A stretch of DNA of 64,000 nucleotides from Flavobacteriales bacterium (GTDB lineage Bacteria; Bacteroidota; Bacteroidia; Flavobacteriales_D; Crocinitomicaceae): positions 1 to 64,000 of the forward strand of contig CANLIL010000002.1 in NCBI GenBank assembly GCA_947491305.1, written 5' to 3'. Each line of letters opens with the position of its first letter. Within the stretch, counting starts at the first letter, position 1. Both the position numbers and the translations under genes were made by a program. The notes beneath the pieces are model-generated. The model was not told where the DNA came from. It searched no databases and saw nothing but the letters and a program-made list of their open reading frames with translations. Positions 1 to 64,000 of the stretch are shown here, piece by piece.

Positions 1-732
1 GAAGCAAATGGGCAGCTCACGGCTACACTTTCAAATACGGCCTACTTGCCATTAAGTTTTAGTGTCAACAATGCACCCTTTCAAAATAGTTCTACTTATA
101 CCAAGCAGTTTCAAAATTTGCCATACGGACCATTACTATTAACGGCAAAAGATGGCCATCAATGCACAATAGATACACTACTTACCATTCCATACAACAA
201 TACTTGCTCAGCCTTGTTTACAGCTTCGCCTTCCACAGGCGCAACACCTTTAAACGTTCAATTCTCTAATCAAAGTACCAATGCAACTAATTATGCTTGG
301 GAAATCAATGCAACATCATTGGGTTCAATCTTAAACAATCATATTTTTGATACTGCAGGCACTTATTTCGTTCAACTTTACGCGTGGCAAAATATTCCCG
401 AATGCATTGATTCATTTTCGGTTCAAATCATTGTATTTGATAGCTTAGTTGTCCAAGTTCCCAATGTTTTCACCGTCAATAATGATGGTGTAAATGATGT
501 TTTTTCATTAATTAGCAATCAAGAAATTACTGTTGCATACAGCATTGTTAACAGATGGGGAACAGTTGTAGCATCAGGTACAAGTAAATCACTTCCAATA
601 ACTAATGGTGTTTACACCACAACAATTTGGGATGGACGAAACGCAACAAATGGCGTTTATTTTTACACCATTACTTTACAAAGTCAGGGAGAAAACAAAA
701 TCGTAAATGGCTTTGTGGAGCGTTTGGATTAA
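1..732 (+). CDS. C-terminal part of a T9SS cargo protein (CHU_C type), cut by left edge
   Basis: The reading frame is open from base 1, so this is the 3' end of a longer gene whose start lies outside the window. The 243 visible codons hold the end of a SprB-like repeat, a PKD-type beta-sandwich (signature region around ALFTASPSTG and FDTAGTYFVQLY), and a C-terminal CHU_C gliding-associated sorting domain (VPNVFTVNNDGVNDVF, NRWG, WDGR, NGVYFY, GFVERLD). Known members of this family are exported by the type IX secretion system and displayed on the surface. Every base matches residues 396-638 of the gene at 1054-2970. An internal TTG at 46 could be mistaken for a start, but the homology runs through it. 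The head of this protein cannot be seen. Confidence 0.9.
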   Translation, partial: EANGQLTATLSNTAYLPLSFSVNNAPFQNSSTYTKQFQNLPYGPLLLTAKDGHQCTIDTLLTIPYNNTCSALFTASPSTGATPLNVQFSNQSTNATNYAWEINATSLGSILNNHIFDTAGTYFVQLYAWQNIPECIDSFSVQIIVFDSLVVQVPNVFTVNNDGVNDVFSLISNQEITVAYSIVNRWGTVVASGTSKSLPITNGVYTTTIWDGRNATNGVYFYTITLQSQGENKIVNGFVERLD

Positions 733-793
733 AAGTCATTATTAACTCAACTTTAAACATTTTTTAAGAACCTAACTTAGTTGAAGTTCTAAA
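1..793 (+). repeat. Direct repeat copy 1 (identical to 2239-3031)
   Basis: Line-by-line comparison shows no mismatch to 2239-3031 (offset 2238). The repeat covers the C-terminal coding part of the cargo gene, its stop codon and 61 bases beyond it, and ends just after the first GTTCTAA box. Its left end lies outside the window, so the full repeat may be longer. Confidence 0.97.
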
Positions 794-822
794 TAAGTAC
801 AATTAAGTTCTAATTTAGAACT
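767..822. promoter_or_regulatory. Putative operator boxes, copy 1
   Basis: This segment holds AGAACCTAA (767-775), GTTCTAA at 786-792, and GTTCTAA at 807-813 facing TTAGAAC at 815-821. The last pair forms a perfect 8+1+8 palindrome at 806-822. The two direct boxes are 21 bases apart, about two helical turns. The segment lies immediately before the decayed Xre remnant, where an autoregulating Xre protein would bind. The function is inferred from position, symmetry and the matching boxes at 3005-3051. Confidence 0.5.
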
Positions 823-828
823 ACAAAG

Positions 829-990
829 AAAATAGGTAAAATATTTCGTCAATAAAGAGAATTAAAATGGTGTTCGTTAATTTGAAATCCATCTAAACTG
901 ATTTGAATCAGCATGATTATCGTTAATTAGAAACTTAAAAATAATTGACCAAGAAACAGTATCAAATTTTAGAAGATGAAATCTATTTTT
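829..990 (+). pseudogene. Decayed Xre-family regulator remnant
   Basis: Reading in one frame from 829 gives K-I-G-K-I-F-R-Q-stop-R-E-L-K-W-C-S, which aligns with residues 4-19 of the intact regulator at 3061-3414 (RQIRELKGYS). At nucleotide level 26 of 33 bases match between 844-876 and the start of that gene. Farther on the alignment weakens but continues in the same frame to about 990 (S-K at 892-897, K-L-K-N-N at 931-945, I-F at 985-990), interrupted by several stop codons. It sits at the same position relative to its cargo gene as the intact copy. The stretch 991-1053 is an AT-rich leader of the next gene with no clear feature. The first 20 codons are convincing; the rest is suggestive. 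Confidence 0.65.
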
Positions 991-1053
991 AAAAAAATAA
1001 TAAAAGTTTATTTTTTTTTATTTAATTATAAAAAATGATTAATTTAGTATTAT

Positions 1054-2970
1054 ATGAAAACCACGTTAATACTATTTTTGTTTGTAACAACGCATTATAT
1101 TTTTTCTCAAAAAATATTTTATCAAGACATTTGTAATTGTGGGGTTTCAGGTGCAGGTTTTTCTAATGGTATTTCAGGTTTAGCAAATTCTGGACAGATT
1201 GTAACTAATTTAGATATAAATTCAGTTATAAAAAAAGCATTTTTAATTTATGGTAGATTTGGAGAAACGGAACCAATAACAATAAATTTCAATGGACAAA
1301 ATTTAACTTTATCAACTTCAAATCAAGCCGGTAATAAATTTGTTTCTTTCCAAGAAAATAATTTAGTTGAGTTTTCATCAATTCATATTAAAGACGTAAC
1401 AGAATTTATTAACATAAATCAAAATACATATTTAATTAATACTCCACTTCAATCACATACTATTGGAGAATCAGGTTTTTTTGGGTCTTTCTACTTAATT
1501 ATTGTTTTTGAAAATCCAAATTTCGAAAAATCTGTTCAAACATTAATTGTCAATGAATTGAATTCTAATTCTGTTGTAGATTATAGTTTTAATAATTTAA
1601 TGCCTATAAATAATTTTTTTCCAGTGAGTTTAGCTATTCATTCAGATATTATATGGGATACTATTAATGATGGATCATTTATTGAAGTTAATAATAATCT
1701 CATTGGATTAATCGGGGGGGATGACAACATTAATAGTCAATTTCTCGGAGGAGGAGTTAAAGGTCATTTTTATTATTTAAACAATGAATTGTTTGGTTTA
1801 GATGACGATCTTCCAAATTTATCGATGAATGGAACTGACGGGCTTGCAGATATTAGTTCGATAATTACAAACACCAATAATATAAATATAAGAATGACAA
1901 AACAAATGTCCGCACCTTATAATATGTATCTATCATTTAACCTCGCCTACACTTCCTCCTGCGCTTCATTTCCAGTTACAACATCACCTGACACCTCCGT
2001 TTGTAAAGGTTCCACCTTGCAATTACAAGCTTCAGGCGGAGTACAATACGACTGGCTTCCTGCCGCTGGTTTGAGTTGCAGTACTTGCCCCAATCCAATT
2101 GTTCAAACAGATAGTTCGCAATTCTATACGGTTCGTATTTGGAACAATGATAGTTGTTCTGTGGTGCGTCCAGTTCATGTAACGGTTTATGAACCTGCTA
2201 AATTTTCCAACATTTCAATAACACCAACAACTTGTGGAGAAGCAAATGGGCAGCTCACGGCTACACTTTCAAATACGGCCTACTTGCCATTAAGTTTTAG
2301 TGTCAACAATGCACCCTTTCAAAATAGTTCTACTTATACCAAGCAGTTTCAAAATTTGCCATACGGACCATTACTATTAACGGCAAAAGATGGCCATCAA
2401 TGCACAATAGATACACTACTTACCATTCCATACAACAATACTTGCTCAGCCTTGTTTACAGCTTCGCCTTCCACAGGCGCAACACCTTTAAACGTTCAAT
2501 TCTCTAATCAAAGTACCAATGCAACTAATTATGCTTGGGAAATCAATGCAACATCATTGGGTTCAATCTTAAACAATCATATTTTTGATACTGCAGGCAC
2601 TTATTTCGTTCAACTTTACGCGTGGCAAAATATTCCCGAATGCATTGATTCATTTTCGGTTCAAATCATTGTATTTGATAGCTTAGTTGTCCAAGTTCCC
2701 AATGTTTTCACCGTCAATAATGATGGTGTAAATGATGTTTTTTCATTAATTAGCAATCAAGAAATTACTGTTGCATACAGCATTGTTAACAGATGGGGAA
2801 CAGTTGTAGCATCAGGTACAAGTAAATCACTTCCAATAACTAATGGTGTTTACACCACAACAATTTGGGATGGACGAAACGCAACAAATGGCGTTTATTT
2901 TTACACCATTACTTTACAAAGTCAGGGAGAAAACAAAATCGTAAATGGCTTTGTGGAGCGTTTGGATTAA
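1054..2970 (+). CDS. Secreted T9SS cargo protein with SprB-like, PKD and CHU_C domains
   Basis: This 638-residue protein starts with a signal peptide (residues 1-18, cleavage near FSQ). Residues 20-295 are a beta-rich region I do not recognise. Residues 303-380 form a Cys-containing Ig/PKD-like domain (CKGSTLQLQASGG). About 385-460 is a SprB-type repeat, 465-545 a PKD domain, and 546-638 a CHU_C sorting domain. By family knowledge it is exported through the type IX system and surface-attached, possibly as an adhesin. The head (1054 to about 1940) is strongly AT-rich with A/T-ending codons. From residue 297 codon use shifts abruptly to C-rich codons, and from residue 396 the sequence is identical to the gene at 1-732. 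The head contains a run of seven G at 1714-1720. It is followed by its own Xre gene. Confidence 0.9.
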   Translation: MKTTLILFLFVTTHYIFSQKIFYQDICNCGVSGAGFSNGISGLANSGQIVTNLDINSVIKKAFLIYGRFGETEPITINFNGQNLTLSTSNQAGNKFVSFQENNLVEFSSIHIKDVTEFININQNTYLINTPLQSHTIGESGFFGSFYLIIVFENPNFEKSVQTLIVNELNSNSVVDYSFNNLMPINNFFPVSLAIHSDIIWDTINDGSFIEVNNNLIGLIGGDDNINSQFLGGGVKGHFYYLNNELFGLDDDLPNLSMNGTDGLADISSIITNTNNINIRMTKQMSAPYNMYLSFNLAYTSSCASFPVTTSPDTSVCKGSTLQLQASGGVQYDWLPAAGLSCSTCPNPIVQTDSSQFYTVRIWNNDSCSVVRPVHVTVYEPAKFSNISITPTTCGEANGQLTATLSNTAYLPLSFSVNNAPFQNSSTYTKQFQNLPYGPLLLTAKDGHQCTIDTLLTIPYNNTCSALFTASPSTGATPLNVQFSNQSTNATNYAWEINATSLGSILNNHIFDTAGTYFVQLYAWQNIPECIDSFSVQIIVFDSLVVQVPNVFTVNNDGVNDVFSLISNQEITVAYSIVNRWGTVVASGTSKSLPITNGVYTTTIWDGRNATNGVYFYTITLQSQGENKIVNGFVERLD

Positions 2971-3031
2971 AAGTCATTATTAACTCAACTTTAAACATTT
3001 TTTAAGAACCTAACTTAGTTGAAGTTCTAAA
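2239..3031 (+). repeat. Direct repeat copy 2 (identical to 1-793)
   Basis: This is the second copy of the repeat described at 1-793. It includes codons 396-638 of the cargo gene and 61 bases after its stop. Beyond 3031 the copies diverge sharply, although the following regulator genes are recognisably homologous. Confidence 0.97.
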
Positions 3032-3051
3032 AAATTGTATTTAGGTTCTAA
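3005..3051. promoter_or_regulatory. Putative operator boxes, copy 2
   Basis: AGAACCTAA at 3005-3013 is the reverse complement of TTAGGTTCT at 3041-3049. GTTCTAA occurs at 3024-3030 and 3045-3051, again 21 bases apart. The segment ends 9 bases before the ATG of the Xre gene at 3061. The right-hand box lies outside the identical repeat yet keeps the same spacing as in copy 1, which argues for function. Autoregulation by the Xre protein is an inference. Confidence 0.5.
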
Positions 3052-3060
3052 AACAGCATT

Positions 3061-3414
3061 ATGAAAATTAATTTAGGCCAAAAAGTTCGTCAAATAAGAG
3101 AGTTAAAAGGCTATTCGCAGGAATACATCGCATCAAAAATGGGTGTATCTCAACGTGCGTATAGTAAAATGGAAAACAATGAAACCCGTTTAGATTGGAA
3201 TAAAATTTCAAGAATTGCCGAAATATTTGGGATTGAGCCACATGAATTATCTTCTTTTGATGATAATTTGATATTTAAAAATTGTATTCAATCAGGTAAA
3301 ATAGAACAATTAAATAATAACATGCCAGAAAAATTAATCGAGCAATACGAAATCAGAATCAAACATTTAGAAGGTGAAATTGGGTTTTTAAGAGATATGC
3401 TAAAAAAAGATTAA
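3061..3414 (+). CDS. Xre-family helix-turn-helix regulator
   Basis: This 117-residue protein has an N-terminal HTH_3 fold at residues 7-62 (RQIRELKGYSQEYIASKMGVS, then YSKMENNE) typical of Xre/Cro-like DNA-binding proteins. The C-terminal helix, about residues 84-117 (EKLIEQYEIRIKHLEGEI), has a heptad pattern suggesting a coiled-coil dimer. It follows the cargo gene on the same strand after 90 bases that carry repeated GTTCTAA boxes, so it probably controls itself and perhaps the cargo gene. A decayed homologue stands behind the neighbouring cargo copy at 829-990. The target genes cannot be determined from the sequence. Confidence 0.88.
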   Translation: MKINLGQKVRQIRELKGYSQEYIASKMGVSQRAYSKMENNETRLDWNKISRIAEIFGIEPHELSSFDDNLIFKNCIQSGKIEQLNNNMPEKLIEQYEIRIKHLEGEIGFLRDMLKKD

Positions 3415-3440
3415 TGTTTTTTACTGATAGTTTAAACAAA

Positions 3441-3473
3441 AAAAAAGGAGTATGAATTTCATACTCCTTTTTT
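3441..3473. terminator. Bidirectional intrinsic terminator
   Basis: A hairpin with stem GGAGTATGA/TCATACTCC and a 3-base loop is flanked by A runs on the left and T runs on the right. It lies between the convergent Xre gene and lpdA and can stop transcription from both sides. Confidence 0.85.
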
Positions 3474-3487
3474 ATTTATACTAAATC

Positions 3488-4891
3488 TTATACATGTAAA
3501 GCGCGATTGTCTGTTGCAGCCAAAGCAGCTTCTTTCACTGCTTCCGAATACGTTGGGTGAGGGTGACAAATGCGTGCAATGTCTTCTGCTGATGCTCTGT
3601 ATTCCATCGCTACCACTGCTTCCATAATCAAATCAGCAGCTCTTGGTGCTATCATGTGTACACCTAACACTTCGTCTGTTTTGCTGTCTGCGATAACTTT
3701 AACTAATCCTGCTGTATCCATACTTGCGCGTGCTCTACCCAATGCTTTGATTGGGAATGAACCTACTTTGTATTCAACGCCTTCAGCTTTTAATTGCTCT
3801 TCTGTTTTACCAACAGCAGCAACTTCAGGCCATGTGTAAACAACACCAGGAATAAGGTTATAATTAATATGTGGTTTTTGTCCTGCGATTGTTTCAGCTA
3901 CAAATACACCTTCTTCTTCAGCTTTATGAGCAAGCATTGCTCCGCGAACAACATCACCAATGGCATAAATGTTTGGAACATTCGTTTGTAAATGATCATT
4001 TACATCAATTTGACCACGATCTGTAACTTTTACACCTGCTGCTTCTAAGTTCAAACCTGCTGTAAATGGTTTTCTACCAACAGCCACTAAACAATAGTCA
4101 GCTTCTAAGGTAACTGTTTCACCTTTTTTATTCAATGCAGTTAAAACAACGTGATTTCCTTTGTTTTCTACTTTTTGAACCTTTGACTCAAAATGAAATT
4201 TAAAGCCTTCTTTTTTCAAAACTTTTGTCAATTCTTTACCAAGTGCTGCATCCATTGTTGGAAGAATAGAGCTGTTAAATTCAATCACTTCAATTTCAGT
4301 TCCTAAACGACCGTATACAGATCCCAATTCTAGCCCAATTACTCCACCACCGATTACCAACATTCTTTTTGGAATCTCTTTCATGACCAATGCTTCCGTA
4401 GAAGTAATGATTCTTTTTTTATCTGGCTCCATTCCTGGAAAAAAGTTAGGTTTTGAACCAGTTGCAATAATAATATTCTTAGAAGTGATGTTGGTTTCAC
4501 TTCCATCATTTGCCGTAATTTTAATCGTGTTTTTATCAACGAATGAACCTAAACCGTGAATTACTTCAATTTTGTTTTTATCCATTAAAAATTTAACACC
4601 TGCGCACGTTTGAGAAACAACATCGCTTTTACGTTGAATCATTTGCGTGATGTTTGCTTGAACATCTTTTACATCAATTCCGTGTTCTTTGAAATTATGG
4701 ATGGCATTATGGTAATGTTCCGATGAATCTAACAACGCTTTAGAAGGAATACAACCAACATTTAAACATGTACCACCTAAAGTGTCATATTTTTCAATAA
4801 GAGCTGTTTTCATTCCTAATTGAGCACAACGAAGTGCAGCAACGTATCCACCTGGTCCTGAACCAATAATTGTAATGTCGTAAGCGTTCAT
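3488..4891 (-). CDS. lpdA: Dihydrolipoyl dehydrogenase (E3)
   Basis: This 467-residue flavoprotein reoxidises dihydrolipoamide in the 2-oxoacid dehydrogenase and glycine cleavage complexes, passing electrons to NAD. An N-terminal FAD Rossmann motif (GSGPGGYVAA) is followed by the redox disulfide motif GGTCLNVGCIPSK with Cys42 and Cys47. A second dinucleotide-binding motif GGGVIGLELG binds NAD. The FAD-contacting segment YAIGDV and the C-terminal catalytic HPHPTYSE pair are present. Length is normal for the family. It is monocistronic here, with a TAACTTTG -7 element about 18 bases before the ATG. lipA, which makes the lipoyl cofactor, lies 3.4 kb away on the same strand. Confidence 0.97.
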   Translation of the reverse strand: MNAYDITIIGSGPGGYVAALRCAQLGMKTALIEKYDTLGGTCLNVGCIPSKALLDSSEHYHNAIHNFKEHGIDVKDVQANITQMIQRKSDVVSQTCAGVKFLMDKNKIEVIHGLGSFVDKNTIKITANDGSETNITSKNIIIATGSKPNFFPGMEPDKKRIITSTEALVMKEIPKRMLVIGGGVIGLELGSVYGRLGTEIEVIEFNSSILPTMDAALGKELTKVLKKEGFKFHFESKVQKVENKGNHVVLTALNKKGETVTLEADYCLVAVGRKPFTAGLNLEAAGVKVTDRGQIDVNDHLQTNVPNIYAIGDVVRGAMLAHKAEEEGVFVAETIAGQKPHINYNLIPGVVYTWPEVAAVGKTEEQLKAEGVEYKVGSFPIKALGRARASMDTAGLVKVIADSKTDEVLGVHMIAPRAADLIMEAVVAMEYRASAEDIARICHPHPTYSEAVKEAALAATDNRALHV

Positions 4892-4908
4892 TTTATATTA
4901 ATTTTTTA

Positions 4909-4916
4909 CAAAGTTA
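4909..4916 (-). promoter_or_regulatory. -7 promoter element of lpdA
   Basis: On the minus strand this reads TAACTTTG, matching the Bacteroidota -7 consensus TAnnTTTG, 17 bases before the lpdA start. A TTG lies 23 bases farther upstream as a possible -33 element. Confidence 0.5.
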
Positions 4917-4955
4917 GGATTAACAATTGATTTTATGAGCAATTTATGAATAAAA

Positions 4956-4983
4956 AAAGGGTCACTTTATTAAGTAACCCTTT
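4956..4983. terminator. Intrinsic terminator after the BNR cargo gene
   Basis: The hairpin has stem AAAGGGT plus ACTT pairing with AAGT plus ACCCTTT across one mismatch. On the minus strand it is followed by a T run. It ends the minus-strand gene at 5002-8121. Confidence 0.75.
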
Positions 4984-5001
4984 CAATTTATTTTGTGAAA
5001 A

Positions 5002-8000
5002 TTATCGTTTAATAAATTTCACTGTATCGTTTTGTTTTCCAGCAATTAATTTCACGATGTATGTTCCATTTGATAAATCATCACCGTCGATTTTAATTGT
5101 TTGAGCACCTTCAGAAACATTTTTCTCAGTAATTGTTTTAACCAATACTCCAGAAATAGAATACACGTAAACGCTTACATTCGAAGTTTCTTTTAAGTTG
5201 AATGTCAATGTTGCGTTATCTGTAGTTGGATTTGGATAAACTTTCAATTTCGTTTTAAACTCACTTCCGTTTGTTCCATTTCCATTTCCATCAATTCCTA
5301 AATAAGCAGCAGATGCCCAGATTCCACGACCGTAAGTTCCAATGTAAATTTCACCTGGTCTTCTGTTACCTTCGTTCCAAGTTCTCCAAGATTGACGCAC
5401 ATGGTAAACTGGTGTCCCTTCAAATCCTGCTGATGCATTTGACCAAGAACCACCACCGTTTTCAGATACAAATACACCATTTGACGTTCCAACAACAATT
5501 ACATCTGAATCATCTCTATCAATAATTCCATCATAACAAGCAACTGCAGGATTAGTAATTGAAGTTAAAGCAGTGAATGTAGGTGATGAACTCGTTGCAT
5601 TTAACGATCGTTTCATTGCTCCTCCAAATCCTGAAAACACAACTAAATCATTTGCATTGCTCGGATTTACTGCAATACCTTGGTAGTTTGATGTCGTAAT
5701 TTGTGTTTTGGTTGTTCCAATTGGAGCCATTGCCATACCCGTAATATCATTTACCCAATATCCTGCTTTTTTCTTAAAGTCAGGATCAGAAATATATGCA
5801 CTGCCTAAGCCATCAATTCTGTAAACACCACCAGCACCTGTAGAAATGTAACAATGGTTTAAATTTTTAGAAAATTCAACATCAACAGTAATTGATTCAT
5901 TACTACCTGCATTTCCACCGCCAATTCCTTGTGCTATTTTCACCCAAATAGGAGCTAAAACGCCAAGTTGTAACGCGCTTCTAGTTCCCCAGATTTCTCC
6001 ACCATTTATGTTAACATAAAATAAGAACCATGATTGGTATGGATCCTGTACCATTAAAGTATCCCAAGAAACATTAATTTTATAAGTATCTGTTCCTAAA
6101 CTTAATTTTTTACCATTGTTAGGATTGAACGCATAATAGTGTGTATAAGTTCCTTTACTTTGAACAACAACGATTCCGTCACCAGCAGGATAATGAACGG
6201 TTAGGGTATCACCAATTGATGGATTTGTAGGAGTTCCAGCAGCACTTGCAAATGGTGTCCATCCATAATTTCCAATCAAAACAGTTTGTCCATTGATTGC
6301 ATTTACAATTGAAACATCTAAAATAGTATACGCTGGATTAAAATATGCTGTATCATCAAAGTACAAATTAGTAGTTGTTGTATATTTCATACTATCTCCT
6401 GTAGCTTTACTTGGAATACTTATCTTATCACCAGCCGTATAATTTTTAGTTGGCAAGAAAATAACAGAATCTTTAGAATTTAAATCGTAATACTCTGCTA
6501 AAAACATAGACGATTGAAAAGGATGAATAGATCCTTCTGTTCCAATAGCGGCATAAGTAGTTGGTAAAGCAGGAACAAAAGAACCCCAACTTTGACCTCT
6601 ATCACTTGAACGAGAAAACGAGTTGTAGTAAATACTTGAGAACATTATACTTGGATTGAAGAATGAAATCTCACACGACATCCCATCACCGCCTCCAACT
6701 TCTCTAAATTCTTTAGTATTCAAAAAGTGATCGTTGTACGTTGTTCCGTTATCTTGAGCACCACCCATTACAGACCCATCTTTATCGAAAGCAATACCAT
6801 AATATTGTGTTACATTGTAACCTCTATTTGCAGGATACCAAGTTTGACCTTCATTAACCGTTATTCCAACACCGCCATCATTTCCAACATACAATCTTCC
6901 TGTGTTGTCCCATTTCATTTCATGGTTATCAGCGTGAACATATCCTGGAGAAGATGGAGCTAGAAACCATTGTGATAATTTTTGAAAACCACCATAAGCG
7001 GGGCTACTCGTTGTTTGCGTCCATTTCCAAATGTCGATTCCACCGATTAATATTTTTTCATTATCCGTTGCTGAGACAGAAACAATTGAATTATACGTCC
7101 CTTGATTTCTGTAAATATCTAAGTTACTTGGTGTTCCTGATGGACCAACGAATTGTGACCAAGTTTGACCATTGTCGTGAGAAACATTCATACCGGATAA
7201 ATTTGCATTTGTTCTTACAGCGTAAAGTGAATAATTTCCACCAATTTTATTTGGTGAAATAGCATATTCAATACGTTGTGAACCAACTGGAACAACTGTT
7301 GCTCCTGAACCAGATTTATCTGTCCAAGTTGTGCCTCCGTCTGTTGAAACGAATGTTTTATTTGAACTAAAGGCACCAACAATTACTTGCCCATCTTTAG
7401 AAACTTTAAATGCAGAACAAGCACCAGAAACTCCTGTAACACTTGTTAGAGCAGCGTCTCCAACTTTCCATTTTTTCAAACCTGAACTAGTCGCCATCCA
7501 AACAAAATTGTCAACATCATTTGATTCAACTTCAGTACTTGCAGTTGTGCCTGGAATTTTAGCCCATGTTGCACCAGCATCAGTTGAATACCAGACACCA
7601 TTTCCAGGAGCCCATCCTTCTTGATTTGATCCTGTTGCAACATACAATGTTCCATCAAGTGTTTGTGTCATACTAGAAATATTTGGCGAAGCGCCTGCAT
7701 CGATATATGAATCTACTCTTGTCCAAGTATTCGCTCTGTTTTCTGTAACAAAAATACCTCCAGAAACACCACCAGCCCAAACACGGTTTACGTTTGAACG
7801 ATCAACTTGAATTGCACGCGTTCTACCTCCAATATTATCTGGGCCTCTTTCAACGAAAGAAATACTTTTGTTTTTAGGAAGCGTTAAAAGTTGTTTTTCG
7901 ATCAATTCCAATTTTGCAGAAGAAATGCGTTCTCCAGTAGTTTCATCAATGTAACGAGCTTCTAACCATTTTTGAGCATCATTTGCACTTTTACTTTCCA

Positions 8001-8121
8001 TTGAAGGCAAGTCTTTTTGAGCATATTGACCATTGTTTTCAATTCCCCAAGGACTAACAACAACGATTGCTGCAGCTGCAACAATACCTACTATTCCAAA
8101 GATTATTTTTGTTTTTTTCAT
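5002..8121 (-). CDS. Large secreted BNR/sortilin-like beta-propeller protein with T9SS type A sorting domain
   Basis: The 1039-residue protein has an N-terminal hydrophobic export segment (residues 8-25). Many repeats of the form S-x-D-x-G-x-T-W (STDAGATWAKI, STDGGTTWTD, SHDNGQTWS, SENGGGSWS) mark BNR/VPS10-type beta-propellers like those of sortilins and GH74-like proteins. The C-terminal 80 residues (KLKVYPNPTTDNATLTF, then GTYIVKL, VKFIKR) are a type A T9SS sorting domain that directs export and surface anchoring. No catalytic residues of a known glycosidase can be assigned by eye. It is a single-gene unit between two intergenic regions with its own terminator. The region 8122-8291 upstream (170 bases) is AT-rich with no other feature. 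Confidence 0.85.
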   Translation of the reverse strand: MKKTKIIFGIVGIVAAAAIVVVSPWGIENNGQYAQKDLPSMESKSANDAQKWLEARYIDETTGERISSAKLELIEKQLLTLPKNKSISFVERGPDNIGGRTRAIQVDRSNVNRVWAGGVSGGIFVTENRANTWTRVDSYIDAGASPNISSMTQTLDGTLYVATGSNQEGWAPGNGVWYSTDAGATWAKIPGTTASTEVESNDVDNFVWMATSSGLKKWKVGDAALTSVTGVSGACSAFKVSKDGQVIVGAFSSNKTFVSTDGGTTWTDKSGSGATVVPVGSQRIEYAISPNKIGGNYSLYAVRTNANLSGMNVSHDNGQTWSQFVGPSGTPSNLDIYRNQGTYNSIVSVSATDNEKILIGGIDIWKWTQTTSSPAYGGFQKLSQWFLAPSSPGYVHADNHEMKWDNTGRLYVGNDGGVGITVNEGQTWYPANRGYNVTQYYGIAFDKDGSVMGGAQDNGTTYNDHFLNTKEFREVGGGDGMSCEISFFNPSIMFSSIYYNSFSRSSDRGQSWGSFVPALPTTYAAIGTEGSIHPFQSSMFLAEYYDLNSKDSVIFLPTKNYTAGDKISIPSKATGDSMKYTTTTNLYFDDTAYFNPAYTILDVSIVNAINGQTVLIGNYGWTPFASAAGTPTNPSIGDTLTVHYPAGDGIVVVQSKGTYTHYYAFNPNNGKKLSLGTDTYKINVSWDTLMVQDPYQSWFLFYVNINGGEIWGTRSALQLGVLAPIWVKIAQGIGGGNAGSNESITVDVEFSKNLNHCYISTGAGGVYRIDGLGSAYISDPDFKKKAGYWVNDITGMAMAPIGTTKTQITTSNYQGIAVNPSNANDLVVFSGFGGAMKRSLNATSSSPTFTALTSITNPAVACYDGIIDRDDSDVIVVGTSNGVFVSENGGGSWSNASAGFEGTPVYHVRQSWRTWNEGNRRPGEIYIGTYGRGIWASAAYLGIDGNGNGTNGSEFKTKLKVYPNPTTDNATLTFNLKETSNVSVYVYSISGVLVKTITEKNVSEGAQTIKIDGDDLSNGTYIVKLIAGKQNDTVKFIKR

Positions 8122-8291
8122 CGTGTAATTATTACAAAATTAAAGTAATGCGACCGCCAAATTAATAAAAAATCAAAACATATGTTAATTTATCATTACT
8201 TTTTTGAGTCTATTTTTCAAAATTATTAATTAATCGTTTTAAGTCTATTCTTTATGATTCAATTTTCAACTAAATTATACAGGTCTAATGT

Positions 8292-9167
8292 TTAAAACAA
8301 ATGCTTTTCAGCGTGGTAGGATGAACGAACTAACGGTCCACTTTCCACATATCTAAAACCCATTTCCATACCGATTTTTTGATATTTATCAAAGCGTTCG
8401 GGTGTTACAAATTCCACAATTGGTAAATGTTTTGGCGTAGGCTGTAAGTATTGACCCAATGTTAGAATATCAACGTTGACACTGCGTAAATCTTCCATTG
8501 TTTCAATGATTTCTTCATCCGTTTCTCCTAATCCCAACATGATGCCAGATTTTGTGCGCATGCCTCCTTTTTTCAAGCGAAACAACACCTCTAAACTACG
8601 GTCATATTTTGCTTGAATACGCACTTGTTTTGTTAAGCGGCGAACGGTTTCTAAATTGTGACTCACAATTTCTGGTGCTACTGTAATTATGTTTTGCAAA
8701 TTCTCCCAATTTCCAGCGAAATCTGGTATCAAGGTTTCTAAAGTTGTGTCAGGCGATTGATGACGAATTGCATTTACCGTTTGCACCCAAATTCCTGAAC
8801 CACCGTCTTTCAAATCATCTCTGTCAACGGATGTAATCACAGCGTGTTTTATACCCATCGTTTTAACACTGTGCGCAATTTTCCCTGGTTCAAATTCATC
8901 TACTTCTTCTGGTCGCCCTGTTTTCACAGCACAAAATCCACATGAGCGTGTACAAATGTTGCCCAAAATCATAAAAGTAGCAGTTCCTTCACCCCAACAT
9001 TCTCCCATGTTTGGGCAACTTCCGCTTTCACAAATTGTATGTAATTTATGCTCATCAACTAGCGACCTAACTTTGCGGTAGTTTTCACCAATTGGCAATT
9101 TTACACGCAACCATTTCGGCTTCTTGATTCGAATTTCAGAATTATCTTTCAGACTTATTTCACTCAT
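8292..9167 (-). CDS. lipA: Lipoyl synthase
   Basis: This 291-residue radical-SAM enzyme inserts two sulfurs into protein-bound octanoyl groups to form lipoyl cofactor. The auxiliary cluster motif is visible as Cys46, Cys51 and Cys57 ([12 protein letters not shown]). The radical-SAM motif is Cys72, Cys76 and Cys79 (CTRSCGFC). The conserved C-terminal RSSYHA, whose serine ligates the auxiliary cluster, is present. Length matches the family. It is transcribed away from the osmC-like gene. No lipB is visible in the window. Confidence 0.97.
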
Positions 9168-9331
9168 TTTATAACTAATCGTGCTTCTTTTTTAAACTCC
9201 ATAACCTATAACAATTCATTTACTTGAAATGTTCGTTATTTCACAGGCTCAAATAAAAAGCTTATTTTTACCAATTAAAATCGTTTTTGATTTCAAAGAA
9301 CAAAGTTACAAAACAAATTTTTGATAATTTT

Positions 9332-9739
9332 ATGATTACAGCAGAAGTTGAATATTTGGGAGGTTTGCGAACAAAATGTACACACATTAATTCGAACACT
9401 TCAATTATTACAGATGCACCAATCGATAACAATGGTTTAGGTCAAGCTTTTTCACCAACAGATTTAGTTGCAACGGCTTATGCTTCTTGTATGTTGACAA
9501 TCATTGGAATTTATTGCAAAGAACATGGCGTATTTTTTGAACATGCAAAAGCAAGCGTTGAGAAAATCATGGAAGCGAACCCAAGAAGAATTGGTAAAAT
9601 TGTAATTCACATTGATTTTAAAGGCAATAACTGGACAGATTTAGAAGCTGAAAAAGTAATTAGAGCAGGGAAAGCATGTCCTGTTGCTAAAACTTTAGGT
9701 GATAATGTAGCGGTTGAATTTTCAATCGTATATAAATAA
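9332..9739 (+). CDS. OsmC/Ohr-family protein
   Basis: This is a 135-residue OsmC-fold protein, a family of thiol-dependent peroxidases or related redox proteins. Start choice: the frame is open from a TTG at 9287, but family members begin just before the YLGGLRTKCTH strand, so the ATG at 9332 (MITAEVEYLGG) is preferred. Candidate redox cysteines are Cys54 in AYASCMLTI and Cys115 in GKACPVAK, the usual OsmC pair. Its substrate is not evident. It sits 6 bases before rlmB on the same strand and is probably co-transcribed with it. Confidence 0.85.
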   Translation: MITAEVEYLGGLRTKCTHINSNTSIITDAPIDNNGLGQAFSPTDLVATAYASCMLTIIGIYCKEHGVFFEHAKASVEKIMEANPRRIGKIVIHIDFKGNNWTDLEAEKVIRAGKACPVAKTLGDNVAVEFSIVYK

Positions 9740-9745
9740 AAAGAA

Positions 9746-10528
9746 ATGGAAAATAGAAGAATGGAATACAAAAAGTTTGAACGTAAAAAATCAGCTGAAG
9801 ATGTGATTTTTGGTGTGCGTGCTGTTATCGAAGCAATTAAAGCAGACCGTGAAATCAATAAGATTTTGATTCAAAAAGGGATGAATAAGGATCTTTTTTC
9901 TGAATTAAAAGATGCTTTAGCTGGTAGAGATTTTCAATTGCAATTTGTTCCTGTTCAGAAACTAGATGGTGTTATTGAGGGCAATCACCAAGGCGTTATT
10001 GCCTATGTTTCGCCAATTGAATACCAATTAATTGAGCCATTTGTTGAAGAACGAATGGAAAGAGGTGAGAAGCCGTTGATTTTAGTATTAGATCGAATTA
10101 CGGATGTTCGTAATTTCGGAGCGATTGCTCGTACGGCTGAATGTCAAGGTGTTGACGCAATTTTAATTCCTTCTAAAGGTTCTGCTCTAGTTACAGCGGA
10201 TGCAATTAAAACTTCTGCTGGTGCGTTGAATCGTATTCCAGTATGTAAAACAACTAATTTAAAAGATTCGTTGTTTTATTTACAACAGTTGGGAATGCGT
10301 ATTGTTGCTTGTACAGAAAAATCTAAAATTCCTTTGTATGAAGTCAATTTAAGAGGTTCTGTTGCCATAATTCTTGGTTCAGAAGAAGATGGAATCACTT
10401 CTGATTTATTGAATTTATCAGACATTAAAGCGAAGATTCCAATGCGTGGAGAAATTGCTTCGATGAACGTTGGCGTTGCAGCTGGTATGATTTTGTATGA
10501 AAAAACACGTCAAGAATTACGCGACTAA
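9746..10528 (+). CDS. rlmB: 23S rRNA 2'-O-methyltransferase RlmB-like (SpoU/TrmH family)
   Basis: The 260-residue protein has an N-terminal L30e-like substrate-binding domain (FGVRAVIEAIKA, residues 15-90) and a C-terminal SPOUT knot domain. The family motifs are present: motif 1 DRITDVRNFGAIARTAE, motif 2 ILGSEEDGI, and motif 3 IPMRGEIASMNVGVAAG. In RlmB this enzyme methylates G2251 of 23S rRNA; TrmH-type paralogues act on tRNA, so the exact target is inferred. The ATG at 9746 gives a slightly long N-terminus, and a second in-frame ATG lies at 9761. It is followed closely by the membrane glycosyltransferase. Confidence 0.88.
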   Translation: MENRRMEYKKFERKKSAEDVIFGVRAVIEAIKADREINKILIQKGMNKDLFSELKDALAGRDFQLQFVPVQKLDGVIEGNHQGVIAYVSPIEYQLIEPFVEERMERGEKPLILVLDRITDVRNFGAIARTAECQGVDAILIPSKGSALVTADAIKTSAGALNRIPVCKTTNLKDSLFYLQQLGMRIVACTEKSKIPLYEVNLRGSVAIILGSEEDGITSDLLNLSDIKAKIPMRGEIASMNVGVAAGMILYEKTRQELRD

Positions 10529-10538
10529 AACCGTTTGA

Positions 10539-12365
10539 ATGCTAAAGTGGCTCAAAAATCATCGTTACTTTTTTTTATTGCTTGGCATTGGCTTCCTTTT
10601 TCGTTGTTACTTTATTATTGAGCAAGGTTTATCCAATGATGAATTAAGTGCATGGAATAGAACGCAAACAACTTCATGGAATGAATTGTGGTTTTATGGA
10701 ATTCAAGTAGGGGATATGCACCCTGGTTTTTACCAAGTTTTTTTGTGGATTTGGGTACATTTATTTGGCGATAGTGAATGGTCATTACGATCAACCGGTT
10801 TGCTCTTTTTTGTACTTAATTCATGCTTAATTTATCACATTGCGAACAAATATTTCTCAAGGTTTAGTGGATTGTTAACGCTGGCCTTGTTGACAGGTTT
10901 ATCCTTTGCAGTGACAAACAGTGTTTTTGCGCGACCTTACAATTCAGGAGAGTTTTTTGTTTTAGTAAGTTTTTTAAGTATTCTCCAAATCAAACACACT
11001 TCAAGTTTTCATTGGAAATGGGGTTTATTCTTGATTATTGGATTTCTTGGCGCCATGCTTTCGCATTATTTCGCGTTTTTGACAGTTGGAATACTCGGCT
11101 GTTGCGCCTTGTTTTTTATCGGAAAAGATAAAATTAAATGGCTTTTATTGGCTGGAATCATAAGTCTTGTTGGTTTTGCCCCTCATTTATCTGTGACCAT
11201 GTTTCATTTGAGTCGTGGCGGATTAAATTGGTTACCAGCACCAAATTGGACGTGGATTTTTGAGTTTATTTATTTATATTTTAATGAGTCATTAATTTTA
11301 GTTTTCTTTTTTGCGTTGATTTTTGGTGGATTATTCTTCTTGCGTAAAAAAGAATTGTCAACTTCCATTAATGCGAACAAAAAATTTGGAATCACCGTAT
11401 TCTCCGTTGTCTTCATCGTTGCATTTATTTTGTCTTATGCGCTAACTCCTATCTTACGAGAAGCTGCAATGGTTTTTATTTTGCCTTTTCTTTTCCTGGG
11501 AATCGTTCCGTCTGATGTTCAACTAAATGAAAATCAGAAATGGAATGTTTTGAAATTAATTGTTACGCTATCGATTACGCACAGTGTTATTCTCTATCGG
11601 ATTCAAGAGCCAATTCATTTCGGCGTTTTTCGGGAACAAGCGGCGTTTATAAATCATGCGCAACACAACTATGGAAGTGGTAATATTGAGTTTGCTTCAG
11701 CTTACAATGATATTTCGTATGTTAACTATTACTTAAAGCATCCAATAAAAGAACCAATTCGCGACTGGACATCTGAACAAGCATTAATTGAATTAAATGA
11801 TCGCGTCGTCAAATCAACTAAAAACTATTTTTGTTTTTCTGAAACAACGGTTGAATTGACACCAATGTACCAAGTATTAATACGACAAAAATTCCCACAT
11901 TTAATAAAAGAATTAAAGTTACCTTATTCTACAGCTTACATTTACAGTAAAGGAACAGAAAATAATAAATTGAAAAAAATTGCATCAGAAAAAGTTACTA
12001 GATCATATGAGACAAGCGCTGAGTTTTTTGGAGATTTTTCAGTTGAAATTTCTCGCTTACCTTCGTTAAATAAACGTTCTGATTATTATACTTTGCAAAC
12101 AGAAGGAATAGTTGACTCAACGGGTTCCTTTTATTTAGTGGCAACAATCTTGCGGGATAATGAAATGCTAATGAAAAATGACCAACCTTATTTTTACCAT
12201 GCTTTTGATTTATCTAAATTTGATACTCGAAATGATGGATTAATAATAAGTGCTTTTAGACTTCCAAAAGATTTAAAAGGAAGCGATGTGTTGAAAATTT
12301 ACGCTTGGAATCCTCAAAAAAAGGCGCAAAATTTGAAAGCGATTAAATTGTATTTGAGTAACTAA
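10539..12365 (+). CDS. Multi-span GT-C glycosyltransferase (PMT/ArnT-like)
   Basis: This 608-residue inner-membrane protein has roughly ten hydrophobic segments in residues 10-360 and a soluble C-terminal domain. The first extracytoplasmic loop carries the acidic pair SNDELSA (residues 32-38) and GDMHPGF (residues 57-63), as in GT39/GT83-type lipid-linked sugar transferases. These use polyprenyl-phosphate sugars to glycosylate proteins or lipids at the periplasmic face. Acceptor and donor are unknown. It begins 10 bases after rlmB and ends 5 bases before the convergent HAD gene, with no obvious terminator between them. Confidence 0.75.
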   Translation: MLKWLKNHRYFFLLLGIGFLFRCYFIIEQGLSNDELSAWNRTQTTSWNELWFYGIQVGDMHPGFYQVFLWIWVHLFGDSEWSLRSTGLLFFVLNSCLIYHIANKYFSRFSGLLTLALLTGLSFAVTNSVFARPYNSGEFFVLVSFLSILQIKHTSSFHWKWGLFLIIGFLGAMLSHYFAFLTVGILGCCALFFIGKDKIKWLLLAGIISLVGFAPHLSVTMFHLSRGGLNWLPAPNWTWIFEFIYLYFNESLILVFFFALIFGGLFFLRKKELSTSINANKKFGITVFSVVFIVAFILSYALTPILREAAMVFILPFLFLGIVPSDVQLNENQKWNVLKLIVTLSITHSVILYRIQEPIHFGVFREQAAFINHAQHNYGSGNIEFASAYNDISYVNYYLKHPIKEPIRDWTSEQALIELNDRVVKSTKNYFCFSETTVELTPMYQVLIRQKFPHLIKELKLPYSTAYIYSKGTENNKLKKIASEKVTRSYETSAEFFGDFSVEISRLPSLNKRSDYYTLQTEGIVDSTGSFYLVATILRDNEMLMKNDQPYFYHAFDLSKFDTRNDGLIISAFRLPKDLKGSDVLKIYAWNPQKKAQNLKAIKLYLSN

Positions 12366-12370
12366 TTGAA

Positions 12371-13087
12371 TTACAAATTAGTTTTAAAAACCCAAGGCAA
12401 TAAAGCGGGTAACTCGTTTAAATCTTTGATTTTGTGACCATCTACTGGAGATTTGAAATCGTTGAATGGATCAAAAAGAATGCCTTTCAAACCATAATTT
12501 AAAGCGCCCAACACATCTACTTCAAAATCATCACCAATCATCACTGAGTCTGCTGTTGAAGCATTTGCTTGCGTTAAGGAATGTTTGAAAATCGCTGGAT
12601 TTGGTTTATTGTATCCAACATCTTCTGAACACACAATGACATCAAAAAAATCAATTAAACCTGAATTTTTCAGTTTAATGTATTGCACTTCTTTAAACCC
12701 ATTGGTAATAATGTGCATGTTGTAGCCTTCTTTTTCTAGGTCTTTTAATGTTTCTATAGCATTGGGAAAAAGTGCCGTTTGCTGTGGAGAAAGTTCAACG
12801 TAACCATCGCTCAATTTTTTCACCAAGTCTTCATCGTTGATAGAAAAATGATTTAAAGTTACACGGAATCGTTCGTCTCTTAACACCTCTTTTTTTAAAC
12901 GACCTGCACCATACTCTTTCCACAATTGTGCATTTTTTAATTTATAGTGTCCGTAAAATGCATGAAAATTAGCAATGTGTTGCTGCAATCCGTGGTGATG
13001 AAACAATTGCGTTAAAGCAATTTTAGAATTTTTTTCAAAATCCCAAAGTGTTCTGTCTAAATCAAAAAATAAATGCTTGTCAGTCAT
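12371..13087 (-). CDS. yjjG: HAD-superfamily nucleotidase, YjjG-like
   Basis: A 238-residue HAD hydrolase. Motif I is FFDLDRTLWDF with the nucleophile Asp10, motif II is IITNGF, and motif III/IV is KPNPAIF followed by GDDFEVDVLGA. Tryptophan after the nucleophile loop (TLWDF) is typical of YjjG, which dephosphorylates non-canonical pyrimidine nucleotides and helps clean nucleotide pools. The next genes on this strand are a small membrane protein and upp, so it may belong to a pyrimidine salvage group. Assignment to YjjG rather than another HAD phosphatase is by motif pattern only. Confidence 0.8.
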   Translation of the reverse strand: MTDKHLFFDLDRTLWDFEKNSKIALTQLFHHHGLQQHIANFHAFYGHYKLKNAQLWKEYGAGRLKKEVLRDERFRVTLNHFSINDEDLVKKLSDGYVELSPQQTALFPNAIETLKDLEKEGYNMHIITNGFKEVQYIKLKNSGLIDFFDVIVCSEDVGYNKPNPAIFKHSLTQANASTADSVMIGDDFEVDVLGALNYGLKGILFDPFNDFKSPVDGHKIKDLNELPALLPWVFKTNL

Positions 13088-13088
13088 C

Positions 13089-13529
13089 TCAGATTAAATA
13101 AGAGATCACTGTTAATATCATCCCGTTCAATGCTAAGCCGAATAAAATAATTGGATAGGTCATTTTAGATTTACCATACATTTTTGCAGCGATGATTGTG
13201 CCTATTGGAATGGATAAAATGAAAGGGCCTAGAATGCAAATTCCATACATTCCAAACTTGTTTTTAATTTTTAAAATCAAGCGTTTAGACTTGGAAGATT
13301 TGCGTTTAATTGGTTCATTATTGGCGATTTTTCGTGCTTTTCTTTTTTCGCTTATTCTCATCAAGAATCCACTGAAAAAGTAGAAAAATGTTGCACTCAA
13401 AACGCCCCCTATTAACGCTGCAAAATACGTTTCCCAAAAAGGTAAACTTAACGCTCTTCCAGATGATGGCGCCAATAAAAACTTTACAGTTGCTAATGCT
13501 AAAACACTACTAATTGCTGTCCAATTCAT
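13089..13529 (-). CDS. Small integral membrane protein of unknown function
   Basis: A 146-residue protein with about four hydrophobic segments (near residues 5-22, 30-53, 92-115 and 125-145) and a very basic cytoplasmic loop (residues 58-90, rich in Lys/Arg). The conserved-looking segment GPFILSIPIGTIIAA resembles small multidrug-export or SNARE-associated membrane families, but I cannot place it firmly. It lies 1 base from the HAD gene and 9 bases from upp on the same strand, suggesting one operon. Confidence 0.7.
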   Translation of the reverse strand: MNWTAISSVLALATVKFLLAPSSGRALSLPFWETYFAALIGGVLSATFFYFFSGFLMRISEKRKARKIANNEPIKRKSSKSKRLILKIKNKFGMYGICILGPFILSIPIGTIIAAKMYGKSKMTYPIILFGLALNGMILTVISYLI

Positions 13530-13538
13530 GCGGTAAAA

Positions 13539-14192
13539 TTAACATTTAATTCCATAAGCTAAATCTCCAGCATCGCCTAATCCAGGAACAATGTAAGATT
13601 GAGCGGTTAATTCACTGTCAATTGCAGCGACCCAAATATCCGTGTTCATCGGCAAGTGTTTTTGAACAAAATTTATGGCTTCTTGAGTTGCAATAGCTGA
13701 AACAACAATAATTTTAGAAGGATTTCCTTGTTTTAAAAGTGCTTTGTAAACTGTTACCATCGAACTTCCAGTTGCTAACATTGGATCGCTGATGATGACA
13801 ACTTTATTATCGATTGTTGGAGCAGCTAAGTATTCAACATGAATATCAAATTCTTCTTCCGACGAATGTCTTCTGTAGGCAGAAATAAAGGCGCTATCCG
13901 CTTTGTCAAAATAATTTAATAGGCCTTGATGCATAGATAGTCCAGCTCTTAATATTGTTGCCAATACAGGTTGCTCGGAAATCACATCGACAGTTGCAAT
14001 TGCTAAAGGTGTAGTAACTTCAATTGTTTTAAAATGCAAGGTTTTAGAAACTTCATACGCCATAATTTCAGCGATTCGTTCGAAGTTTTTGCGAAATCTC
14101 AACGGATCTTTTTGAATTTCAACGGATCTAATTTCGCTTAAAAATGTACCTGTTATTGATCTGGTATCGGATAAATTATGCAGCATAAACAA
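13539..14192 (-). CDS. upp: Uracil phosphoribosyltransferase
   Basis: This 217-residue phosphoribosyltransferase makes UMP from uracil and PRPP in pyrimidine salvage. The PRPP-binding loop is VIISDPMLATGSS, and the C-terminal uracil-binding segment VPGLGDAGDLAYG is intact. A second Met two residues in (MFMLHN) is an equally possible start. It is first in a minus-strand group with the small membrane protein and the HAD nucleotidase, and is divergent from the ABC transporter. Confidence 0.95.
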   Translation of the reverse strand: MFMLHNLSDTRSITGTFLSEIRSVEIQKDPLRFRKNFERIAEIMAYEVSKTLHFKTIEVTTPLAIATVDVISEQPVLATILRAGLSMHQGLLNYFDKADSAFISAYRRHSSEEEFDIHVEYLAAPTIDNKVVIISDPMLATGSSMVTVYKALLKQGNPSKIIVVSAIATQEAINFVQKHLPMNTDIWVAAIDSELTAQSYIVPGLGDAGDLAYGIKC

Positions 14193-14269
14193 TTGTTTTT
14201 ATAAAAGTAAGTTAAAAATGCAAATAAATTATTTTTAGAATTATAATTAATCATAAAAAGTGATACTAT

Positions 14270-14304
14270 TTTGAATGCTGTCCAATTGAAAAAAAGTAAC
14301 TTTG
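14270..14304 (+). promoter_or_regulatory. Promoter of the ABC transporter gene
   Basis: TAACTTTG at 14297-14304 matches the Bacteroidota -7 element, with TTTG at 14270-14273 (spacer 23) as -33. The ATG at 14309 follows only 4 bases after the -7 element, so the transcript should have almost no leader. Confidence 0.6.
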
Positions 14305-14308
14305 TATC

Positions 14309-16078
14309 ATGTCTGAAAAAGCAACCATTAACTTATCTGTTTTTAAACGCCTAATTGCTTATGCAAAGCCATACAAAGGCATTTTGTTGTTGGCTGTTTT
14401 GAGTACATTGACATTATCAATTTTAGGACCAACGCGTCCAGCTTTGATTGGAAACATGGTCAATAATTACATCATCCAACACCAAGATGGTAATATGTTA
14501 TTTTTCTGGTCAATGATCATCATAGGAATGCTTTTATTAGAAGGTGTTTTACAATTTACGAGTTCTTATTTATCTAATTTATTGGCTCAGTCTGTCATTA
14601 GCGACATTCGTCAGAAAATATTTGGTCATATTCTAAGTTTTAGAATGCGTTATTTTGACGGAACACCAATTGGTGCATTAGTTACGCGTGTTGTTTCAGA
14701 TTTAGAAGCGATAACAGAAGTTTTTTCAGCAGGATTAATGGACATTGCAGGTGATTTATTGTCACTCATAATTATTTTAATTTGGATGTTTACTAGTAAT
14801 TGGGAATTATCAATTATGGTAATTATTCCAATTCCAATTCTCTTATTTGCAACTCGAATTTTTGCACGTGCCATGCGTGATTCATTTCAACTGGAGCGCG
14901 CGCAGGTAACAAAATTGAATAATTTTGTGCAAGAACGATTGACAGGCATGAACATCGTTCAATTGTTTAACCGTGAAAAACAAGAATATGCTGGTTTTGA
15001 AGAAATCAACAAAGGTCACCGTCAAGCGCATATTAATGCTGTTTGGGCGAATTCGATTTTCTTTCCAGTGGTTGAATTATTAAGTTCTTTATCGATTGCT
15101 TTGTTGTTGGTTTATGGTGCATTAAAAGTAGGAGGGAAGTCTCAAAAAGAAATTAGTAACATGTACGGTGAAATTATTTCATTCATTTTATGGGTGAACA
15201 TGTTATACCGTCCAATTCGTCAATTAGCAGATAAATTCAATATTTTACAACGAGGGACAGTTAGGGCGGAACGTGTTTTTGAGATTTTAGATTTAGAAGA
15301 ACACATCCAAGATAATGGAACAATTAGCGCATGTGATTTCAACCAGCCAATTGTTTTTAAAAATATTTCTTTTGCCTACAAAAATGAAGATTGGGTATTG
15401 AAAAACATTGATTTAATTATTGAACCAGGTTCAACCGTTGCATTTGTTGGCGCAACTGGCGCAGGAAAATCCACTATTGTAAATCTTTTGGGAAGATTTT
15501 ATGAATACCAAAAAGGATCAATTTTCATCGGTGAAACAGATTTACAAGAAATAGAATTAAGCTATTTGAGGAAAAATATTGCCATTGTTTTACAAGATGT
15601 GTTTTTGTTTTCAGATTCAGTTCACAACAACATTACGTTAGGAGACCCATCAATTTCGCGCGATCAAGTAATCGCTGCAGCAAAAGCAGTTGGGGCGCAT
15701 GATTTCATTTCAAAATTACCAAATGATTACGATTATCAAGTGGGTGAGCGAGGTGGTGTTTTATCCGTTGGACAACGCCAATTGCTATCTTTTATTCGCG
15801 CAAGTGTTTACAATCCTCACATTTTAATCTTGGACGAAGCAACGTCAAGTGTTGATAATGAATCCGAAGAAATGATTCAAAATGCCACTGCTCAATTAAC
15901 GAAAGGGAGAACTTCGATTGTCATCGCTCATCGATTGTCAACAATTCAAAATGCGGATAAAATCATCGTGTTGGACAAAGGTGAAATCAAAGAAATGGGT
16001 TCACACGGAGAATTGTTGCAGAAAGAAGGGTACTACAGAAAACTGTACGACATGCAATTTAATGAAGAAACACTATGA
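14309..16078 (+). CDS. ABC exporter, fused membrane and ATPase domains
   Basis: A 589-residue half-transporter: six membrane spans in residues 20-315 (ABC_membrane type I exporter) and a nucleotide-binding domain in 345-585. Walker A is GATGAGKST, the Q-loop VLQDVFLF, the signature LSVGQRQLLSF, Walker B HILILDEATSS, and the H-loop IVIAHRLST. LSVGQ in place of LSGGQ is a known variant in MdlB/YheH-like exporters, so it need not mean loss of activity. Such proteins flip lipids or export drugs as dimers; the substrate is unknown. Its stop overlaps the start of the next gene by 4 bases (ATGA), implying translational coupling. Confidence 0.9.
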   Translation: MSEKATINLSVFKRLIAYAKPYKGILLLAVLSTLTLSILGPTRPALIGNMVNNYIIQHQDGNMLFFWSMIIIGMLLLEGVLQFTSSYLSNLLAQSVISDIRQKIFGHILSFRMRYFDGTPIGALVTRVVSDLEAITEVFSAGLMDIAGDLLSLIIILIWMFTSNWELSIMVIIPIPILLFATRIFARAMRDSFQLERAQVTKLNNFVQERLTGMNIVQLFNREKQEYAGFEEINKGHRQAHINAVWANSIFFPVVELLSSLSIALLLVYGALKVGGKSQKEISNMYGEIISFILWVNMLYRPIRQLADKFNILQRGTVRAERVFEILDLEEHIQDNGTISACDFNQPIVFKNISFAYKNEDWVLKNIDLIIEPGSTVAFVGATGAGKSTIVNLLGRFYEYQKGSIFIGETDLQEIELSYLRKNIAIVLQDVFLFSDSVHNNITLGDPSISRDQVIAAAKAVGAHDFISKLPNDYDYQVGERGGVLSVGQRQLLSFIRASVYNPHILILDEATSSVDNESEEMIQNATAQLTKGRTSIVIAHRLSTIQNADKIIVLDKGEIKEMGSHGELLQKEGYYRKLYDMQFNEETL

Positions 16079-16929
16079 CAGGTTTAAAAATTGGCGGTGT
16101 TCCTGAACATTTTAATCTTCCTTGGAGAATGGCAATTGAAGAAGGTGATTTTAAAAAAATCGGACTTGATCTTCATTGGAGTGATATGAACGGCGGAACA
16201 GGTCAAATGATTCGTGGATTAGAAACGGGTTCAATAGATATTGCAGTATTATTGACGGAAGGCATTACAAAAGCAATTTTAGAAGGATTGCCAGCTAAAA
16301 TCATTCAAGTTTATGTCGTTTCTCCCTTGCATTGGGGAATTCACGTTCCCTATCATTCCGACATTAAAAACGTCAAAGAATTAGAAGGAAAAGTATTTGC
16401 GATTTCACGGATTGGTTCTGGTTCTCACTTGATGGCTTATGTAAAAGCAGACCAAGAAGGTTGGAATACCGACGAACTAAAATTCAACAGTGTAGGAGAT
16501 GTTTACGGAGCACTTTGGGCTTTAGGAAAAGATGAAGCTCAAGGCTTTTTGTGGGAAAAATACACTACTTTTCCATTTACGGAGCAAGCAAAATGTCGCT
16601 ACATCGATGAGGTTGTTACGCCATGGCCATGCTTTGTTATTGCAGTTAGAACAGAAGTTTTAGAACAACATGCAACATTATTGAAAGAAATGTGTTTAAT
16701 TGTCAATCAAAAGGCAAAAACACTAAAAAATAGTGAAAATGCTGCAGCTGTGATTTCGTGGAGATACAATCTAAAACCATCACAAGTTCAAAATTGGTTG
16801 ATTGAAACTGACTGGAATTATGATGGAAAAGATTTTCCAACGGCTTTTGAAAAAACGATAGATTATTTAATAAAATTAAACTTATTGCCTCCTTCTTCTA
16901 AAGAAAATTGGCAAGAAAAATTATTTTGA
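16075..16929 (+). CDS. Periplasmic-binding-protein-like domain without signal peptide (NMT1/THI5-like)
   Basis: A 284-residue type II solute-binding fold related to the SsuA/THI5/NMT1 group: N-terminal strand LKIGGVPEHFNLPWRMAIEEGDF, then GGTGQMIRGLETGSIDIAVLLTEG and VKELEGKVFAISRIGSGSHLMAYV. It lacks any signal peptide or lipobox, so it is predicted to be cytosolic. Members of this fold bind sulfonates, nitrate or thiamine precursors, or act as enzymes; I cannot say which applies. It overlaps the upstream ABC exporter by 4 bases and precedes hemH by 13 bases. Confidence 0.75.
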   Translation: MTGLKIGGVPEHFNLPWRMAIEEGDFKKIGLDLHWSDMNGGTGQMIRGLETGSIDIAVLLTEGITKAILEGLPAKIIQVYVVSPLHWGIHVPYHSDIKNVKELEGKVFAISRIGSGSHLMAYVKADQEGWNTDELKFNSVGDVYGALWALGKDEAQGFLWEKYTTFPFTEQAKCRYIDEVVTPWPCFVIAVRTEVLEQHATLLKEMCLIVNQKAKTLKNSENAAAVISWRYNLKPSQVQNWLIETDWNYDGKDFPTAFEKTIDYLIKLNLLPPSSKENWQEKLF

Positions 16930-16942
16930 ATTACACCATTTT

Positions 16943-17962
16943 ATGAAAACAGGCGTATTATTAATTCAGTTAGGAACTCCAGATAGTCCATCAACAAGCG
17001 ACGTTAGAACGTATTTATCCGAATTTTTAAATGATCCACGCGTAATTGATTTACCGTGGCTATTAAGAAAAATTTTAGTGAATGGAATTATCGTTCCATT
17101 TAGAGCACCTAAATCTGCTAAAATTTACAAAGAGTTATGGAACGTTGGGAATGGTGTTTCTCCATTAAAAACGCATACTGAAAATGTGGTGAAGTTAGTG
17201 CAAGAACGCTTCAATGCAGATGATGTAACGATTGAAATGGCTATGCGCTATCAAAATCCATCTATGGATAGTGTGCTAAGTCGCATGCAAAAAGCGCATT
17301 ATGACCAATTGATTATTATTCCACTATTTCCTCAATACGCAAGTGCTTCTTCGGGTTCTGCGATTGAAAAAGCAATGAATATTATTCGTAAATGGTGGGT
17401 AATTCCTTCGGTGAAAATCGTTAGCCAATTTTACGAGCATGAAGGTTACATCAATTCTGTTGTTGAACGTGCGAAGCAATTTGATTTGTCAGATTACGAT
17501 CATATTTTATTTTCTTACCATGGCTTGCCTGAACGTCAAGTTGACAAGGTGTATGAAGATACGGATTTGTGTGCTGACCAACCTTGTGAGACTGAAATTA
17601 ATGAAGAAAATAAATTCTGTTACAAAGCGACAAGTTATGCTACCACACGCTTGATTGCAGCTAAATTAGGATTGAAAGAAGAAGATTATACGGTTTGTTT
17701 TCAATCGCGTTTGGATAAAAAATGGCTGACACCTTTTTCGGATAAAGTGGTAGAAGAATGGGGTAAAAAAGGAGCGAAAAAATTATTGGTTTTTAGTCCA
17801 GCTTTCGTGGCAGATTGTCTAGAAACAATTATTGAAATCGGTTCAGAGTACCAAGAAATATTTGAAGAACATGGGGGTGAAAAAGTACAATTAGTACCAA
17901 GTTCAAACGATCATGTTTCATTCATTGATTGCGTAACTGATTTAATAAAAGAACGTTTATAA
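16943..17962 (+). CDS. hemH: Ferrochelatase
   Basis: A 339-residue enzyme that inserts Fe2+ into protoporphyrin IX at the end of heme synthesis. Family landmarks are the N-terminal LLIQLGTPDSP, the core IIPLFPQYASASSGSA, the catalytic His region FSYHGLPERQ, the SRLDKKWLTPFS segment, and the C-terminal FSPAFVADCLETIIEI with the conserved Glu. Several extra cysteines around residues 210-230 (DLCADQPC, FCYKATS) resemble those of chelatases carrying an iron-sulfur cluster, but cluster binding is not proven. It is third in a run with the ABC exporter and binding-protein-like gene. Confidence 0.95.
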   Translation: MKTGVLLIQLGTPDSPSTSDVRTYLSEFLNDPRVIDLPWLLRKILVNGIIVPFRAPKSAKIYKELWNVGNGVSPLKTHTENVVKLVQERFNADDVTIEMAMRYQNPSMDSVLSRMQKAHYDQLIIIPLFPQYASASSGSAIEKAMNIIRKWWVIPSVKIVSQFYEHEGYINSVVERAKQFDLSDYDHILFSYHGLPERQVDKVYEDTDLCADQPCETEINEENKFCYKATSYATTRLIAAKLGLKEEDYTVCFQSRLDKKWLTPFSDKVVEEWGKKGAKKLLVFSPAFVADCLETIIEIGSEYQEIFEEHGGEKVQLVPSSNDHVSFIDCVTDLIKERL

Positions 17963-17993
17963 GAAATGGTTTTTTTATAACAAAGGAGTTTCG

Positions 17994-18027
17994 TAAATTT
18001 GCAGTCGATTTAATAAAATGCAGTCGA
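17994..18027 (+). promoter_or_regulatory. Promoter and direct repeat before ahcY
   Basis: TAAATTTG at 17994-18001 fits the Bacteroidota -7 element. Immediately after it TGCAGTCGA occurs twice, at 18000-18008 and 18019-18027, a 19-base period. The repeat would lie at the start of the transcript, about 35-60 bases before the ahcY ATG. Its role is unknown. Confidence 0.45.
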
Positions 18028-18060
18028 CCTAATATTAAAATAAGTACATAAAAACAAAAC

Positions 18061-19374
18061 ATGAGTAATACAACAGAAAAATTAGCTTACAAAGTAAAAG
18101 ACATTAGTCTTGCTGAGTGGGGACGTAAAGAAATTACATTAGCAGAAGCTGAAATGCCAGGATTAATGGCGCTTCGTGAAGAGTTTGCAGGTAAAAAACC
18201 ATTAGCAGGTGCGCGCATCGCTGGTTGTTTACACATGACGATTCAAACAGCTGTTTTAATTGAAACATTGGCTGATTTAGGAGCTCAAGTTTCATGGTCT
18301 TCTTGTAATATTTTTTCTACGCAAGATCATGCAGCAGCAGCAATTGCAGCAGCAGGAATTCCAGTTTATGCTTGGAAAGGGATGAACGAAGAAGAATTTG
18401 ATTGGTGTATCGAACAAACAATTTTCGCGTTTGAAGGTGGTGAGCCATTAAACATGATTTTAGATGATGGTGGTGATTTAACGAACATGGTTTTTGACCG
18501 TTTTCCTGAATTAACTGCTGGAATTAAAGGACTTTCTGAAGAAACGACAACAGGTGTTCACCGTTTATACGAGCGTGTTAAAAACGGAACATTAGTAATG
18601 CCTGCAATCAATGTAAATGATTCTGTTACTAAATCTAAATTTGATAACAAATACGGATGTAAAGAATCGTTAGTTGATTCAATTCGTCGTGCTACAGATA
18701 TTATGATGGCTGGAAAAGTGGCTGTTGTTTGTGGTTACGGTGATGTTGGTAAAGGTTCTGCTGCTTCATTGAAAGGAGCTGGTGCGCGTGTTATCGTTAC
18801 AGAAATCGATCCAATTTGTGCGTTACAAGCTGCAATGGATGGTTTTGAAGTGAAACGTTTGGATACAGTTATTGGTTTAGGAGATATTATCGTAACGACA
18901 ACTGGAAATAAAGATATCGTTGTTGGTCGTCACTTCGAAGGAATGAAAGACAAAGCAATCGTTTGTAACATTGGTCACTTCGACAATGAAATCGATATGG
19001 CTTGGTTGAACTCAAATCACGGTTCTACTAAAAACACAATCAAACCTCAAGTTGATATGTACACGATCGCTGGAAAAGACATTATCGTTTTGGCTGAAGG
19101 TCGTTTAGTGAATTTAGGTTGTGCAACTGGTCACCCATCATTTGTAATGTCAAATTCATTTACAAACCAAACATTGGCACAATTAGAATTATGGGAAAAC
19201 AGTGCAAACTACGGAAACGATGTTTACATGTTGCCAAAATATTTAGATGAAAAAGTGGCGCGTTTGCATTTAGCTAAAATTGGCGTTGAATTGGAAACAC
19301 TTCGCAACGATCAAGCTGAATACATTGGTGTTGCGGTTGAAGGTCCATTTAAACCAGAACATTACAGATATTAA
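18061..19374 (+). CDS. ahcY: S-adenosylhomocysteine hydrolase
   Basis: A 437-residue NAD-dependent enzyme that splits S-adenosylhomocysteine to adenosine and homocysteine and so relieves inhibition of methyltransferases. Diagnostic segments are the substrate-site [41 protein letters not shown], the NAD-binding Rossmann motif [12 protein letters not shown], and the C-terminal [10 protein letters not shown]. Length is normal. It has its own promoter and is followed by a strong perfect-palindrome terminator, so it is probably monocistronic. Confidence 0.98.
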
Positions 19375-19392
19375 TCAATTGATTAAATATAT

Positions 19393-19425
19393 AAAAAGGA
19401 GGTTCAATTGAACCTCCTTTTTTTT
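19393..19425. terminator. Intrinsic terminator after ahcY
   Basis: AAAAAGGAGGTTC pairs perfectly with GAACCTCCTTTTT around a central AATT, followed by further T. The symmetry lets it work on both strands, between convergent ahcY and groL. Confidence 0.9.
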
Positions 19426-19445
19426 GTGCTATACTTTTAACAAAG

Positions 19446-19549
19446 AAACGCTCCCCGTTACCGAAGAGCGTTTTATATAGTGACGTTTTTATTATCCGAA
19501 CAAGTCGGGAAATAAGAAACGAGAAAGCGGACACTTTTCAGCGTCCGCT
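19446..19549. other. Two further stem-loops between ahcY and groL
   Basis: AACGCTC (19447-19453) pairs with GAGCGTT (19466-19472) over a 12-base loop. AGCGGAC (19526-19532) pairs with GTCCGCT (19543-19549) over a 10-base loop. They stand between the ahcY terminator and groL. Together they could serve as the groL 3' end or a stable RNA structure. No long open frame is credible here. Confidence 0.55.
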
Positions 19550-19584
19550 ATAAGATTTTCAAAACTACTAAAAATCTATTTAAA

Positions 19585-21234
<1,650 letters not shown>

Positions 21235-21510
21235 TTAAATAATACCGTAAATATCTGCTTCACGCATGATTAAATAGTTTTTACCTTCTAGTTTTATTTC
21301 AGTTCCAGAATATTGACCGAACAAAACGGTATCGCCAACTTTTACAGTCATTGGCTCATCTGATTTTCCTGATCCTGCAGCAATTACTGTTCCTTTCAAT
21401 GGTTTTTCTTTCGCTGTGTCAGGAATGATTAATCCACTTGCTGTTGTTTGCTCTGCTGGGGCTGGTTCAATTAGAACGCGATCCGCCAAAGGTTTAAAAT
21501 TAATCGACAT
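21235..21510 (-). CDS. groS: Co-chaperonin GroES (10 kDa)
   Basis: A 91-residue GroES: FKPLADRVLIEP at the N-terminus, a mobile loop around EQTTASGLIIPDTAKEKP, and the C-terminal roof/barrel GDTVLFGQYSGTEI. It caps the GroEL chamber. It is first in the groS-groL operon and is preceded by a Bacteroidota-type promoter at 21547-21578. No CIRCE inverted repeat is visible upstream. Confidence 0.98.
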   Translation of the reverse strand: MSINFKPLADRVLIEPAPAEQTTASGLIIPDTAKEKPLKGTVIAAGSGKSDEPMTVKVGDTVLFGQYSGTEIKLEGKNYLIMREADIYGII

Positions 21511-21546
21511 GTGTTATAAATTTTAAATTAGTTAGTTTGATTTTAC

Positions 21547-21578
21547 CAAATGTATGCCATTCATTTGAAAGCGACAAT
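21547..21578 (-). promoter_or_regulatory. Promoter of groS-groL
   Basis: On the minus strand TACATTTG (21547-21554) is a -7 match, with ATTG (21575-21578) 20 bases upstream as -33. It is a vegetative-type promoter about 37 bases before the groS ATG. Confidence 0.55.
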
Positions 21579-21609
21579 TTTACATTTTTTGGCGACTATA
21601 GCTCAAAAA

Positions 21610-21640
21610 AAATGTCAGCATGTATGACATACTGACATTT
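21610..21640 (-). terminator. Intrinsic terminator after secG
   Basis: AAATGTCAG pairs with CTGACATTT, and inside it ATGT pairs with ACAT around a 3-base loop. On the minus strand it is followed by TTTTTT, so it ends the secG transcript before groS. Confidence 0.8.
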
Positions 21641-21659
21641 TAAAAAATAAGATTTTTCT

Positions 21660-21977
21660 TTATTTATTTTGCGTTGGAGCAGGTTGACCTTTTCCAGCAG
21701 GATTTTGATTTTGGTTTTGTTCTTGTTGCGCTTGTTCTTGCATAACTGGTTCAGGCGTTTTTGTTCTCAACGTAATAATTATACTTAGAAGCATAATCGT
21801 TCCAGCTAATGTCCAAGTAGCTTTATCAATAAAGTCACTTGTTTTTTGAACACCACCAATTTGTTGTGCTGCACCAAAGTCAGAACTTAAGCCTCCGCCT
21901 TTAGGATTTTGAACGTAAACTACAAGTACTAATAATACACTTGCTAAAATAATGATGATTGAAAATAACGTATCCAT
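21660..21977 (-). CDS. secG: Preprotein translocase subunit SecG
   Basis: A 105-residue inner-membrane protein with two hydrophobic spans (residues 3-22 and 51-72). The cytoplasmic loop NPKGGGLSSDFG and the GGVQKTSDFIDKAT segment are characteristic of SecG, which assists SecYE/SecA export. The C-terminal tail is rich in Gln, Pro and Asn, as in Bacteroidota homologues. It is last in a minus-strand run that starts with miaB and has a hairpin terminator 20 bases downstream. Confidence 0.93.
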   Translation of the reverse strand: MDTLFSIIIILASVLLVLVVYVQNPKGGGLSSDFGAAQQIGGVQKTSDFIDKATWTLAGTIMLLSIIITLRTKTPEPVMQEQAQQEQNQNQNPAGKGQPAPTQNK

Positions 21978-21980
21978 TGT

Positions 21981-23045
21981 TTATGTGTTTAATTTTTGTT
22001 TTAACTCTTCAATTTGGGATGCAAAGAAAATCTTTTTTTCTGGATAAATCAAGCATAATTGTTCATAAGCATAAATTGCTTTCGGATAATTTCCTTGAAC
22101 TGCGAATATTTTTGCCAATGTTTCACTTACTGGCATTGCTGTAGAATCAAGGCTCTGCTTAGCTTTTTTAAGCGGAGAAAAGAATTCTGTTTTTTCTTTA
22201 ACTGGTTCAAAAATTTCTTTAACTGGGCGAGAAATTTTTGGTTCATCTTCAATAAATTTTGTTAAAATTGAATCAATCCGGTCTTTTTCTTCATCAAAAA
22301 AGGCTCTTTTTTGCGCTTCATTTGATTGTAACCAGGAAGAAAATGACTGTTTTTCAATTGTTTCAGATGAAAAAACTGAAGTTATTTCATCATTAGTAGC
22401 TTCCTCTTCAACGTTTAGTTCTTCTTTTACTTCAGTCGGCAGCTCTTGAATGTGGTCCAGATTAAAATTTGAATTTATTGCTTCAGCGATGATTTCTTTA
22501 TCAAAAGAACTTGGTTCGTTAACAATAGGTTCAATTATTCGCTCTTCATTTAAGGCTTGTATTTTTTCTTCTGATGATGCAATTGTTAAAGGAATATATC
22601 CTTCTTCATCTTCCAAATTTTCAGCTAATTCTTCCGTTGCAAGAATTGGTGTTAAAATGACTTCTATTGTTTCATCTTTATTCTCACTACTTGGTTTTAC
22701 AAATTCCTGTTGAGTTACTTCTACCGCTTCTTGTTTATCAATATTAACCAGAACTTCTTCAGTTGAAACAATTATTTCATCTGTTTGAACAGACAAAGAA
22801 GTTGCCGAATTATTCTGGTGTATCAATTGATATAATTGTGCGCGATCAGAAATACGGTAGGCATATTTGTGCAATTCTTCATCGAAGCGAACATCAGCGT
22901 TAATTGCTAGGGTATTCAAATACAATAATGGAAAAACCTGAGAATACGGATACTTTTCAGAAAATAATTTTAAATCTTCTAAATCATTGGAGGAACACAT
23001 GGTTGGTTGTGCTATTCGCTGTGCTATTTCTTCTAAGTTTAACAT
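21981..23045 (-). CDS. Acidic protein with TPR-like C-terminus, unknown function
   Basis: A 354-residue protein with no signal peptide. Residues 1-75 are a helical domain (LEEIAQRIAQP, FSEKYPYSQVFPLLYLNTL). Residues 90-250 are low-complexity and Glu-rich, probably disordered. The C-terminal 50 residues look like a TPR unit (ETLAKIFAVQGNYPKAIYAYEQ) followed by a short helix. I do not know its function. The TPR end suggests protein binding. It overlaps lptE by 1 base and is 3 bases from secG, so it is translated with envelope-biogenesis genes. Confidence 0.8.
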   Translation of the reverse strand: MLNLEEIAQRIAQPTMCSSNDLEDLKLFSEKYPYSQVFPLLYLNTLAINADVRFDEELHKYAYRISDRAQLYQLIHQNNSATSLSVQTDEIIVSTEEVLVNIDKQEAVEVTQQEFVKPSSENKDETIEVILTPILATEELAENLEDEEGYIPLTIASSEEKIQALNEERIIEPIVNEPSSFDKEIIAEAINSNFNLDHIQELPTEVKEELNVEEEATNDEITSVFSSETIEKQSFSSWLQSNEAQKRAFFDEEKDRIDSILTKFIEDEPKISRPVKEIFEPVKEKTEFFSPLKKAKQSLDSTAMPVSETLAKIFAVQGNYPKAIYAYEQLCLIYPEKKIFFASQIEELKQKLNT

Positions 23046-23557
23046 TACCAGTTTGAAAGTAATTTATTAACTACGTCTTGAACTATTTGTGCATTAATTT
23101 CTTCCAACAAGGTGTTTTCTATGCTTGAAATATCTGAATTTGAATCGTAATCAATAAATCGAGAACTTGTCATTTCAATTTTTTCTTCTTTTGGTTCGGT
23201 TATAAAGATAGTAAATTTTGCAGCAATTGTTAATCTGTTTTTTGCTGAATTATCCCCAACTTGCATTGCTACGGGCATTATTGAATAAGAGATAACAGCA
23301 CCTTCCAATTGAACTTCACCCTTTCCAGTAGTTGAATTTAATTGCAAACGTGTATTGTTTTGAATGCCATCTTTTAAACTCTCCGTTAATTTCGCCGGAA
23401 GATTTAACGGAATATTAGGCGCTTCATTTTTTAATGTTCTTACCGAAAAAGTTTTCCATTCTTCCGGCATTGAACCTTTGTCAATTAATGACACACTTGA
23501 TGGCCAGCAACTAGACAATCCAACAAGTAGCAAGATAATAAGTGAAAAATGTTTCAT
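23045..23557 (-). CDS. lptE: LptE-like outer-membrane LPS assembly lipoprotein
   Basis: A 170-residue lipoprotein (lipobox GLSSC, Cys17). The pattern SVSLIDKGSMPEEWKTFSVRTLKNEAPN followed by KLTESLKDGIQNNTRLQL matches the Bacteroidota LptE family, which plugs the LptD barrel and places lipopolysaccharide in the outer membrane. It overlaps the upstream sigma-54 activator gene by 4 bases and the downstream TPR-like gene by 1, so the three are tightly coupled. No lptD lies nearby. Confidence 0.85.
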   Translation of the reverse strand: MKHFSLIILLLVGLSSCWPSSVSLIDKGSMPEEWKTFSVRTLKNEAPNIPLNLPAKLTESLKDGIQNNTRLQLNSTTGKGEVQLEGAVISYSIMPVAMQVGDNSAKNRLTIAAKFTIFITEPKEEKIEMTSSRFIDYDSNSDISSIENTLLEEINAQIVQDVVNKLLSNW

Positions 23558-24801
23558 TCTAATAAGTTGTATTCTTTAATTTTTCGATACAGTGTTCGCT
23601 CAGAAATACCTAATTCTGCCGCCGCATATTTTCTTTTACCGCGGTGTTTCCCCAAGGCTTTTTGAATCAAATCCTTTTCCCGATCTTCCAAAGATAAGGA
23701 TTCTTCAACTTCTTCATGAACTTCATATTCTGTGTTTTCATTTTCAATTGGAAAATTAGTTATTGGCTCATTTGCAGGCGGTAAAATTCGTGTCGAATTA
23801 ATCGATTGATTTGCGTTGGCATGCATTTCTTGATACATGCGATTAATCACCTCCGTTTGATCACTATTCAAATCAATTTCACCTCCTTTTGCTATATCAA
23901 TAACGATTTTTTTCAGCTCAGAAAGATCTTTTTTCATGTCAAATAAAAATTTATACATGATTTCTCTTTCTGAATAATTTTCGGATGAACTTTCATTTAT
24001 CAATGAAGGCATTTTTTCGTTTTCAACAGGCAAATAGGAAGCAAGTGTAACCGCATCGATTTCTCTTGCTACTTCAATTACAGATATTTGTTCAACCAAA
24101 TTTTTAAGTTGTCGAATATTCCCCGGCCAAGAATAAGCATTCAATAAAGATACTGCTTCTGGATTCAAACGGATGGATGGCATTCGGTATTTGTCTGCAA
24201 AATCACTCGCGAATTTTCGAAACAATAAATAAATATCTTCTTCTCGATTTCTCAAAGGAGGAAGTGGAATTGGAACTGTACTCAAACGGTAAAATAAATC
24301 TTCTCTGAATTTTCCGGATGCAATGGCACGTTGCATGTTTTCATTAGTTGCAGCAACCACTCGCACATTCGTTTTAATAACTTTCGACGATCCAACACGA
24401 ATAAATTCACCAGTTTCAAGAACTCGAAGCAATCTTACTTGCGTTTGCATGGGTAATTCAGCCACTTCATCTAGAAAAATAGTACCGCCATTGGCCACTT
24501 CAAAATAGCCTTGTCTACTTCCCGATGCACCTGTAAAAGAACCTTTTTCATGCCCAAATAATTCAGAATCAATTGTGCCCTCTGGAATCGCTCCACAGTT
24601 GACAGCAATGTATTCCCCATGTTTTCTAGAACTAAGTTGGTGAATGACTTGGGGTATGATTTCTTTTCCGGTTCCGCTTTCCCCTGTTACTAAGACTGAA
24701 ATATCAGTTGGCGCAACTTGAATCGCTACTTCCAATGCTCTGTTTAATAACTGTGCATTTCCAATAATTCCGAAACGTTGTTTAACTTGAAGTAAATTCA
24801 T
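23554..24801 (-). CDS. Sigma-54-dependent transcription activator without receiver domain
   Basis: A 415-residue AAA+ activator starting directly with the ATPase domain (residues about 8-230): Walker A GESGTGKE, the sigma-54 contact loop GSFTGA, Walker B GGTIFLDEVAEL, and the arginine-finger region FREDLFYRL. A linker of about 120 residues leads to a C-terminal Fis-type HTH (KYAAAELGISERTLYRKIKEY). No N-terminal response-regulator receiver is present. The ATG at 24801 is preferred over one at 24840, which would overlap the end of miaB. It drives RpoN-dependent promoters; its targets are unknown. It lies in the miaB-lptE-secG run. Confidence 0.9.
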   Translation of the reverse strand: MNLLQVKQRFGIIGNAQLLNRALEVAIQVAPTDISVLVTGESGTGKEIIPQVIHQLSSRKHGEYIAVNCGAIPEGTIDSELFGHEKGSFTGASGSRQGYFEVANGGTIFLDEVAELPMQTQVRLLRVLETGEFIRVGSSKVIKTNVRVVAATNENMQRAIASGKFREDLFYRLSTVPIPLPPLRNREEDIYLLFRKFASDFADKYRMPSIRLNPEAVSLLNAYSWPGNIRQLKNLVEQISVIEVAREIDAVTLASYLPVENEKMPSLINESSSENYSEREIMYKFLFDMKKDLSELKKIVIDIAKGGEIDLNSDQTEVINRMYQEMHANANQSINSTRILPPANEPITNFPIENENTEYEVHEEVEESLSLEDREKDLIQKALGKHRGKRKYAAAELGISERTLYRKIKEYNLLE

Positions 24802-24805
24802 CGTA

Positions 24806-26254
24806 TTATGGGTTAGTTGAACAGATTTCAACAACTTCACCGAGCAAAGTTGCAGAAGTACAATCAGTAATTTTAACCATTACATATTGCCCTTTTTTGA
24901 AATTATCTTTTGGGAAAATCACCATAGAATTCCGACTGTTTCGCCCGCATAAATGTTCTTCTGATTTTTTAGAAAAACCTTCAATTAGTACTTTATCTAT
25001 CCTGCCAAGTTGTTTTTTATTCCATAAATGTGAATGTGATCGTTGTTTTTCTACAATCTCACTCAATCTTTTTCCTTTTATTTCTTCAGGAACATCATCT
25101 TCAAATTTCCGTTCAGCCAATGTTTTTGGTCGCTCAGAATATTTATACATGTACGCAAAATCGAATGTTACTTCATCCATTAAGCTTAATGTTTGCTGGT
25201 GTTCATCTTCCGTTTCTCCACAAAATCCAATGATCATATCTGTTGAAATTGCACAATCAGTTACAATTGAACGAATTGCATGGATGCGGTCTAAATACCA
25301 TTCTCTAGAATAACCACGATTCATTCGTGCTAATACAGCTGAATTGCCAGACTGAACAGGTAAATGAATGTTGGAACAAATATTCTCGTATTTTTCCATC
25401 ACATGTAAAACATCATCTGTCATATCTTTTGGATGCGACGTTGAAAAACGAACGCGCAAGTCAGGAGAAACGTGCGCCACCATTTCCATTAACTCCGCAA
25501 AATTTGTAGTTGGAATAGTGGCATCCTTCACAACGCCTTTAGAAGTTAAATTCCAGCGATAACTATCAACGTTTTGTCCCAATAACGTAACTTCTCTATA
25601 GCCATTTGCAAAGAGAGTTTTACATTCTTCAACAATTGTTTTTGGGTCTCGTGAACGTTCTCTACCTCTTGTAAAAGGTACAACACAAAAGGAACACATG
25701 TTATCACATCCTCTTGTAATTGACACAAAAGCTGAAACACCTCCTTTATCCAAACGAACGGGTGAAATATCTGCATACGTTTCATCGCGTGAAAGCAATA
25801 CGTTTACAGCTTTTTGTCCTGTTCCAACTTCTTCAATCAAATTTGGCAAATCACGGTAAGCATCAGGACCAGCAACAAGATCCACCAATTTCTCTTCTTC
25901 TAATAAAGCTGTTTTTAATCGCTCAGCCATACAGCCTAAAATTCCGATTACTAAATCAGGATTTTCTTTTTTCTTTATTTTTAAATCACCTAAGCGAGTT
26001 CGAACGCGTGTTTCTGCATTTTCACGAATCGAACAAGTATTGATTAAAATTACATCTGCTTCGTCAACATTTCTAGTAGTTGAATAGCCTTCTTTAGCCA
26101 TGATTGACGCAACGACTTCACTGTCTGAAAAATTCATTGCACAGCCATAACTTTCAACGTAAAGTTTTTTATTTCCTGAAGTTTCATTGGTTGGTAAAAC
26201 AGTTGCTTCACCTTGTTTTGATTCGTCAATAACTTTGTTTTGTTCGAATTCCAT
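24806..26254 (-). CDS. miaB: tRNA-2-methylthio-N6-dimethylallyladenosine synthase MiaB
   Basis: A 482-residue methylthiotransferase that adds a methylthio group to i6A37 of tRNA. N-terminal UPF0004 domain: [13 protein letters not shown] with Cys ligands; radical-SAM motif [18 protein letters not shown]-terminal TRAM domain. The frame is open to an ATG at 26302, but a clear promoter at 26278-26308 lies downstream of that codon, so the ATG at 26254 (MEFEQNKV) is the start. It heads the minus-strand operon through the sigma-54 activator, lptE and secG. Confidence 0.95.
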
Positions 26255-26277
26255 TATTTGTACATTATTTTGCAGTA

Positions 26278-26308
26278 CAAAAATAGTCAAATTTAAAAGC
26301 ATGTCAAA
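26278..26308 (-). promoter_or_regulatory. Promoter of the miaB operon
   Basis: On the minus strand TATTTTTG (26278-26285) is the -7 element and TTTG (26305-26308) the -33 element, spacer 19. It decides the miaB start at 26254. Confidence 0.65.
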
Positions 26309-26408
26309 ATGTCAGTCTTATCTTTTGTTAAAAAAACTTTTTTTGCACCTATTTAACTCAATTAGAAAGCATGAATTCAACTAAGTGATTAATCTTTTTT
26401 TTTAATCA

Positions 26409-26441
26409 TTTGTATTATCAATTGAAATAAACTTACTTTTG
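26409..26441 (+). promoter_or_regulatory. Promoter of topA
   Basis: TTTG at 26409-26412 and TACTTTTG at 26434-26441 (spacer 21) form a good Bacteroidota promoter. The in-frame ATG at 26439 falls within the -7 element, so translation must start later, at 26487. Confidence 0.65.
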
Positions 26442-26486
26442 CAACTAATTTTTTGCATCAATCAGTTCAAAAATAAGCGCAAAATT

Positions 26487-28883
26487 ATGGCTAAAAATCT
26501 CGTAATAGTTGAGTCACCTGCAAAGGCAAAAACCATTGAAGGATACCTTGGAAAGGATTATGTTGTTAAATCCAGTTTTGGTCATGTTCGTGATTTAGCG
26601 AAGAAAGGAGTTGCCATAGATGTCGCAAATGATTTTTTACCCAATTATGAAGTTTCAGCGGATAAAAAACAAGTTGTTGCAGAATTAAAGAAATTAGCAA
26701 AAGAGGCAGAAACAGTATGGCTAGCAACGGATGAGGACCGCGAAGGAGAAGCTATTTCTTGGCATTTGTACGAAACCTTGAATTTGCAGAAAAAAGAAAC
26801 AAAACGTATTACGTTTAATGAGATAACAAAAACAGCTATTTTAAAAGCAATCGATAATCCGAGACAAATCAACCAAGAATTGGTAAATGCGCAACAAGCA
26901 CGAAGAGTTTTGGATCGTTTGGTAGGTTTTGAATTGTCTCCAGTTTTATGGAAAAAAGTTCGACCGAGTCTTTCTGCTGGACGAGTTCAATCCGTCGCTG
27001 TTCGATTAATTGTTGATCGAGAAAAAGAAATAAATAAACACGCTACAGAAAGTTTTTTCAGAGTAAATGGAATATTTTCTTCTAAAAATGGAAAAATTAA
27101 AGCCGAATTATCGAAACAATTAACAAATAGCAAACAAGCTTCAGATTTATTAAATGCATGCATTAACGCAACATTTAAAGTAGGTGACGTGCAAAAAAAG
27201 CCTGCAACTAAATCTCCTTCAGCTCCATTTACAACTTCAACATTACAACAAGAGGCGAGTTTGAAACTTGGTTTTTCAGTTTCAAGAACAATGTCGGTAG
27301 CCCAACGTTTATATGAAGCAGGTAAAATCACATACATGCGAACAGATTCAGTTAATTTATCTGAAACTGCTATCAATGGTGCTAAAGCAGAAATTGAACA
27401 TGCTTACGGAACGAACTATTCTAAACCAACAAAATACACGACTAAAAACTCAAATGCGCAAGAAGCGCACGAAGCGATACGCCCAACTGATTTTTCAGCA
27501 CATTCTATAACTGGTGAACGCGAAGATGAACGTTTGTACGACTTAATCTGGAAACGAGCAATTGCATCTCAAATGGCGCATGCGCAACTGGAACGAACTA
27601 CGATAAAAATTGAAACGAGTTCAATTAACGAGGTGTTTAATGCGAAAGGTGAAGTAATTAAATTTGATGGATTTTTACGTGTTTACATGGAATCATCGAT
27701 TGAACAAGAAGAAAATGAAGAAGAAGAAGTTGCTGAAGACGGATTATTACCAGCTGTTGAAGTCGGAGAAGTATTAAACAATGACGAAATCACTGCGACA
27801 GAACGTTTTTCAAGAGCACCATCGCGATACGTTGAAGCTTCGTTAGTAAAGAAATTAGAAGAATTAGGAATTGGTCGACCTTCAACGTATGCACCAACAA
27901 TTTCGACGATTCAAAAAAGAGGATACGTTGAAAAAGTTGAACGAGATGGCGATTTAAGATCGTATCAAGTATTAAAATTAAAAAACCAGCAAGTTGTTGA
28001 TGAGGTAAAAACTGAGACAACTGGAAAAGAAAAAAATAAATTATCCCCAACTGATATAGGAATCGTTGTAACTGATTTCTTGCAAGAACATTTTGATTTA
28101 ATCATGGATTATAATTTCACCGCTAAAGTGGAACAAGAATTTGATGAAATCGCAAATGGAATGTTGAAATGGACTGATATGATTCGTGAGTTTTACGACC
28201 CATTTCATAAAAATGTTGAAGATACTTTAGAAAATTCTGAACGAGCTAGTGGTGAACGTGAACTAGGATTTCATCCTGTAACTGGAAAAAGAATCATTGT
28301 TCGTATCGGTCGTTTTGGACCAATGGTGCAAGTTGGTGATGAACAAACAGATGGCGAAAAACCGCAATTTGCTTCGTTGCAAAAAAACCAATCAATTGGA
28401 AATATTTCATTGGAGGATGCTTTAGAGTTGTTTAAATTACCACGAACACTGGGAGAATTTGAAGAGTTAACAGTTAAAGCAAATGTTGGTCGATTTGGAC
28501 CCTACATCCAACACGGAAAAATCTTTGCTTCCATTCCAAAAGAAGAAAGCCCAATGGACATATCGTTCGACAGAGCAGTTGAAATAATTTTACTGAAACG
28601 TGAATCAGACGCCAATAAGATCATTAAAATTTTCACGGAGGATGATGACTATCAATTATTAAATGGCCGTTGGGGAGCGTATTTAAAAGTTGGTAAAAAT
28701 AATTTTAAATTGCCTAAAGGAACAGATGCTGAGAAATTAACATTTGAAGAATGTAAAGTTATTGAGGCTTCACAAGCTAAACCTTCCCGTAAAACAATTG
28801 GAAAAGCTGCTCCGAAAGCAAAGGCGAAACCAAAAGCAAAAACAGCAACAAAAGCAAAGGCAAAACCAACAGTGAAAAAATAA
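26487..28883 (+). CDS. topA: DNA topoisomerase I
   Basis: A 798-residue type IA topoisomerase that relaxes negative supercoils. The Toprim domain begins at NLVIVESPAKAKTIEGYLG with the acidic WLATDEDREGEAISWHL. The active-site tyrosine lies in ITYMRTDSVNLS. The domain around RPSTYAPTISTIQKRGYVEK is intact. Instead of the Cys4 zinc fingers of E. coli TopA, the C-terminus has repeated GRFGP-type modules and ends in a Lys/Ala/Pro tail (KAKPKAKTATKAKAK), probably for DNA binding. The ATG at 26487 fits the promoter and the family N-terminus. Confidence 0.97.
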   Translation: MAKNLVIVESPAKAKTIEGYLGKDYVVKSSFGHVRDLAKKGVAIDVANDFLPNYEVSADKKQVVAELKKLAKEAETVWLATDEDREGEAISWHLYETLNLQKKETKRITFNEITKTAILKAIDNPRQINQELVNAQQARRVLDRLVGFELSPVLWKKVRPSLSAGRVQSVAVRLIVDREKEINKHATESFFRVNGIFSSKNGKIKAELSKQLTNSKQASDLLNACINATFKVGDVQKKPATKSPSAPFTTSTLQQEASLKLGFSVSRTMSVAQRLYEAGKITYMRTDSVNLSETAINGAKAEIEHAYGTNYSKPTKYTTKNSNAQEAHEAIRPTDFSAHSITGEREDERLYDLIWKRAIASQMAHAQLERTTIKIETSSINEVFNAKGEVIKFDGFLRVYMESSIEQEENEEEEVAEDGLLPAVEVGEVLNNDEITATERFSRAPSRYVEASLVKKLEELGIGRPSTYAPTISTIQKRGYVEKVERDGDLRSYQVLKLKNQQVVDEVKTETTGKEKNKLSPTDIGIVVTDFLQEHFDLIMDYNFTAKVEQEFDEIANGMLKWTDMIREFYDPFHKNVEDTLENSERASGERELGFHPVTGKRIIVRIGRFGPMVQVGDEQTDGEKPQFASLQKNQSIGNISLEDALELFKLPRTLGEFEELTVKANVGRFGPYIQHGKIFASIPKEESPMDISFDRAVEIILLKRESDANKIIKIFTEDDDYQLLNGRWGAYLKVGKNNFKLPKGTDAEKLTFEECKVIEASQAKPSRKTIGKAAPKAKAKPKAKTATKAKAKPTVKK

Positions 28884-28989
28884 AACGTTCGTTTGACAAG
28901 GAGTTTTATAAACATTTGCATCTTTAATACTTTATATCATTAGCTTCAATTGAAGTGCTTTTTCAGGTAGATTTGAAAAAAATCGAATA

Positions 28990-30147
28990 ATGAAAGATAT
29001 TTCTATCTACTTCTCACCGATAGAAGAGCAAGATGTTTTTGATGACCAACAGATTGGCAACATCATACAACAGCATACAATAAATGGTTTTCCAGACTTA
29101 GTAAAAGGTGGACTAGCATTACTTTATGTTCCAGAATATAGAGGAGATTCAACCGTTTCTATTGAAAAAAATTCTGTTGAATTTAGATTGCAATTCTATA
29201 AATTATTCATTGGTTCAACTTGGAATTTTCCGCTTTTTGATTTAGGAGACATTCAAGCTGGAGCAACCTTAAATGACACCTATTTTGCGCTTTCTCAATG
29301 TGTTTCTGAATTGGTGAAGCATCAAATTATCCCAATAATTATTGGCGGAAGTCATGATTTAAATGTTGCAATTTACAAAGGATACTCAACACTTGAGCAA
29401 ATGGTTAACAGCTGTTCGATTGATGCACAATTAGATCTTGGAAACCCAGATTTACCCGTTTCTTCAAATGGATATTTAAGTCATTTGTTGTTAGATCGAC
29501 CTTGTTACTTATTCAATCATGCAAATGTTGGCATGCAAGCACCGTTGGTTTCACCCGTTGAATTTGAGTTACACGAAAAATTATTTTTTGACATTTGTCG
29601 CTTAGGAGAATTTAATACAGATTTTAGAAAAGCAGAACCACATTTGCGAAATGCTGATATTTTAAGCATTGATCTGACAGCAGTTAAAGCAAGCGAATTA
29701 GGCTCTAATGCGTATCATGCGCCAAATGGTTTTTTAGCAGATCAAATCTGTCAAATCAGCAAATATGCTGGCATCAGCGACAAGTTAACTTCATTCGGTA
29801 TTTTTAATTATTACAGTAACAGTAATCAATTATTGGTTGACGCCTTAATTGCTCAAATGATTTGGTACTTTATCGATGGAGTCTCTCAGCGGGTTGGTGA
29901 CTTTCCTGTTGGCACTAAAAAAGATTACATTAAGTTCACCGTTCACATCGACGATTTTAAAAATGAATTAATTTTTTATAAAAGCAATAAATCAGACCGA
30001 TGGTGGCTGGAAGTACCTTTTCCGAGTTCGTCAAATTCAAAATACGATCGTCATCATCTTGTTCCTTGTAATTATGAAGATTATGAACGTGCAATGAAAA
30101 ATGATATTCCTAATTTATGGTGGAAAACGTATCAGAAATTAGTTTAA
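28990..30147 (+). CDS. Arginase-fold protein (formimidoylglutamase-like) with altered metal site
   Basis: A 385-residue member of the ureohydrolase superfamily. The three metal motifs are recognisable but changed. GGDHS appears as GGSHD (residues 119-123). DAHxD appears as DAQLD (145-149), losing a histidine ligand. SxDxDxxDP appears as SIDLTAVKASE (226-236), losing the second aspartate. The substrate-loop region FNHANVGMQ and SKYAGISDKLTSFGIFNYY resembles Flavobacteria proteins labelled formimidoylglutamase. Whether it still hydrolyses a guanidino or formimidoyl substrate is open. It lies between topA and the porP-gldKLMN cluster. Confidence 0.75.
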   Translation: MKDISIYFSPIEEQDVFDDQQIGNIIQQHTINGFPDLVKGGLALLYVPEYRGDSTVSIEKNSVEFRLQFYKLFIGSTWNFPLFDLGDIQAGATLNDTYFALSQCVSELVKHQIIPIIIGGSHDLNVAIYKGYSTLEQMVNSCSIDAQLDLGNPDLPVSSNGYLSHLLLDRPCYLFNHANVGMQAPLVSPVEFELHEKLFFDICRLGEFNTDFRKAEPHLRNADILSIDLTAVKASELGSNAYHAPNGFLADQICQISKYAGISDKLTSFGIFNYYSNSNQLLVDALIAQMIWYFIDGVSQRVGDFPVGTKKDYIKFTVHIDDFKNELIFYKSNKSDRWWLEVPFPSSSNSKYDRHHLVPCNYEDYERAMKNDIPNLWWKTYQKLV

Positions 30148-30320
30148 TTTATTTCCTTCATCTACTTGATAATAGGGTCGATAGCAATTTTAGTAAAATT
30201 TTTAACAGAAGATTTACCTAAAAAATTTCTTTTTTAAATTAAATTAATTATTTTAGTCCCCTAATTGGAGAGAAATTACTACTTTTTTCTAGTTTTTTAT
30301 AAGCAAGAGACACACTAAAT

Positions 30321-31256
30321 ATGAAGAAAAAAATTATTCTTTTAGCCTCTTTATTTTTTGTAGCATATGGAAACATTATGGCACAACAAGATAAATTGAT
30401 CACTCATTTCATGTATGACAAGATGAGTATTAATCCTGGCTCAACAGGGATTGAAGATGGTATTTGCGCTACTTCTCTATATAGAAATCAGTGGGACAAA
30501 ATTAGTGGAGCGCCAAATTCAGGAATATTAAATGTTGAAGCAAATTTAACGCGTTTTTTTCCAGGTGGAATTGGTATTTCATTTTTTCATGATGCAATTG
30601 GATTTAACAGACAGAATAATTTATTGTTAAATTACTCTTTTCCTATTAAAATTGGAAGTGCAGGCACTTTAGGAATTGGTATTGGTGCTGGTATGGTAAA
30701 TTTTGGTATGTCACCTGATTGGGTTCCACCTACAACAAATGCAGATTCTAAGCTTCCAACAGAATTTAGTGCTACGAATTTAGATTTAAATTTCGGTATT
30801 TATTTCAAAGGTTCTTCTGATTATTATGTTGGTGTTTCGTCAACACACTTAAATGAATCATTGATGACGCAAAAAGTAGGGAACATTGATCAGAAATATC
30901 AAATGGCTCGTCATTATTACTTAATGGGAGGTAAAAAGTTCAGAAATATTTGGGGAGGTGATTTAGATGCACAAGCTTTAGTGAGAACCGATTTAATTAA
31001 ATTCTCATCAGACATCAGTGTTCGATATATTTATAATGATAAAATGTATGGTGGTTTAACTTACAGAACTGTCGATGCTGTTGGAATTATGTTGGGCTAT
31101 ATTCCAATGAAAAATTTCACAATAGGTTATTCTTATGATTTAACTACAAACAAGTTGGCGAGTGCTTCTAGAGGTTCACATGAAATACTTTTAAAGTACT
31201 GTTATCACTTGCCAAAACCCCCAATGTCAAAGGCAATTCATCCTAGATGGTTGTAA
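30321..31256 (+). CDS. PorP/SprF-family outer-membrane protein of the type IX secretion system
   Basis: A 311-residue beta-barrel protein with a signal peptide (residues 1-21, cleavage after IMA). The hallmark N-terminal region DKLITHFMYDKMSINPGSTG and LYRNQWDKISGAPNS is that of PorP/SprF. Such proteins work with the T9SS translocon, often in partnership with particular CHU_C-type cargo. It is the first gene before gldK, the order seen for porP-porK in Porphyromonas. The 173-base region before it (30148-30320) is AT-rich, and I could not place a convincing promoter there. A small hairpin follows the gene. Confidence 0.9.
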   Translation: MKKKIILLASLFFVAYGNIMAQQDKLITHFMYDKMSINPGSTGIEDGICATSLYRNQWDKISGAPNSGILNVEANLTRFFPGGIGISFFHDAIGFNRQNNLLLNYSFPIKIGSAGTLGIGIGAGMVNFGMSPDWVPPTTNADSKLPTEFSATNLDLNFGIYFKGSSDYYVGVSSTHLNESLMTQKVGNIDQKYQMARHYYLMGGKKFRNIWGGDLDAQALVRTDLIKFSSDISVRYIYNDKMYGGLTYRTVDAVGIMLGYIPMKNFTIGYSYDLTTNKLASASRGSHEILLKYCYHLPKPPMSKAIHPRWL

Positions 31257-31280
31257 ATTAAAAAAATAATTACAATATTT

Positions 31281-31298
31281 GTAACCAATTTAGGTTAC
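31281..31298. terminator. Weak hairpin between porP-like gene and gldK
   Basis: GTAACC (31281-31286) pairs with GGTTAC (31293-31298) over a 6-base loop, followed by only three T. It may attenuate or stabilise the RNA between the two genes rather than end transcription. Confidence 0.35.
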
Positions 31299-31372
31299 TT
31301 TCCGTTATAATTCAAACTATTGATCCTGTAAATGTTTAGTTGAATCCGGAAATAAAATATAAAAGAGGTAAA

Positions 31373-32935
31373 ATGAAAAAACTTTTGTTATTTGTTGTTT
31401 TAAGTGTTTTGTTAGTTGCTTGTAAGCAATCTTCTGGACATTTAACAGGCACTTTAGGTAGACCAGTCTACAATCCTGAAGTTCCTTTAGGGATGGTATA
31501 TGTTCCTCATGGTTCTTTCCAAATGGGAGAAAATGATCAAGATGTTCCGTTTAAACATGAGACGCGTGCTAAAACAGTTACTGTTCCAGCATTCTACATG
31601 GATCAAACAGAGATTTCTAACAATGAATACCGTCAATTCGTAGAATGGGTGCGTGATTCTATTGCTAGAGATAAATTGTATGTTGGTTTAGAAGCAGATG
31701 ATGAAGCGGAACGTTTTATTAATTACCAAGATCGTTATTTTGACGAAGGAGCTTTAGAATTTGCAGATTATGACCCTTCTGATCGTGATAACAACCGTGC
31801 TATCTTTAATTTGAATTGGGATCGTCCGATCGATTACTCAGATGAGTTAGTTGTTCCATTGTTAGCTGATATGTATTACCCGCAGCCAGAGCGTTTCTAT
31901 AAAAGACGTGAAATTGATATTCGTAAGTTAATGTTTAGATATTACTGGATTGATGTTAAAGAAGCAGCTAAAAGAGGAAGAATCAACATAACTAAAGATG
32001 GATACGAATCTACTGGACAAGTTCAAGATCCAGCTTCTAAATCAGTTGAAGAACACAGAACGTTGATTTCTCCTCCTCATCCTTTTACTAAAGAACCACA
32101 AGGTCAAGATAAAGATTTAGGTTTCTTTAATAAAAAAGGACAAAACAATGCTATTAGAGGCCATGAAGACAGAAAACGTTTTATAATCGATGAGGTGATA
32201 AATGTTTATCCTGATACATTGTGTTGGGTGCGTGATTTCACATACTCGTTTAACGACCCAGTTTCAAACATGTATTTTTGGCACCCAGGATATGATAATT
32301 ATCCAGTAGTAGGTGTGACGTGGGTGCAAGCGAAAGCATTTGCTGTTTGGAGAACACAATTCTTAAACAATTGGTTGGTTTCTATGGGTGATTTATTTGT
32401 AAATGATTTCCGTTTGCCAAATGAGTCTGAATGGGAATACGCTGCAAGGGGAGATTTGGAAATGTCTCAATATCCTTGGGGTGGACCTTACATTCGTAAC
32501 GAAGTGGGTTGTTTCTTAGGAAACTTTAAACCAATGAGAGGTCGTTATGAAGACGATGGTGGTGTTCAAACTGTTAAAGTTTACTCTTACAATCCAAATG
32601 GATGGGGATTATATTGTATGGCTGGTAATGTTGCCGAATGGTGCGAAACAGCTTACGATGAGTCAATGTATGAGTTCTCTCATGATATGAGTGCTGATTA
32701 CAGATATGACGCAATGGATTGGGATGCTCCTTCAAATAAACGTAAAGTTATTAGAGGTGGTTCTTGGAAAGATATTGGTTATTATCTTCACAATGCTACA
32801 CGTACGTATGAGTACCAAGATTCTTCAAAATCTTATGTAGGATTTAGAAATGTAATGACACACATCGGTCGTGGAGGAAGAGATTTCTCTAGAGAAGGTG
32901 GAGAAGAAATTCGAAGTGATATTGAATTACGCTAA
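31373..32935 (+). CDS. gldK: Gliding motility/T9SS lipoprotein GldK
   Basis: A 520-residue outer-membrane lipoprotein (lipobox LLVAC, Cys17) with a formylglycine-generating-enzyme (FGE-sulfatase) fold: MVYVPHGSFQMGEND, FYMDQTEISNNEYRQF, FRLPNESEWEYAARG, AGNVAEWCE and VIRGGSWKD. In T9SS, GldK (PorK) forms the large periplasmic ring with GldN. The ATG at 31373 is chosen over an upstream in-frame codon because it places the signal peptide at the N-terminus and has AGAGG 5 bases ahead, one of the few Shine-Dalgarno-like sites here. It heads gldK-L-M-N. Confidence 0.97.
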   Translation: MKKLLLFVVLSVLLVACKQSSGHLTGTLGRPVYNPEVPLGMVYVPHGSFQMGENDQDVPFKHETRAKTVTVPAFYMDQTEISNNEYRQFVEWVRDSIARDKLYVGLEADDEAERFINYQDRYFDEGALEFADYDPSDRDNNRAIFNLNWDRPIDYSDELVVPLLADMYYPQPERFYKRREIDIRKLMFRYYWIDVKEAAKRGRINITKDGYESTGQVQDPASKSVEEHRTLISPPHPFTKEPQGQDKDLGFFNKKGQNNAIRGHEDRKRFIIDEVINVYPDTLCWVRDFTYSFNDPVSNMYFWHPGYDNYPVVGVTWVQAKAFAVWRTQFLNNWLVSMGDLFVNDFRLPNESEWEYAARGDLEMSQYPWGGPYIRNEVGCFLGNFKPMRGRYEDDGGVQTVKVYSYNPNGWGLYCMAGNVAEWCETAYDESMYEFSHDMSADYRYDAMDWDAPSNKRKVIRGGSWKDIGYYLHNATRTYEYQDSSKSYVGFRNVMTHIGRGGRDFSREGGEEIRSDIELR

Positions 32936-32989
32936 GAATAAATAAACAACAAACAATTAAATTATTTAAAAACACAAAAACAAAAAACT

Positions 32990-33793
32990 ATGAAACCAGG
33001 AAGTAAAGGATGGAAAAAGTTTATGGCGAAACTGTATGGATTTGGTGCAGCAGTAGTAATCGTAGGAGCTTTATTTAAAATTATGCATTGGCCATATGCA
33101 GGGCCAATGCTTGTAGTAGGATTAAGTACTGAGGCGTTGATTTTCATCTTCTCTGCTTTTGAACCAATTCATGAAGATCCAAACTGGGAATTAGTTTACC
33201 CTGAATTGGCTTTAGGTCATTCAGATGAGTTAGATCACAGTAATTTACCAGCAGGTAAATCTAAAGGTGGAATTACGGATCAATTAGATAAAATGTTGGA
33301 AGAAGCTAAAATTGATAGTCAATTGTTAGAGCGACTTGGAGACGGAATGCGTTCTTTAGGTGAAAATGCTGCTCAATTGAAATCAGTTTCATCTGCAGCT
33401 GCTGCAACAGATTCTTATGTTTCTAGTTTACAAGCTGCATCTGATAAAGTTTCTAATCTTTCTGAAGCATACGAAAGAGCGTCTGTTTCAATTTCTGGAT
33501 TGACTTCAGAGGCTAAAGAAGGTGAATCTTTTGGAGAACAAATGCAAAAAGTATCTAAAAACTTAGCTGCTTTGAACAATGTTTATGAATTACAATTGAA
33601 AGGTTCTTCTTCACATTTAGAAGCAACTGAAAAATTCCAATCTCAAGTAGTAGAGATGATGGCGAATCTTTCTGCTTCTACTGAAGATACAAGATTGTAC
33701 AAAGAAAACATGGCGTTATTGGCTAAAAACTTAACTGACTTAAATAACGTTTACGGAAATATGTTAAAAGCTATGACAATAACTAAAGGATAA
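32990..33793 (+). CDS. gldL: Gliding motor stator protein GldL
   Basis: A 267-residue inner-membrane protein. Two membrane helices lie at residues 15-33 and 38-57 in the conserved block FGAAVVIVGALFKIMHWPYA followed by GPMLVVGLSTEALIFIFSAF. Glu48 in helix 2 is the conserved charged residue implicated in proton coupling in the GldL5-GldM2 motor. The rest is a cytoplasmic helical region (residues 85-265) rich in Ser, Ala and Glu. It lies 54 bases after gldK and 69 before gldM. Confidence 0.97.
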   Translation: MKPGSKGWKKFMAKLYGFGAAVVIVGALFKIMHWPYAGPMLVVGLSTEALIFIFSAFEPIHEDPNWELVYPELALGHSDELDHSNLPAGKSKGGITDQLDKMLEEAKIDSQLLERLGDGMRSLGENAAQLKSVSSAAAATDSYVSSLQAASDKVSNLSEAYERASVSISGLTSEAKEGESFGEQMQKVSKNLAALNNVYELQLKGSSSHLEATEKFQSQVVEMMANLSASTEDTRLYKENMALLAKNLTDLNNVYGNMLKAMTITKG

Positions 33794-33862
33794 TCTCAGA
33801 TTAACCAGTTATTATAAGTTATTGAAAATATTTATTGAGAAACAATAAAAATTAATTAAATC

Positions 33863-35596
33863 ATGGCAGGAGGAAAAGAAACCCCAAGACAGAAGATGAT
33901 CGGTATGATGTACCTTGTACTTACCGCACTTCTGGCCCTTAACGTATCAAAACAAGTATTGGATGCATTCGTTGCAATTGAAGAAAATACACAAAAATCT
34001 TCAATTACACATTTGGATAGAGGTAATTCTGCTAAATCTGACCTTAGTGGAGAATTAGCGGACAAAACAAATCCAATTGAGAAAATCAAAAAAATTAAAT
34101 ATTACCTAGGAATAATTGATCAAATTGATGCTGAAACAGCAAAACGCATCAAAGAAATCGATGATTTGAAATTGAATATCTTGAAAGAAAGTGGTGAAGA
34201 TATCACTAAAATTAAAGATAAAGATAAAGAATCAATTGTTTGGGTTCCATACAGCAAAGCAAATCCATTGTTGCCAACACGTTTGAATTTGATGGCAGTG
34301 CAAGCAAAGGATCAATACGATGTACCGATGCACATTATCGTCGGAGAGGAAATCAAAAATCCTAAAGGTGATGGTCTTAAATTATGGAATAGTTACAACG
34401 ATTTTAGAAACACTGTTTGTAAATTAGTTGGAACGTATAAAATCGGAACGAAAGGATACACATTAAACCCAACGAATATCAACAAGTTTAAGGATAACGA
34501 TGATTTGGCAAAACAAGTTGATAAAATGTTCGCTAAAAACAAAGTAAATATCAACGATGATGGTGAAGTAATCAAAAACATTTACATGGAATTGACTAAA
34601 CCAGAACGTGTAGATATGGACGAAGAGAAAGGTGTTCACTGGATTGGTAAAACATTTGACCATGCTCCTTTAGTTGGTGCTATAGCTTCTTTAACTGCGT
34701 TGCAACAAGAAATTTTAGCGGCTCGAGCAACAGCAGTAGCTCACATCAAATCCCGTGTTAGTACAGGTGAATACAGCTTCAACAAAATTGTTGGTTTAGC
34801 GTATGGTCCAGCTGTTGCCAATTCTGGTGATGAAGTTGAATTGAAAGTAATGATGGCAGCATTTGATACAGACAATCAACCAACTGTAACTGGTCCTGGT
34901 GCTATAACTGTAGCTGACGGTCAAGGTATTGTTAAGGTTAGAGTTTCTGGTGGAGCTGAAATGCCTGTTAGTGGAACAGTTTCGATTAAAAATAAATCGG
35001 GTGCTACTAAAACTGAAAAGTGGACGCATACAATTAAAATTATGAAGCCACAAGGTACTGTTTCTTTGCCAGAAATGAGAGTTTTGTACAGAGGGTATAA
35101 AAACCTTGTTGAGGCAGTTGCATCAGGATATGATCAAACAACAATTAGTGGTGCTGGTGTTAGTTTGACTAAGTCTGGTATTCAATGGATTGCTACACCT
35201 GGTTCTGGTACAGAATGTTCAATTTCAGTTTTTGGAAAAAGTTCTGTAACAAATAAAAGTGTGAATCTCGGTAATTTCAAATTCAAGATTAAAAAAATGC
35301 CAGCGGCAAAAATTACTTGGGGTAAATTTGGAACAGGAGATAAAGCTACAAACAGAGATGGTAAAATTCTTAATGCTGGATATGATGAATCTATTCCTTT
35401 AACGGCATCATTTAAAGTAGAAAAATGGATACTAAATGTAGGGTCAAAATCTGCTTCCGGAGTTGGGAATAAATTATCTAATGAGGCTATGGCTATTTTA
35501 AGAGCAGCTACACCAGGTTCTATGGCTTCATTCTCTTGTATCTATTCAGGAACAGGAACTGGTGGCGCACCTGCTGATTTAAATGTTAAGCTTTAA
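33863..35596 (+). CDS. gldM: Gliding motor/periplasmic shaft protein GldM
   Basis: A 577-residue protein with one N-terminal membrane helix (MIGMMYLVLTALLALNVSK) preceded by the conserved Arg9, and a long periplasmic part of beta-rich domains ending near residue 577. GldM couples the GldL motor ring to the GldK/GldN ring across the periplasm. Its sequence matches the family from start to end, including the N-terminal VLDAFVAIEE segment. It lies 23 bases before gldN in the same operon. Confidence 0.97.
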   Translation: MAGGKETPRQKMIGMMYLVLTALLALNVSKQVLDAFVAIEENTQKSSITHLDRGNSAKSDLSGELADKTNPIEKIKKIKYYLGIIDQIDAETAKRIKEIDDLKLNILKESGEDITKIKDKDKESIVWVPYSKANPLLPTRLNLMAVQAKDQYDVPMHIIVGEEIKNPKGDGLKLWNSYNDFRNTVCKLVGTYKIGTKGYTLNPTNINKFKDNDDLAKQVDKMFAKNKVNINDDGEVIKNIYMELTKPERVDMDEEKGVHWIGKTFDHAPLVGAIASLTALQQEILAARATAVAHIKSRVSTGEYSFNKIVGLAYGPAVANSGDEVELKVMMAAFDTDNQPTVTGPGAITVADGQGIVKVRVSGGAEMPVSGTVSIKNKSGATKTEKWTHTIKIMKPQGTVSLPEMRVLYRGYKNLVEAVASGYDQTTISGAGVSLTKSGIQWIATPGSGTECSISVFGKSSVTNKSVNLGNFKFKIKKMPAAKITWGKFGTGDKATNRDGKILNAGYDESIPLTASFKVEKWILNVGSKSASGVGNKLSNEAMAILRAATPGSMASFSCIYSGTGTGGAPADLNVKL

Positions 35597-35618
35597 TATT
35601 AATTAATTCGTTTTTATT

Positions 35619-36635
35619 ATGAAAAATACATTGTTTAGTTTAATAGTTTTATTTAGTGTTTGTAATTTACATTCACAATTAGAACTAATAAATGGAGGAC
35701 CTGTTAATGTGCCTTCAGAGGGAGTTATTGACGGTATTTATATAAAGGAACATGTTCCAACTAAACGAATGATTGCATATGAAGACGTTCGTGAAGCGGA
35801 TGTAATTTGGAATAGAAGAGTATGGAGCTACATTGATTTGAGAGAAAAGATTAACCATTCAATGTATTATCCATTTGATGATTATACATTTCCTGATGGA
35901 GTTTGGATTAAAAACAATACACGATGGAGTTTGTGGACAGTTATTAAACATAATATATATGAATCTAATCTCACAATATATGAACCAAAAAATCCGCTTT
36001 CTGGAGATCAAGGTCCGTTTGATGGTGACCAATTCAAATATCCACTAAAATCTCAAAATAATTTAAATTACGCAAGCGATAAAGCTTTTAAAGATAAAGT
36101 AGATGGTTATTTGAATATTATTTCAAATAAAAGATTTGTTGCTATACCATCAGAAATTGACGGTTCAGATTCAGTTACTATTGATCCTGCAACTCAATTG
36201 TCTACTGTTGTTACAAAGGACACTTTTGATTTAATTCGAATTAAATCTGAAAATATCGTTCAATACCGTTTGAAAGAAGAATGGTTCTTTGATAAAGAGC
36301 GTTCAGTTTTAGACAAACGTATTTTAGGATTAGCTCCAGTTATTTACGACCAAACAAAAGAAGGCGGTAAATATGTTGAGTTGTTTTGGTTGTATTTTCC
36401 AGAATGTCGTTTGGTATTCAATAACTATTTTGTTTACAATGAATTGAATGATGCGCAATGGATGAGTTTTGATGACTTATTTTGGAAAAGACGTTTCAAT
36501 GCTGTGATGTACAAAGAAAGCAATGTATATGACAGAGGAATTGATACCTATAAAAATGGTGTGGATGCCTTGCATGAAGCTGAACGAATCAAAGAAGGAA
36601 TTCGTACAATTGAACACGATGTTTGGAATTTCTAA
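35619..36635 (+). CDS. gldN: Gliding motility/T9SS ring protein GldN
   Basis: A 338-residue periplasmic protein with a signal peptide (residues 1-19, cleavage near LHS). The family blocks MIAYEDVREADVIWNRRVWSYIDLREKIN and WFFDKERSVLDKRILGLAPV are present (only partly quoted). GldN (PorN) binds GldK in the periplasmic ring and is required for secretion. It is the last gene of the operon and is followed by a strong terminator. Confidence 0.97.
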   Translation: MKNTLFSLIVLFSVCNLHSQLELINGGPVNVPSEGVIDGIYIKEHVPTKRMIAYEDVREADVIWNRRVWSYIDLREKINHSMYYPFDDYTFPDGVWIKNNTRWSLWTVIKHNIYESNLTIYEPKNPLSGDQGPFDGDQFKYPLKSQNNLNYASDKAFKDKVDGYLNIISNKRFVAIPSEIDGSDSVTIDPATQLSTVVTKDTFDLIRIKSENIVQYRLKEEWFFDKERSVLDKRILGLAPVIYDQTKEGGKYVELFWLYFPECRLVFNNYFVYNELNDAQWMSFDDLFWKRRFNAVMYKESNVYDRGIDTYKNGVDALHEAERIKEGIRTIEHDVWNF

Positions 36636-36653
36636 TTCCTAATTATATTATTT

Positions 36654-36680
36654 AAAACCCCGATTTATCGGGGTTTTTTT
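36654..36680 (+). terminator. Intrinsic terminator of the gldKLMN operon
   Basis: AAAACCCCGA pairs with TCGGGGTTTT over a TTTA loop, followed by a T run. It lies 19 bases after the gldN stop. Confidence 0.92.
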
Positions 36681-36713
36681 ATGCCATCTATTTTTTCTTA
36701 GCATTTAAGAATG

Positions 36714-36721
36714 TATCTTTG
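36714..36721 (+). promoter_or_regulatory. -7 promoter element just before the ABC-F gene
   Basis: TATCTTTG matches TAnnTTTG and ends 4 bases before the ATG at 36726, so the message would be leaderless or nearly so. No clear TTTG -33 element is seen. Confidence 0.5.
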
Positions 36722-36725
36722 TGCT

Positions 36726-38663
36726 ATGATTAATTTAGAACAATTAGGTGTTCATTTACCACAAGGCTTTTTATTTCAACACGTTAACTTACAAATCAAT
36801 AAAGGTGATAAAATTGGTTTGGTCGGAAAAAATGGTGCAGGAAAATCAACAATGCTTCGCTTGCTTTCAGGTCGCGATACTGCAACAGATGGTAAAATTC
36901 ATAAACCGAAGGATTGCACAATTGGTTTTTTAACACAAGACATTAAAATTGATACACACCAGTCGGTTTTTGAATACTTGAACCAATCTAATGAATTGCT
37001 TACTCATTTAAGAACGCAATTAGACAAGGTTAATCATGATTTAGTGACAAGAGAAGATTACACTTCAGAAAGTTATTTAAATCTTTTAAACGATCTAAAT
37101 GAATTGAATCATACCTTTAATTTGCATGAAGGATTTTTATGGGAGGAACGTATTGTTACTACTTTAAAAGGTTTAGGTTTTAGTGAAGAAGAATTACACC
37201 GTGATTTATCTACTTTTTCTGGAGGATGGAAAATGCGCGCTGAGTTAGCTAAAATCTTAGTGAATCAACCGGATGTTATTTTGTTAGATGAGCCGACCAA
37301 TCACTTAGATATTATTTCGATCAGCTGGTTAGAAAACTATTTACAGAAATTTGAAGGTGCGGTGATTGTAATTTCGCATGACCGCTTGTTTTTAGACAAT
37401 GTCACGAAACGCACATTGGAAATCAGCATGGGTAAAGTGCTCGACTTTCCTTTTCCTTATACAAAGTATAAAGCTGCAAGAGAAGAAGAATTAGAACGCT
37501 TAGAAGGCGCTAAGAAACAACAAGACAAGGACATTAAACATGCCGAAGAATTAATTAATAAGTTTCGTGCAAAGAAAAACAAAGCTGCTTTTGCGCAATC
37601 GTTAATTAAGAAATTAGATAAAACAGAACGCATTGAAGTTGAGAAAGACCAAGTGGCCCGCATGCGTATTGCTTTTCCATTAAGTATTCAACCGGGTAAG
37701 TGGGTATTGGAAATGATTGACATGGGTAAAACTTTTGGCGATAAGGTTTTGTTTAAAAACATCAATTTAACGGTAGGAAGAGGGGAGAAAATTGCTTTAT
37801 TAGGCCCGAATGGTGTTGGTAAATCTACTTTATTGAAGCGTTTACTCAATAAATTAGAAGGGGATGGACAAGTAAATTTAGGGCACAATGCAAAAATCAC
37901 TTATTTTGCGCAAGATCAAGCTGATTCATTAGATCCAATGAAAACCATTTATGAAACCGTAGATGAAATTGCTGAAGGTGAAATTAGAAAAGATTTAAGA
38001 AGTGTTTTGGGTGCATTTTTATTTACTGGAGAAGATGTCGACAAGCGAGTAGGTGTTTTGTCTGGAGGAGAACGAACACGTTTAGCCTTGTGTCAATTGT
38101 TATTGAGTCCTTCGAATGTGTTAATTCTCGATGAGCCCACAAATCATTTAGACATTCAAAGTAAAGAAGTCTTAAAAGAAGCGTTAAAAAATTACGAAGG
38201 AACGTTTATAGTTGTTTCGCACGACAGAGAGTTTTTACAAGATTTAACGAACCGTATTTGGGACATTGAAGATAAGACCTTAAAAATTCACCATTTTGGA
38301 GTTCAAGAATTCTTACAACGTAAAATGGATATTTCAAATGGTGTCGAAGTTAATAAACCAGTTGAAAAGAAGCTTGAAACCATTGTAATTGAAGAAAAAA
38401 AGCCTTTATCATTTGATGAAGCAAAAGAAATCAAGCGAATTAAAACACAATTAAACAATCAATTGAAACGTTGTGAAGATAAAATAGAAGATTTGGAACA
38501 GAAAATTGCATTGATGACAGAAGAAATTGCTACTTTAGACTATAGTAACGAAGAAAATGCTGCCAATAAATTGCAATTATTTGGTTCGTTAAAAGAAGAA
38601 TTAGATGTTAAAATGGTCGAGTGGGAGCAATTTACAGAAGAATTAATGATGATCGAAGGTTAA
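36726..38663 (+). CDS. ABC-F family ATPase (Uup/YheS-like)
   Basis: A 645-residue protein with two nucleotide-binding domains and no membrane part. First: Walker A GKNGAGKST, signature FSGGWKMRAELAK, Walker B VILLDEPTNHLD. Second: Walker A GPNGVGKST, signature LSGGERTRLALCQ, Walker B VLILDEPTNHLD. The linker between them (residues about 240-310) is the Lys/Glu-rich P-site tRNA interaction motif region, and the C-terminal 90 residues form a coiled coil. ABC-F proteins act on ribosomes, in translation quality control or antibiotic protection. The frame is open from 36711, but the promoter element covers that codon, so 36726 is the start. Confidence 0.93.
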   Translation: MINLEQLGVHLPQGFLFQHVNLQINKGDKIGLVGKNGAGKSTMLRLLSGRDTATDGKIHKPKDCTIGFLTQDIKIDTHQSVFEYLNQSNELLTHLRTQLDKVNHDLVTREDYTSESYLNLLNDLNELNHTFNLHEGFLWEERIVTTLKGLGFSEEELHRDLSTFSGGWKMRAELAKILVNQPDVILLDEPTNHLDIISISWLENYLQKFEGAVIVISHDRLFLDNVTKRTLEISMGKVLDFPFPYTKYKAAREEELERLEGAKKQQDKDIKHAEELINKFRAKKNKAAFAQSLIKKLDKTERIEVEKDQVARMRIAFPLSIQPGKWVLEMIDMGKTFGDKVLFKNINLTVGRGEKIALLGPNGVGKSTLLKRLLNKLEGDGQVNLGHNAKITYFAQDQADSLDPMKTIYETVDEIAEGEIRKDLRSVLGAFLFTGEDVDKRVGVLSGGERTRLALCQLLLSPSNVLILDEPTNHLDIQSKEVLKEALKNYEGTFIVVSHDREFLQDLTNRIWDIEDKTLKIHHFGVQEFLQRKMDISNGVEVNKPVEKKLETIVIEEKKPLSFDEAKEIKRIKTQLNNQLKRCEDKIEDLEQKIALMTEEIATLDYSNEENAANKLQLFGSLKEELDVKMVEWEQFTEELMMIEG

Positions 38664-39086
38664 ATGAAAGGTAGAATTTTATTTGTAATTTTTTCATTTT
38701 TTTTAGTGGCTTGCAATAAAGTCAACAATAATCCTGTGCCAAATTTTCCATTTGACATTTCAATTGACATTAACTTACCAAGTTACAACGGTTTATCTGG
38801 TGTAGGAGGCTGGGCGTATGTTGCTGGTGGTTCTAAAGGAATCATCGTTTACCGTCGTTCAATGGATGAATTTGTAGCTTTTGACAGACATTCACCAGCT
38901 GATGTAAACGGAACGTGTTCACAACCGTTGTATCCTGATTCAGTAAATTTTTTACAATTAAATGATGATTGCAACAATGCGAAATTTTCACTCTATGATG
39001 GCTCTCCAATAAGTGGCAGTGATTTTGGGTTAAGAATGTATCAAACGATGTTCAACGGTTCCAATCAATTAAGAATTTATAATTAG
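38664..39086 (+). CDS. Small lipoprotein with degenerate Rieske-like domain
   Basis: A 140-residue lipoprotein (lipobox LVAC, Cys17) that starts at the base after the ABC-F stop. The layout FVAFDRHSPAD, then C-N-N-A-K-F-S-L-Y-D-G-S-P-I-S-G, then LRMYQT and LRIYN, follows the strand order of Rieske domains. The CxH and CxxH ligands are not present, so it cannot hold a normal Rieske cluster. Two cysteines (in GTCSQP and DDCNNA) remain and could form a disulfide. Function unknown. The fold assignment is by pattern only. Confidence 0.65.
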   Translation: MKGRILFVIFSFFLVACNKVNNNPVPNFPFDISIDINLPSYNGLSGVGGWAYVAGGSKGIIVYRRSMDEFVAFDRHSPADVNGTCSQPLYPDSVNFLQLNDDCNNAKFSLYDGSPISGSDFGLRMYQTMFNGSNQLRIYN

Positions 39087-39096
39087 AACAATTTTA

Positions 39097-39104
39097 TATT
39101 TTTG
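39097..39104 (+). promoter_or_regulatory. -7 promoter element of the ferredoxin gene
   Basis: TATTTTTG matches the Bacteroidota -7 consensus 14 bases before the ferredoxin ATG. No clear -33 element is seen. Confidence 0.45.
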
Positions 39105-39118
39105 TAAAAAAAATAACA

Positions 39119-39439
39119 ATGAGTGAAATTAAAGTCAACATTATCGATCGTGAAGGTATAACACATGAACTAGTTGCACCAACAGACATGAATATGAACA
39201 TCATGGAAGTTTGTAAAGCTTACGACCTTCCAGTTTTGGGAGAATGTGGAGGAATGGCTATGTGCGCAACATGCCAATGCTATTTAGAGTCTGAAACAGA
39301 TTTGCCAGAGCAATCCGATGCAGAGTTAGACATGTTAGACCAAGCCTTTTTTGTGAAAGCAAACAGTCGATTAGGTTGTCAAATACACATTTCAGATGAA
39401 ATTGACGGAATTACATTACGTTTAGCCCCTGAAGCTTAA
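39119..39439 (+). CDS. 2Fe-2S ferredoxin, adrenodoxin type
   Basis: A 106-residue electron carrier. Cluster ligands are Cys43, Cys49 and Cys52 in GECGGMAMCATCQC, and Cys87 in RLGCQIH. The acidic segment PEQSDAELDMLD between them is typical of vertebrate-type/adrenodoxin-like ferredoxins, used in iron-sulfur assembly or by monooxygenases. No partner reductase lies adjacent. Its stop overlaps the stop of the convergent barrel gene by 4 bases. Confidence 0.92.
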   Translation: MSEIKVNIIDREGITHELVAPTDMNMNIMEVCKAYDLPVLGECGGMAMCATCQCYLESETDLPEQSDAELDMLDQAFFVKANSRLGCQIHISDEIDGITLRLAPEA

Positions 39440-40236
39440 AGCGCTAGGGTTAAGCCCATGTGAAATGTAATAAAATTCATATTTCGTTGAAAATTAATTT
39501 CATCCAAGTAATACTCGTAATTTGGTAGTTGATTAAAATTACTTTCTTGATTAGGTGGAGTGAACTTAAGGGTGTATTTAAAACCATAAGTTATCATCAA
39601 GCTTTTTGAAATTGGATTTCTCATTGTTAAATCATATAACAAAACAAATCTGTTAGCACTTGGGATCTTTTTTATTTCTCCAAATGGTAATTCACTACTC
39701 GATACTTGATTATAATGAACGTATTGATTTTGATTAGTGAAATTATTATAATAATTAAATATATAATTCTCATCTTGAATTGAAGACCATTCCATTCCTA
39801 TTCCAAATTGATGACTTAATCCCATTGGTAATAAAGCACTTTCATTTGAGAGTTCAATTTTTGGGATTATAGAGAAGATTGAAACAGATAACATTTCATG
39901 ATCAACATTTGAATAATTTGGTGCAACTTTAGAAAAGTCAGTTCCCAATTCTATCCCAATTCCAAAATTTCGTTTAACAGCAATACCTGCACTAATTCTG
40001 TAGCCATAATTCACCCAATTACTTTTTTCCACCAAATTATGACCATTTGTTCCATAGCTTACAACATCGTTAAATCCTGAGATGTTTAGCATATTGTAAA
40101 TGATTGGTGTAGAAAATAACCCATCTACTTGCAGGTAAAACTTTTTACCATAAAACCCAAAGTTTTTCTTTTGACCAAAACTTAACTGGACAAGTAGCAA
40201 GCTTAAAGCAAGAATACTAATTTTAACAATCTTCAT
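39436..40236 (-). CDS. Outer-membrane beta-barrel protein, unknown function
   Basis: A 266-residue protein with a signal peptide (residues 1-21, cleavage after SFG). The rest alternates hydrophobic and polar residues with many aromatic strand ends (GYRISAGIAVKRNFGIGIEL, VLLYDLTMRNPISKSLMITY), as in small Bacteroidota outer-membrane barrels. I recognise no specific family. It is last in a minus-strand group with the M48 protease, nadE and another barrel gene. Confidence 0.7.
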   Translation of the reverse strand: MKIVKISILALSLLLVQLSFGQKKNFGFYGKKFYLQVDGLFSTPIIYNMLNISGFNDVVSYGTNGHNLVEKSNWVNYGYRISAGIAVKRNFGIGIELGTDFSKVAPNYSNVDHEMLSVSIFSIIPKIELSNESALLPMGLSHQFGIGMEWSSIQDENYIFNYYNNFTNQNQYVHYNQVSSSELPFGEIKKIPSANRFVLLYDLTMRNPISKSLMITYGFKYTLKFTPPNQESNFNQLPNYEYYLDEINFQRNMNFITFHMGLTLAL

Positions 40237-40237
40237 T

Positions 40238-42439
40238 TTATTTCTTTTTTATAGAATTAAAGAAATGATACATATGAGCACCAATTTTTAATTTTGTTGG
40301 TTTTTCTTTTGTGTAGAAACTTAAATCACGTTCAATTTTACTGGTTTCTAAATCTAAAATGATGATATCAACATCTGTAAACTGGCTGTTAAACAATACC
40401 ATTGGCATATAAACCATCGATATAGGTAAGAAAATTGCACTTGTCATTACCATCGAAGGGTTAAAATCTATTATTACTTGATTCTGAACAAGTGTATACA
40501 TCACTTTTGCTGTTCCATAATTTTCTTTTAGTGTGTTTAATAACTGGTAATCTACAGTTAAGATATTGTCATTATCAACATCCGTCATTTGATCCAAGTA
40601 ATTCATTAATAAAGAACGCTCATTAAAAATTTGTGTTCCAGTTTTTTTAATTGAAGTGCGATCGATTAAATATGTTTTGATATTTAAATCACTGCTTACT
40701 TCTTGAATGGTATTTGACAATTCAATTTGATAATTTTCTGATAAAGTAGGATCAATACCATTCGGTCCTTTCATTTGAACTATAGGCTCAACAATGATTA
40801 ATTCATTGATATCAACAGTTTTCTTTTTACTAGCTAACCATTTCTTTTTTTCTGCTTTACTCAATTTTGTATAAGCAGCAGCATCTTTTTCTTTTTCTTT
40901 AAAAGTTTCCAATTCCAGATTAAAAGGATCTAGAAAATCTTTGTTTTGTATAACGTCACTTAAACCGTACAAATAGAATTTTGTAGAATCAAAATTTTGA
41001 TCGTTATCTATGTTCTTTTTGTTTTTTATTTTGTCGTATTTAGACTTCGTTTTTGTTTCTTCAACTTTTTCTATAGGTTTTGCATTTTTGATTGAGTCAG
41101 TATATTGAATGAAATTCAAACTCGCTTCATTAAATGTTTTCTTAGAATAGGTTTCTAATTTAAAGCTTTTAGAATTACTAATTTGTTTAATAAGATTGGC
41201 GTAAACTTTTGATATTTCTTCGTCATTAGGATACATTTTTTTTAAATCATAAATCTGACGAATCGCTAATGTGGTCAATCCTTCTTTGGTTAATTTTCGG
41301 ATTAAGAAGTGTAACTGAGCAGATTCACCTTCTAATTCCTTTGATTTTTTAGTTGTTTTATCGCCTTTGTTTTCTGCTTTGTAAATGGCAAGGTTTAGCC
41401 ACAATTGAGCTTTCATTCTTTTCAGATAGGCTGAATTAGGATTTTCTTTCTCTAAAATGAATAAGGAATACAACGCATCTGTAAAATTTTGTTCTAATAC
41501 ATCTGTTCTTAATGATTCAAAACGCGCAATTTTACGCATGTATTCAAAGCTAGTTTGTCCTAAAAAAGACGCTGTTTTCCCCCATCCAGAAAGCGATTTC
41601 ACTAAATCTTCAGCAGCTTCTTTTCTTTTTTTTATGTTAGGGTGAGAACTTTCAGAGTCATCATAATCTTCAATCGCTTTTATTGGGTATTGTTTATCTG
41701 AAAATAAAGAATTAGGAATAAATAATTTGTTGGTATTAAAATAATCTTTTGGAAATTCAACTTCATCAAAAGGTAAATATGAATACATTAACACATCAAA
41801 AGTAGGTAGCACTTCGTTGATAGAGTATCCAGCATTTTTGTACATTATTATGCCCAAACTATCTGCATTTAGTTCTTTTTCTTTCGAATATTGGCTCAGT
41901 TCTTCGATGGTTCGATAGGTTCGACGGTTTTTAATTTTATCCTTGTATCCTTCTAGCACATGTTTTTCTGTAAAATGTGAAATCTCATGCGCCAAAACCA
42001 TTGCAAGCTGCGCTTCATTTGCTAATTGAGCGATTAAACCTGTGGTAACAAAAACAATCCCTTGATCCGTACTAAAAGCATTTGTTGAGTTAGATTTAAT
42101 CGTGTAAAAACGAAGTTTAGCAAAGGTTTCAGGCTCGTCTTTCAATAATTTAGCCGCAATTTGACTAACATAATCTGAAATTTCATCACCATAAACAACA
42201 TATCCAGAATGTAAAATATTATCAATTGAATAATGGATTCCTTCAAGAAACATATTTTTTTGAGCAGAACTTAATCCTTTAATTGGATTTTTTGCATTTG
42301 AAGCTACTTTAAGGAAAGTATATTCCTTGAAATCTTCAGGTATATCTCCTTTTGCTTGTAATGTTTTGTAATTATTGAAATCAACTTGCGCATAGCTGTT
42401 GATGAACATTAACAACAATAAAAATGGTAAAAAACGCAT
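40238..42439 (-). CDS. Secreted M48-family zinc metallopeptidase with long C-terminal extension
   Basis: A 733-residue protein with a signal peptide (residues 1-17). The catalytic motif HEISH (His151, Glu152, His155) and the downstream Glu189 in EKELNADSLG are the zinc ligands of M48 peptidases related to BepA/YcaL, which act on outer-membrane proteins in the periplasm. After the peptidase domain come about 500 residues with helical, TPR-like and Lys-rich stretches that I cannot assign. The ATG at 42439 avoids the overlap with nadE that an upstream codon at 42466 would cause. It follows nadE by 5 bases. Confidence 0.85.
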   Translation of the reverse strand: MRFLPFLLLLMFINSYAQVDFNNYKTLQAKGDIPEDFKEYTFLKVASNAKNPIKGLSSAQKNMFLEGIHYSIDNILHSGYVVYGDEISDYVSQIAAKLLKDEPETFAKLRFYTIKSNSTNAFSTDQGIVFVTTGLIAQLANEAQLAMVLAHEISHFTEKHVLEGYKDKIKNRRTYRTIEELSQYSKEKELNADSLGIIMYKNAGYSINEVLPTFDVLMYSYLPFDEVEFPKDYFNTNKLFIPNSLFSDKQYPIKAIEDYDDSESSHPNIKKRKEAAEDLVKSLSGWGKTASFLGQTSFEYMRKIARFESLRTDVLEQNFTDALYSLFILEKENPNSAYLKRMKAQLWLNLAIYKAENKGDKTTKKSKELEGESAQLHFLIRKLTKEGLTTLAIRQIYDLKKMYPNDEEISKVYANLIKQISNSKSFKLETYSKKTFNEASLNFIQYTDSIKNAKPIEKVEETKTKSKYDKIKNKKNIDNDQNFDSTKFYLYGLSDVIQNKDFLDPFNLELETFKEKEKDAAAYTKLSKAEKKKWLASKKKTVDINELIIVEPIVQMKGPNGIDPTLSENYQIELSNTIQEVSSDLNIKTYLIDRTSIKKTGTQIFNERSLLMNYLDQMTDVDNDNILTVDYQLLNTLKENYGTAKVMYTLVQNQVIIDFNPSMVMTSAIFLPISMVYMPMVLFNSQFTDVDIIILDLETSKIERDLSFYTKEKPTKLKIGAHMYHFFNSIKKK

Positions 42440-42444
42440 ATTTT

Positions 42445-43209
42445 TTAGTTTTTTGGGAGAATACAAACAGGTATTGGCTCCATTTTGTGTTTATTTTGTT
42501 GGTTGAATTTTCTGTAAATCTGAAGAACTTCTTTTTCGCGGTCAGTCAAATTGGTTCCATCACCAACAAATTCCATTGCCCATTCTAATTCTGGATAGGT
42601 AGCGCCTAATTGATCTTCATCCGTTCTGTCATCGCCCCATAAACCATCAGTTGGTTGAGCTATTTGAATGGATTCAATCACATTTAATTCGTAGGCAAGA
42701 TTTCTAACAGCTGTTTTCGTTAAATCAGCGATTGGACTAATATCAACGCCACCATCACCATATTTTGTAAAAAATCCAACGCCGAAATCTTCAATTTTAT
42801 TTCCTGTTCCCGTAACCAAAACGCCGTATTGTTGCGCAATCGCATACAAGGTTGTCATTCTCAGACGAGCACGTGTATTTGCCATGCTTAATTGATTTGA
42901 AACAACTTGGTTAGGGAAATTTGCTTCCATCGATTCAAAGATGGGTGTTAAATCCACTTCGATACTACTACAATTTTCAAATCGACTAAGTAAATCTTCA
43001 ATGTGTTCTGTGCCGCGTTCATACTCAGATTTTGATTGACGAATGGGCATGTTTACTAAAATTGTTTTTTTTCCTGTTAAAGCGCACAATATTGAAGTTA
43101 CTGCCGAATCAATTCCACCAGAAATCCCTACAATAAAACCATTCATGCTTGATTTTTCGCAGTATTCATTGAGCCAATTACTGATGTATTTTTGAATTCC
43201 GACTGACAT
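42445..43209 (-). CDS. nadE: Ammonia-dependent NAD synthetase
   Basis: A 254-residue NAD synthetase, which amidates deamido-NAD in the last step of NAD synthesis. The ATP pyrophosphatase loop is GISGGIDSAV. Other motifs are RARLRMTTLYAIAQ, GTGNKIEDFGVGFFTKYGDGGVD and PTDGLWGDDRTDE. There is no glutaminase domain, so it uses ammonia directly. It lies next to gldB on the opposite strand, a neighbourhood I recall for gldB in other Flavobacteriia. Confidence 0.95.
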   Translation of the reverse strand: MSVGIQKYISNWLNEYCEKSSMNGFIVGISGGIDSAVTSILCALTGKKTILVNMPIRQSKSEYERGTEHIEDLLSRFENCSSIEVDLTPIFESMEANFPNQVVSNQLSMANTRARLRMTTLYAIAQQYGVLVTGTGNKIEDFGVGFFTKYGDGGVDISPIADLTKTAVRNLAYELNVIESIQIAQPTDGLWGDDRTDEDQLGATYPELEWAMEFVGDGTNLTDREKEVLQIYRKFNQQNKHKMEPIPVCILPKN

Positions 43210-43212
43210 AAT

Positions 43213-43998
43213 TTAAAATAAAACGGCCAATTTGAAATTCAATTGATTTTGATTTGCGCTGTTACTGAAAAAACCACTTGCATCTTGAAGTGATAAGTTA
43301 TCATTATCAAATGTATAATGAATAGGTGTAAAACCATAGTAATATCCAACCTCACCACTAAGTACTGTTGAACCAATAAAATTCCATTCAGCACCAAGAG
43401 ACAAACCAATAAAACCTTTGTAAAATAATAAATCGCTCGGTGAATGCATGTTCGTATTTTGAGCCAATGTAGATGGATCGATCAATATAGGATTAATAAA
43501 CCCTTCATCATTCATTTTATTACTTAAACAGAAACTGTTTTTTAAACCAAATTTACCGAAATAGCGAAAATAACCAATGTAACTTGTTCTAAATTGTATC
43601 ATTGTTGGTATCGTTAGATAGATTGTATTGTGTTGCCTGTGTTTTAATAAAAACAAATCACTTCCGGACACATCATCGCTTCTACCTAAAATCTCAGAAT
43701 CATTATAATAATACCACGCATTTTGACCTTCAACTATGTTATATGAAAACTTAGAAAAATCAAATTCTAAACCAGTAGAAAAAGCAAATGCATCGGATAA
43801 ACCATAATTCATGTCAACGCCAATCGTAAAATCACCACCAACGCCATCTTGTTCAAAGCGTTTTGTATTCATTTGTTGGAAGTTTACGGAGGTACCAAAA
43901 ACGATTCCTGCTTGAACCTTTTTTTTAGCAGCTTCTTGTCCAAAAGCATTGAATAAATTGCAGGATAGATAAACTATAATTAACCAAATTGATTTCAT
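43213..43998 (-). CDS. PorT-like outer-membrane beta-barrel protein
   Basis: A 261-residue protein with a signal peptide (residues 1-20, cleavage after AFG). It has barrel-like alternation and glycine/aromatic strand pairs (AGIVFGTSVNFQQM, AFSTGLEFDFSKFSY, LSGEVGYYYGF) and ends in the hydrophobic strand LNFKLAVLF. The outer_membrane_beta-barrel (PorT-like) type is a fair guess, but no specific role is shown. It is the first gene of the minus-strand group and divergent from gldB. Confidence 0.7.
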   Translation of the reverse strand: MKSIWLIIVYLSCNLFNAFGQEAAKKKVQAGIVFGTSVNFQQMNTKRFEQDGVGGDFTIGVDMNYGLSDAFAFSTGLEFDFSKFSYNIVEGQNAWYYYNDSEILGRSDDVSGSDLFLLKHRQHNTIYLTIPTMIQFRTSYIGYFRYFGKFGLKNSFCLSNKMNDEGFINPILIDPSTLAQNTNMHSPSDLLFYKGFIGLSLGAEWNFIGSTVLSGEVGYYYGFTPIHYTFDNDNLSLQDASGFFSNSANQNQLNFKLAVLF

Positions 43999-44124
43999 AA
44001 AACAGCATTTTAAAGTGTTACAATATTACTTATTTTCAATCCAAAATGAAAATTAAATCTTATATTTTTAAGTGATGAATCAAAAGAATTAAAAATAAGC
44101 GAATATGTAAACTAACTTTTTATG

Positions 44125-44132
44125 TATTTTTG
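44125..44132 (+). promoter_or_regulatory. -7 promoter element of gldB-gldC
   Basis: TATTTTTG matches the -7 consensus 16 bases before the gldB ATG at 44149. It overlaps an in-frame ATG at 44122, which rules that codon out as the start. Confidence 0.5.
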
Positions 44133-44148
44133 CTCAAAAAACCTGAAT

Positions 44149-45150
44149 ATGCTTAGAATTTTAGCAGTTTTTTGTTGCTTATTTTTGATGGCATCTTGCG
44201 TTACTAATTCGTTGGATGTAGCTGTGGATGATCAAAGTGTTTCGATTGATTTTATACAATTGGATTCGTTAATGTTTCATGCTAATTCTGAGGATCGATT
44301 AGCACTTCACCAATCTATGCAAACTCAAATTCCACATCTTTATGAATACAATTTAGCGTATTGTTTAAAGTTTAAAGGAATGCAAGATTCTGTTTTCACG
44401 ACCAGTATCCAGCAATTTTATTCCGATCCGTACATTAACAAATTAGAACAACGATTATCAAAGCAATTCGGAAATACACAAGATTTTAAAGAAGAGATAA
44501 TTGATGGGTTTAAACATTTGAAGTATCATTTTCCAAATGGAAAGATTCCTTCAGCCGTTGTTTTTATGAATTCCTTATTTACAGCAAATGCTTTTTGTAC
44601 GGAAACAGAAATTGGTATTGGATTGGAACGTTATTTACCTATGAAAACAGATGTCATCCAACAATTACCACCGGATCAATTTTACAATTGGATAAAAGAA
44701 GGATTTGATGAGCGCTATATAGTGAGAGATGCACTTTGTTCTTGGGTAATGACGCATTATGTTGACGAGGAAAAAGGAAATTTAATCGAGAATTGTATTT
44801 ATTGGGGCAAGATTTTATACCTTACAAAAGCGGCCTTACCTGAAGTGACTGATGCTACAATTCTTCGCTATTCTGAAAAAGATTTCAACTGGGCTTTAGA
44901 GAATGAATCGCAACTTTGGAATTATTTGGTAAAAGATAAAGTGCTGTTTAAGATTGATGAGCGAATGATTCGTAATTTAATTGCTGAAGGACCTTTTTCG
45001 GTAGGTTTTCCTGAAGAAGGTCCGGATCGATTGGGCCAGTTTTTAGGGTACCGAATTGTCCAAAAATACATGGAAATTGAACAGATTACTGTTAAAGAGT
45101 TACTTGATAAATCATATACCGATATATTGGTTGAATACGAAATAGATTAA
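44149..45150 (+). CDS. gldB: Gliding motility lipoprotein GldB
   Basis: A 333-residue lipoprotein (lipobox MASC, Cys17). The family pattern is clear in IDFIQLDSLMF, NLAYCLKFKGMQDSVF, FKHLKYHFPNGKIPS, GIGLERYLP and the C-terminal DRLGQFLGYRIVQKYM. GldB is required for gliding in Flavobacterium, probably at the outer membrane. Its biochemical role is not established. It is followed 3 bases later by gldC. Confidence 0.95.
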   Translation: MLRILAVFCCLFLMASCVTNSLDVAVDDQSVSIDFIQLDSLMFHANSEDRLALHQSMQTQIPHLYEYNLAYCLKFKGMQDSVFTTSIQQFYSDPYINKLEQRLSKQFGNTQDFKEEIIDGFKHLKYHFPNGKIPSAVVFMNSLFTANAFCTETEIGIGLERYLPMKTDVIQQLPPDQFYNWIKEGFDERYIVRDALCSWVMTHYVDEEKGNLIENCIYWGKILYLTKAALPEVTDATILRYSEKDFNWALENESQLWNYLVKDKVLFKIDERMIRNLIAEGPFSVGFPEEGPDRLGQFLGYRIVQKYMEIEQITVKELLDKSYTDILVEYEID

Positions 45151-45153
45151 AAA

Positions 45154-45504
45154 ATGGAAAATAAAATAACGAAATCTTCTGAAATTAAAATTCAAGTTGG
45201 ACTGAATGAAAATAACTTGCCAATTTCAATGAAATGGAGTGCGCAAGATGGAAATATTGAAAACGCTTCAGCTAAAGCATTTATGTTGTCGCTTTGGGAT
45301 GAAAAAGATAACAATACGATGAAAATCGACTTGTGGACAAAAGATATGTCAGTGGAAGAAATGAAACAATTTTTTCACCAAACCTTATTGACCATGGCGG
45401 ATACCTTTGAAAAAGCTACTGGTGAGCATTTGATTTGTGAAGATTTGCGTGATTATTGTTATCATTTTGCTGAAAAAATGCAAGTATTACCAGCCAAAGA
45501 CTAA
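45154..45504 (+). CDS. gldC: Gliding motility protein GldC
   Basis: A 116-residue soluble protein with no signal peptide, beginning NKITKSSEIKIQVGLNENNLP and containing SMKWSAQDG, DLWTKDMSVEEMKQFF and HLICEDLRDYCYHFAEKM. This is the GldC family, always found beside gldB; in Flavobacterium its loss reduces but does not abolish gliding. It sits between gldB and the DUF2797 gene, whose ATG overlaps the gldC stop by one base (TAATG). Confidence 0.93.
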   Translation: MENKITKSSEIKIQVGLNENNLPISMKWSAQDGNIENASAKAFMLSLWDEKDNNTMKIDLWTKDMSVEEMKQFFHQTLLTMADTFEKATGEHLICEDLRDYCYHFAEKMQVLPAKD

Positions 45505-46295
45505 TGTTTACGGGTGCGTTATCAAAAATGAAGGTTGAATTGCATGATGAAGTGCACTATACGCTTCGCTTATCTTCTGATTTATGTGTGAATGATTTTA
45601 TTGGCTCATCCATTGTTATAGAATGGAGCGGGAAAATAACCTGTTCTTCTTGCGGAAAAAATACCAAGAAATCTTTTGGAGATGGATTTTGTTACCCATG
45701 TTTTATTTCGGCACCTGAAGCTACTGAATGCACCATTCGACCTGAATTGTGCCGAGCGCACCTAGGAGAAGGCAGAGATCCAGAATGGGAAAACACCCAT
45801 CACAATGTTCCACATTTTGTTTATTTAGCAGCTTCTGATACCGTAAAAGTTGGAGTTACAAGAGCTGGTCAAATTCCAACAAGATGGATCGATCAAGGAG
45901 CAAAATCAGGTATTCGTTTAGCTGAAACACCAAATCGTTATGAAGCTGGAAGATTAGAAGTGGCATTAAAAGCGTTTTTTACTGACAAAACCAATTGGCA
46001 ACGAATGTTGAAAAATGAACTAGATTCGTCCATTGATTTGGTGGAAGAAAAATGGCATTTACACGATCAATTACCCTCAGATTTGACCGAGTTTTTCACG
46101 GAAGATGATGAAGTAATTGAGATTAATTATCCTGTTTTGAATTATCCTGAAAAAGTAAAGAGTCTTGGATTTGATAAAACACCGCGTATTGAAGGGCGCT
46201 TAACAGGAATTAAAGGTCAATATCTAATTTTTGAAAATGGTGAAGTGTTAAATATTAGAAAACATACAGGATATGTTGTAACTATTGAGATTTAA
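45504..46295 (+). CDS. DUF2797 protein with zinc-binding cysteines
   Basis: A 263-residue member of the DUF2797 family. Two Cys pairs (CSSCGKNTKK and FCYPCF) near residues 50-75 probably bind zinc, and a further C-x-H cluster follows (ECTIRPELCRAH). The central segment HFVYLAASDTVKVGVTRAGQIPTRW resembles the start of a GIY-YIG/T5orf172 nuclease-like fold, but no function is established. The one-base overlap with gldC shows close coupling to the gliding genes. Confidence 0.85.
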   Translation: MFTGALSKMKVELHDEVHYTLRLSSDLCVNDFIGSSIVIEWSGKITCSSCGKNTKKSFGDGFCYPCFISAPEATECTIRPELCRAHLGEGRDPEWENTHHNVPHFVYLAASDTVKVGVTRAGQIPTRWIDQGAKSGIRLAETPNRYEAGRLEVALKAFFTDKTNWQRMLKNELDSSIDLVEEKWHLHDQLPSDLTEFFTEDDEVIEINYPVLNYPEKVKSLGFDKTPRIEGRLTGIKGQYLIFENGEVLNIRKHTGYVVTIEI

Positions 46296-46300
46296 TTTAA

Positions 46301-46969
46301 ATGGGAAAAGATAAAATACGTCGTTTTGCCGCGATAAAAACATATGAAAATGTATTTGAACCTACCATTGGTGAAGAATATGAAATGAAAGGAAAATGGC
46401 ATGCAGAATACTTTAAAAATGATCATCCAATTGTGTTGGAATTAGGTTGTGGTAAAGGAGAATATTCTGTTGGCTTAGCAAAACATTTCCCCAACAAAAA
46501 TTTCATTGGAGTTGATATAAAAGGAGCTAGAATGTTTATTGGAGCAACTGAGGCAATTGAACAAAAGTTAGATAATGTTGCGTTTTTAAGAACAAAAATT
46601 GACTTTATTACGGATTGTTTTGAAAAAAACGAAGTAGATGAGATTTGGTTAACATTTTCTGATCCACAACCAAATAAACCAAACAAACGACTTTCATCTG
46701 CGCCATTTGTTGCTCGGTACCGTAATTTGTTAAAAAAAGGAGGAATTGTTCACATGAAAACAGATTCTGACTTACTTTTTGAATACACTGTTGAAGAAAT
46801 AAAAACTAACAATTACGAGTTATTAGAATTAACCTGGGATTTATATGGTGAATTACCAGAGAACATTGATCCTCAAACGCGTGAAATTTTTCACATTAAA
46901 ACACATTACGAAAAATTATTCACTGCAAAAGGGAGCGTGATAAAATATTGTAAGTATAAAATACATTAA
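46301..46969 (+). CDS. trmB: tRNA (guanine-N7)-methyltransferase
   Basis: A 222-residue SAM-dependent enzyme that forms m7G46 in tRNA. SAM-binding motif I is VLELGCGKGEYSV, motif IV/V is IWLTFSDPQPNKPNKRLSS, and the acceptor region GGIVHMKTDSDLLF is intact. It is the last gene of the gldB-gldC-DUF2797 run and is followed by a strong hairpin terminator shared with clpX. Confidence 0.96.
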   Translation: MGKDKIRRFAAIKTYENVFEPTIGEEYEMKGKWHAEYFKNDHPIVLELGCGKGEYSVGLAKHFPNKNFIGVDIKGARMFIGATEAIEQKLDNVAFLRTKIDFITDCFEKNEVDEIWLTFSDPQPNKPNKRLSSAPFVARYRNLLKKGGIVHMKTDSDLLFEYTVEEIKTNNYELLELTWDLYGELPENIDPQTREIFHIKTHYEKLFTAKGSVIKYCKYKIH

Positions 46970-46971
46970 AT

Positions 46972-46998
46972 AAAAAAGGAGCAACGTGCTCCTTTTTT
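46972..46998. terminator. Bidirectional terminator between trmB and clpX
   Basis: AAAAAAGGAGCA pairs with TGCTCCTTTTTT over a 3-base loop. It serves both convergent genes. Confidence 0.9.
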
Positions 46999-47022
46999 AT
47001 TTTGAATCTTAGTTGTATCAAT

Positions 47023-48255
47023 TTATGCAACTCTTAACGTTGCCATTTTCGATTTTTCAAATTGTTTTTCAGCATACGCTAACGTCACTTTGAATGCTAT
47101 CTCGCTTTTAGAAGGCATTTCATACATGGCATCCGTTAATATTGCTTCACAAATCGAACGTAAACCTCTCGCTCCTAATTTAAATTCAATGGCTTTTGTT
47201 ACAATGAAATCTAAAACTGCAGCATCAAATTTTAATTGAACACCATCAATTTCAAATAATTTTGAATATTGTTTTACCAATGCATTTTTAGGCTCTGTTA
47301 AAATGCGTTTTAAGCTAGCAGCATCTAACGGTTCAAGATACGTTAAAACAGGAAATCTTCCAATCAATTCAGGAATTAAACCAAATGTTTTTACATCCGT
47401 TGGATTGATATATTTCAACAAGCTTTCACTATCGATTCGTTCAACTTCAGATGACGTAAAACCAATTGTTTGGCGATTCACTCTATTAGCGATAATTCGT
47501 TCAATTCCATCAAATGCACCGCCGCAAATAAATAAGATGTTTTTGGTGTTGATTTGAATCATTTTTTGTTCGGGGTGCTTTCTTCCTCCTTGAGGCGGAA
47601 CATTCACACTTGCGCCTTCTAATAACTTCAATAAAGCTTGTTGAACACCTTCTCCAGAAACATCTCTTGTAATAGAAGGATTGTCGCTTTTACGAGCTAT
47701 TTTATCTATTTCATCTATAAATACAATTCCATGTTCGGCTGCATCAACATTGTAATCAGCGGCTTGTAGCAAACGTGATAAAATGCTTTCAACATCTTCT
47801 CCCACGTAACCTGCTTCTGTTAAAACAGTTGCATCTGCAATACAGAACGGAACATTCAATAATTTCGCAATTGTTTTAGCTAAAAGTGTCTTACCAGTTC
47901 CAGTTCTACCAACCAAAATAACATTTGATTTTTCAATCTCAATATCATCTTTTGTAACCGGTTGATTCAAACGTTTATAATGATTGTAAACACCTACAGA
48001 AAGCACTTTTTTAGCGTCGTCTTGACCTATTACATACTCATCTAATTTTTCTTTTATTTGAGCAGGTTTAAGGACCGTGACTTTTGAAGCAGATTTGTCT
48101 TTATTTTTAGAAGTATTTACGTCTTCTTCTTTGATAATAGTGTGCGCTTGTTCAATACAATTTTCACAGATATGTCCGGAAACACCAGCAATTAAAATAC
48201 CAACTTCTTCTCTGGATCTTCCACAAAATGAACAACCACTTTCTTTTTTTGCCAT
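47023..48255 (-). CDS. clpX: ClpX ATPase, unfoldase of the ClpXP protease
   Basis: A 410-residue AAA+ unfoldase. The N-terminal zinc finger has Cys8, Cys11, Cys30 and Cys33. Walker A is GRTGTGKT, pore loop GYVGEDVE, Walker [11 protein letters not shown], and sensor/arginine motifs follow in the large domain (LIGRFPV). A IGF-type ClpP-contact loop is visible (RQTIGFTS). It feeds substrates to ClpP, encoded just upstream on the same strand. Confidence 0.98.
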
Positions 48256-48273
48256 AGCTTTTAGAAAAAAAAG

Positions 48274-48294
48274 CCATCCGTTTTAAGCGGATGG
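48274..48294 (-). terminator. Hairpin between clpP and clpX
   Basis: CCATCCG pairs with CGGATGG over a 7-base loop. On the minus strand it is followed by eight T, the form of an intrinsic terminator, 19 bases before the clpX start. It may reduce clpX expression relative to clpP. Confidence 0.65.
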
Positions 48295-48322
48295 ACTTTA
48301 TAATTTATTATTACAAAAGTAA

Positions 48323-48991
48323 TTATTTTGGATTGCGAAGTAAAATCTCATCTACCATTCCATATGCTTTTGCTTCTTCAGATGTCATCCAGTAATCACG
48401 ATCTGAATCAGCCCAAACTTTTTCATATGTTTGTTTCGAATGGTGTGCAATGATTTCGTACAATTCTTTTTTCAATTTTTGAATTTCTCTTGCAGTAATT
48501 TCAATATCAGACGCTTGACCTTGAGCACCACCTAGTGGTTGGTGAATCATTACTCGCGCATGTTTTAATGCAGAACGTTTTCCTTCGGCTCCAGCGCACA
48601 TTAATACAGCACCCATTGAGGCAGCCATTCCTGTACAAATTGTTGCAACATCAGGTTTAATATATTGCATAGTATCGTAAATCCCTAAACCAGCATAAAC
48701 AGATCCTCCAGGAGAATTTAAATAGATTTGAATGTCTTTATTTGAGTCTGCTGATTCTAAAAATAATAATTGTGCGTTGATTATGTTTGCTACGTAATCG
48801 TCAATTCCAGTTCCTAGAAAAATAATTCGATCCATCATTAAACGAGAAAAAACGTCCATTTGAGTCATGTTCAGCGAACGTTCTTCAATGATATAAGGGG
48901 TTAGAGAAGATTCAATGTAATGATCTACGTGCATGCTATTTAAGCCCATGTGCTTAGTTGCATATTTTTTAAATTCGTTTTTATCAAACAT
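48323..48991 (-). CDS. clpP: ATP-dependent Clp protease proteolytic subunit
   Basis: A 222-residue serine peptidase that forms the double-heptamer proteolytic chamber. The catalytic serine is in GMAASMGAVLM, the histidine in ARVMIHQPLGG, and the aspartate lies in the region before the C-terminal SEEAKAYGMVDEIL. It is preceded by an AT-rich stretch (48992-49140) with no certain promoter and followed by clpX. Confidence 0.97.
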   Translation of the reverse strand: MFDKNEFKKYATKHMGLNSMHVDHYIESSLTPYIIEERSLNMTQMDVFSRLMMDRIIFLGTGIDDYVANIINAQLLFLESADSNKDIQIYLNSPGGSVYAGLGIYDTMQYIKPDVATICTGMAASMGAVLMCAGAEGKRSALKHARVMIHQPLGGAQGQASDIEITAREIQKLKKELYEIIAHHSKQTYEKVWADSDRDYWMTSEEAKAYGMVDEILLRNPK

Positions 48992-49140
48992 AGTGAGTGT
49001 GTTTATTTTCTATTGTATAAAGATAAATGCAAAGTTCAAAATGGCAATTCTTTTTTTTGTTTTTTTAGGAAATATTACCAACAATTGTATAGAAAAGATA
49101 CGAATCAAACTTAAATCTACTTATAAAAAAAAATAAACAA

Positions 49141-49148
49141 TATATTTG
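49141..49148 (+). promoter_or_regulatory. -7 promoter element before the glycosyltransferase gene
   Basis: TATATTTG fits TAnnTTTG and ends 3 bases before the GTG at 49152. A TTG at 49146 lies inside the element and cannot be the start. No -33 element is evident. Confidence 0.4.
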
Positions 49149-49151
49149 CAT

Positions 49152-50078
49152 GTGAAACCTGAAGAAATCAACGATAAAAAAATTCTTTTTTCCGCTCTAA
49201 ATTGGGGAATGGGTCATGTAGCACGAAGCATTTCCATTATTGATCAGTTACTGCAACAAGGAAATCAGGTAACAATTGCTGCGAGTAATTACCAACGCCA
49301 AATTTATGCGTCTTATTTTCCTTCGATTAATTTTGTGTTACACGAAGATTATCCGTTTAATTTTGGGGCAAAAGGAAATTTTGGTTTCGACCTTATAAAA
49401 AACAGTGTCTCACTTTTTCAACATTATCAAAAAGAACGTGTATTCATTGAAAAATATATCGTTCAAAACGCAATAGATCTCGTGTTATCTGATCATCGTT
49501 ATGGATTTTATTCAACAAAAGTTACTTCAATTTTTATTACGCATCAAGTGCATTTACCGCTTTCATGTTTTGAAAAACCAATTCAATTACTACACAAAAA
49601 ATTGCTTCGAAATTTCAATGAAGTTTGGGTTTTAGACACGAAAAAATCTGAATTTGCAGGTGAATTAAGCAAGAAAATTAAAGGAATCACCTGTGCCTAC
49701 ATTGGAATTCAATCGCGGTTTAAATTATATACAATTCCAGTAAAAAAAACAATTGATTTAGTTGTTGTAATTAGCGGTCCGGCACCTTATAATTTACTTT
49801 TTTTTCAAGAGATGTTCGAGAAATATCCCAATGCATTTTTTATTGTTCCTCCTGAATTGGAAATCAATTTAATGCAAGAGCGTCTTGTTTGCTCATCAGA
49901 TTGGAAGAAATGCGATGAAGTAATTTTAGTAGCTAAGAAAATTTGTTCTCGGTCTGGGTATTCAACACTAATGGATGTTTTTTATTTAGCGATTCCTTAT
50001 ATAATAACACCGACACCTGGACAAGCAGAGCAACGTTATTTATGTGAATTTATGGCAAAAAAAAAACCTGCTAATTAG
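49152..50078 (+). CDS. MurG-like glycosyltransferase, apparently short at the C-terminus
   Basis: A 308-residue GT-B type protein. N-terminal nucleotide-sugar/acceptor domain: ILFSALNWGMGHVARSISII, then DLVLSDHRYGFYS. The C-terminal half shows the donor-site pattern CSRSGYSTLMDVFYLAIPYIITPTPGQAEQ. The protein stops soon after that motif, about 25-30 residues earlier than I would expect, and its stop codon lies inside the terminator hairpin after a run of ten A. The start is taken as GTG 49152 because of the promoter position. Donor and acceptor are unknown. Confidence 0.75.
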   Translation: MKPEEINDKKILFSALNWGMGHVARSISIIDQLLQQGNQVTIAASNYQRQIYASYFPSINFVLHEDYPFNFGAKGNFGFDLIKNSVSLFQHYQKERVFIEKYIVQNAIDLVLSDHRYGFYSTKVTSIFITHQVHLPLSCFEKPIQLLHKKLLRNFNEVWVLDTKKSEFAGELSKKIKGITCAYIGIQSRFKLYTIPVKKTIDLVVVISGPAPYNLLFFQEMFEKYPNAFFIVPPELEINLMQERLVCSSDWKKCDEVILVAKKICSRSGYSTLMDVFYLAIPYIITPTPGQAEQRYLCEFMAKKKPAN

Positions 50079-50087
50079 CAGGTTTTT
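50062..50087. terminator. Bidirectional terminator overlapping the glycosyltransferase stop
   Basis: AAAAACCTGCTAA pairs with TTAGCAGGTTTTT as a perfect palindrome. The TAG stop at 50076-50078 is in its centre. It also ends the convergent lipoprotein gene at 50107-51807. Confidence 0.85.
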
Positions 50088-50106
50088 CAATTTTAAGAAT
50101 TCTTTA

Positions 50107-51807
50107 TTATTTTGCAACACTTGTGAAACTTGCGTCAGCAGCATATTTTAAAAACTCTCTATCTTTTCCAGCTTTTGCTTTTAAAGAAGCGTCTTTAGAA
50201 ATTGCATTTTTCAAGTTGCTTACTACTGCATCAATTTTATCCATTCTAGCTGCAGCAACTGCTTTAAGGTAATAACCTCTAGCACTTTCTTTATCTGAAG
50301 AAAGATCAACTGTTTTGATTGCTTCAGCACTTGAATTGTTTAATAGTTGCGCTAATGCTTTGTTGTAAGAAGCTTCAGCTCCAAAATTTGCAACTGCGTC
50401 TGCATATTTTCCAGCTTGAATTTTGATGATTCCAGTGTTATAGCTTACTTCCTTACCAGCTCCTTTTGCTTGTGCTAATAATTTAGCAGCTTTGGCACGG
50501 TCTCCGCTTAAACCAGCAATAGCAGCTAAATTGTTTTTAGCAATTGCGTTGTCATTAAGATTATTTGCTTTTTCGAAATTAGCTAATGCATCAGCTACTT
50601 TATTTTGGTAGAAATTAACAACACCTAAGTTGTTGAATCCACGGTGATCAGTAGTATAGTTTTTAGTTGCAATTGTATACAAACGTGCTTTTTCGTTTAA
50701 GTCAGTTGTTAATGTAGCTGTAAATAATAATTCTTCAATTGTCAACGTATCAGGATTAGAAACAGATACAGCTTTTAATTCTTCGTCAGAATATCCAGTT
50801 AAATCATACACTGTTGAAAATTCAGCACGACGTAATTTCGGGAAAATATCTTTATCCAATTCAGTAAATGTTTTACCCATGTTACGCATTTCAGTTTCAC
50901 GCATTGTTGGGTCTTTGTGCATTTCTAAAACACGGATCACTAAGTTCTTTTCATCTTCATTAATTGATGAAGCTTGTAATTCTTTTTTGAAACCATCGAA
51001 ATCCTCACCTTTACCAACTAAATTATAAATTTCTAATTGTCCAGCTGTGCTTTGTACTTTTTTAGATAACTCTACAGCTGAAGTTTTTGCTGCTGTAGCG
51101 CGATCCAATGAAAGATTGTCATTTTTTCCAACTTCACCTTCAGGAGAAGCGTAACCTGTAACATTAATTGCTTTAATTGCAATTTTAGGGTTTGTTTCAG
51201 CTGTTTTCAACCAATTTGCGAAATCAACAACATCTTTATCTTTTAATTCAGCTGGTTTTACGTTTGATTTACCTTTTTCAAAGTTGATTTGAGCAACAAA
51301 AGATTTTTCATTTGTTCTAACAAATGCGTCTTTTTCATAGATTACTTTAAAGTTCTTAGAGACTAAATAAGGCGTAATGATTGTTCCATCTGCAATTTTA
51401 ATGTTTTGGAACTTATCTTTTTTCTCTTTACCACCTTTAAATACTTTTCCTGTAACAACTAACTCAGCATTTTCAAATTCAGGTTTGTAAGCTACAACAT
51501 CAGTGTAAACCATTTTACCACCTGGTTTGTATTGAATTACTGTTCCGTTTCCAGAAACTTTTTCTCCTTGAACTGTTACAGTTTTTAAAGCAGTAGTTCC
51601 AAGCATTGGAGTGATTTCAGCGCTTGCTTTTTTCTTTATACCTTTTTCAGGGAACATTACTTCAACTTTCACTTGGACAGAATCTGCATGCATTTCTAAT
51701 GGTGAAGGAGTAACTTTATAATTAAGATCTTTTAATAGATCACAACTTGTTACGAATACTGAAGAAATAGCGATTAACGCTAAAGCTTTGATGCTTTGTT
51801 TTTTCAT
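50107..51807 (-). CDS. Outer-membrane lipoprotein with OmpA-like and TPR regions
   Basis: A 566-residue lipoprotein (lipobox VTSC, Cys22). Residues 30-160 are beta-rich. About 165-290 resembles an OmpA C-terminal peptidoglycan-binding domain (FVAQINFEKGKSNVKP, NVTGYASPEGEVGKNDNLSLDRA). Residues 370-560 contain TPR repeats (HRGFNNLGVVNFYQNKVADALANFEKA, ARGYYLKAVAAARM). It may tether the outer membrane to peptidoglycan and recruit partners; OmpA/TPR lipoproteins such as PorE occur in T9SS, but identity with PorE is not shown. Confidence 0.8.
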   Translation of the reverse strand: MKKQSIKALALIAISSVFVTSCDLLKDLNYKVTPSPLEMHADSVQVKVEVMFPEKGIKKKASAEITPMLGTTALKTVTVQGEKVSGNGTVIQYKPGGKMVYTDVVAYKPEFENAELVVTGKVFKGGKEKKDKFQNIKIADGTIITPYLVSKNFKVIYEKDAFVRTNEKSFVAQINFEKGKSNVKPAELKDKDVVDFANWLKTAETNPKIAIKAINVTGYASPEGEVGKNDNLSLDRATAAKTSAVELSKKVQSTAGQLEIYNLVGKGEDFDGFKKELQASSINEDEKNLVIRVLEMHKDPTMRETEMRNMGKTFTELDKDIFPKLRRAEFSTVYDLTGYSDEELKAVSVSNPDTLTIEELLFTATLTTDLNEKARLYTIATKNYTTDHRGFNNLGVVNFYQNKVADALANFEKANNLNDNAIAKNNLAAIAGLSGDRAKAAKLLAQAKGAGKEVSYNTGIIKIQAGKYADAVANFGAEASYNKALAQLLNNSSAEAIKTVDLSSDKESARGYYLKAVAAARMDKIDAVVSNLKNAISKDASLKAKAGKDREFLKYAADASFTSVAK

Positions 51808-51895
51808 ATAAAATCGTTTATAAACTAATAGTTACTGCAAAAATAATCAAAAAAGTAAGTTTACAAAGAAAATTTGAATTTTTTGAATTATTGAT

Positions 51896-52378
51896 TCAAT
51901 CTTTAATCTTTGTTAATTTACTATTATCCTTGCAGTTAGATAAAATTTGAGTGATTGATTCGTGGCTTTCCGGGTGAATAAAATCCGCAGCTATTTCAAC
52001 CAAAGGAATCAAAACAAAATTACGCTCTGATATTCGTGGATGTGGAATAATTAAATGTGTTTCTTGAATAATTTGTTCATCGAAAAATAAGATGTCAATA
52101 TCTATGTTTCTGGAATGATATTTCCCATCATTGACTCTTACACGTCCCAAATTAGCTTCTATTTTATTTATTTCAGTTAGCATTTCAAATGGAGACAGGT
52201 TACTTTCAATTCCAATACAACAATTGTAAAACAGTTCATCACTTTCAAAACCGAGTGGAATTGATTCATAGATGGATGAAATCTTTTCTATTTTAGCAAA
52301 TTTTTTAATCGAATGAAAAGCTGAATTAATTAGGTTCTTTCGGTCACCTATGTTAGAACCAAGACTTAAATAGATCAT
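51896..52378 (-). CDS. folK: 6-hydroxymethyl-7,8-dihydropterin pyrophosphokinase
   Basis: A 160-residue HPPK of folate synthesis. It begins IYLSLGSNIGDRKNLI, has SSIYESIPLG, and the signature RNIDIDILFFDE, then IIPHPRISERNFVLIPLVEIA. Length is typical. It follows gldD by 4 bases and is last in the mutY-ssb-gldE-gldD-folK run (mutY is separated from ssb by 33 bases). Confidence 0.97.
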   Translation of the reverse strand: MIYLSLGSNIGDRKNLINSAFHSIKKFAKIEKISSIYESIPLGFESDELFYNCCIGIESNLSPFEMLTEINKIEANLGRVRVNDGKYHSRNIDIDILFFDEQIIQETHLIIPHPRISERNFVLIPLVEIAADFIHPESHESITQILSNCKDNSKLTKIKD

Positions 52379-52382
52379 TTTC

Positions 52383-52955
52383 TTAATTCCATTTAAACGA
52401 ATTCGCCAATTTTAACAGGTCATTTTTCAAATAATCTAAAGACGGTTTCAGAGAGTCGTAGTTAGGTTTACAATTAAAATAAACAACCCCGCTAACAAAT
52501 TTCGATACGGAGTCGGTTAAATAGAATTGAAAAGGGGATGCAACATCTCCTTGCAATTCGAATAACACGCCATAAACCTTGTTTTTTTTATCAATTATTT
52601 GTGTGTCATTGATTGCTGTTGCTTTTACTTTGTGTTCATCAACCTTGTCATTTGCGAAATTCACATAGGTTGCCAAAGGTTCTTTCATAGCGATAAAAGA
52701 AAAATGTATAACACCATTTAAAGGTCCTAAATCAATGTCTTTATGGCATGTTTTTATTCCTTTCTGATCGTAAACATCTTTTACTTTAAATAAGTTTGCG
52801 GCATTGAAAGAGAAGCCACAATCTGAAGCGTAAAGTGCGTAAGTATGTTTCGGTAAGTTTAGCCTTAAGTATGTTGGTGGTTTTGGAATTAGTATGTCAT
52901 CATTGCTACAAGCAAAAAGTCCAACTACTAATAGAATTAAAAGTAATAATTTCAT
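52383..52955 (-). CDS. gldD: Gliding motility lipoprotein GldD
   Basis: A 190-residue lipoprotein (lipobox LFAC, Cys16). The family pattern is present: PKPPTYLRLNLPKHTYALY, CGFSFNAANLF, HKDIDLGPLNGVIHFSF and SPFQFYLTDS followed by FVSGVVYF. GldD is needed for gliding and chitin use in Flavobacterium johnsoniae; its precise role is unknown. It follows gldE by 9 bases, the usual pair. Confidence 0.95.
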   Translation of the reverse strand: MKLLLLILLVVGLFACSNDDILIPKPPTYLRLNLPKHTYALYASDCGFSFNAANLFKVKDVYDQKGIKTCHKDIDLGPLNGVIHFSFIAMKEPLATYVNFANDKVDEHKVKATAINDTQIIDKKNKVYGVLFELQGDVASPFQFYLTDSVSKFVSGVVYFNCKPNYDSLKPSLDYLKNDLLKLANSFKWN

Positions 52956-52964
52956 TCGTCTAGC

Positions 52965-54290
52965 TTAATTTAATAAAGATACTTTAATCATTTTTATGCG
53001 CCGTTTATCCGAAGATTCAACAATAAATTTAGTGTTTTCAACGATAATAAATTCATTATTCATGAGTATTCGCCCAGCTTTCTCAATAATAAATCCACCT
53101 AAAGTTTCTGCGTCTCCTTTTTGAAGTTCAAATTCTTTTCCATCAATATCAATCACTTTATAAAAATCTACTAAGGTTATTTTTCCTTCAAAAAGATATG
53201 TTTTATCATCAATTTTTGTGTAAACAATTTCATCTTCATCAAACTCATCTGTTATGTCGCCTACGATTTCTTCCAAGATGTCTTCTAAAGTTACAACACC
53301 AGAAGAACCGCCATATTCATCTACAACAATTGCCATGTGCATTTTCATTGTTTGAAATTCTTTTAGTAGGTCGTCGATTTTTTTGTTTTCAGGAACAAAA
53401 TAGGGTTTACGAAGCAATTCAAACCATTTAAAATGTTCTTTTTCTTCAATATGAGGCAGTAAATCCTTAATGTAAAGAATTCCTTTTATGTCGTCAAAAG
53501 ATTCTGAATATACAGGAATTCTTGAATAGCCAGCTTCTAAAATAGTTTTCAAAACTTGATCGAAAGCAAGATTTTCATCAATAGCGAAAACATCCATTCG
53601 CGGCTTCATAATTTGACAGGCTTCAGTGTTGCCAAATTTCACAATACCTTCTAATATTTTATGTTCTCCCTCCGAAGAATTATCTTCTTTAGTTAATGCC
53701 AATGCTTGCTCTAGTTCATCTGTTGTAATATTGACTCCTCTATTTTTTGCTAAACGATGCATCAATTTAGTACCAGAAACGAGTAATTTTGTTAAAACCT
53801 TAATTGGCGGAAATGCTTTTAAAGAATAAATGAGTATGGAAAATCTACGTGCTAAAAGTTCAGCATTTTTATTGGCATATATTTTTGGAATTACTTCACC
53901 AATTAGTAAAAGCATAAATGTAATTGCAACCACATCTAAAAAAAATCTAAACGTTTTATTGCCTTCATTTAAAGGGAAAAGTTCATCCAACAAAAAACTA
54001 GATAAAATGACAATTCCAATGTTTACAAAATTGTTTAGAATCAACAATGTTGCTAATAATTCTTTCGGTTTTTCTAACAGTTTAAGAGCTGTTTGCGCGC
54101 CTTTTGAATCGTCGTTTTTTAAATTTTCTTTTTCTTTTGGTCCGAGTGAAAAATAGGCTGATTCAGAGCTAGAAGCAAAAGCTGAAAGCATTAAAAGAAT
54201 ACTTAATATTAGAAAGTTGATAAGCGTTGTTGACAGGTTTATTCCGGCGAAAAGTAACTCGGAATAGGGGGAGGGTTCAATTGTTTGCAT
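52965..54290 (-). CDS. gldE: Gliding motility-associated CNNM/CorC-type membrane protein GldE
   Basis: A 441-residue protein with an N-terminal DUF21/CNNM membrane domain (about four helices within residues 15-160: ILMLSAFASSSESAYFSL, LLATLLILNNFVNIGIVIL, FMLLLIGEVIPKIYAN), two CBS domains (residues about 210-335), and a C-terminal CorC_HlyC domain (GDITDEFDEDE, LGGFIIEKAGRI). Members outside the gliding context affect Mg or Co transport. Placement beside gldD supports the GldE assignment. It starts 2 bases after ssb. Confidence 0.93.
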   Translation of the reverse strand: MQTIEPSPYSELLFAGINLSTTLINFLILSILLMLSAFASSSESAYFSLGPKEKENLKNDDSKGAQTALKLLEKPKELLATLLILNNFVNIGIVILSSFLLDELFPLNEGNKTFRFFLDVVAITFMLLLIGEVIPKIYANKNAELLARRFSILIYSLKAFPPIKVLTKLLVSGTKLMHRLAKNRGVNITTDELEQALALTKEDNSSEGEHKILEGIVKFGNTEACQIMKPRMDVFAIDENLAFDQVLKTILEAGYSRIPVYSESFDDIKGILYIKDLLPHIEEKEHFKWFELLRKPYFVPENKKIDDLLKEFQTMKMHMAIVVDEYGGSSGVVTLEDILEEIVGDITDEFDEDEIVYTKIDDKTYLFEGKITLVDFYKVIDIDGKEFELQKGDAETLGGFIIEKAGRILMNNEFIIVENTKFIVESSDKRRIKMIKVSLLN

Positions 54291-54292
54291 CT

Positions 54293-54745
54293 TTAAAATG
54301 GTAAATCATCGTTATCATCAGATAATAATTCCTGAATTTTGTCAGGTTGATTTGGCGTGCCTTCAGTTGTATAAACTTGTTTTTGTTCATTGGATCGTTC
54401 AGCGTTTTCTGGTCGCGACAAAATGGATAGTTCGTCTGCAATAATTTCAGTGGTATAGCGTGTGTTGCCTTCTTTATCTTGCCAAGAACGTTTTTTTAAT
54501 TTCCCTTCAACGTAAACTTTGTAACCTTTTTTTACATATTTTTCAACAACTTCTGCTAATCCTCTCCAAACAACAATGTCGTGCCAATCGGTAACTTCCT
54601 TTCGTTCGCCAGTTGATTTTTCAGTATATACTTCAGAAGTTGCAATTGAGAAATTTGCTACGACTGCACCATTTTCAAGGTGTCGAACTTCAGGATCTTT
54701 TCCAAGATTCCCAATTAAAATAACTTTGTTTACACTTCCAGCCAT
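54293..54745 (-). CDS. ssb: Single-stranded DNA-binding protein
   Basis: A 150-residue SSB with an OB-fold core ([58 protein letters not shown]) and an acidic C-terminal tip DDNDDLPF that recruits repair and replication partners. The ATG at 54745 (MAGSVNK) matches the family start; a frame extension to 54763 is unlikely. It lies between mutY and gldE. Confidence 0.97.
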
Positions 54746-54778
54746 GATAGAATATTTACACAAATATAGAAAAACTAT

Positions 54779-55822
54779 CTAATACATTTCACTCAAAGCA
54801 GTTAACTTTAAAGAAGCAACAAAACGATCAATCACCCGTGGAATTGGAAAATTGTGGAAATCTTTAAGTTCAATTTCAACCCATGACTCATCTAAACGCA
54901 ATGGCTTTGAATGAAAAACATGAAAATTCACGTACAAATGTTGATGCGATAAAATATGTTTAACAGTTTCAGATGAAAATACTGGTTTGTTTGAGCTGAA
55001 TGGCGCTACTGAAAATCGGCTATCAAATCCTTCGCTTTCAATTAAAGGAAATTCATATAGATGCGCCCAAATATCATTAGAGCCTCGTTTTTGAAGAATT
55101 ATTTTAGCGTCCCAAATAAAAACCAAGTAATTAAAAAAGCGCTTCTTAATGACCAGTTTTTTACTTTTAATTGGTAATTTTTTGATTTCATTTTTCTCAA
55201 ATGCGTAACATTTATGGCTAATTGGGCATGCATCACAATTTGGGTTGTGTGGAATACATTGCAAAGCTCCAAATTCCATAATGGCTTGATTGTGCTTACC
55301 AGGTTCAATTTCATCAATCAATGATTGTGCAAGATCAGCGAATTGTTTTTTTCCAATTGTTGAATCAATCGGTGTTTCAATTCCAAAAATCCTACTTAAA
55401 ACTCGGTAAACATTTCCGTCCACCACAGCAACCTTTTCGCCATAGGCAAACGAAGCAATCGCCGCAGCAGTATAATTACCTACGCCTTTTAATTTCAATA
55501 TTTCGTTGTAATTTCCTGGGAATTGCCCGTTGAATTCAGAAACAATTTGTTTAGCAGAAGTGTGTAAGTTACGTGCTCTAGAGTAATATCCTAAACCTTG
55601 CCATAAATTCAAGATTTCCTGTTCAGTTGCATTTGCTAAATCAAAAACAGTTGGATAATTTTCAATAAATGAAAAATAATACGCTTTTCCTTGATCAACC
55701 CGCGTTTGTTGTAAAATTATTTCAGACAACCAAATTTTGTAAGGATTATTCGTGTTTCTCCAAGGTAAATCACGTTTTTGAACATTGTACCAGTCTCTTA
55801 AAACACGGCTAAATTCAACCAT
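54779..55822 (-). CDS. mutY: A/G-specific adenine DNA glycosylase
   Basis: A 347-residue base-excision enzyme that removes adenine mispaired with 8-oxoguanine. The catalytic Glu is in IWLSEIILQQTRV, the helix-hairpin-helix is LKGVGNYTAAAIA, and the catalytic Asp is in VAVVDGNVYRVL. The 4Fe-4S loop is C-x6-C-x2-C-x5-C (CIPHNPNCDACPISHKC). A C-terminal Nudix-like domain recognises 8-oxoG. It is divergent from the HU-family gene. Confidence 0.97.
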   Translation of the reverse strand: MVEFSRVLRDWYNVQKRDLPWRNTNNPYKIWLSEIILQQTRVDQGKAYYFSFIENYPTVFDLANATEQEILNLWQGLGYYSRARNLHTSAKQIVSEFNGQFPGNYNEILKLKGVGNYTAAAIASFAYGEKVAVVDGNVYRVLSRIFGIETPIDSTIGKKQFADLAQSLIDEIEPGKHNQAIMEFGALQCIPHNPNCDACPISHKCYAFEKNEIKKLPIKSKKLVIKKRFFNYLVFIWDAKIILQKRGSNDIWAHLYEFPLIESEGFDSRFSVAPFSSNKPVFSSETVKHILSHQHLYVNFHVFHSKPLRLDESWVEIELKDFHNFPIPRVIDRFVASLKLTALSEMY

Positions 55823-55879
55823 TTTAATTTTTTTTTAATTTTTTTTTAACGAAAGTAGGGATATAATCTTTTTGCGAAG

Positions 55880-55887
55880 TACTTTTG
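55880..55887 (+). promoter_or_regulatory. -7 promoter element of the HU-family gene
   Basis: TACTTTTG matches the -7 consensus about 50 bases before the ATG at 55938. A near-copy of its right half (TTTTTGCG) precedes it. No spaced -33 TTTG was found. Confidence 0.45.
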
Positions 55888-55937
55888 CGGTCTGAAAATC
55901 AAATTAATAATAGCAAATAATAAAAATAATAAAAAAA

Positions 55938-56228
55938 ATGACAAAAGCAGACATCGTTGCAGACATTGCAGAAGTAACAGGATTGGAAAGAACAGAAGCT
56001 TTAAAAGCAGTTGAAGCATTTATGACATCTATTAAATCATCATTAGCAACTGGTCAAAATGTTTATTTGAGAGGTTTCGGAAGCTTTATCGTTAAGGAAA
56101 GAGCTGAAAAAACAGGTCGAAATATTTCGAAAAACACAACAATTATTATTCCAGCTCATAATATCCCTTCATTCAAACCGTCAAAAACGTTTGTAGATGA
56201 GGTTAAAAACAATGTGAAAGTAAAATAA
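55938..56228 (+). CDS. HU/IHF-family DNA-bending protein
   Basis: A 96-residue histone-like protein. It has the dimerisation helices TKADIVADIAEVTGLERTEAL, the core VYLRGFGSFIVKERAEKTGRN, and the DNA-clasping arm IPAHNIPSFKPSK followed by a C-terminal helix. IHF-like features (GFGSF, P at the arm tip) are present, but whether it binds specific sites is unknown. It is divergent from mutY and precedes the small basic protein gene. Confidence 0.94.
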   Translation: MTKADIVADIAEVTGLERTEALKAVEAFMTSIKSSLATGQNVYLRGFGSFIVKERAEKTGRNISKNTTIIIPAHNIPSFKPSKTFVDEVKNNVKVK

Positions 56229-56274
56229 TCACTTGTTTTTTAAGATTTTTCAAAAAAAAATCATTTGATTTTAC

Positions 56275-56282
56275 TATATTTG
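56275..56282 (+). promoter_or_regulatory. -7 promoter element of the small basic protein gene
   Basis: TATATTTG matches the -7 consensus, giving a leader of about 65 bases before the ATG at 56354. Confidence 0.45.
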
Positions 56283-56353
56283 CAGACTCGTTTAGAATTT
56301 GCAAAAAATGAATAAACGTAAAATCGAGAAATTAACAATTTAAATATAGAATT

Positions 56354-56446
56354 ATGCCAAGTGGTAAAAAAAGAAAAGGTCATAAAATGGCGACGCATAA
56401 ACGTAAGAAAAGATTAAGAAAAAATCGTCATAAAAAGAAAAAGTAA
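56354..56446 (+). CDS. 30-residue basic protein, COX24/AURKAIP1-like (bS22/mS38 type)
   Basis: This short frame reads MPSGKKRKGHKMATHKRKKR followed by LRKNRHKKKK and a stop: 30 residues, about half Lys/Arg. The KKRKxHKMxTHKRKKR pattern resembles the COX24/AURKAIP1 family, which includes mitochondrial ribosomal protein mS38 and mycobacterial bS22, and I recall near-identical short proteins across Bacteroidota. By that analogy it is likely a small ribosomal subunit protein. It has its own promoter and a terminator 20 bases downstream. Confidence 0.85.
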   Translation: MPSGKKRKGHKMATHKRKKRLRKNRHKKKK

Positions 56447-56466
56447 CATTTGTTACGTGATAGTAT

Positions 56467-56497
56467 AAACTTAGCAATACATTCTTGCTAAGTTTTT
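56467..56497 (+). terminator. Intrinsic terminator after the small basic protein gene
   Basis: AAACTTAGCAA pairs with TTGCTAAGTTT over a 7-base loop, followed by T-rich sequence. It separates the small gene from rng. Confidence 0.85.
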
Positions 56498-56526
56498 CTG
56501 TTTTTTAACTTTTAAAAAAGGCTTTC

Positions 56527-58074
56527 GTGAGTTTAGAACTAGTAGTTGATGCCCGAAAAGAAGGTATCTGGCTTGCTTTGTTACGCGACGGAAAGCTTAT
56601 TGAATTGCATGAAGAACAAGGAAACAATGATTTTGCAGTAGGTGATATATACCTTGGTAAAGTTCGTAAAGTTGTTCCAAGTTTAAATGCTGCTTTTGTT
56701 GATGTTGGATATGATAAAGATGCTTTTTTGCATTATTTAGATTTGGGACCTCAGTTTAGCTCGCTCAATAAGTTTACTAAAGACACGTTACATGGTAAGC
56801 AAAACGTAGCCGATCTTCTTTATTTTAAAGGCGAAAAAGATATTCCAAAAGATGGTAAGATTGATGAGATAATTTCTTCTTCTCAATCAATTTTAGTACA
56901 AGTGGCCAAAGAACCTATTTCGAGTAAAGGTCCACGTTTAAGTGCTGAAATTACATTAGCGGGTCGATATTTAGTACTTGTTCCTTTTTCAGATAAAATT
57001 TCAATATCTCAAAAAATCAAAGAACAAGATGAAAGAGACCGTCTAAAAGATTTAATGGAAAGTATCAAACCAAAGAATTTTGGGGTGATCATTCGAACAG
57101 TCGCTGAGAATAAAAAGATTGAGCAACTTGACCAAGATCTTAAAGATTTAATGGAAAAGTGGAGAGGAATGTATGCAAATTTAAAAATTGCAACACCTCC
57201 AAAAAGAGTATTAGGAGAAATCGGTAAGACTTCTTCTATATTACGTGATTTATTAAATGCTGATTTTTCAAATATCCACATCAATGACGAAACATTGTTT
57301 GGTGAAATGAAAGATTACGTTGCTGGAATTGCTCCAGGAAGAGAAAAGATTTTGAAGTTTTACGACGGAAAAATAAGCATCTTCGAACGTTTTGCGATTA
57401 ATAAGCAAATCAAATCGTTGTTTGGCAAGAAAGTACCTTTATCAAATGGAGGTTATTTGATTATTGAACATACGGAAGCAATGCACGTGATTGATGTCAA
57501 CAGTGGAAACCGTAAAGGTGCTGATGGTCAAGAGAGTAATGCGTTAGCAACAAATATTGAAGCAGCTGAAGAAATTGCGCGTGTTTTACAATTACGCGAC
57601 ATGGGAGGAATTGTTTGTATTGATTTTATCGATATGCACGAACGTGAAAACAATAAGATATTGTTTGAAACATTGAAAAAATTCATGCAATCGGATCGAG
57701 CAAAACACAATATTTTACCTCCTTCAAAATTCGGTGTAATTGAAATTACGCGACAACGTGTTCGTCCTGAAACAGATATTAAAACTTCTGAAGCTTGTCC
57801 AACTTGTAACGGAACAGGTGAGGTACAAGCAAGTATTTTACTAGCAGAAGAGATTGAATCTAATTTGAATTATTTATTAACGGATCGAAAAGAAGCAGCT
57901 GTAAGTCTGTTAGTTCATCCTTATTTACAAGCTTATTTTACAAAAGGAATAATTTCTATACAAGTAAAATGGTTCTATAAATATAAAAAATGGATTCAAG
58001 TTAGATCGGTAACTGCTAATCATTTATTACAATATTCATTTGTAAATAAAAATAACGAAGAAATTACACTCTGA
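56527..58074 (+). CDS. rng: Ribonuclease E/G
   Basis: A 515-residue endoribonuclease for mRNA decay and rRNA maturation. An S1-type RNA-binding domain (residues 35-120: GDIYLGKVRKVVPSLNAAFVDVG) is followed by the RNase H-like and 5'-sensor parts. The catalytic Asp block is AMHVIDVNSGN and GGIVCIDFIDMHE. The zinc-link is ACPTCNGTGE. It starts at GTG 56527 with no competing ATG nearby. It lacks the long C-terminal degradosome scaffold of E. coli RNase E, so it is nearer RNase G in size. recX follows after 1 base. Confidence 0.95.
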   Translation: MSLELVVDARKEGIWLALLRDGKLIELHEEQGNNDFAVGDIYLGKVRKVVPSLNAAFVDVGYDKDAFLHYLDLGPQFSSLNKFTKDTLHGKQNVADLLYFKGEKDIPKDGKIDEIISSSQSILVQVAKEPISSKGPRLSAEITLAGRYLVLVPFSDKISISQKIKEQDERDRLKDLMESIKPKNFGVIIRTVAENKKIEQLDQDLKDLMEKWRGMYANLKIATPPKRVLGEIGKTSSILRDLLNADFSNIHINDETLFGEMKDYVAGIAPGREKILKFYDGKISIFERFAINKQIKSLFGKKVPLSNGGYLIIEHTEAMHVIDVNSGNRKGADGQESNALATNIEAAEEIARVLQLRDMGGIVCIDFIDMHERENNKILFETLKKFMQSDRAKHNILPPSKFGVIEITRQRVRPETDIKTSEACPTCNGTGEVQASILLAEEIESNLNYLLTDRKEAAVSLLVHPYLQAYFTKGIISIQVKWFYKYKKWIQVRSVTANHLLQYSFVNKNNEEITL

Positions 58075-58075
58075 C

Positions 58076-58570
58076 ATGAAGTCGGAGTGTAAATATTCCT
58101 TTTTAGAAGCAAAAGCGAAATTAGAAGCGCTTTGTGCTTATCAAGAACGTTGTTCGTTTGAATTGAATCAAAAAATGATTTTATGGGGAATAGATTGGGA
58201 ACAACGAGATCAGTTGTTAGCCGATCTTATTGCATCTAATTTTTTGAATGAAGAACGTTTCGCATCTGCTTATGTTTCAGGTAAATTTAGGATTAAACGA
58301 TGGGGAAGAATTAAAATCACTTCCCAATTAAAACAGAAATTTATTTCTACCTATTCCATCAATAAAGCTATCAAAGAAATAGATTTAGACGAGTACTGGT
58401 CTACAATTTGTCACTTAGCAAATCGTAAAATGTTAGAATTTAATGTGAAATTAAGTGATTGGGATAAAAAAGTGAAACTAACACGTTATTTACAGTCTAA
58501 AGGATACGAAGCAGATATTATCAGTGATTGTTTTGATTTTATTAGTAAAAACAACCATCTTAATAAATAA
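58076..58570 (+). CDS. recX: Regulatory protein RecX
   Basis: A 164-residue all-helical protein in the RecX family: N-terminal AKAKLEALCAYQERCSFELNQKM, central LIASNFLNEERFASAYVSGKFRIKRWGRIKI, C-terminal LTRYLQSKGYEADII (quoted in parts). RecX caps and inhibits RecA filaments. No recA is adjacent, so the assignment rests on sequence pattern. It starts 1 base after rng and is probably translated from the same message. Confidence 0.88.
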   Translation: MKSECKYSFLEAKAKLEALCAYQERCSFELNQKMILWGIDWEQRDQLLADLIASNFLNEERFASAYVSGKFRIKRWGRIKITSQLKQKFISTYSINKAIKEIDLDEYWSTICHLANRKMLEFNVKLSDWDKKVKLTRYLQSKGYEADIISDCFDFISKNNHLNK

Positions 58571-58633
58571 TTCTAAAACAACTAAATTAATATTCTATTT
58601 TTATTTAATTTAGCAATCATAAAACAATTTAGT

Positions 58634-59344
58634 GTGTCAGATTCTATAGTCATCATCCCAACGTACAATGAAATTGAAAATGTAGAACGCATGACGCGTA
58701 AAGTTATGTCGTTAGAAAAAGATTTTCATATTTTGTATGTTGATGATAATTCACCAGATGGCACCGCTGCTCAAATTCAAACACTTCAGCAAGAGTTTCC
58801 AGGTAGAATTTTTTTAGAATCACGAACAGGGAAATTAGGATTAGGGACAGCTTATATTCACGGTTTTAAGTGGTCTATAAAAAATGAATATGATTTCATT
58901 TTTGAGATGGATTGCGATTTTTCTCATAATCCTGATGATTTAATTCGCTTGTATGAAGCGTGTGTAAAAGGCGCTGACGTTAGTATTGGTTCGCGTTATT
59001 GTAAGGGTGGAAAAGTGAGTAATTGGCCTTTGAAACGAATTTTAATGTCTTATTTCGCCAGTGTTTATGTGCGAATTATATTATTTATTTCAATCAAAGA
59101 TACAACAGCAGGATTCAAATGTTATAGAAGAAAAGTTTTGGAAACAATCAAATTAGATGCTATTCATTTTAAAGGATATGCATTTCAAATTTGTATGAAA
59201 TATGCTGCAGTTAGACATGGTTTTAAAATTGCAGAAGTACCGATTACATTCGTTGATCGATTGTATGGTGTTTCAAAAATGAGTGCTGGAATTTTTAAAG
59301 AAGCTTTTTGGGGCGTCTGGAAAATGAGAAAAATGAAATTATGA
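58634..59344 (+). CDS. Polyprenol-phosphate mannose/glucose synthase-like GT2 transferase
   Basis: A 236-residue GT-A enzyme like dolichol-phosphate mannose synthase. Motifs: VIIPTYNEIENVERM, LYVDDNSPDGTA (DxD region), GKLGLGTAYIHGFKW, FEMDCDFSHNPDDL, GSRYCKGGKVSNWP, and ITFVDRLYGVSKM. It lacks the C-terminal membrane helices of some relatives. It would make a lipid-linked sugar donor of the kind used by GT-C enzymes such as the one at 10539-12365, but that link is a guess. It starts at GTG and overlaps the dihydroorotase ATG by 4 bases. Confidence 0.9.
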   Translation: MSDSIVIIPTYNEIENVERMTRKVMSLEKDFHILYVDDNSPDGTAAQIQTLQQEFPGRIFLESRTGKLGLGTAYIHGFKWSIKNEYDFIFEMDCDFSHNPDDLIRLYEACVKGADVSIGSRYCKGGKVSNWPLKRILMSYFASVYVRIILFISIKDTTAGFKCYRRKVLETIKLDAIHFKGYAFQICMKYAAVRHGFKIAEVPITFVDRLYGVSKMSAGIFKEAFWGVWKMRKMKL

Positions 59345-60687
59345 GTGTCAATTATTTATTGAGATCCGCAACGATTGTTAACGAAGGGAAACAAGTTGTA
59401 GCTGATTTGTTAATTCAAGATGGAAGAATCACTAAAATAAGTCCATCTATCTCAACCGATTTTAACTGTACAGAGATCAATTTAGAAGGAAAATACCTAC
59501 TTCCAGGTTGTATTGATGATCAAGTGCATTTTCGAGAACCAGGATTAGTTCATAAAGCAACAATTGCCACTGAATCACGCGCAGCAGTTGCGGGAGGTAT
59601 CACTTCTTTTATGGAGATGCCAAACACCGTTCCAAATGCATTGACACAAGAATTATTAGAAGACAAGTATCAAATAGCCGCAAAATCTTCAATCGCGAAT
59701 TATTCCTTTTTTATGGGTGCTTCAAATGATAACATTGAAGAAGTTCTAAAAACAGATGGTAAGAGCGTGTGCGGTGTTAAAATTTTCATGGGTTCTTCAA
59801 CTGGAAACATGTTGGTCGATAGTGAAAAAACCTTAGAAGATTTATTTGCACGAGTTCCTCCAATGTTAATTGCAACTCATTGTGAAGACGAAGCTACAAT
59901 TCGAGCAAATATCGAAAAATATAAAGCAATTTATGGCGAAAATGTTCCCATAGAAATGCATCCAATTATTAGAAATGAAGAAGCATGCTATTTATCATCT
60001 TCATTAGCGGTTCGTTTAGCGAAGAAATTTAACACGCGTTTGCATGTATTACACATTTCAACTGAAAAAGAACTTTCATTGTTTTCGAATGAAATCCCGT
60101 TGGAACAAAAAATGATAACAGCCGAAGCATGTGTACATCATTTGTGGTTCTCAGAAGAAGATTATGCTGAAAAAGGGAATTTTATTAAATGGAATCCCGC
60201 TGTTAAAAAAGCAAGTGATCGCGAAGCAATTTTTCAAGCAGTTTTAGACAATAGAATTGATGTCATCGCTACAGATCATGCCCCTCATACATTAGAAGAA
60301 AAAGCGCAATCTTATTTCAAAGCTCCAGCAGGCGGGCCATTGGTTCAGCACGGACTTTTGGCTATGCTTGAGAAAATGGAAGCAGGAATGATTTCAATTG
60401 AAAAAATAGTTGAAAAGATGGCGCATCATCCAGCGATTTTATTTAATGTAATAGACAGAGGTTTTATTCGTGAAGGTTATTTTGCTGATCTTGTTATTAT
60501 TGATAAAAAACAACAAAAAGTTGAGAAAAGTAAGCTTTTGTATAAATGTGGTTGGTCTCCTTTTGAAGGTGTGACGTTTAATTATTCTGTGGATAAAACC
60601 TTTGTTAATGGTAATCTAGTTTACGATCAAGGAAAAATAATTGAAGGAGTTTCCGGTCAGCGATTGAAATTTAATTTTACAAAATGA
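59341..60687 (+). CDS. pyrC: Dihydroorotase, class I type, with a substituted metal ligand
   Basis: A 448-residue amidohydrolase of pyrimidine synthesis. The usual DxHxH metal motif reads DDQVHFREPG, so the first histidine is Gln61, while His63 remains. Other elements are normal: GGITSFMEMPNT, GVKIFMGSSTGNM with the bridging Lys, ATHCEDEA, LHVLHIST, and the catalytic Asp in VIATDHAPHT. I recall this Gln in other Bacteroidota enzymes, but cannot verify it here. The ATG at 59341 overlaps the previous stop (ATGA). The next gene overlaps by 4 bases. Confidence 0.93.
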   Translation: MSVNYLLRSATIVNEGKQVVADLLIQDGRITKISPSISTDFNCTEINLEGKYLLPGCIDDQVHFREPGLVHKATIATESRAAVAGGITSFMEMPNTVPNALTQELLEDKYQIAAKSSIANYSFFMGASNDNIEEVLKTDGKSVCGVKIFMGSSTGNMLVDSEKTLEDLFARVPPMLIATHCEDEATIRANIEKYKAIYGENVPIEMHPIIRNEEACYLSSSLAVRLAKKFNTRLHVLHISTEKELSLFSNEIPLEQKMITAEACVHHLWFSEEDYAEKGNFIKWNPAVKKASDREAIFQAVLDNRIDVIATDHAPHTLEEKAQSYFKAPAGGPLVQHGLLAMLEKMEAGMISIEKIVEKMAHHPAILFNVIDRGFIREGYFADLVIIDKKQQKVEKSKLLYKCGWSPFEGVTFNYSVDKTFVNGNLVYDQGKIIEGVSGQRLKFNFTK

Positions 60688-61094
60688 AACTAAGTATTGT
60701 TTTACTTGTATTTATTTTTTCTGCTTGTTCCGAAAACCCAATGTTGGGAACAAAAAAGCCAGTTGATTTAATTTCGACCGATAAAATGGTTGGTATACTA
60801 ATTGATTTGAATCTTATTGAAGCTGATCTTCAAATGAAATATGCTCACATTTCATTTTACGGTGAAACCATGAAAAAATCAGGTGATTTAATCTTGAAAA
60901 AACATGGTTTTACAAGAAAACAATTTGAAGAAAGTTTCGATTATTATGCATCAAGACAAGAAGATATGATTGCATTAAATAATCAAATTCTCGATTCACT
61001 TAACGTTGCAGCTGCAAAATTCAGTAATAATCATTCAATTCCTGCAAATAGTATACATGTAGAAGAGAGTGCATTGAAAAAAACAATGCATTAA
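60684..61094 (+). CDS. DUF4296 lipoprotein
   Basis: A 136-residue lipoprotein (lipobox FSAC, Cys15). The helical pattern TDKMVGILIDLNLIEADLQMK, LILKKHGFTRKQFEESFDYY and MIALNNQILDSL matches DUF4296, found only in Bacteroidota and of unknown role. It overlaps the dihydroorotase stop by 4 bases and the convergent channel-like gene by 4. Confidence 0.85.
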   Translation: MKLSIVLLVFIFSACSENPMLGTKKPVDLISTDKMVGILIDLNLIEADLQMKYAHISFYGETMKKSGDLILKKHGFTRKQFEESFDYYASRQEDMIALNNQILDSLNVAAAKFSNNHSIPANSIHVEESALKKTMH

Positions 61095-61450
61095 TTTTCT
61101 TTGTCTTCTTCTTTGTTTTCTACGTGTAATAAATGAAGTAATCGATGAGCGATTGGAGAGAAAAAGATTGCAACTGTACTCAAAAACACCACCCCACTGA
61201 AAAGCGAATAAAATGAAGCAAATACTTTCGCGGTATCATTGGTTAATCGATCAACTGGACCCATTCCAGTTAAAATCATCGAAGCATTTAATAAACTGTC
61301 AATCCAGCCCAAATTTGCTGTAATATGGTAACCAACAACGCCAATTCCAAGTGAAAATAGTATTAGAATTGTAGCGAAAATAAAATAGCGAAACATGCGT
61401 TTTGCGAAATCTCTTTTTGAAAGAATGTTTTTATTTTTTTGTGTTATCAT
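61091..61450 (-). CDS. Two-helix membrane protein resembling a potassium-channel pore with altered filter
   Basis: A 119-residue inner-membrane protein. Helix 1 spans about residues 22-44 and helix 2 about 75-97. Between them SLLNASMILTGMGPVD looks like a pore helix plus filter, with TGMGPVD at residues 61-67 in place of the potassium filter TVGYGD. Similar short proteins are widespread and uncharacterised. Whether it conducts ions is unknown. It lies 7 bases after ruvC on the same strand. Confidence 0.65.
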   Translation of the reverse strand: MITQKNKNILSKRDFAKRMFRYFIFATILILFSLGIGVVGYHITANLGWIDSLLNASMILTGMGPVDRLTNDTAKVFASFYSLFSGVVFLSTVAIFFSPIAHRLLHLLHVENKEEDKEN

Positions 61451-61457
61451 AGTTGAA

Positions 61458-62015
61458 TTATCGAAGTTTTCTTTCTGGATTTAATTTCAAAAAGGCATCC
61501 CAATTTCCTGTTTTCGATTTGTTGTGTTCTCCAATTCCTTTTGAAAAATGATGACAAACAGCAACGGCTAATCCGTCTGTTGCATCCAAATATTTGGGCA
61601 TTTCATCGAAGTTTAACAGTTTTTGAAGCATTAAGGCTACTTGTTCTTTAGACGCGTTTCCATTTCCGGTAATTGCTTGTTTAATTCTTCTTGGCGAATA
61701 TTCTTCAAAAGGTACATTGTGACTTAAACTAGCTGCAATTGCTACACCTTGCGCGCGACCAAGTTTGAGCATTGATTGAACATTTTTACCAAAAAACGGG
61801 GCCTCAATTGCCATTTCATCTGGCTTGAATTCTTTAATGATTCCGTCTAAACGGTCAAAAATTCGCTTTAACTTATCAGGGTGTGTTGGAAGTTTACTTA
61901 ATTGAATGACTCCAAAGTTCAACATTTCAAGTTTGTTCTTTTTAATATGAATTAATCCATAACCTAAGACCGTTGTACCTGGGTCAATTCCGAGAATTAT
62001 CTTATCTTCAACCAT
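61458..62015 (-). CDS. ruvC: Holliday junction resolvase RuvC
   Basis: A 185-residue endonuclease that cuts Holliday junctions. Catalytic acids are in IILGIDPGTTVLGYG (first Asp), MAIEAPFFGKN (Glu) and DATDGLAVAVCHH (paired Asp). The DNA-binding segment YSPRRIKQAITGNGNASKEQV is typical. It shares an upstream region with the flippase-like gene on the other strand. Confidence 0.96.
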   Translation of the reverse strand: MVEDKIILGIDPGTTVLGYGLIHIKKNKLEMLNFGVIQLSKLPTHPDKLKRIFDRLDGIIKEFKPDEMAIEAPFFGKNVQSMLKLGRAQGVAIAASLSHNVPFEEYSPRRIKQAITGNGNASKEQVALMLQKLLNFDEMPKYLDATDGLAVAVCHHFSKGIGEHNKSKTGNWDAFLKLNPERKLR

Positions 62016-62029
62016 TCAAAATAAATTCA

Positions 62030-62944
62030 TTGGTTAAAGCTATAAAAAATAAGAGGATATTAATCGTTTTTTTTAAAATGATCGCATTTTTAGTACTTAT
62101 CTATTTTTTAGTTCAATCACTTAATAAAGTTGATTGGAACCAACAATCCATCCAACTAAATCAGCCACTTGCACTTGTTTTTGCTCTAATATTAGTCCCT
62201 TTGAATTGGCTTTTTGAATGGATGAAATGGAAAGCAACACTTCGGTTTTCTTCTGTATCAACAACAAATTCTGTTGCGTTTCAAGCTTTTTGTTCTGGAA
62301 TTGTTACAGGAATGTTGACACCCAATATGCAAGGAAATTTTCTCGGTAGAATTTATTACTTCGATCGAAAACATCGGGTTGACTTGATTTTAACAACCTT
62401 AGTTTCTAATTACGGACAATTTTTAATGAGCTTATTGTTCGGTGTGCTAAGCATCTTAATTTTGATGAAGACACCTTTGAATTGGTCAGTTGTTCCCATT
62501 CTTATTTTGTTTATAAGTGCGCTGTTATTTTTTAGTGTATTGTATTTTTATTTTGAGAAAGTTGCTACTCATTTTGTTAAAAAAAAACGCGTGTTTCCTA
62601 TTTTACAACGTTTGAAAACACATCAAATTTTTCGGTGGAAAATAATTTATTTTAGTTTACTCAGACACACTGTATTTGTTGTTCAATTTGGTTTGTTATT
62701 GCTCGCTTTTGGGGTTCCTTTCTCATTCGAGTTAATTTTTTGGATTTGGCAAGTTTATTTGTGGGTAACAATTTCACCGTCATTATTTCTAGGTAAATTA
62801 GCCATTCGTGAATCGATCTCTTTATGGGTATTGACAGTTGCAGGTTACCAACAACAACCAATATTAATCGCATCTTTTTCTGTTTGGATTATTAATTTAT
62901 TTATACCAACAATTTTTGCTATCTTCATTGCTAAAAAGAAATAA
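62030..62944 (+). CDS. Flippase-like membrane protein (LPG synthase transmembrane/UPF0104 family)
   Basis: A protein of about 304 residues with seven or eight hydrophobic segments. NPxxWxFEWxKW-type elements (LNWLFEWMKWKA), GMLTPNMQGNFLGRIYY and LFLGKLAIRESIS are typical of the AglD/MprF-transmembrane family, which moves lipids or lipid-linked sugars across the membrane. The start is uncertain: TTG at 62030 keeps basic residues before the first helix; ATG at 62078 is the alternative; the TTG at 61973 would overlap ruvC. It is followed immediately by the glycosyltransferase gene. Confidence 0.75.
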   Translation: MVKAIKNKRILIVFFKMIAFLVLIYFLVQSLNKVDWNQQSIQLNQPLALVFALILVPLNWLFEWMKWKATLRFSSVSTTNSVAFQAFCSGIVTGMLTPNMQGNFLGRIYYFDRKHRVDLILTTLVSNYGQFLMSLLFGVLSILILMKTPLNWSVVPILILFISALLFFSVLYFYFEKVATHFVKKKRVFPILQRLKTHQIFRWKIIYFSLLRHTVFVVQFGLLLLAFGVPFSFELIFWIWQVYLWVTISPSLFLGKLAIRESISLWVLTVAGYQQQPILIASFSVWIINLFIPTIFAIFIAKKK

Positions 62945-64000
62945 ATGATAACCACGATCTGCTCATCATTGTATGTAATTTATTTGCTAATAATTAGGTT
63001 TTTTGGTGTTATTAAACAAAACAAAAATGAGGATTATTTAGCTGAAATCCCTGAAAAATTAAAGCTTTCTGATGTCACTGTTTTGATTCCATTTAGAAAT
63101 GAAGCCAAACGAATAGAACAACTACTTATTAGTTTAAACGCTTCTACAAAACTTCCTGCAAATATTGTATTTATTGATGATCATTCAACAGATGATTCGA
63201 TTAAAATTATCGCGCAAAATAATACTACTTTAAATTTTAATGTACTTGGTATGCCGGATGATTTAAATGGTAAAAAACAAGCCATTCGTTTTGGAATAGC
63301 TGCTTTTCCTTCTACTTATTATTTAACTATGGATGCAGATATCGTGTTTGCTTCGGATTACTTCCAAAATATAGAAGATTTACCAAAAGTTGACATGTTA
63401 ATTTTACCAGTAATTTTAAAAGCTAATTCATTTTTTCAACGATTTTTTGAATTAGATGTTTTGTTAATCAATGCATTGAACCAAGGAGTCGCTGGATTAA
63501 AGTCGCCTATTGTTGCGAGTGGGGCAAATTTACTTTTCAAAGCGGCGACCTTTCACAAAGTAGATTCAATTAAAAAACATGCGCACATTAATAGTGGCGA
63601 CGATGTTTTCCTATTAAATGATTTCAAAAAAGCTGGTGCAAGAGTAGAACTGATTTCGGCTATGAACCATGCTGTATCTACAGAAACGCCACAATCCATC
63701 AATGAATACCTTCAACAACGCTTGCGCTGGTTTTCAAAAACGGGCGCAGTAAAAGATAGAGATGCAACAATTTTAGTTGTATTTCAAGCAATTTTTACGG
63801 GTCTTTTTTTTGTTGGATTAATGTATTTTGGAATAAATGCTAATTGGAATCGTTTTGTTGAAGTAATTGCCTTTAAACTAATTATTGATACGCTATTCTT
63901 TTGGTCCTTTTTTCAATTACAAGGCAGATTAATCACATTGATTTTACTGCCTTTTTATGAATTAATTCTTCCATTTTACAGCATCTTAATAGTTGCATTA
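62945..64000 (+). CDS. GT2 family glycosyltransferase, cut by right edge
   Basis: The frame runs from ATG 62945 to the last base (352 codons) with no stop, so the gene continues outside the window. It starts right after the previous stop codon (TAAATG). An N-terminal hydrophobic segment is followed by a GT-A domain with LIPFRNEAKRIEQLL, FIDDHSTDDS, MDADIVF, GANLLF, SGDDVFLLNDF and the processive-type QQRLRW. Two or more membrane helices follow at the visible C-terminal end. This is the architecture of membrane GT2 enzymes such as ceramide or polysaccharide synthases. The pairing with a flippase-like gene suggests one envelope-glycan or glycolipid pathway. Confidence 0.88.
   Translation, partial: MITTICSSLYVIYLLIIRFFGVIKQNKNEDYLAEIPEKLKLSDVTVLIPFRNEAKRIEQLLISLNASTKLPANIVFIDDHSTDDSIKIIAQNNTTLNFNVLGMPDDLNGKKQAIRFGIAAFPSTYYLTMDADIVFASDYFQNIEDLPKVDMLILPVILKANSFFQRFFELDVLLINALNQGVAGLKSPIVASGANLLFKAATFHKVDSIKKHAHINSGDDVFLLNDFKKAGARVELISAMNHAVSTETPQSINEYLQQRLRWFSKTGAVKDRDATILVVFQAIFTGLFFVGLMYFGINANWNRFVEVIAFKLIIDTLFFWSFFQLQGRLITLILLPFYELILPFYSILIVAL

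Follow-up and report, generated by a model that had tools for sequence, protein, structure and literature searches.

Tandem type IX secretion cargo genes with identical tails and divergent heads in a Crocinitomicaceae bacterium: a probable case of concerted evolution

The stretch of DNA analysed here (the window) comprises 64,000 nucleotides from a Crocinitomicaceae flavobacterium, whose assembly, a contig set of 2.53 Mb, was the genome searched. Base 1 of the window is base 1 of a 91.6-kb contig (C2). The array at this end of the contig reads, in order, operator 1 and cargo 1; operator 2, an xre relic and cargo 2; operator 3 and an intact xre gene; and then lpdA. The window opens within cargo 1, whose 3′ end (positions 1–732, forward strand) encodes 243 residues with a PKD-like and a type B/CHU_C sorting domain. 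Cargo 2, on the same strand, consists of a signal peptide and variable head of about 300 residues (1054–1962), an Ig-like domain (1963–2238) and a tail of PKD-like and CHU_C domains (2239–2970) that is the same sequence as window positions 1–732. As originally predicted, the two genes form a pair of CHU_C-type surface cargos, both open reading frames ending in a CHU_C domain (Pfam PF13585). The right flank is an lpdA-like dihydrolipoyl dehydrogenase gene (3488–4891, reverse strand; named from its sequence), common to the window and to a sister species (G016, a Crocinitomicaceae MAG, JAHEIL010000045.1).

The original prediction also described tails that are identical over at least 793 bases, including 61 beyond the stop codon, and this holds base for base. 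Repeat copy 1 (1–793, forward strand, beginning at the contig end) and copy 2 (2239–3031, forward strand) are 100% identical, including the 61 bp past the stop, and the first mismatch between them, at position 794, falls within operator-like sequence. In the proteins, the final 243 residues of the two cargos are 100% identical, the Ig-like domains are 90% identical (94% in nucleotides) and the heads, each of about 300 residues, are only 36% identical. A search for more cassettes, as had been recommended, found none of this kind in the 2.53-Mb genome: the tail exists in two copies with no third, and the remaining CHU_C-type matches are 26–36% alike.

Because contig C2 begins where the exact repeat begins, base 1 of the window is a contig end. 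The end of a second contig, C45, overlaps window positions 1–127 exactly (127 bp), and its other end overlaps contig C13, also by 127 bp; overlaps of this length at both ends are expected of a k=127 graph assembly. C45 ends with the part of cargo 1 that the window lacks, its head (C45:20548–21856), and the reading frame of this gene stays open across the C45/C2 overlap, giving 637 residues with no stop. The base just ahead of the repeat is already unlike between the copies, and the contig therefore broke at the repeat start. A short-read assembler could have collapsed the similar tails of two genes into one consensus, and a contig that starts exactly at the repeat, its k-mer-like 127-bp overlap with its neighbour and the position of some further cassettes at contig ends would all fit such an artefact. 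However, both heads, the 94% identical Ig domains and the regions past both tails assembled separately, so two genes exist, and a relative assembled as a single contig (G038a) has the same kind of contrast between heads and tails. We consider an artefact very improbable, although the repeat is a graph node in this assembly, so that the 100% tail identity may hide a few smoothed differences.

Both cargos score above the cut-off of 27 bits for CHU_C (PF13585; 45.4 and 47.7 bits) and below the cut-off of 35 bits for TIGR04131 (NCBIfam; 24.9 and 27.4 bits). By Pfam they are thus T9SS type B proteins, by TIGR04131 divergent members, and their secretion is predicted. Core genes of the T9SS are present in the window itself, as porP-gldKLMN at 30321–36632. 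A porP/sprF gene directly downstream of a type B cargo is common, though not universal; none is found directly downstream of these two, where xre and lpdA stand instead. Type B tails need PorP/SprF shuttles, and the functional type B signal has been estimated to span up to 235 residues (PMC12618676), a length close to that of the 243 residues identical between our cargos. Since the genome holds eight PorP_SprF genes, none of them adjoining the cargos, a shared distant shuttle would be a reasonable cause of the tail uniformity.

For the head of cargo 2, AlphaFold2 gave a confident all-beta model (pLDDT 88, pTM 0.88). No Pfam family was matched by the cargo head, and comparison of its fold with the PDB and BFVD gave no convincing match, with TM-scores of about 0.4 at most. 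We infer that the heads are adhesin- or ligand-binding-type domains. The viral contigs searched contained no cargo relative, so there is no sign of a phage origin.

The second of the two regulators was predicted to be intact and the first decayed, and both prove to be real. The intact gene (3061–3414, forward strand) encodes a 117-residue Xre-family protein with an HTH_3 match at E=8e-14. The relic (839–1010, forward strand) lies in the leader of cargo 2 as a 5′ piece (839–876) and a 3′ piece (942–1010) with the middle deleted; the first corresponds to the 5′ part of the intact gene and the second to its 3′ part, and none of 1000 shuffles equalled either match. No clear relic signal above shuffles came from the leader of cargo 1 or from that of the sister-species cargo. 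What does change is the phase of the unit, which had been read as a cargo followed by its Xre gene. Among relatives, that order occurs only in the sister species, as in the window, and xre stands directly ahead of the cargo in G025, L117, G038a, L131 and L133. Judged by the order mostly seen in relatives, the cassette unit is operator-xre-cargo and, because their xre usually precedes its cargo, the relic belongs with cargo 2 and not with the tail of cargo 1. Most cargos in relatives have neither an adjacent Xre nor an operator upstream.

All three promoters of the array carry operator-like sites. The direct repeat GTTCTAA-N14-GTTCTAA precedes cargo 1 (operator 1, C45:20419), recurs at 786–813 in the leader of cargo 2 and forms operator 3 (3024–3051, forward strand), which ends 9 bp ahead of the xre start codon. 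Operator 2 as a whole (786–821, forward strand) has the form GTTCTAA-N14-GTTCTAATTTAGAAC, that is, two direct half-sites 21 bp apart plus a 15-bp palindrome. The palindrome, GTTCTAANTTAGAAC, is found in exactly two places in the 2.53-Mb genome, both of them cargo promoters (reversed control, 0); the intact xre is preceded by the half-site repeat, the palindrome being confined to the cargo promoters. A fourth match to the direct repeat, on contig C10, lies within a glycosyltransferase-like gene and was taken as chance. The GTTCTAA half-site repeat also stands ahead of xre in G025, L117, G001 and G006, and a palindrome, GTTCTAATTAGAAC, ahead of the distant xre of G038a. No significant operator was found ahead of relatives' cargos that have no adjacent Xre. 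The Xre proteins of the window, G025, L117, G001, G006 and G038a have in common a putative recognition-helix motif, SQRAYSK. The close Xre relatives in G001 (L091) and G006 (L092), with the same half-site repeat, are encoded head-to-head with other secreted-protein genes and not with this cargo.

Xre/Cro-type autoregulators adjoin the genes that they control, as HTH_3 proteins with operator-like repeats at their own promoters. The window protein resembles them in both respects, but its neighbour is a T9SS surface protein rather than a phage lysogeny or toxin-antitoxin gene. From the distribution of these sites, it seems likely that the Xre binds the GTTCTAA sequences and acts as a repressor, and the one surviving Xre probably controls the array. 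As the sole intact copy, it would act at the GTTCTAA operators to repress the promoters of both cargos as well as its own; with one Xre covering all three, regulation could have survived the decay of the second xre.

How did two genes come to have identical tails and unlike heads? The original prediction doubted a simple recent duplication, with good reason: recent duplication of the cargo-Xre unit was rejected because heads, leaders and regulators all differ between the copies. The sister species has one cassette between the same flanks as the array of the window. These flanks are about 88–93% identical, and nucleotide identity to the window is 93% in lpdA, 91% in the tail and 80–82% in the Ig domain. 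The heads are 29% identical in amino acids, and past the signal-peptide region their DNA shows no long match. In each of the three comparisons (cargo 1 with cargo 2, and either with the sister-species cargo) identity steps from about 30% to 80–90% at residue 300 or so. Heads thus turn over at a fixed locus. The window Xre is 60% identical to its sister-species counterpart and 76% identical to the one in G025, a more distant genome; like the heads, then, the regulator departs from the pattern of the flanks. Left of cargo 1 on C45, a large type A (Por_Secre_tail) surface protein gene (L005:11563–15345) is about 70% identical to the sister species in its 5′ part and about 85–88% in the remainder, and is a second gene at the locus with a more variable N-terminal part.

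The turnover of heads between flanks that are about 88–93% identical would also be expected if a whole cassette had been duplicated recently and one copy had then received a foreign head by crossover in the flanking homology (operator/signal peptide on one side, Ig/tail on the other), the tails being young duplicates that have undergone no conversion. By identity, the head nearest to that of cargo 2, G038a_8504, indeed comes from another family (43% identity, the CHU_C part only 24%). This scenario has difficulty with the Ig domains (94% in nucleotides) and the leaders (a relic xre in one and none in the other), which also differ, so that further events are needed beyond a young duplication and the replacement of one head. 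Tails are alike, moreover, among copies that are dispersed in the genome of STD2_89, described below. On balance we regard duplication and import as an improbable account.

The comparison across the family points to recombination in the tails. Among copies within a genome, median identity is 83% for tails and 50% for heads; between genomes it is 31% and 29%. The excess of tail over head identity has a mean of 28 points within genomes versus 2.7 between them, and 0 of 5000 permutations reach the observed value. Four genomes have tandem pairs, with heads 34–39% and tails 88–100% identical; besides the window these are G038a (a single 4-Mb contig; heads 34%, tails 88%), G023 (39% and 92%) and Dive100 (37% and 96%). 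In a tree of 35 heads those of cargo 1 and cargo 2 are not sisters (AU p=0.0011); tails from the same tandem pair do group as sisters in their own tree. The AU test also rejected sister heads in G038a (p=0.036) but did not reject them in G023 (p=0.21) or Dive100 (p=0.15). The original suggestion that recombination keeps the tails identical while the heads differ is therefore supported by the tree test (AU p=0.001), by the identical tails and by the recurrence of the pattern in other genomes. In STD2_89 (JAQVCM01; L118, L124, L127 and L130) four dispersed copies have heads 60–66% and tails 69–96% identical, and tails up to 96% alike suggest that conversion may also act between distant loci. A second tandem cargo pair, without xre, occurs in G038 (L088; heads 93%, tails 98%), with patches from 70% to 100% that form a mosaic as conversion would give.

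Taken together, and although sister heads stand unrejected in two of the pairs and most cargos in relatives lack a neighbouring Xre and an operator, we think it probable that the locus is a small array of T9SS surface-protein cassettes under concerted evolution. A cassette starts with an operator-like site, followed in some copies by an xre, and then by a cargo gene that encodes, in order, a signal peptide, a variable head, an Ig-like domain and a CHU_C tail. Within a genome, the tails of different copies are nearly identical and their heads strongly divergent. The proposed mechanism is homologous recombination between tails, as gene conversion or unequal crossing-over, within a shared stretch that would reach from the Ig domain into the operator that follows. 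It would copy tails between cassettes and, where crossing-over is unequal, add or delete cassettes. Copying would preserve one signal for secretion and anchoring across the cassettes, presumably served by a single PorP/SprF shuttle, and the heads would meanwhile diverge or be replaced. Horizontal import of heads at the same anchors would fit the comparison with the sister species and may act together with tail conversion.

A bolder and more tentative reading, which we hold to be possible rather than probable, is that this is a previously undescribed Crocinitomicaceae diversification locus, in which heads are swapped and cassettes gained or lost between two fixed anchors (the operator/signal peptide and the homogenised type B tail) and a single, locus-dedicated Xre governs every cassette in trans. 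Further still along this line would be programmed antigenic or phase variation, with a dedicated recombination system that reassorts heads or switches the expressed cassette, for which one might cite that heads turn over while the locus stays fixed and that each head in the array is flanked by repeats on both sides. This seems most unlikely, given that a search of the genome found no silent, head-only (partial) cassettes, that no recombinase is present among the open reading frames adjoining the array and that both cargo genes are full length, each with its own operator.

Concerted evolution of the tails has a counterpart in the Helicobacter pylori adhesin paralogues babA/babB, whose 3′ segments are alike within a strain; these genes and homA/homB share with our cassettes a divergent 5′ part, few loci and intragenomic recombination (PMC3960876). 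The bab proteins and their export route are different, however, whereas here the conserved part is a T9SS tail, the genes often form a tandem array, and some copies have an adjacent Xre and shared operators. SprB and the other type B substrates of Flavobacterium johnsoniae, surface proteins that are known or predicted adhesins, likewise have a CHU_C-type C-terminal sorting domain and a functional signal of up to about 235 residues (PMC12618676, PMC9143113); our cargos differ in having no adjoining porP/sprF, a small all-beta head that matches no Pfam family and, beside some copies, an Xre gene. The gingipains and haemagglutinins of Porphyromonas gingivalis are also modular T9SS surface proteins diversified by recombination and allelic exchange (PMC5266723), but in that species the variation lies between strains, in adhesin modules and alleles; in our cassettes the N-terminal head differs and homogenisation within genomes affects the tail. 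In the open-access literature, the one paper that matched type IX secretion together with concerted evolution appears to concern components of the machinery.

The array would extend concerted evolution of the babA/babB type to T9SS type B cargo of environmental Bacteroidota. It also suggests a reason for the homogenisation: as the 243 homogenised residues approximate the published functional type B signal, conversion would allow many heads to be served by one and the same shuttle. Finally, control of such cargo becomes directly testable, since the array supplies a candidate regulator whose defined operator is limited to three places.
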